Shown here piece after piece: positions 1 through 22,434 of a stretch of 22,434 nucleotides of DNA. The position numbers and the translations under genes are program-made. The notes beneath the pieces were generated by a model. The model was given only the letters and a program-made list of their open reading frames with translations. It had not been told where the DNA came from and ran no database searches. Source of the stretch: a virus; the IMG/VR virus record IMGVR_UViG_3300030329_004099, positions 1 through 22,434 of that record; one strand, written 5' to 3'. Positions within the stretch are counted from its first letter, which is position 1; each line of letters opens with the position of its first letter.

Positions 1-135
1 GACGGTCCCGATTATAGTGCAGCCGACCTAGCTCGATTCAAGCGACTCATGTGGGGATACGGAACCATACTAGACACAACATTCAAACTCTGGCACAAGA
101 AATCAACCCAACCAAAGGAGGTGCATGATGCCTGA
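1..135 (+). CDS. Possible 3' end of an unknown gene (truncated by window)
   Basis: Frame 1 is open from the first base to a TGA at 133-135, giving 44 residues that begin DGPDYSAADL and end KSTQPKEVHDA. The start lies outside the window. The stop overlaps the first codons of the next gene, and that gene's strong ribosome binding site lies inside this frame, an arrangement typical of coupled phage genes. The stretch has no recognisable domain. A 44-codon open frame is expected by chance fairly often, so the call rests mainly on the overlap arrangement and on the protein-like composition. Confidence 0.4.
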   Translation, partial: DGPDYSAADLARFKRLMWGYGTILDTTFKLWHKKSTQPKEVHDA

Positions 136-427
136 TGTTATCTACAAACCAACCGCAGAAGATTTCCGTGAGGCTGTCGAGAACGCGGAAAGATTGTTGT
201 CGGCGAGAGAACTTCTCGGCGAGGCGATCGATGAACTCGGCGAGCTAACAACTGATGCTGAAATAATCCGACAGTGCAACAGCTTGCGGGCCAGAGTTAA
301 AACTGAACTTTGGTCTACACTGAAAGATGTGCGCGGGTTTATAGACCACGACTTTGATGTGGAGGTAAGGATGCCTCTGAAAGTGTGGCAAGCCGTCAAA
401 AAACTCGACGAAATCCTTGAAGAATAG
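128..427 (+). CDS. Small helical protein of unknown function
   Basis: A 99-residue protein (MPDVIYKPTAEDF...) led by a near-perfect ribosome binding site, AAAGGAGGTG at 114-123. Two ATGs are adjacent (125 and 128); the one at 128 has the better 6-nt spacing from GGAGG, so I chose it, and the 125 start would add one Met. The protein is rich in Glu, Leu, Ala and Arg, looks almost all-helical, and ends in an acidic tail (KKLDEILEE). It has no signal peptide, membrane segment or motif that I recognise. It is the last gene before a hairpin terminator and a 1-kb stretch without a convincing gene, so it probably ends an operon coming from the left. Function unknown. Confidence 0.75.
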   Translation: MPDVIYKPTAEDFREAVENAERLLSARELLGEAIDELGELTTDAEIIRQCNSLRARVKTELWSTLKDVRGFIDHDFDVEVRMPLKVWQAVKKLDEILEE

Positions 428-472
428 TCCCATCTAACCCAATCTATTGGAGTAGAATGTGGTGTAGAACGT

Positions 473-595
473 AAAGTTTGAGACACCGGGGGCGGCTGAC
501 GTCAAACTTTTGGCGCGGTCGCCCCCATTTTTTGTCCAAAGTTTCGTCGAAAGTAAAGTTTCAAAGTAAACTTTTGCTTAAAAGTTCAAAAGTTT
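473..595. repeat. Cluster of AAAGTTT / AAACTTT heptamers
   Basis: Six exact heptamers lie within 123 bp: AAAGTTT at 473-479, 538-544, 555-561 and 589-595, and the inverse AAACTTT at 504-510 and 568-574; a near copy (AAAAGTTC) lies around 580-587. The segment is AT-rich and leads straight into the 34-bp repeats at 596. It could be a protein-binding array (regulator or replication initiator) or a melting region. The repeats are seen directly; the role is inferred. Confidence 0.6.
488..533 (+). terminator. Probable Rho-independent terminator after the 128-427 gene
   Basis: A 7-bp perfect GC stem, GGGGGCG (488-494) with CGCCCCC (520-526), is followed by A and six T (528-533). The loop is long (25 nt), which weakens the call, but the stem and T-run sit 60 bp past the stop codon with no gene following. 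Confidence 0.55.
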
Positions 596-677
596 CTATC
601 ACGCCACGTAATGAAACATGTTGAAATCACTATCACGCCACGTAATTACCCATGTTGACGTGACTATCACGGACCGG
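596..677. repeat. 34-bp iteron-like direct repeats (two full units plus a partial third)
   Basis: CTATCACGCCACGTAAT occurs at 596-612 and again exactly at 630-646. After a 4-nt variable gap each copy is followed by CATGTTGA (617-624, 651-658), and a third unit begins CTATCACGGACC at 664. The period is 34 bp. Two conserved blocks per unit in fixed register suggest a DNA-binding protein contacting successive helical turns, as in iterons or operators. It is not a CRISPR array because no unique spacers separate the units. Confidence 0.7.
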
Positions 678-798
678 AAGGCCCACCGCCACGACGACAC
701 GATGGAGACTCACACGCACCGTCAGGAGGCCCACAGACAGCTCACAGGGCTCACGTTGCGTCAGGTGAATCCGATACGTCAGGTGGTGATTCGGATGC

Positions 799-828
799 CT
801 CAGCGCCTCTCTCAGCGCCTCTCTCAGC
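799..828. repeat. 12-bp tandem repeat
   Basis: The unit CTCAGCGCCTCT occurs twice in a row (799-810, 811-822) and a third partial copy, CTCAGC, follows. It lies between the 34-bp repeats and the first structured RNA-like module, and no gene is supported here. It may be replication slippage. Two CGTCAGGTG copies lie just upstream, within 761-786. Confidence 0.6.
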
Positions 829-862
829 ACATCCGGGCTTCTTTGGGCGTCCGGGCGGGCTG

Positions 863-942
863 TCGTTTCCCTAAGTTCGTTCCTCACTAAGGGAAATGGA
901 GCCAACAAGTTGTCTCCACCATTCGGCTTTCATCCCTGACGC
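863..942 (+). ncRNA. Two-hairpin structured module, copy A
   Basis: Hairpin 1 pairs TTTCCCT (866-872) with AGGGAAA (890-896). Hairpin 2 follows directly: TGGAG (897-901) with CTCCA (914-918), a C/T mismatch, then CAA (903-905) with TTG (910-912), and a CAAG loop. A diverged copy at 2572-2652 keeps both hairpins although the bases differ: C871-G891 becomes G-C, G899-C916 becomes A-T, and A905-T910 becomes G-C. Three paired changes between two copies are strong evidence for a folded RNA or single-stranded DNA. The + strand is my choice and is not proven for this module. Transcript ends are unknown. Confidence 0.6.
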
Positions 943-969
943 ATAAGGGTACCGCTCGCTATGTCACAC

Positions 970-1231
970 CGCTTGCTCTACCGCTTGTCATGCTACTTGC
1001 AGGGCAAGCAGCACGCCAAGCAGCAAGCGTTGTGCCACCGAAGGGCTCGCAAGCACAAGTTCGCTCCTTAGGGTCGCTCACGGGTGTAGAGGGTTCCCAC
1101 GGCTCCCTGTGGGTCGCCGACAGACCACCTCCGGCGGCCGGGCCGCTGGGCAGATACAGCAGGGAACCCCGACCCTGCTCTATCAGCTACGCGGCGGCTT
1201 GTCAGGGCCGCGAAATCGCAGGAGCGGCCCT
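970..1231 (+). ncRNA. Hairpin-dense region, candidate structured RNA (region A)
   Basis: This stretch has no convincing gene but a series of helices. The longest is a 60-nt hairpin, 970-1029: CGCTTGCT with AGCAAGCG, GCTTG with CAAGC, TGCT with AGCA, CTTGC with GCAAG, and a 3-nt loop, 22 pairs in all with small internal loops. Next come TTGTGC/GCACAA (1030-1058), a helix at 1150-1187 (GC, GATA, then AGCAGGG with CCCTGCT, separated by 1x1 mismatches), and AGGGCCGC/GCGGCCCT (1204-1231). Together with the module at 863-942 this could be one ~370-nt RNA. The boundaries and the strand are inferred. Confidence 0.45.
1062..1077. repeat. Short hairpin repeat CGCTCCTTAGGGTCGC, copy 1
   Basis: A 16-bp repeat that can form GCG..TCC-TTA-GGG..CGC. 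The same 16 bases occur at 2287-2302, and 17-bp versions with one extra loop base occur at 2438-2454 and 2664-2680. Looser relatives ending in GGGTCGC lie at 1101-1117 and 2551-2567. All are in the gene-poor region. Confidence 0.65.
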
Positions 1232-1258
1232 TCCTGCGCGTTGGACGGACCGAGGGGA

Positions 1259-1301
1259 TTGACATTTTGTCAAAACTGCGGTGGTTTGTGACATCGTGTC
1301 A
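1259..1301. promoter_or_regulatory. Twin palindromic operator-like sites TGACA-N3-TGTCA
   Basis: TTGACATTTTGTCAA (1259-1273) and TGACATCGTGTCA (1289-1301) are both perfect dyads with the same 5-bp half-site and the same 3-bp gap, 29 bp apart centre to centre. The first contains a TTGACA hexamer that could serve as a -35 element, but I see no good -10 at 17 bp. They lie ~130 bp upstream of the gene at 1429 and could control its transcription. The same half-site is reused at 3077-3121. Confidence 0.6.
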
Positions 1302-1329
1302 AAATGAAACTTTCTCGCCTTTTTTGTGG

Positions 1330-1415
1330 CACCCTGCCCGCAGGGTGAATAAAGGACTCACGTCCGAAGGGGGTAGCCCCCCGGGTCGACGTCAACCATC
1401 ACGGGCCAAAGGCCC
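1330..1415 (+). promoter_or_regulatory. Hairpin-rich leader of the gene at 1429
   Basis: Three short perfect hairpins stand between the operator-like sites and the ribosome binding site: CACCCTG-CCCG-CAGGGTG (1330-1347), GGGGG-TAG-CCCCC (1369-1381) and GGGCC-AAA-GGCCC (1403-1415). The last abuts the ribosome binding site AAGGAGAG (1416-1423). They may stabilise the message or tune translation. The role is inferred. Confidence 0.45.
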
Positions 1416-1428
1416 AAGGAGAGTGCAC

Positions 1429-1947
1429 ATGTCATCATACAAAACTACCCTCAAAACCTACACGGCCGTCTCGGGCGGAAGCGACCTCAACCCTCACGTA
1501 CGCGTCGGACTTCGCCGTAACTGGGTTTTCGCTAACTTCCAAGAGGAAGTCGACGCGCTCATCGAGACGTTGACCGCGCTCAAGGCCGGCCCTGCTTACG
1601 CCCGCCTCCCGCGCAAAGCTGACGAGGCTAGCGCCGAGGACGTAGCCAACGCGCGCGGTACGTCCGGGTTCACGTTTGCCGACCTCGCGAACATGAACGA
1701 GGCCGACGTGGCGAAGCTCATCGCCGCACTGGGTGGCAATGGTGGAACAGAGAAGATGACGAAGGCCAAGCCACAGACGAAGACGCGCACACCGCGCGCG
1801 TTTCGGGTCGGTGACTCCGTCAAGGTGCGTGGCTCGCGTCACGCGTTCAAAGTCACCGCGACCCGCGAGGGTGAGGTTCAGGTCAAGCGCGCCGATGGCG
1901 TCGGGAATCGCCGCTGGTACGCGGCGGGCCGGGTGAGCGCCCGGTAG
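1429..1947 (+). CDS. Hypothetical protein with C-terminal SH3/KOW-like basic domain
   Basis: A 172-residue protein (MSSYKTTLKTYTAV...). The frame is open further upstream, but the ATG at 1429 follows the ribosome binding site AAGGAGAG (1416-1423), and the upstream part would cross the operator-like and hairpin sequences. The N-terminal ~90 residues are mixed helix/strand with no motif I know. Residues ~110-130 form a Lys/Thr-rich linker. The last ~45 residues (FRVGDSVKVRG ... RRWYAAGRV) look like a small beta-barrel of the KOW/SH3/Tudor type, a fold often used to bind RNA or DNA. It is the only convincing gene in 3 kb of noncoding, hairpin-rich DNA and has its own strong terminator, so it is a single-gene unit. 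Binding to the neighbouring RNA or repeats is a guess. Confidence 0.85.
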   Translation: MSSYKTTLKTYTAVSGGSDLNPHVRVGLRRNWVFANFQEEVDALIETLTALKAGPAYARLPRKADEASAEDVANARGTSGFTFADLANMNEADVAKLIAALGGNGGTEKMTKAKPQTKTRTPRAFRVGDSVKVRGSRHAFKVTATREGEVQVKRADGVGNRRWYAAGRVSAR

Positions 1948-1969
1948 CCCGAGGGGCGCGAGCCCCCCG

Positions 1970-2006
1970 CCCCGCTCTGGCTCCGGCTAGAGCGGGGCCT
2001 TTTTTT
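1970..2006 (+). terminator. Strong Rho-independent terminator of the 1429 gene
   Basis: A 9-bp perfect stem, CCCCGCTCT (1970-1978) with AGAGCGGGG (1989-1997), has a 10-nt loop and is followed by CC and seven T (2000-2006). It starts 22 bp after the stop codon. A small extra hairpin, GGGGC-GCGA-GCCCC (1953-1966), with a GNRA-type loop lies just before it. Confidence 0.9.
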
Positions 2007-2073
2007 GTCTAGTGCCAAGCGTCTCCGCGTTTCCGCTTTGCGAGCTACTCCGCGTGCACCGCGCGCGCCCGCT

Positions 2074-2382
2074 CCGCGTGCGACGTCAAGACCTGGCACC
2101 CAGGGACAGCGGCAGAAGTCAAAGCCGCCGCGATACCTGGTCCCGCGTCCTTGGGTTCGGTCTTGACTCACTGCGCGGTGGACGCCTCGTAGGTCGCATG
2201 CGCGGAACCGCTCCACCGCGAGAGCGCTCGCGAGAGCGCTCGCTGGGGGGCAAGCCCCCCAGACCCCCCAATCGCAGATGGTACCGCGCTCCTTAGGGTC
2301 GCGCATGGGATCGCAGATGGTTGTCGTAGGGGGAGGACCCCCTGAATACCCCCCTTACATCTTGCCGCTTACGCGGGGTATT
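2074..2382 (+). ncRNA. Candidate large structured RNA (region B)
   Basis: Starting about 70 nt after the terminator, nearly every base can join a helix. Nested domain: GTCAAGACC (2085-2093) with GGTCTTGAC (2159-2167), ACCCAGGGAC (2098-2107) with GTCCTTGGGT (2147-2156), and GCGGC (2109-2113) with GCCGC (2124-2128). Then CGCGGTGGA (2174-2182) with TCCACCGCG (2212-2220); GAGCGCTC-GCGA-GAGCGCTC (2222-2241, a GNRA loop); CTGGGGGG-CAAG-CCCCCCAG (2243-2262); AGGGGG-AGGA-CCCCCT (2328-2343); and AATACCCC (2345-2352) with GGGGTATT (2375-2382). The second helix contains one G-T pair, which is a G-U wobble only in a + strand transcript. It may continue into the module at 2572. No known RNA family is recognised. 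Confidence 0.45.
2287..2302. repeat. Short hairpin repeat CGCTCCTTAGGGTCGC, copy 2
   Basis: Identical over all 16 bases to the copy at 1062-1077. It is bracketed by two copies of ATCGCAGATGGT (2271-2282 and 2310-2321). Confidence 0.65.
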
Positions 2383-2437
2383 GTACCAGCTCGCAAGCTC
2401 GCAGATACGTTCGCCGTTTAGAAGGCTCACGTGACCG

Positions 2438-2454
2438 CGCTCCTTAAGGGTCGC
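2438..2454. repeat. Short hairpin repeat, copy 3 (CGCTCCTTAAGGGTCGC)
   Basis: Same as the 16-bp repeat with one extra A in the loop. A loop-length change with unchanged arms fits a hairpin under selection, or slippage in the loop. Confidence 0.6.
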
Positions 2455-2571
2455 GCAACCACTGCCAAAGCGTCACCGTCGCACCACCTTGCCGCGTCAG
2501 CCGTAGCCCGTGGTGTTGCTGCGTAGGCCGAAGCGTGTTGAGCTGGGCGTCACCCGCAAGGGGTCGCGCTC

Positions 2572-2652
2572 TCGTTTCCGTAAGGCTCGTTCCTCGCCAA
2601 CGGAAATGAAGCCAGCAAGCTGTCTTCACCAGAAGGCTTCCATCGCTGACGC
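2572..2652 (+). ncRNA. Two-hairpin structured module, copy B
   Basis: Diverged copy of 863-942. Hairpin 1: TTTCCGT (2575-2581) with ACGGAAA (2600-2606). Hairpin 2: TGAAG (2607-2611) with CTTCA (2624-2628), and CAG (2613-2615) with CTG (2620-2622) around a CAAG loop. The loop and the segment joining the hairpins are unchanged between copies, while three stem pairs changed on both sides. The conserved tail after hairpin 2 reads GGCTT then CATCnCTGACGC in both copies. A copy-4 short hairpin repeat follows at 2664. Confidence 0.6.
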
Positions 2653-2663
2653 GAATTTACCCA

Positions 2664-2680
2664 CGCTCCTTACGGGTCGC
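2664..2680. repeat. Short hairpin repeat, copy 4 (CGCTCCTTACGGGTCGC)
   Basis: Same arms as the other copies with a C inserted in the loop. It follows module B by 11 bp; copy 1 follows module A by about 120 bp. Confidence 0.6.
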
Positions 2681-2714
2681 TTGTCGACACAAACACACAC
2701 AACGCAACTACGAC

Positions 2715-2822
2715 ACGGCCACCAACACGAGGACGCAGAGCCCGCACGCCACGGCCAACTCAATGACACGAGCACGCTGACCCGCGACGGCCAACTCAAT
2801 GAGGACGGACACAGGACACGGA
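2715..2822. repeat. 36-bp imperfect tandem repeat, three units
   Basis: Units start at 2715, 2751 and 2787. ACGGCCAACTCAATGA is exact at 2751-2766 and 2787-2802; the first unit shares ACGGCCA and then diverges. The frame that spans them (2510-2872) has no ribosome binding site and odd His/Thr/Arg-rich composition, so I treat this as noncoding. It could be a protein-binding array or a leftover of slippage. Confidence 0.55.
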
Positions 2823-2996
2823 CCGGGAGGACGGGTAAACACGGAACCGGGGAGACGAAGGATGCCGCATAATTCTCGCGCTGACAACAAAGCAGAAGGC
2901 TTCCCCCCTTTTTGACCCTTTGACTTTTTAAATAGGGGGACCCGCTCAACACGACGTCAATTTTTCGGTTTTGTGCATATAAGGGGTGTAGAGGGC

Positions 2997-3044
2997 GGGG
3001 AGGGGACAAAACCATTTTTCTGGAGGCTTTTTGTCCCCCTCTCC
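2997..3044. terminator. Long inverted repeat with flanking A and T runs, possible bidirectional terminator
   Basis: GAGGGGACAAAA (3000-3011) pairs with TTTTTGTCCCCCTC (3028-3041) with a one-base bulge, around a 16-nt loop. Because A- and T-runs are part of the stem, the hairpin could stop transcripts from either side. It separates the hairpin-rich region from the proposed origin. The function is inferred. Confidence 0.4.
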
Positions 3045-3076
3045 AAACGGAGACAGTGGCCCTTGCTGCGGGGCTG

Positions 3077-3121
3077 TGACATTTCGTGACATTTGGAGAC
3101 TTAGATGTCAAGGAGATGTCG
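3077..3121. promoter_or_regulatory. Nested inverted TGACAT half-sites
   Basis: TGACAT at 3077-3082 and 3087-3092 faces ATGTCA at 3105-3110 and ATGTCG at 3116-3121, forming two nested dyads. The half-site equals that of the twin operators at 1259-1301, so one regulator could bind both places and tie the 1429 gene to the replication block. Confidence 0.5.
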
Positions 3122-3123
3122 AT

Positions 3124-3408
3124 TTGTAGTTTTGTAGTCGGTTTGTAGTTTTTTGTAGTCTAAATTATTGTAGGTAGAACCTTGGTTTTCGGAAAAAAAC
3201 TACAAAACTACTAAAAAAGTCAGCATTTCAGCCTCTTACGTTAAAAAAGCCGTTTTAAAAATCCCGAATATTTAAAACGCCCTTTTGGGACGTATACGCT
3301 CGTTATACGGTTTTTTTTGTAGTTTTGTAGTTTTTCGGCGGTTCCGCAGCTTCAAGCAGGGCTTTGACCCACTACGAGTTTGTAGTTTTTTGTAGTTTCG
3401 TTTGTAGT
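3124..3408. other. Putative replication origin with TTGTAGT iterons
   Basis: TTGTAGT occurs exactly nine times on the + strand (starting at 3124, 3132, 3143, 3153, 3317, 3325, 3380, 3390 and 3402) and once inverted (ACTACAA, 3199-3205), plus degenerate copies at 3168, 3207 and 3371. Spacings inside groups are 8-12 bp, near one helical turn. The groups flank an AT-rich centre with a 9-bp perfect inverted repeat, CGTTTTAAA (3251-3259) and TTTAAAACG (3271-3279). Iteron groups around an AT-rich core beside a primase-helicase gene is the arrangement known from P4-type origins. The repeats are seen; origin function is inferred. Confidence 0.6.
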
Positions 3409-3444
3409 TTTAGATCGCGAACTTCGCAGCAGCAGCGGCAAGGG

Positions 3445-3504
3445 CTTCTGCTGCCTCCTTGACAGGCTCTGTCGCGTTTGTTACCTGTTGTCGCAGAAGG
3501 AGGC
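3445..3504 (+). promoter_or_regulatory. Hairpin that would hide the ribosome binding site of the HTH gene
   Basis: GCCTCCTT (3453-3460) is perfectly complementary to AAGGAGGC (3497-3504), the ribosome binding site of the gene at 3508, and ACAGG/CCTGT extends the stem inward. A rival pairing, CTTCTGC (3445-3451) with GCAGAAG (3493-3499), uses part of the same site. A TTGACA at 3459-3464 is a possible -35, but the -10 is poor. This suggests translational control of the HTH protein and perhaps, through coupling, of the replicase. Confidence 0.45.
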
Positions 3505-3507
3505 AAA

Positions 3508-3732
3508 ATGAGCGAAACACTCGACGGGACACTCTACTCGATCGCAGAAGTCGCACGTTTTTTAAACGTGAGTAAGCGGACAGTTCAGCGTATGGTTAAG
3601 AGCGGAAAGCTAGAAGCCTTTGACATTGGAGGCCAGCGCCGGATTGCTCCGCTCTCTTTGGAGAGGATGTTACGAGGCAACAAACCGGAAGACCTTCAGG
3701 CGACTTCGCCGAATCAATTCGACCTGTTTTAG
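3508..3732 (+). CDS. Small helix-turn-helix protein (excisionase/MerR-like fold) with C-terminal clamp-binding-like motif
   Basis: A 74-residue protein. I chose the ATG at 3508 because of AAGGAGG at 3497-3503; the frame could also open at a TTG at 3478. Residues 9-58 (LYSIAEVARFLNVSKRTV...) form the winged helix-turn-helix common to the excisionase/HTH_17 family: the SIAEVARFLNVSKRTVQRMV turn, then KSGKLEAFDIGGQRRI as the wing. The C-terminus ends in Q-F-D-L-F (3715-3729), close to the bacterial sliding-clamp-binding consensus QL(S/D)LF. It lies directly downstream of the TTGTAGT repeats and 8 bp before the replicase. With no integrase in view it is more likely an origin-binding or regulatory protein than an excisionase. 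Fold call firm, role inferred. Confidence 0.88.
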   Translation: MSETLDGTLYSIAEVARFLNVSKRTVQRMVKSGKLEAFDIGGQRRIAPLSLERMLRGNKPEDLQATSPNQFDLF

Positions 3733-3740
3733 AGGGGAGC

Positions 3741-6200
3741 ATGGAAATCAAGGCAGATTACACCGAGATTCACTCGGCCATACGCACTATTGCCGAAAAT
3801 GGGCAGATTATCGAGCTACGCGCGCTTCAAGTGCCCAGTGCGGACGGATTTCGGCGCACGGTCACCGGATTTTTCGACGATTTGGAGCTTTTTGCCCAAG
3901 CAGCCGTCAAATTGTCCGACGCAGGAGCCAAAGGCGTCTACTTTACGCCGAATCCGGTGAAATCTATTCCGAAAACTATGCCCCGGAACGAATTGCGCCC
4001 CGCTACGCGTGGTTCCGCCACTACGGACGCCGATATTGAGCGCGTAAACTGGCTTTTGGTGGACATTGACCCCTGCCGCCCCTCCGGAGAGGCCGCAAGT
4101 GCGTCAGAAAAGGCCGCAGCAGAGCGTGTTTGCGGTCATGTGGCCAAGTACCTACAAGGACTCGGCTGGCCGAACCCTCTTATCGGCGATTCTGGGAACG
4201 GGTACCACCTCATGTACCGTGTTGAGGGGGGAACCACGGAAACAAATAGGGAAATTTTGGACACGCTGGCCTTCCTCTTCAATACGAACGAGGCGAAGGT
4301 GGACCAGCTTGTCTTCAACCCTAGCCGTATCTGGAAGGTGTACGGGACGTGGCCTCGCAAAGGAGACAACAGTGCTGAAAGACCTTATCGCAAAGCTGCT
4401 CTGCTCAATCCTACGCAGGTTCTTGTACCCGTTTCAAAGCAGCAGCAATCCGCCTTCGCAAACGCGTTGCCGATGGATGGTGAAGGTGACGCCGGGAAAT
4501 CGTCCGAGCTAGACATCTGGGTCAACGAGCATTTCCCGCAGGCCGGAGAGGCCGAGCCTTGGGCGGGACGCGGACGGCGCTGGGTATTCCCCGTCTGTCC
4601 GTGGGACTCAAGCCATACCGACCGTAGCGCGTACATCGTGCAGTTCACCAGCGGTGCGATTGCAGCCGGTTGTCTGCATGAGTCCTGCGACGGCCATGGC
4701 AAGGATGACGAGGGCAAGGCTCTCGGCTGGAAGCGACTTCAGAAGTTGGCTGGGACTCCGTTCAAGCCGAGCGGCTCCAGTCAGCCAGTCGCGACGACCG
4801 CTTCCACGGGTGCGACGCCGAACCTTACCGACTTGGGTAACGCGAAGAGAATGATTCGTAGTTTTCAAAATGTACTCCTTTACTGTCCCACTCATGGATC
4901 GTGGTACGTGTACGATGACTTCCGCTGGAAGCGCGATATGGACGGGGCGGTAGCGAGGTACGCTAAGGCCACTGTTGCCGGTATTTTTGACGAAGCGGCG
5001 ACCGAAACAGATCAAGGTCGCCAAACAAGTCTTCGACGTCATGCCCTCCGTAGCGAAAGCGCCCGTGCTCTTAGCTCGATGGTGAGCCTTGCGTCAACTG
5101 AAATTGAGGTAGCAATTCAGTCCGACAGACTCGACGCCGACCCGTGGGTCTTCAATGCCCAGAATGGAACTCTGGATTTGCGGACGGGTAGGTTGAGCGA
5201 CCACGACCGCACTGACTACATCACGAAGATCAGCAACGTCGCTTACGACCCGACTGCCGAGTGCCCCCTCTGGGATGAGTTTCTCGATTACGCTATGGAA
5301 GGGGACGAAGAAGTCGTTAACTTCATCCATCGTTTCTTCGGCTATTGCCTTACCGGATTGGTGACGGAGCAGGTACTTCTCTTTATGGAAGGGACCGGCA
5401 GCAACGGTAAGACGACCGCACTGCTTATGATCATGCACGTGCTTGGCGACTACGGTATCCAAGGCGCACCCGGACTCCTGCTCGCGAAGAAGGGCGAGTC
5501 ACATCCGACCGAGGTCGCTGACTTGGAGGGCGCACGGTTTTGCGCGAACTCCGAGGTGGAGAAGGGTAAGCCCTTCGCGGAGGCCCTGATTAAGCAGCTT
5601 ACCGGGTCCGACCCCATCAAGGCCCGCCGGATGCGGAAGGACTTTTGGCAGTTTGAGCCTACACATAAACTTTGTATCGCTGCGAACCACCGTCCCATCA
5701 TTAAAGGGAACGACGAAGGTATCTGGCGGCGTGTTCTGCGTATTCCGTGGAACAAGGCGATCCCAGCGCACAAGAAAGACCCCTTCTTTCTGGACAAACT
5801 GAAGCAGGAAGCCCCCGGAATCCTCCGAAAACTGGTCGAAGGGTGCCTAGAATGGCAAAAACATGGCCTAAACCCGCCTGAAAAGGTCACTTTGGCGACC
5901 GAGGCATATCGGGAAGAAATGGACGTTTTGTCCGATTTTATGGAAGAATTGTGCATTATTGGGGAGTCCCAGCGCATCGGACAGAAGCAATTGTACCTTG
6001 CCTACGTCGAATGGTGTGAAGAACTCAAGCAGAAGCCCCAGAACTACCGGCTTTTCAACCGCCAGCTAAAGGAGCGGGACTACAAGGTCATCGTTTCGAC
6101 CATCGGCGGCGTTGCAACCCGTGTCTGGTCAGGCATCTCGCTTCGCAGGGACCCTGCTCGCATGACGGGATTCATGCAGATGCGAGTAGCCGATGCCTGA
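3741..6200 (+). CDS. Phage/plasmid primase-helicase (AEP primase + SF3 helicase, P4 type)
   Basis: An 819-residue replicase. The N-terminal third is an archaeo-eukaryotic primase: the DxD metal ligands are in LLVDIDP (D108, D110), and SGNGYH (151-156) is the usual next motif with its His. Residues ~286-316 hold Cys/His residues (C286, H292, C311, C316) that may bind zinc. The second half is a D5/P4-type superfamily 3 helicase: Walker A GTGSNGKTT (551-559), Walker B region around DLEGAR and SEVE (594-607), sensor Asn in CIAANHRP (N649), and arginine pair R663/R664. Such proteins make primers and unwind DNA at the phage origin. The start at 3741 follows GAGGGGAG. The TTGTAGT repeats upstream are its likely target. 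The next gene overlaps its stop by 8 bp. Confidence 0.95.
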   Translation: MEIKADYTEIHSAIRTIAENGQIIELRALQVPSADGFRRTVTGFFDDLELFAQAAVKLSDAGAKGVYFTPNPVKSIPKTMPRNELRPATRGSATTDADIERVNWLLVDIDPCRPSGEAASASEKAAAERVCGHVAKYLQGLGWPNPLIGDSGNGYHLMYRVEGGTTETNREILDTLAFLFNTNEAKVDQLVFNPSRIWKVYGTWPRKGDNSAERPYRKAALLNPTQVLVPVSKQQQSAFANALPMDGEGDAGKSSELDIWVNEHFPQAGEAEPWAGRGRRWVFPVCPWDSSHTDRSAYIVQFTSGAIAAGCLHESCDGHGKDDEGKALGWKRLQKLAGTPFKPSGSSQPVATTASTGATPNLTDLGNAKRMIRSFQNVLLYCPTHGSWYVYDDFRWKRDMDGAVARYAKATVAGIFDEAATETDQGRQTSLRRHALRSESARALSSMVSLASTEIEVAIQSDRLDADPWVFNAQNGTLDLRTGRLSDHDRTDYITKISNVAYDPTAECPLWDEFLDYAMEGDEEVVNFIHRFFGYCLTGLVTEQVLLFMEGTGSNGKTTALLMIMHVLGDYGIQGAPGLLLAKKGESHPTEVADLEGARFCANSEVEKGKPFAEALIKQLTGSDPIKARRMRKDFWQFEPTHKLCIAANHRPIIKGNDEGIWRRVLRIPWNKAIPAHKKDPFFLDKLKQEAPGILRKLVEGCLEWQKHGLNPPEKVTLATEAYREEMDVLSDFMEELCIIGESQRIGQKQLYLAYVEWCEELKQKPQNYRLFNRQLKERDYKVIVSTIGGVATRVWSGISLRRDPARMTGFMQMRVADA

Positions 6201-6972
6201 GCCTACGCGACTACAGATACGGATGAAGCATAAATCAAAATCCCCACACATCTTGGCACTGCGTACATTGAAGACGCCACGTAACTCTTCCTGCGATGAC
6301 TGGATGATGCTACTGACGTGTATTAGCTCATTGAGGAAAACCAAGTTTGATTGGGCACAAAAACTAAATCGATCTCCATCACGCACCGTGAAAGAGTGGC
6401 TGAAGAAGTCGCCTGTGGTGAGCAATTGGATTTCGTCTGACCGCTGCCTTGTCTCCCCGCCAGCTTGGCCTCGTGCCATTTACCCCGCCTTCGCTCCCCG
6501 CATCATCCCGTCGCCGTACGAGATCGCAAACGTCGACATGAACGGGCGGTACGCTACGACCGAGCGGGCCTTCAGTGATTACCTCGTTGTCCTCCTGTAC
6601 TGCATGGGCTTTACCGTCAGTGACATCGCCGAGGGCCACGGCTGCTCCGAGGGGGAAGTCCTCCGAGCGATGTACGCGGGGATTGAAAACCTACATGACA
6701 TCCCGGCCTACCTTGTGTGGGCCTCCGGCACCGATTTTACTCGGTGCATGATCCCTCCGTCGCCGCAGCACGTGTCGATGGAGAAGCGGGCGACGTTTGT
6801 TTCGTCGCTACAGAAGAATCCGTTTTATACAGATCCCAAACTTTTAGATCAGTTCATAAGTTCACCCCCTTATCTTTCCTACTTGCTTTATTCTTCACCG
6901 AAGCGTATGAGATTAACGAAGGGGTGCCGACTTTATCGGACAAGCGAGGCAATCAATGAGTCGCAGAAGTAG
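6193..6972 (+). CDS. Putative DNA-binding protein with two HTH-like segments
   Basis: A 259-residue protein whose ATG overlaps the replicase stop (ATGCCTGA), so it is probably coupled; the ribosome binding site is weak. Residues ~53-80 (FDWAQKLNRSPSRTVKEWL) and ~126-165 (AFSDYLVVLLYCMGFTVSDI, then a GCSEGEVLRAMYAGIENL helix) look like helix-turn-helix units; the second resembles sigma-factor region 4 or phage regulator HTHs. The ends of the gene are more AT-rich than the middle. Its place between replicase and terminase genes fits either a late-gene regulator or the DNA-recognition (small) terminase subunit. I cannot choose between them. Confidence 0.8.
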   Translation: MPEPTRLQIRMKHKSKSPHILALRTLKTPRNSSCDDWMMLLTCISSLRKTKFDWAQKLNRSPSRTVKEWLKKSPVVSNWISSDRCLVSPPAWPRAIYPAFAPRIIPSPYEIANVDMNGRYATTERAFSDYLVVLLYCMGFTVSDIAEGHGCSEGEVLRAMYAGIENLHDIPAYLVWASGTDFTRCMIPPSPQHVSMEKRATFVSSLQKNPFYTDPKLLDQFISSPPYLSYLLYSSPKRMRLTKGCRLYRTSEAINESQK

Positions 6973-7387
6973 AGGCAATAACCAAGGCCGCACGGGCCAG
7001 AACAATGGGTCCGATTATTCGTCATGGCTTATGCTTGTTCCGAAAGACAAGCGACAGGAGATCGCCCGCTTTATCTCTGAGCATCCCATCGAGGAGTACG
7101 ATGACCTCGTGAGCTTTGGGTGCAAAATCATGGCCGCACTGATGGAAGGGCGAATCACCCCAGTCATCGCAAGTGAGCTTAGAGCGTGGCACGAGCTTAA
7201 CTTTACGATTCTCGCGGCGAAGAACACAGCGTCGGGCACACCGGAAAATGCCTACACTGATATTGTCACTGCGCTTGTACAGGTTAAGAGAGAAACGAAG
7301 CAACTTCGCGGGGATTACTTTGACGCCAATGATTTGGTCGACTCCCGAGAGCCAGTTGCCGTGGAGGTAAAAAATGGCAAGAGGTGA
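6956..7387 (+). CDS. Unknown helical protein, possible small terminase subunit
   Basis: A 143-residue protein overlapping the previous gene by 17 bp and the next by 14 bp. The first ~20 residues are Arg/Asn/Gly-rich and look disordered. Residues ~25-85 (VPKDKRQEIARFISEHPIEE onward) are helical, and the tail is charged. Short helical proteins encoded upstream of the large terminase are often the small subunit, but this one lacks a clear HTH, and three kilobases separate it from terL. Function is inferred from position only. Confidence 0.8.
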   Translation: MSRRSRGNNQGRTGQNNGSDYSSWLMLVPKDKRQEIARFISEHPIEEYDDLVSFGCKIMAALMEGRITPVIASELRAWHELNFTILAAKNTASGTPENAYTDIVTALVQVKRETKQLRGDYFDANDLVDSREPVAVEVKNGKR

Positions 7388-8321
7388 TCGTCCATCAGAA
7401 AGAGTCGCGCGGGACATTTTCCGTCGTCGCCGATCAGAAGTCGAACCAGAAGTCGAACCAGAAGTGGACGCTGAGAGGATCCGATCGGCCGCGCGAACAC
7501 TTGAGGCTGTCGGTATTCCAGCCGACAACCAAGAGGAGCTTATGGAGAAGATCGCGGCAAGTGGGCGTGCCCCCGAGTCGTTCGACATTTTTGCCGCACG
7601 CAACGGCACTTCTTTTGCCATTCCATCAGAACACTTTTCCGCAGACATGCAAGCGGGACTCAAGGACATGGGCCTATTTCAGACTCAGGTCGCTAGTGCA
7701 GAAGAGGCCGTGGCTCCCGCCGCCGCAGAAACCTCTAATTCGTTTCAAGGCGACGGCGGTTTCTCGTATACGTTTGAGCCCGAGACAGGCAACTATGTGA
7801 TTACGGCCGCACCAGAAGACTACGCCCATCTCACTGGTGTTACTGTGCGCCCCGGAAGCAACGCTTATGATTCTATTCAGGCCGAACATCAGACTGGACA
7901 GAGTTTGTACCAAGCGGAATCGCAGGCCGAGGCTCCTGTTGCTCCGATGACGCCGACGCCAGCAGAAATCCAGTATGCCGCCCCAGCCGATGACCCCCGA
8001 GACGCCGCTATGCGCGCCGCGTTTGGACCTGCACTGGCAGAAGCGGAGGCTGGCGAAAAGCGTCGAGCAGAGCAAGCCGCTGAAGCAGAAGCCGTCCCCG
8101 CGAGTTGGTCTGATCCTATTCGCAGCGTGATGGGGAAGCTGCGCAGTTCGGGTTCGGACCTTGGTAGCAAACTCCTAACCCTTCCTAGGGAAGCGCCGCC
8201 CGAGGTGCGCGCTGAGAGAGAGGCCCGGAGGGCCGAGCGGGAAGCCCGGCGGGAAGCCGAGGGGAGCTTCCTTTCGCACGTCGCCCCATTCGGGTTCCCT
8301 TTAAGCACGCCGAAGGAGTAA
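7374..8321 (+). CDS. Ala/Glu-rich protein of unknown function
   Basis: A 315-residue protein with ribosome binding site GGAGG at 7363-7367. The N-terminus is Arg-rich (MARGDRPSERVARDIFRRRR), followed by SEVEPEVEPEVD encoded by a 12-bp tandem repeat (CAGAAGTCGAAC, 7435-7467). The middle is Ala/Pro/Glu-rich, and residues ~280-300 are a highly charged helix (repeated EREARR). There is no membrane segment, signal peptide or known domain. The position just upstream of packaging genes and the low-complexity composition would fit a virion-internal or ejected protein, but this is a guess. Confidence 0.8.
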   Translation: MARGDRPSERVARDIFRRRRSEVEPEVEPEVDAERIRSAARTLEAVGIPADNQEELMEKIAASGRAPESFDIFAARNGTSFAIPSEHFSADMQAGLKDMGLFQTQVASAEEAVAPAAAETSNSFQGDGGFSYTFEPETGNYVITAAPEDYAHLTGVTVRPGSNAYDSIQAEHQTGQSLYQAESQAEAPVAPMTPTPAEIQYAAPADDPRDAAMRAAFGPALAEAEAGEKRRAEQAAEAEAVPASWSDPIRSVMGKLRSSGSDLGSKLLTLPREAPPEVRAEREARRAEREARREAEGSFLSHVAPFGFPLSTPKE

Positions 8322-8324
8322 ATC

Positions 8325-9077
8325 ATGGCAAGTAAGAGAGGCATCGACAATCCTTATGGGAGTTTGACAGACTACCCCGAACCTGACCCCTTTGAGTTTG
8401 ACCCAACGAAACTCTCTCCTGAAGAGCAGAAAAAGGCATTCAGCAAAAGCGCAGACGTTGAAGACGCGTTTGAGGGGAAGAAGCTCACAGACCTTGAGGA
8501 GTGGGATAAGAAGTCGAAGGCGGGAGGCAAAACACAGGGTGTGGCTAAAAAGGCCCCCCGTCAGTTGATCCCCAGATCTACAGTACAGACTCCTTATGGA
8601 ATACCTCAAAGTCAACTCAATAAGATGTCCCCCGGAATGTACCGGCAACTTCTGGGGATGGCGTCCCAAGAAGGGGCTATGCGTACTCCTCCGAGCGCAA
8701 TGCAACGGCTAGGCCAAGGTATCGTACACGGTCTTGGGGGTCCCGGTGTGAGGAATATGGCTGCCGCATCAGGAAAAGCTGCTGGTCGAGTTTTCCCACC
8801 GGCTGCCCTCGCACTCGCCACACGCGACATCTACGAGGGCGTTCAAGAGCCCGGCTTTGTCGTTGGCATGAGGCAGTTGCTTGGCGGCGAGGAAGCGGCG
8901 TACAATGCGTGGGCGGCGCAGCAAGCTGAAGAGGGTATTGAAGTCCCTTCTTACGAAGAATTCAAAGCGGCACAAGCCGCGATGGAAGCCGGAGAGATGC
9001 CCGATACCCGTGAGGTAGCAAGGAATGCACTGGCCCCGCGCTACGAGCAAGAGATGGGTCCGGAAGACATGGAGTAA
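8325..9077 (+). CDS. Unknown protein with N-terminal KRGIDNPYG motif
   Basis: A 250-residue protein with ribosome binding site in GGAGTAAATC just before the ATG. It begins MASKRGIDNPYG, and the next gene (HNH) begins MSNKRGIDNPYG with the same 13-nt lead-in GGAGTAAATCATG. The rest has acidic, Pro-rich stretches (20-45), a Lys-rich patch (~60-80), a Gly/Ala-rich segment (~130-165) and a helical C-terminus with AAYNAWAAQQ (~190). The YNAW string recurs in the protein encoded at 9343. I do not recognise a family. The shared N-terminus may be a tag for targeting or packaging together with the nuclease. Confidence 0.85.
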   Translation: MASKRGIDNPYGSLTDYPEPDPFEFDPTKLSPEEQKKAFSKSADVEDAFEGKKLTDLEEWDKKSKAGGKTQGVAKKAPRQLIPRSTVQTPYGIPQSQLNKMSPGMYRQLLGMASQEGAMRTPPSAMQRLGQGIVHGLGGPGVRNMAAASGKAAGRVFPPAALALATRDIYEGVQEPGFVVGMRQLLGGEEAAYNAWAAQQAEEGIEVPSYEEFKAAQAAMEAGEMPDTREVARNALAPRYEQEMGPEDME

Positions 9078-9080
9078 ATC

Positions 9081-9341
9081 ATGTCCAACAAGCGCGGAAT
9101 CGATAATCCTTACGGCAAAAAGCGTAACTACCGGAAGGAGTACGATGAGTACCACGGTACGCGTGAGCAGAAGGATAATCGGAACATGCGGAACAAGGCT
9201 CGCCGCGCGAAGGGCCTAAAGAAAGGCGACTCCCGCGAAGTTGACCATAAGAAGCCGCTGAGCAAGGGCGGCTCTAACGGCGCAAGCAATACCCGCGTCG
9301 TCTCCCGCACGGCCAATCGTAAGAAGTACAACGGAGGCTAG
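9081..9341 (+). CDS. HNH endonuclease
   Basis: An 86-residue protein. The HNH core occupies the C-terminal half: EVDHKKPLSKGG (D55-H56 as first motif), then SNTRVV (N70) and ANRKK (N79, R80). The canonical zinc-binding Cys pairs are absent, as in many small phage HNH proteins. The N-terminal ~45 residues are very basic, and the first 12 (MSNKRGIDNPYG) match the start of the preceding protein. HNH nucleases next to terminase genes are known to help genome packaging and end formation in several phages; a homing or nicking role is also possible. It is encoded about 850 bp upstream of terL. Confidence 0.88.
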   Translation: MSNKRGIDNPYGKKRNYRKEYDEYHGTREQKDNRNMRNKARRAKGLKKGDSREVDHKKPLSKGGSNGASNTRVVSRTANRKKYNGG

Positions 9342-9342
9342 C

Positions 9343-10197
9343 ATGTCTGACGAAACCACTACTACTACTACTTCGACCTTCCCGTCTACCATAACGCCCC
9401 ACTCGACCTCTGGTCACGGCACCGGTGAAGCTGCTATGCTGGACCGATACATGAAGGCAAACCCGCTGGAGTATCCACTCGGGTGGACACCGGGACACGA
9501 GCAGCAGTATAACGCTTGGCTCCACGGAAGCCATTACGAGGGTTACCAACCTCCTGAGGGGGGAGGATCTCGCGAAGAGTATATGGAGGCCATGTCTGCT
9601 GCGGAGGGGCCGGATTCAGTGTGGTTGACCCCCGCTTTTCGGCAACAAAAGTACCAAGAAGCGTTAGCCTCCGGGGGGGACCTAGAGGCGTTTCAGCCCC
9701 CTAATCCGCTTTCAGATCCCTTTGAGGTGGACGATGAACTTCTTGCCGCTTTAGCGGAACACGAGGCGGCTCGCGAGGGCATCGAGGCAGCGGCACCCGG
9801 TATGGTGGAAGGTGTACACTACGTCGATGACGGCAGCAGATTCGTCCCTAGTTTTAGCAAGGACATCGACGAATTTCATAGAGAGCAGGCGGCTTTTTGG
9901 GGTGTCCCCCTCGAATCTGTCTTAGATGGTGGCCTTGAATACAAGACCCCGGCACAGTATTATGCACAGCTAGCGAAGAATGCGGCACGAGGAGCTTTGG
10001 CCAAAGACCGAGCCCGCTCCTCAAGCAACGCTCACCCAGAGGGGTACATCGTACATCCTGATGGGTTCACCGAGTATTGGGAAGACCCGGCAGTGACGGC
10101 GCAAGCTGAGAAAGACACCCAAAAGGCTCTGCGAGAGTACCGAGCAAAACAGGCAGAGGCTGAAGAGGCGGCCCCGAGGTGGAAGGGCGGCGAATAA
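9343..10197 (+). CDS. Unknown acidic protein with poly-Thr N-terminus
   Basis: A 284-residue protein; GGAGG lies 7 nt before the ATG. It starts MSDETTTTTTST, the Thr run coming from one ACC and five ACT codons (9355-9372). Residues ~35-80 contain GWTPGHEQQYNAWL, which shares YNAW and a following EEY/EEF helix with the 8325 protein, possibly distant homology. The rest is Glu/Ala-rich and ends in a charged helix (REYRAKQAEAEEAAP). No known domain. Its stop overlaps the terminase start (TAATG). It may be another virion-internal or packaging-accessory protein. Confidence 0.8.
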   Translation: MSDETTTTTTSTFPSTITPHSTSGHGTGEAAMLDRYMKANPLEYPLGWTPGHEQQYNAWLHGSHYEGYQPPEGGGSREEYMEAMSAAEGPDSVWLTPAFRQQKYQEALASGGDLEAFQPPNPLSDPFEVDDELLAALAEHEAAREGIEAAAPGMVEGVHYVDDGSRFVPSFSKDIDEFHREQAAFWGVPLESVLDGGLEYKTPAQYYAQLAKNAARGALAKDRARSSSNAHPEGYIVHPDGFTEYWEDPAVTAQAEKDTQKALREYRAKQAEAEEAAPRWKGGE

Positions 10198-11891
10198 TGA
10201 GCGTCCTAGACGAGGAAGAAGCCCTTGAGGCTCTTGGCGATCCGGCCATTAGCCTGCGGGCCTACGCGAAGATTATCGACCAGCAGACGGGTAACGAAAA
10301 TCTGTTCGACCCGTTTGCAATCACAAACCGGCTTCAAGAAACGGTGGTTTCATACTATTCGCAGCCACCTCTGACGGATTTGGGGCAGGTCAAATGGCTC
10401 ACTCTGCTGGGTTACCGGCAGGGAGGTAAGAGCCTGACGTCTGAGTTGTGCGGCTACGTCAAGTCTGCGTATACGCCCGGACACGATCACGTCTGTATCG
10501 CGGATAATAAGGACCGTGCGGAATACCTCCACCGTCGTATCCACTTAACTCATAGCAGATGGCCAGAACCTGTGAGGGCACGGACGGTGCCGAATCGAGA
10601 GGTCCGCCAGTTGACGTTCCAACATGGTGGGAAAATGCGGATTCTTTCAGGTGAATCCGGTGCTGTAGGTATTGGACAGTCGCCTGACTCGTTTCACGGG
10701 TCGGAGCTTCCGTATTGGCGAAATGCAGGGCATCAGTTTTCAATGATCTATCCCTCCATGATTAACAGGGATCACTCCCATGTACTTTTGGAATCGACGC
10801 CTAGCCCAATGAGCGAGCCGTCGGCAGAATGGTGGCGCGACCATTGCCGCGACGCCAAACTTGGTTTGGGGCGCTGGGTGTATGCCTTTTTCCCTTTTTG
10901 GGACGGGGTCCTGAACAAGCGACCTTGGCCGCAGGGCTCCTCCCTCACTAATGAGGAAATCGAGTTGATGAATCGGTACATGTCTAAAGGCATGACGAAG
11001 GAGCATCTGGCTTTCCGCCGATTGATGATTGAAACTGACGCCGAGATTCGACGTAACCCGGACCTCTTCCGGGTCTACTACCCGTTCGATGATGTTACTT
11101 GTTGGATTGCATCGGTCGGGTCTGTGTTTCATGCAGATCTCCTAAAGAAACACCAAGAGAAGACGCTGGTACCTTGGAAAGCTCCATATATGGAGTACGA
11201 ACAACCGGAGGGCGGCGCGGTATACGTAATGGGGGTTGACCCAGCGGGGTATGCGGCTCGCGATCATGCTTCGTTCCAAGTTTTGAAAGTGTACGACGGG
11301 GAATGGACTCAAGTTGCTACTTATGGTGGTATTACAGATCCAGTAGTATTTGCTAAGAAGATAGCCCAGATTGGAAAAAAATACAACAATGCGCTTGTCG
11401 CAGTCGAAAGTAACGGCGTTGGAGTCGCTACCTTGGCGCTTTTAGAGGACATGGGGTACCCCAACCTTTTTTATGAGCGTGCGTACAAGCCCGGTGTTGC
11501 GGCGACCTCAAAATCGTTGGCGATGATGCTGTCTTATCTCCAAGATGCGCTCCGAGACGAGCTGATTTTACATGACGAGGATACAGTTGGCCAACTGGGT
11601 TCGTACCGTGAAGACAAAAGTGTCGAGCGTAGTGCGACGTCCGAGATTCTGCACTCTGGAAAACCCAACCGGCGTCGCGAACGGCATCACTGGGATAAGA
11701 TTTCTGCGTTGCAGATCGCATGTTTCGCTGCGCGACAGGCTCCGAGGCGCTATAAGAAGAGTGCGCCCGAAGAAATGGAGAATGTTGTTCTCTTTAGGGA
11801 CATGACGTACGATCAACTTGAAAAATACGCCAGAGACAATAAACCCAAGCGTAAGTCTTGGGCCCGTAGCCGCTACCGTAGGAGAAGATAA
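10197..11891 (+). CDS. terL: Terminase large subunit (packaging ATPase-nuclease)
   Basis: A 564-residue protein. The motor drives genome packaging into the prohead and cuts the DNA. The ATPase half shows Walker A GYRQGGKS (72-79), a Walker B-side Glu in GSELPYW (E170), and the coupling motif LLESTPS (197-203). The nuclease half (RNase H fold) has its three acids in VMGVDPAGY (D348), VAVESNGVG (E404) and HHWDKIS (D500). A Lys/Arg-rich tail follows. I chose the ATG at 10197, which overlaps the previous stop as TAATG and is preceded by GGAAGGG, over a GTG 18 nt upstream. Length and motif order are normal for the family. The gene symbol is by function. Confidence 0.95.
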   Translation: MSVLDEEEALEALGDPAISLRAYAKIIDQQTGNENLFDPFAITNRLQETVVSYYSQPPLTDLGQVKWLTLLGYRQGGKSLTSELCGYVKSAYTPGHDHVCIADNKDRAEYLHRRIHLTHSRWPEPVRARTVPNREVRQLTFQHGGKMRILSGESGAVGIGQSPDSFHGSELPYWRNAGHQFSMIYPSMINRDHSHVLLESTPSPMSEPSAEWWRDHCRDAKLGLGRWVYAFFPFWDGVLNKRPWPQGSSLTNEEIELMNRYMSKGMTKEHLAFRRLMIETDAEIRRNPDLFRVYYPFDDVTCWIASVGSVFHADLLKKHQEKTLVPWKAPYMEYEQPEGGAVYVMGVDPAGYAARDHASFQVLKVYDGEWTQVATYGGITDPVVFAKKIAQIGKKYNNALVAVESNGVGVATLALLEDMGYPNLFYERAYKPGVAATSKSLAMMLSYLQDALRDELILHDEDTVGQLGSYREDKSVERSATSEILHSGKPNRRRERHHWDKISALQIACFAARQAPRRYKKSAPEEMENVVLFRDMTYDQLEKYARDNKPKRKSWARSRYRRRR

Positions 11892-12016
11892 TGGCCGGAT
11901 ACAAAACATCCCCTGTGATTCGCCGCTTGCTACGGCGACAAAAGATCAAACAAGCTGCACAGCAGCCGACGGCACCTAAGCCCAAGGAGAAGACTGATGG
12001 CAAAGACTCCAAGTGA
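11891..12016 (+). CDS. Mini-gene, 41-aa basic peptide
   Basis: The ATG overlaps the terminase stop (TAATG). The peptide MAGYKTSPVIRRLLRRQKIK... is strongly basic in its first half and Lys/Pro/Asp-rich at the end, without a known domain. The next mini-gene starts inside it, and that gene's ribosome binding site AAGGAGAAG (11984-11992) lies within its reading frame. Tight overlap on both sides supports real translation. It could be a DNA- or terminase-binding accessory; unknown. Confidence 0.6.
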   Translation: MAGYKTSPVIRRLLRRQKIKQAAQQPTAPKPKEKTDGKDSK

Positions 12017-12170
12017 CGGCTTTGCGGCCACTAAGGCCCGACAAAAGGTGGGCGATTTGTACCGCAAACTCAGGGATGATGCCGTTAAAATGGCACTCTC
12101 CACGTTTGGTGCGGCCGACCCTGACATTGAGCAGGTCGAGAAAGAATTAGGGAATAAGCCAGAGGAGTAG
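11997..12170 (+). CDS. Mini-gene, 57-aa helical protein
   Basis: Ribosome binding site AAGGAGAAG sits 4 nt before the ATG. The protein MAKTPSDGFAATKARQKV... is predicted mostly helical, with an acidic end (DIEQVEKELGNKPEE). It overlaps the upstream mini-gene by 20 bp, and its last codons (GAGGAG) supply the ribosome binding site of the portal gene 2 bp later. No family recognised. Confidence 0.7.
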   Translation: MAKTPSDGFAATKARQKVGDLYRKLRDDAVKMALSTFGAADPDIEQVEKELGNKPEE

Positions 12171-12172
12171 AC

Positions 12173-13969
12173 ATGGCACTGTCCAAGAAGCAAATCACGG
12201 GAATCATTAAGACCCACCGTACAAAGTCCCGCGAAGAGCGTCGGGACTGGGACCGTTGGCGTTCGTGGTATCTCTCTGAGTATTGGGGCGCGGAAGCAGA
12301 GCAGCCCACGGGCTCGTACACCGTAGAGGGTGAGGAAGACATCAACTTCCAGACCAACTACCCATACGCGTACATCGACACGATGATCGCCAATATCTGT
12401 CCCCAGAACCCACAGGTAACTGTGATGGCACGACAGAAAGATTTGAGGGAGAACGCCCGTTTTCGGGAGGCGTTGATCAACGACTGTTTCCAACGCAACA
12501 ATCTCCACCAACTCCTGTGGAAGTTCTCGACCAGTGCCGCGATTTGTGGGCGCGCCTTCATCAAAGCAGTGTGGAACTTCAAGAAAGGTACAACCGAGTT
12601 CTTTACCGTTGACCCCCGGTTCATTTTCTTCGATATGTCCGCCGCAAAGTGGGAGGACATCCGCTACTTGGTAGAAGTCACCGTGCTCACCGAGGCCGAG
12701 TTCAAGCAGCGGGCCGACAAGAAGGGCAAGAAGGGCACTACGTACAACAAGAAGGTCGCTGAAAAAGCCGTCTTCACGGGCTACCCTACGTGGCTCCGTG
12801 ACGAGTCTCGGAACACGCACATGCTCAACGAAGCGTCTCACGCAGTTTACCGCTGGGTCACTGTGTATGAGGTGTACGACTTTGAGGGTGACGGGAAGTA
12901 TTACCACTACCTCGATAATGTCGAGGAACCCTTGTTTGAGGGCGACCTGCCCTACCGCTATGTACGGAATCCGTTTACGTACTCGACGTTCAACGAGAAC
13001 ATGACCGATCTCGCGGGCCTCTCTGACATCAAGCTCATCCAGTCTCTGCAAGAACGGCTGAACGAGATCGATACGTTGGAGTTGTGGCACGCACACTCGT
13101 CGACTCCGGTCATGATGGTGAACACGGCTTTGGCGGACAACCCCGAAGACATGCTTACGGCTCTTCGGGAAGCCAACCAGCCCGGATCGATGATCCAAGT
13201 CGAAGGCAAAGCCAACGCTCCCCTTCGGGACATTGTGGAACACACGCCCATTCCTACGATGACGCCGTCTTTTGATAAGATGCGCGAACGCTGTACGCAG
13301 GTCATTGAGTTCATTCTCGGTATCCCGCAGTATTCACGCGGCGTCGTCGGTGTAGCCGATGTGGCGACGGAGATTGCTCTTGCAGACACGGCGACACGGA
13401 CCCGGAACGGCCGCCGGATTAAGCTCATCGAAGATGTCGTGCGAGACTTGGCCCTTCGCGTCGTCGGGCTCTACGAGGAGTTCCTGAGTGATGACACGAT
13501 TCTCCCTGTGCGGCTGACTGACAGCCAGAAAGTTTTGGAAGTTTCTCGCGAGTCACTTGCTCTGAAAGAGGGTAGATCTCCAGAAGAGCATCCTATGGAA
13601 TACGATTACAATGCGATCCCCTACTCTCCGACAGAGAATCATCGCCTTGTGCAGCTTCAGAAGCTGCAACAGTACCTCCCTATGCTCGTTCAATCGCCTG
13701 TCGTGGACCAAGAAAAACTGGTCACTAAGCTGCTTGATCTCCTTCAGCTACAGGACGTTATCCAGACTGCTCCCCAGCAGCCTCCTGCGCCACCAGCCAT
13801 GGGAGCACCTGCTCCTCCGATGGCTGCTGGTTTGCCGCCTGAAGCTGCCCAGCCGCCTCCAGCCGCCCCTGTGGATTCAGTTGCTGCTGGTGGAATGCCT
13901 ACAGGACCGGCAGCGCCGCAAGCTCCGCTACCTGCGGGCGGGCCGGGAATGCCAATACCGGGGATTTAG
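12173..13969 (+). CDS. Portal protein
   Basis: A 598-residue protein directly after the terminase cluster and before scaffold and capsid, the usual place of the portal, the dodecameric ring through which DNA enters and leaves the head. The N-terminus is a charged helix (KSREERRDWDRWRSWYL) followed by FQTNYPYAYIDTMIANICPQNP, a pattern typical of podovirus portals, in which an early helix leads into the wing. The central beta/helix region and the long helices at ~430-470 fit the stem/crown. The last ~65 residues are Pro/Ala/Gly-rich and probably disordered. GAGGAG lies 5 nt before the ATG. The call rests on length, context and pattern, not on a single catalytic motif. Confidence 0.85.
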   Translation: MALSKKQITGIIKTHRTKSREERRDWDRWRSWYLSEYWGAEAEQPTGSYTVEGEEDINFQTNYPYAYIDTMIANICPQNPQVTVMARQKDLRENARFREALINDCFQRNNLHQLLWKFSTSAAICGRAFIKAVWNFKKGTTEFFTVDPRFIFFDMSAAKWEDIRYLVEVTVLTEAEFKQRADKKGKKGTTYNKKVAEKAVFTGYPTWLRDESRNTHMLNEASHAVYRWVTVYEVYDFEGDGKYYHYLDNVEEPLFEGDLPYRYVRNPFTYSTFNENMTDLAGLSDIKLIQSLQERLNEIDTLELWHAHSSTPVMMVNTALADNPEDMLTALREANQPGSMIQVEGKANAPLRDIVEHTPIPTMTPSFDKMRERCTQVIEFILGIPQYSRGVVGVADVATEIALADTATRTRNGRRIKLIEDVVRDLALRVVGLYEEFLSDDTILPVRLTDSQKVLEVSRESLALKEGRSPEEHPMEYDYNAIPYSPTENHRLVQLQKLQQYLPMLVQSPVVDQEKLVTKLLDLLQLQDVIQTAPQQPPAPPAMGAPAPPMAAGLPPEAAQPPPAAPVDSVAAGGMPTGPAAPQAPLPAGGPGMPIPGI

Positions 13970-13971
13970 TC

Positions 13972-14199
13972 ATGGCCGAAGATCCAATGAGAAAGGCCCG
14001 CATGGCCGCAGCGAGGAAAGCATATGAAAAAGCAGAAAAAGAATCAAAACCCGGAGAAGGCAAAAGGTTCAAAGCTGTGGAAGCATCTGCGAAAGCTAGC
14101 GGAGCACGCGATCCCGGTGCTGTTGCCGCTGCTATTGGGCGGAAAAAGTACGGGAAAAAGAAGTTTCAAAAAATGGCCGCCAAAGGGCGGAAAGGGTAA
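13972..14199 (+). CDS. Small basic phage protein (GRKKYGKKKF-type)
   Basis: A 75-residue, very Lys/Ala-rich protein. The C-terminal part, RDPGAVAAAIGRKKYGKKKF followed by QKMAAKGRK, is a sequence type I recall as common in small proteins of tailed phages near head genes; function unknown to me. It starts 2 bp after the portal stop with no clear ribosome binding site, so translation is likely coupled to the portal. The basic charge could suit contact with DNA or with the acidic scaffold. Confidence 0.8.
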   Translation: MAEDPMRKARMAAARKAYEKAEKESKPGEGKRFKAVEASAKASGARDPGAVAAAIGRKKYGKKKFQKMAAKGRKG

Positions 14200-14202
14200 C
14201 TA

Positions 14203-14619
14203 ATGCCGTTCTATGATTTTAAGTGCCCTAACGGGCACGGGTATTTCCATGACGTATTTGTGCCACTTGAGAAGCACGGCACAACGACGTGTCCAGAGTG
14301 CGAAGTGCTTCTTGAGACAGTCATCAGCGAAGTCGCACTCATCGGGCCGATGCCGTCAAAACCACTGGTGCTGGAACAAGCAGGCCGTAGCTTTGAATCT
14401 GCAAGCGAGTACAAACAGTACCAACGTGAGAACCCCGGATGGGATTTTCTCTCACCGGACTCTAAGGCGTGGAAGGACCACAAAGACATGGCACGCGGCA
14501 AGGCCGAAGCGCGAGCAAAGCGCGAAGGGTACCGCGATTTAGACGACAAGAAGGCCAAGCGTAAAAAAGAGAAAGCTAAACGCTCCGGTAAACTTGACAA
14601 AAAAATATTTGTCCACTAA
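14203..14619 (+). CDS. FmdB-type zinc ribbon protein
   Basis: A 138-residue protein. The N-terminus MPFYDFKCPNGHGYFHDVF with CPEC at ~33-36 matches the FmdB/CxxC zinc-ribbon family, in which the first pair is often CxxCG; here the first knuckle is CPNGH, so His may replace a Cys as ligand. The C-terminal half is a Lys/Arg/Glu-rich helix with a basic end. Such ribbons often lie in phage head operons, but their role is not established. It could bind nucleic acid or a host protein. Confidence 0.8.
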   Translation: MPFYDFKCPNGHGYFHDVFVPLEKHGTTTCPECEVLLETVISEVALIGPMPSKPLVLEQAGRSFESASEYKQYQRENPGWDFLSPDSKAWKDHKDMARGKAEARAKREGYRDLDDKKAKRKKEKAKRSGKLDKKIFVH

Positions 14620-14640
14620 GACGACAGAAAGGAGCTACTT

Positions 14641-14982
14641 ATGCCTCAGATGGAAGAACTGGCCGCGCGCCTCAATGTGACCGAAGACGAACTTTTGGAT
14701 GCGGTGGCTGACACCGGCTACGAGCTTGTGCCCTCCGCCGAGGGCCCTGAGATGGCCGGCGATGAGGGTCCTGAGGACGCTGCGGCCGAAGATGAGGAGA
14801 TGGCCGCCGAAGACGAAGGGATGGCCGCTGAGGAAGAGATGGAGGGCGGGCCTATGGGCCTTCCACCACTTCCGGGGATGATGGCAGATCGCCCCAGCGA
14901 GGATGAGAACCCTCGCATGAAGATGAAGATGCTAGTAATGAACGCGGCCGGTAAGGCCCTAAAGGGAAAAAAGGGGAAATAA
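14641..14982 (+). CDS. Small acidic Met-rich protein, unknown
   Basis: A 113-residue protein led by AAGGAGC. Residues 1-30 (MPQMEELAARLNVTEDELLD...) form a short helical head. Residues ~33-75 are almost all Glu, Asp, Ala, Gly and Met with repeated AAEDE/MAAE units. The C-terminus is Met/Lys-rich and basic (GKALKGKKGK). Just upstream of the scaffold and similarly acidic, it may be an assembly helper. No known domain. Confidence 0.75.
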   Translation: MPQMEELAARLNVTEDELLDAVADTGYELVPSAEGPEMAGDEGPEDAAAEDEEMAAEDEGMAAEEEMEGGPMGLPPLPGMMADRPSEDENPRMKMKMLVMNAAGKALKGKKGK

Positions 14983-15849
14983 ATGAGCGAAGAACTTGAG
15001 GCGGGGGTCGCCCCCGCACCTGAAGTGGCCGAAGCGGCTCCCGCTGAAGCTGCTCCCTCTGCGGAAGCCGCGCCAGCTTCGGATGAAGCTCCAGCTACCG
15101 AGGATTCTTCCCTGTCCGAGGAGTCGGAGAAGGGTGAAGGAACCCCCGCCTCTCCTCCTTCTGCGGAAGAGTTTGGTTGGGATGATTGGGATGGTAATCA
15201 CGAGTCGTTTCACGATGAGCTTCAGCCGTGGGCCGAGCGCATTAACGGGTACCACAGTACCCGTGCGGAGCAGGTGACTGCAAAGCACGCGCGACAAGTC
15301 GAGCGACTTGAAGAACTCTACAAATCCTTGTTGGGTGGTAAGGAAGACCCCCGCATTGAGGAGTATGAGACAAAGATTTCAGATATGGAGACTAAGTTTA
15401 ATGACTTGGACTCCGAGTACAAGAAGTACCAGATGGCCGTCAAAGAGTCTGTTGCACAGGAAGCAAAAGCGTATGCTGATTGGTTCCAGCAAGAGAACAA
15501 AGACATTTTCGATAACGAAATTGCCTCTGGAGTTTTTGTTGAACTGGTTGAGAATGGTTGGGACCTAGAACCTGCTGCGGAAGCGACGCGCCTTCCACAG
15601 GAGGCACGAGAGGTTGCCATGAAAGCAAGGGCTGATGGGGTTCCCGAATCCTATGCTCTTCGGCTTGCTCAAGGGGCCACTAAGAAAGCGGCACCGGAAC
15701 CCCGTCCGGGGGCAAAGATTACAGCCGGAGCCACGACTCCCGCTCGCTCTGCCGAGCAGAAAGCCGTGGAACCGGATGGGAGTGCGATGTCCTTTAAGGA
15801 TTATCGCTCTCAAATTGCGCGCAAAGCCTTAAAAAGACATAGGAGTTAA
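14983..15849 (+). CDS. Scaffolding protein
   Basis: A 288-residue protein immediately before the major capsid gene. Residues 1-60 are Ala/Glu/Pro-rich and disordered. Residues ~95-165 are a charged coiled coil (RQVERLEELYKSLL, EEYETKISDMETKFNDLDSE). The C-terminus is basic (RKALKRHRS), the usual capsid-binding end of phage scaffolds. Acidic, coiled-coil, basic-tailed and placed next to the capsid gene: it probably directs prohead assembly and is then lost. The ATG abuts the previous stop. Confidence 0.88.
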   Translation: MSEELEAGVAPAPEVAEAAPAEAAPSAEAAPASDEAPATEDSSLSEESEKGEGTPASPPSAEEFGWDDWDGNHESFHDELQPWAERINGYHSTRAEQVTAKHARQVERLEELYKSLLGGKEDPRIEEYETKISDMETKFNDLDSEYKKYQMAVKESVAQEAKAYADWFQQENKDIFDNEIASGVFVELVENGWDLEPAAEATRLPQEAREVAMKARADGVPESYALRLAQGATKKAAPEPRPGAKITAGATTPARSAEQKAVEPDGSAMSFKDYRSQIARKALKRHRS

Positions 15850-15851
15850 TC

Positions 15852-16970
15852 ATGGCTATTTCCCCTGATGTCCTTGCGACGGCGCTCAATGAATTGATGC
15901 CTTCGTATAGTGACTTGTTCGTCAAGTGGCACCCGCTGCTCGACAAAGTTTTGAAGGGCGGCAATATGGACCGCGCTTCTCTCAAAGGTCCAGAGCGTGA
16001 ATTCGCTGTTGTGACCGCCGGTCCCGGTACTGTGACGCACATCGACACGGGCTCCGAGATCATCGCTGGTGGCCGTAATCAGGCTGCCCATCGTGGTAAG
16101 GTTGGCGCTCCGCGCTTGATCTACGCGTTTGACGTCCCCGGCAAGGACTTGGCCGAAGCAAACGGCGAGATGGACCTCGCTCGTATTCTTCAGCATTACC
16201 CGGAGTTGGCTCTCGCTGACTTCCATGAGCGGATTTCAAAGCAGCTTGGTACCGGTAACGGTGACGGCGTTGGCGCGTTCCCGACTCTGAACGGAAATGC
16301 TACTTTCACCCCTGACACTTCGGCTACCGCTAAGGACGGATTCTTCCAGTTCCTCGCTGCCGACAGTCAGGACAACACGGTTCACGATCTGGCCTGTACT
16401 GGTGCTACCTCTGGTATCTCCGGTTGGAACACCCAGTATCAGGACATCACCTCGTTCGCTGTCGACGGTCGGACCCAGATGCGTAAGGCGTACTACGCTG
16501 CTTCGCGTCAGGCCAAGACTCTCGGCCCTTGCGATCTGATGATCGGTGACGAATCCTCGTACCTGAACTACATTGACGATCTGGACGACGCTGTGCGCGT
16601 GGCCAAGATTGACGGTGACAAGGCTCCCGGCAACGTGCGCCAAGGCATCAAGTTCCTCGACGCGGATTTCTTCCTCGATGACTCCATCGACACGTCGAAC
16701 GCCCTGTACACTGGCGCAAGCACCGCCGTTTCGGGTACTGGTTCCGCTGCTGGCGCTGACGGCGTCATCTACGGATTCAAGACTCCGACTTGGTACTGGT
16801 ACTCCCTCGGACACGACTCCAGTCGTGAGACGAAGGGTGACTTCGCCGTCCGTGGTCCTTTCCGCCTCCCCGACCAAGACATGTATCGCTACGAGATCGT
16901 GTTGATGATGGGGCTGCACACGAACCAGCTTCGTGCTAACTTCTCAGTCACTGGCGCTGGTACGCCTTAG
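15852..16970 (+). CDS. Major capsid protein
   Basis: A 372-residue protein. Right after the scaffold, it is of the size expected for an HK97-fold shell protein. The N-terminal helix MAISPDVLATALNELMPSYS, the VDGRTQMRKAYYAA helix, a Gly/Asp-rich middle, the FAVRGPFRLPDQDMYRYEIV strand region and the LRANFSVTGAG end resemble capsid proteins of environmental podoviruses, where the spine helix and P-domain are in this order. The codon choice leans more to C- and G-ending codons than in neighbours, as expected for a highly expressed gene (seen by eye). Ribosome binding site AGGAG lies 7 nt before the ATG. Confidence 0.88.
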   Translation: MAISPDVLATALNELMPSYSDLFVKWHPLLDKVLKGGNMDRASLKGPEREFAVVTAGPGTVTHIDTGSEIIAGGRNQAAHRGKVGAPRLIYAFDVPGKDLAEANGEMDLARILQHYPELALADFHERISKQLGTGNGDGVGAFPTLNGNATFTPDTSATAKDGFFQFLAADSQDNTVHDLACTGATSGISGWNTQYQDITSFAVDGRTQMRKAYYAASRQAKTLGPCDLMIGDESSYLNYIDDLDDAVRVAKIDGDKAPGNVRQGIKFLDADFFLDDSIDTSNALYTGASTAVSGTGSAAGADGVIYGFKTPTWYWYSLGHDSSRETKGDFAVRGPFRLPDQDMYRYEIVLMMGLHTNQLRANFSVTGAGTP

Positions 16971-16978
16971 GAGGACTC

Positions 16979-17449
16979 ATGTCTGGATTTACTGGTGCGG
17001 GCATTCTGCCCACTACTGTTACTACTACCCAACAGGCTCCGCTTGGTTTCATTCTTACCGTCCCCGACGGTAACAATGGAAACAAGGAGTACATGTACGT
17101 CTACAATGACAGCGGCTCGACGCTTGCCATCAAGGAAATGGTGATGCGGAAGTCTCAGTCACAGACGTATGCTGCGGCGAAGGCCGAAGCCAACTGTGTC
17201 AGTGCGCGGGTACTCGGTGTTCCTGAGACTGCAATTCCCAACGGCTCTTATGGGTTCGTTGTGCGTCGCGGTGTCACCACCGTGTCTGCTGGAGAAGCTC
17301 TCGCCGTTGATATTCCGTTGAAGATTCACTCTACTGCGGGTACTGTCGCTGACGCCGTTGCTTCCACTCTCGGTGGGGACATCGGCCAGTCGCTCGCCGC
17401 CGTGGGTGGCGCGGGAGACGCTGTCGTCTTCCTGAGTTGCAAAGGCTAG
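16979..17449 (+). CDS. Probable head decoration (cement) protein
   Basis: A 156-residue protein with ribosome binding site AGGAGG 5 nt before the ATG. It is Gly/Ala/Thr/Val-rich and beta-predicted. The pattern AIPNGSYGFVVRRGVTTVSA with GEALAV resembles the DUF2190-like beta-barrel decoration proteins, whose typical text is a surface value repeated as 'G..v.v..g'. Its position directly after the capsid gene is the usual one. An alternative is another structural head protein. Confidence 0.65.
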   Translation: MSGFTGAGILPTTVTTTQQAPLGFILTVPDGNNGNKEYMYVYNDSGSTLAIKEMVMRKSQSQTYAAAKAEANCVSARVLGVPETAIPNGSYGFVVRRGVTTVSAGEALAVDIPLKIHSTAGTVADAVASTLGGDIGQSLAAVGGAGDAVVFLSCKG

Positions 17450-17452
17450 TAG

Positions 17453-19216
17453 ATGAATCTGAAAGAGATTCGGAAAGCGATGTTTGCTCAGGCGGACTGG
17501 TCACCAAACCAGTCCCCTGAAGCAATCTCGCGGACAAACTCCTTCATCAACCGGGCTTATTCCCAGTTGATGTTGGAGGCCCCGTTTCTCTTCTTTGAAT
17601 CTGAGGTGCATCTGGCTACAGAGCCAGATGTATCCTCCAAGACCGCGAGCGATACGGTTAAAATTATCGCTGACAACAACACGTTTTCTCCCGGCGCGAA
17701 CAATAGAGATCCATGGACGTGGGAGACAGCTTACACCTCAACCGAGGTGACGGCGAACCCGGACACGTACACCGCATGGGAGTACGATCGTTCTTGGGAC
17801 GGCCGGATGATCGAGATCACCCTCGCAGACGGCACGAAGGTGACCAACCAAATCCGCACCGTTTGGTGGGATACGGACGACAAGACGTACAAATTTACGC
17901 TCGTCCAACCGTGGGACGCTGCGACCAACGGATACGGAAACTTCAAGTACCGAATCTACACGGAAGAGTACGCTCTTCCTGACGACCTCATCGAGGTCAA
18001 ATCGGGTACGCTTCGGCACGTGTCGAACAACTACCCACTTTCAGTCATGGGGCAAGACCAAGCGGAGCGGTTGCAGATCGTGTCTCCCGCGACGACCGTG
18101 AACTCAGGCATCCCTCGCACGATGTTCCGGCGCAAGCACCTCAACCTCATGAACCCGGCTTCTGCTCCCGTTGCAGTACCGGCCACAACAGTGAGCCCTC
18201 AGGGTGCGGTAACCGTCCACACTGACTGGAGGGGCCCGGAGCCTCCCGGTGAGTTTGAGTACGTTGTTACGTACACGTGGGGTAAGCGCGACGTTGAGTT
18301 CCGTCTCCCCGGACTCGCGCACTACCGGGGCTACGCCCAAGGTTGGGAGAACCTGTCGGGGAGCACGCTTCCCACTAACCGGAGTACGACGTTTGCTTCG
18401 GAACCTACGCTGGATTCTACCGTGTTTGACGCCGCCGCGAACCGTTACCGGGAGCCGCGCTACGAGTCGGCACCTTCGCCTGCGTCGGAAAAAGTCAAAG
18501 TTGAACGTGTGGCGCTATCGACCGATGGTTTCGGTGTCCCTGCGGTAAAGATCTACATCCCCAATATCGAGTACGCACTTGGGTTTATGGTCAAAGGCAG
18601 TACGTTCAACAGGCAATCGCTCCATCAAAGCGGTATTCACGTACGTATCTACCGTAAGAGGCTTTCGGCCGACTTTGTAGGCTATGACGGTATCTCTAAT
18701 CCCGTCAAGAATGCTGCGGGTGACATCACATTGCACACGATGGACATTCCCGACGCGTTCTTCCTGCTCGCGGAGTTCCGCCTCGACGAAACAAACAAGG
18801 GAGTGTTCTACGACAATGGTGAAATCATTCCTGATTATAGTCGTCGTCTCCGCGATACTCATGGGTATCAGACTTTCGGTCTATACCCGGTGCCGGACAA
18901 ACGATACACTGTAGATTTGCGGTGTGTGCGCCGGCCTGACGAGCTTGAGGACGACAGTGACACGCCTTTGATCCACGCAGAGGCCATGAACGTGCTCATT
19001 AGTCGCGCGCTGGTGTACCTGTACGAGAGCATGGGCAACCACGACGTCGCATTGTTGTCTCAAGAGCGGTACGATCGTGAGCTTTTGGCACTTTCAAAAA
19101 GATACGGTGACCTTCGACCCGCAGCGACGCCTGTGTTACGGAGGCTTTCAAGGGCGCGGTACTCGCGTCGGGGCAGTGATTTTTATCGTAAATGGTACGA
19201 TTCATCAAGTACATAA
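17453..19216 (+). CDS. Head-tail adaptor / tail tubular-like protein with large insertion
   Basis: A 587-residue protein. The N-terminus (INRAYSQLMLEAPFLFFESE, from ~32) and the C-terminal part (IHAEAMNVLISRALVYLYES and the following RELLALSKRYGD helix, ~510-560) match the helical core seen in podovirus adaptor proteins that dock below the portal (T7 gp11/P22 gp4-like). These are commonly ~200-260 residues; here ~400 residues of mainly beta sequence separate the two parts. The ribosome binding site is weak (AAAGGC). Two perfect hairpins (17494-17515 and 17609-17630) lie inside the first 180 bp. Confidence 0.75.
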   Translation: MNLKEIRKAMFAQADWSPNQSPEAISRTNSFINRAYSQLMLEAPFLFFESEVHLATEPDVSSKTASDTVKIIADNNTFSPGANNRDPWTWETAYTSTEVTANPDTYTAWEYDRSWDGRMIEITLADGTKVTNQIRTVWWDTDDKTYKFTLVQPWDAATNGYGNFKYRIYTEEYALPDDLIEVKSGTLRHVSNNYPLSVMGQDQAERLQIVSPATTVNSGIPRTMFRRKHLNLMNPASAPVAVPATTVSPQGAVTVHTDWRGPEPPGEFEYVVTYTWGKRDVEFRLPGLAHYRGYAQGWENLSGSTLPTNRSTTFASEPTLDSTVFDAAANRYREPRYESAPSPASEKVKVERVALSTDGFGVPAVKIYIPNIEYALGFMVKGSTFNRQSLHQSGIHVRIYRKRLSADFVGYDGISNPVKNAAGDITLHTMDIPDAFFLLAEFRLDETNKGVFYDNGEIIPDYSRRLRDTHGYQTFGLYPVPDKRYTVDLRCVRRPDELEDDSDTPLIHAEAMNVLISRALVYLYESMGNHDVALLSQERYDRELLALSKRYGDLRPAATPVLRRLSRARYSRRGSDFYRKWYDSSST

Positions 19217-19228
19217 GTAGGAGGGAAG

Positions 19229-19462
19229 ATGCCTGCAAAGATGGTTTGTGGGGGCGTTTACGAGCGTTCCATTGCTGGTGGTGATGTCCGACAGGGGATG
19301 CTTGTTTCGGTTACACAGCACCGAGATGGGGAGGTACTGGGGACCATCCTATTCACGGGCTTTGCCCCGGAGACGATGCGGGAGGACAGCGACCAGTTTC
19401 AGCGACTCAAGCTGATTGGCCGTCCGGCGTCTCCCAAGATAGGTAGACCAAGAAAGGAGTAA
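19229..19462 (+). CDS. Small structural-region protein, unknown
   Basis: A 77-residue protein with ribosome binding site TAGGAGG (19218-19224), 4 nt before the ATG. It is predicted beta in the first 50 residues (MVCGGVYERSIAGGDVRQGM) and basic at the end (RPASPKIGRPRKE). It lies between adaptor and nozzle genes. The Lys/Arg-rich tail resembles AT-hook-like GRPRK strings, so DNA contact is possible. No family recognised. Confidence 0.8.
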   Translation: MPAKMVCGGVYERSIAGGDVRQGMLVSVTQHRDGEVLGTILFTGFAPETMREDSDQFQRLKLIGRPASPKIGRPRKE

Positions 19463-19465
19463 TCT

Positions 19466-21928
19466 ATGCCTGATAAACGGAGAATGCGTAGGTCAGAACC
19501 ACTGCTTCTCCGCTTTCAGGCGGGGAGTATTTTTGCTCCTGATACGATTGCCGCCAAAATAGAAAATATGTGCAGCCGCGAGGAGGGCTCTCTACGCTCG
19601 ACCGTGGGTCCGGCTACCTACATCGAAGACTCGGTGAAGGGTATGCGCCCGTTTAGCCAGTATTTCGTCGACGGGGCCATCCTTAACCCCAGTGAAGAAA
19701 CCCAAGCCCTCCCTGACGGCTGGGACTCGGAACCAGAAAAGTTTCTAGTGGGGGAATCGTGGTCGGTTCCTGAAATCGAGTACAGTCACACTCGGCCTCT
19801 ATACGGCGCAAAGCAGCGCGGTATCTTTCACTGCACACTTCAGAACGGCGAGCGCGACATCCTGCTCCTGCACACGGGCACAGAGCTTTGGGAGTTCCGA
19901 GGCTGGCAACGTGATTGGCGACAACTTCTAAGTACCCCAGCAGGACCGCATGGGGAAGAAGACATCTTGCCTGACGACACGCAGCCGCGTATTCCGACGC
20001 AGTTTGAAGCGACTGGTAACGGCATCGTCATCGTACCGCAGGATAGCCGCGCGTACTTCTACGACGGACACACGATTGCCCCTCTCGGCTTCTCTGAGAC
20101 GCCCTCCCCACCACAGGCCCGTGGGCCTGAGAACTCACGTGCCGGCGTCACCTACGACGCAGGAAACACGCGGATTGACGGTAAGGGCGTCAATGACTCC
20201 GAGTACGCCCACGACGGGCTGTACTTTGCCCACCCGACAGAGAGTGTGTCCGGCATGACGTACGGCTTCGGCATGGGCCGAATCGGCACGCTGACGACCA
20301 TTACTAGCCCGATCACAGAATCTACTTTTGACGGCACTAGCGGTGCTCTGGAATCACAAGAGGACGTACTCTTCCCAACGGGCTGGCTGGAGCGCGGCGA
20401 GTGGCGGTGTAAGGTACAATTTGTCGATAAATTCGGCAATTTGTCCCCCCTCTCTGAAGAGAGTGAGCCCGTGACATTCTCCTCTCAAGGAGCGGAAATG
20501 CAGATCGCCTCTGCGTTCGCGTCTACCGTAGACTCAAAGTTCCAACTAGACTTTCTTCAGAAACAGATTGCTTGGACCGGCGTCGCCACGGGCCCCGACC
20601 ATTGCGTCGGGCGCATTTTGTACCGCACGAAAGACCTACGGAACTCCGGTGACGCTAACTTCTACGAGTTATCGCTAAACTCTTCGCCAGTGACGACGGC
20701 GTTCGCTACGCTGCCGGACAACGCGACGACGTTGTTTCCTGACAACGTGCCCGATGAGCAACTTTTCCTTGAGGCGCAGGACGCAGATCCCGTGCCGAAG
20801 TTTAAGCTGTGTCGAACAGCGTTTGGTCGCCTTTGGATTGCAAATATTGAAGGCGCACCGGGGATGCTCCGCGCGTCCGTCCCAAACAAGTGGGGTACGT
20901 TCCCACCCGAGCAGGTGATGTTTCCAGATCCAGAAGCAAACAACATCACTGGGCTCTGGAGGACGGCGCGCGGACTTCTCGTTTTCTCAGAAACAAGCAC
21001 GTTTATCGTCGAGCCAGCTTCCGATCCGTCTCCTAGTGGCTCGTTCCGTATTTCGCCGCTAGCGTCTACGGTGGGCTGCGTCGCTCCCAACTCGATTCAG
21101 ACTCTGCCCAATGGGACTGTGATCTGGTTGGGCGTTGACGGCTTCTACGGCTTCACCCCCGGTGATGATGGCTCGATCAAGCCTATGTCTCCGGAACTGA
21201 ACAAGTCGTTTAAGCGACATACGAAGTCCCGGCTCATCGAGGCGTGCTCTGTGTTCGACCCCCGCATGAAGGAGTACCGCTGCTGGGTGTCGATCGACGG
21301 CTCCCCGCGTAACAACTTGTGCTACGTGTACTCTGTGATGTCACCTGACCCCCAATATCAGGGCTGGCGGACACGGACGGACATGGAAGCTGATGTGGCG
21401 TGCGTGACGAAGGACCACAGAAGCTACGTGCTTGCTGGAGGGCGCGTCACAGGCGACAACGCGTACCATAGCGGTGTCTACTTGCTCGACCACGCCGAAA
21501 ACATCGAGGACACGGAGCTACGCACACTGGTAGACACCCGCGAATCCGTTGTTGAGACAGCGTGGCTGACAGCCGACAAATCCCTCCGACGAAAAACAGC
21601 TTACGTTTTGTACCTATGGCTCCGTGAAACCGAAGACTCGGAGGTTTCTGTCGAAGTTATGCGTGACTGGCGAGGAAAAGTGCTGGAGACGGTTCCTGTG
21701 AAGCGGTACAGCGAGGCAGATCCGCCCGATTTCTGGGACAACGCTGTACTTGGGGCCACAAACACGACCTTTACCGACCGGCGTCCGTATTGGGCACGCG
21801 CCCAAGTTTACGTCCCTTCCTCCGAGACGTTCAAATTCCGCATTAAAGGCACGGGCCAGTGGGAGTTTGTCGGTCTTCAAATCGATGACGGTTCCCGCGA
21901 CTTTGGCGGGGCCCAAGTACCGCCGTAG
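19466..21928 (+). CDS. Tail nozzle protein (tail tubular B / P22 gp10-like)
   Basis: An 820-residue, beta-rich protein. The repeated short strands and the phrase GLLVFSETSTFIVEPAS (about residue 510) are typical of the nozzle proteins of short-tailed phages, which form a beta-propeller tube below the adaptor. FGRLWIANIEG, TVIWLGVDGFYGFTP and YVYSVMSPDPQYQGW also follow the propeller-blade pattern (inference). It starts with a basic segment (MPDKRRMRRSEPLLLRF). AAAGGAG lies 6 nt before the ATG. Size and place after the adaptor support the call. Confidence 0.8.
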   Translation: MPDKRRMRRSEPLLLRFQAGSIFAPDTIAAKIENMCSREEGSLRSTVGPATYIEDSVKGMRPFSQYFVDGAILNPSEETQALPDGWDSEPEKFLVGESWSVPEIEYSHTRPLYGAKQRGIFHCTLQNGERDILLLHTGTELWEFRGWQRDWRQLLSTPAGPHGEEDILPDDTQPRIPTQFEATGNGIVIVPQDSRAYFYDGHTIAPLGFSETPSPPQARGPENSRAGVTYDAGNTRIDGKGVNDSEYAHDGLYFAHPTESVSGMTYGFGMGRIGTLTTITSPITESTFDGTSGALESQEDVLFPTGWLERGEWRCKVQFVDKFGNLSPLSEESEPVTFSSQGAEMQIASAFASTVDSKFQLDFLQKQIAWTGVATGPDHCVGRILYRTKDLRNSGDANFYELSLNSSPVTTAFATLPDNATTLFPDNVPDEQLFLEAQDADPVPKFKLCRTAFGRLWIANIEGAPGMLRASVPNKWGTFPPEQVMFPDPEANNITGLWRTARGLLVFSETSTFIVEPASDPSPSGSFRISPLASTVGCVAPNSIQTLPNGTVIWLGVDGFYGFTPGDDGSIKPMSPELNKSFKRHTKSRLIEACSVFDPRMKEYRCWVSIDGSPRNNLCYVYSVMSPDPQYQGWRTRTDMEADVACVTKDHRSYVLAGGRVTGDNAYHSGVYLLDHAENIEDTELRTLVDTRESVVETAWLTADKSLRRKTAYVLYLWLRETEDSEVSVEVMRDWRGKVLETVPVKRYSEADPPDFWDNAVLGATNTTFTDRRPYWARAQVYVPSSETFKFRIKGTGQWEFVGLQIDDGSRDFGGAQVPP

Positions 21929-21936
21929 GAGGCTTA

Positions 21937-22434
21937 ATGTCGTGGAAATTCCCCCCAGAACCAATCAAAGCCGGACAGACAGTCAGCACTGATTCTCTGA
22001 ACGACAACTTTATTGCGTATACGGACGAGTTTTCGGGTGCTCTTAACGAGCACAACTTCGCGATCGATACGGGCGCACCCCTAACAAGGGCCAATTTGGC
22101 GGACGACGCTGCGTTTAGGCTACATGTGTCTCGGCCCAACCGCGTTGGACAACTAGGTGCGTACACCACGAAAGCAAATTGGCTCGCTGTCCGCCGTAAA
22201 GACGACTGGCAGACCTACACCAATGATGACGGATCTAACACACTCGGAATGGGTGTGAAGTTCAACGCTGTGGGGAGCCTTTGTTGGATTTGCGGCAGTA
22301 TTCAGCTTCAAGTCGGCGACCCATACTCGGATGCTGTGGCACGCTACGACCGACAACTAGGGCATGGATTCAATGTTGCGATCCAAGTTGACGGTGTCAC
22401 GATTTACGAGTCGTTGTTGGGCAGTGCCGACAGT
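21937..22434 (+). CDS. Tail-associated structural protein, 5' part (truncated by window)
   Basis: Open from the ATG at 21937, with TAGGAGG (21926-21932) 4 nt before it, to the window edge: 166 residues without a stop. It begins MSWKFPPEPIKAGQ, then TVSTDSLNDNF, an opening like that of many phage tail-tip or fiber-base proteins, and continues beta-rich (NTLGMGVKFNAVGSLCWICG). The gene order suggests a tail fiber, tailspike base or other appendage protein. The identity of the missing part is unknown. Confidence 0.75.
   Translation, partial: MSWKFPPEPIKAGQTVSTDSLNDNFIAYTDEFSGALNEHNFAIDTGAPLTRANLADDAAFRLHVSRPNRVGQLGAYTTKANWLAVRRKDDWQTYTNDDGSNTLGMGVKFNAVGSLCWICGSIQLQVGDPYSDAVARYDRQLGHGFNVAIQVDGVTIYESLLGSADS

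Follow-up and report, generated by a model that had tools for sequence, protein, structure and literature searches.

Two diverged copies of a two-hairpin module lie upstream of the replication genes in the 22,434-base IMG/VR record analyzed here in full (hereafter the window), which derives from a tailed phage and includes genes for HTH_17, D5-type primase-helicase, terminase, portal, and head proteins. What such a module is, and in which molecule it folds, are the questions that this locus raises. A sequence-only reading had placed the modules at 863-942 and 2572-2652 with three compensatory changes between them. The module proved real, with its extent and the number of its changes understated: copy A covers 845-944, copy B covers 2545-2654, and six pairs are exchanged.

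Each copy consists of a closing stem and two hairpins, which are proposed to fold on the minus strand (letters are given here for the plus strand), and each is matched by covariance models R1 and R2. The closing stem (GCGTC/GACGC; 847-851/938-942 in copy A and 2547-2551/2648-2652 in copy B) is invariant between the two copies and covaries in homologs. Hairpin 1 of copy A (864-898) has a stem at 864-871/891-898 and an inner stem at 874-876/886-888, which closes a nine-nucleotide loop, TCGTTCCTC (877-885), that is unchanged in copy B, where the hairpin occupies 2573-2608. Three compensatory pairs fall within hairpin 1. Hairpin 2 (899-916 in copy A and 2609-2626 in copy B) contributes two more, and its C/T mismatch and CAAG loop are identical in both copies, as the sequence-only reading had noted; among homologs, 100% of its cells are paired, and it covaries. 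Copy B has an extra small hairpin at 2552-2564.

Six of the 25 modeled pairs differ between copies A and B, all changed on both sides with pairing kept, and none is broken. All three pairs named earlier are among them (C871-G891 to G2580-C2601, G899-C916 to A2609-T2626, and A905-T910 to G2615-C2620, from copy A to copy B). Two others lie in the inner stem of hairpin 1, namely A874-T888 to G2584-C2598 (with the alignment gap shifted by one base) and T876-A886 to C2586-G2596, and the last is G858-C935 to C2567-G2645. Refolding of the consensus gave five compensatory pairs and none broken; the sixth was added by inspection and stands outside that count. No more than four were obtained in the controls, with none of 2000 column shuffles and none of 2000 simulated copies (the same substitutions at random places) reaching five, and the consensus fold was recomputed for every shuffle and simulated copy to allow for a structure chosen on the same sequences. 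Neither strand has a frame that stays open through both copies, and a 1-nt indel lies inside the module, in agreement with the earlier claim that no coding frame explains the changes.

Sequences flanking copy A do not align with those flanking copy B. The copies bracket a single credible gene, again in agreement with the sequence-only reading: it lies on the plus strand at 1429-1947, has a terminator downstream (1969-1998), and encodes 172 amino acids without a Pfam family, for which an AlphaFold model (pLDDT 49.5) was unusable. Gene 384-971 of the phage locus L002 was considered as a homolog, and homology was not established on comparison. Upstream of the gene at 1429-1947 are two operator-like TGACA-NNN-TGTCA palindromes (window positions 1260-1272 and 1289-1301). 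The motif GCTCC-N3..4-GGGTCGC occurs in five same-strand copies (window positions 1063, 1102, 2288, 2439, and 2665), where the chance expectation is 0.02; the plasmid copies of the element described below are followed by a hairpin (GCATCCTTATCAGGATGC) that resembles these copies in look. Window positions 596-671 hold a 34-bp tandem repeat beginning CTATCACGCCACG, plus a third CTATCACG, an octamer also found at position 1598 of L002, 80 nt before the L002 origin box.

As the sequence-only reading had proposed, a covariance model was built from the two copies, and it led to homologs in plasmids as well as in a microvirus and in tailed phages. This model, R1, was made from copies A and B alone. 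Its best score in 371 kb of pattern-chosen control loci was 14.7 bits, and in enterobacterial conjugative plasmids it reached 36-48 bits within the leading region. The first plasmid lead was a weak blastn match (E 0.03) to two loci of F-type conjugative plasmids (L068 and L069). It could have passed for chance, but its neighborhood, non-coding DNA between N-6 DNA methylase and antirestriction genes, and its R1 values of 36.0 and 39.3 bits showed it to be real. When a plasmid copy served as the BLAST query, 4220 of 72,556 plasmid records gave matches, at 8385 places in all, with at least 80% of the query covered in 3923 records; among the matches listed, a record most often has two or three copies. 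Plasmid F carries copies at 58091-58174 and 63479-63562 (R1, 47.7 and 41.4 bits), with ssb and the genes at 64032 and 64438, respectively, lying downstream, and a copy in a Pseudomonas plasmid (19.5 bits) precedes radC. Because the plasmid copies carry GTCGTGAACGG in place of the long hairpin 1 of the phage, this enlarged hairpin is a phage elaboration, and its covariation is that of the two window copies only.

Neither patterns derived from the phage letters, searched in IMG/VR and GTDB, nor blastn of these letters against phages produced a convincing direct match, and the pattern matches failed the covariance model. R1 detected the element in the tailed Sphingopyxis phage VSN-002 (34.8 bits, with an inverted second copy at 20.7), in Microcystis phage Mvi-Yong1342-1 (20.4 bits, with an inverted one at 14.3), and in the ssDNA Gokushovirus WZ-2015a (28.4 bits), in which it lies between VP2 and VP1. 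A bajarodmic microvirus scored 23.1 bits; it was weaker with model R2 (E 0.03) and gave no match in one further search. It is the one record among weak microvirus blastn matches that proved related by R1. A Serratia phage match had no support from the covariance model, and L002 1022-1105 and L014 3404-3413, which are similar in look, scored at background level. In two tailed phages, the elements form inverted pairs (L079 1479-1561 on the plus and 1934-2019 on the minus strand; L080 1480-1559 on the plus and 2106-2189 on the minus strand), 0.4-0.5 kb apart and just within both ends of an annotated hypothetical gene. These pairs adjoin recombination genes (NinB, YqaJ, and Rad52) and resemble single-strand initiation sites that occur as a pair, one on each strand.

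Covariation in homologous copies was the second check that had been proposed. The family alignment holds 16 matches (14 distinct sequences), which were fitted to the model and hence lean towards its structure. Among the 14 distinct sequences, 98.1% of cells are paired and eight pairs have double changes, with 17 doubly changed cells against four one-sided ones (all G-U). None of 500 shuffles reached any of five measures, and sliding the partners destroyed the signal. An independent MAFFT alignment also made visible the replacement of GCGTC/GACGC by GCGGC/GCCGC, GCGAC/GTCGC, and GCGCT/AGCGC, and that of CAG/CTG by CGG/CCG. At the level of sequence comparison, these alignments show that the fold (closing stem, hairpin-1 arm, and hairpin 2) has been kept by compensatory change in the plasmid, microvirus, and tailed-phage copies, and the element is a member of a folded-DNA family of mobile genetic elements. 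Searched against Rfam 15, neither the phage module nor the plasmid loci reached any family at curated score. The statement that no known RNA family is recognizable thus stands for Rfam, and the element itself is common in conjugative plasmids and not confined to this phage.

The carriers indicate which strand is likely to fold. The leading region of plasmid F enters the recipient first, and by annotation its leading genes are read on the plus strand of the module. Since the leading genes and the module share a strand in the region that is first in, the transferred F strand is the minus strand of the module. Genes of both microviruses are read on the module's minus strand, opposite to the module, and the virion strand is therefore the minus strand too. 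Being transferred in F and packaged in microviruses, the minus strand as ssDNA is the probable working form. With DNA parameters, 20 of 21 copies had their lower folding energy on the minus strand, and hairpin 2 in the window came at a cost of 0.0 kcal/mol on the minus strand as DNA. Wobble intermediates are few in the family, which fits DNA. Several agreeing lines thus make a single-stranded-DNA element rather than a plus-strand RNA most likely, and it is probably in the single-stranded state of the DNA that the element acts. The sequence-only reading had proposed a functional folded RNA (or single-stranded DNA): the folded nucleic acid is borne out by the copies and homologs, and its RNA lead gives way to ssDNA of the minus strand. 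A plus-strand RNA reading that preceded the homologs was dropped.

Single-stranded promoters are known next to the plasmid F copies. Two such promoters, Frpo2 ahead of ssb and Frpo1 ahead of ygeA/ygeB, are 92% identical and ~5 kb apart (PMC9849209). Frpo/ssi sequences work on single-stranded plasmid DNA (PMC7690428), and host RNA polymerase starts RNA there for early gene expression and complementary-strand priming (PMC7690428, PMC11541004). The two F blocks that hold the module are 89% identical over 559 columns, and the positions of the F copies fit the Frpo2 and Frpo1 blocks. The published Frpo fragment is 328 bp long. By our reading of the F sequence, a separate long promoter-like hairpin follows the module after a few hundred bases and is nearer the gene. 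Blastn of the phage region against the rest of the F block beyond the module gave no match, and ColIb-P9, which has known ssi promoters, had no R2 match in 18000-93399, including ssb, psiB, and ardA. Because F has this separate hairpin, only the module is common to the phage, and ColIb-P9 is without it, the module is probably not the Frpo promoter itself. The Frpo1 and Frpo2 blocks are like the phage in having a homologous module with several copies per element; the module has the same orientation to downstream genes and lies on DNA that is single-stranded at entry. The phage differs from them in being double-stranded and in its enlarged hairpin 1, and the rest of the block is not common to it.

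Other structured elements offer more distant parallels. The complementary-strand origins of microviruses (G4-type and the phiX174 primosome site) are also intergenic hairpins on virion DNA, and the model had no match in these origin regions (phiX174 2200-2500 and G4 3700-4200). The pRN1 stem-loop origin is a structured DNA of ~100 nt close to a primase-helicase gene, with its fold kept (PMC4234260), and is alike in that size and setting. It is unlike the modules in being one long stem-loop that lies 3' of the replication gene and is common to relatives, whereas the modules lie upstream and are lacking in 12 relatives; a pRN1-type origin was favored before the plasmid homologs were found and is now an analogy only. 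The GOLLD and ROOL phage RNAs are structured non-coding phage elements too, but they are much larger, and the module has no Rfam match.

In 12 related phages, the order upstream of the primase is a CTCAACAYGA box, 660-790 nt before the primase, then an AT-rich part of 400-540 bp with phage-specific iteron-like repeats, an HTH gene, and the primase-helicase. In the window, the CTCAACACGA box (2945-2954, plus strand) forms the left edge of this conserved origin-like region, which we infer to be a replication origin; an AT-rich stretch with iteron-like AACTACAAA repeats follows at 3120-3412, and the HTH_17 and D5/SF3 primase-helicase genes occupy 3478-6200 on the plus strand. The two modules lie left of the box, 0.3 and 2.0 kb from the origin-like region. 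Since no module was found in the 12 relatives, it is an accessory feature of the window phage, which may have come from a plasmid or from a different phage. Around the box, ~108 nt of non-coding DNA (window 2933-3043 and L002 1665-1775) are near-identical in two phages whose coding DNA is ~75% identical; this segment includes the box and a long hairpin and has no match in the phage collection. Between window 3120-3412 and the same place in L002 and L004-L014, the repeat 9-mer varies from phage to phage (AACTACAAA, AACCACAAA, TGTAACCAA, TCGTCTACA, and GCGTAGACA), and position and AT-richness are constant. A 46-nt hairpin left of the origin box in two phages (L006 691-735 and L014 3529-3573) is 91% identical, with one compensatory pair, within otherwise unalignable non-coding DNA. 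L015 5348-5471 holds a 58-nt unit twice, each a near-perfect hairpin (AAGTTGCGTCGCACGCAACTT family).

Because the carriers share ssDNA stages or replication and recombination neighborhoods, our best guess for function is a candidate single-strand initiation (priming) site beside the phage origin-like region, a proposal drawn from sequence analysis that we consider about evenly balanced between right and wrong. The module would fold on exposed single-stranded DNA, the minus strand of the window, and from this fold a primase, an RNA polymerase, or a primosome protein, encoded by the host or by the element, would begin a complementary-strand primer. For a fork moving leftward from the origin-like region, the minus strand would be the lagging-strand template, and the copies could prime that strand. 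One G-T pair kept in both copy A and copy B is a mismatch in DNA and counts against priming, as do the lack of matches in the phiX174 and G4 origin regions and in ColIb-P9 and the absence of the module from the 12 relatives.

The same family and strand evidence would serve an ssDNA site with another role, such as that of a site recognized by a recombinase, a relaxase-type protein, or an entry protein, of an SSB-resistant structure, or of a packaging signal. The inverted pairs beside recombination genes and the copy upstream of radC speak for such a role, but the integron attC cores RYYYAAC and GTTRRRY are absent from the module and no protein gene adjoining the element is common to all carriers, and we regard it as unlikely, if worth keeping in view. 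Somewhat more doubtful is the reading that either strand gives rise to a structured RNA and that, in the phage and the plasmids, this RNA is a regulator or binds protein. Covariation is typical of RNA, the pair noted above would be a G-U kept in both window copies, and unpaired letters are conserved; however, hairpin 2 of copy B as plus-strand RNA lies 5.8 kcal/mol above the minimum, the plus strand is antisense to all genes in the microviruses, one-sided changes are few beside the double ones, and the absence of any sigma-70-like promoter or site at or near the modules adds to that of an Rfam match. A dispersed repeat or double-stranded dyad operator that is carried along by mobile elements and does nothing as a single strand would account for the several copies per plasmid, but an operator or a neutral repeat would not be expected to have three stems, nested or side by side, whose loops and mismatch are fixed, and covariation spans very different elements, which makes this improbable. 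Chance resemblance is refuted by the homologs, as well as by the shuffle controls and the family covariation, and has practically no likelihood left.

The locus is a known kind of region in a new carrier and a new form: a probable ssDNA element of the plasmid leading-region type, of which this tailed phage has two enlarged copies. A phage structure that had seemed to be an orphan is now connected with a conserved block next to the single-stranded promoters of F-like plasmids, whose leading region is now studied for the anti-defense genes switched on there as plasmid DNA enters the cell. The element has no Rfam family despite BLAST matches in thousands of plasmid records. Tentatively, and at slightly below even likelihood, one ssDNA fold may serve as an exchangeable priming or entry signal of conjugative plasmids, microviruses, and tailed phages, with phage versions having a new hairpin and direct or inverted pairs. 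The same fold in microvirus virion DNA and by the origin-like region of a tailed phage points to a function that is tied to single-stranded DNA, can be separated from the Frpo promoter, and lends itself to tests with simple replicons.
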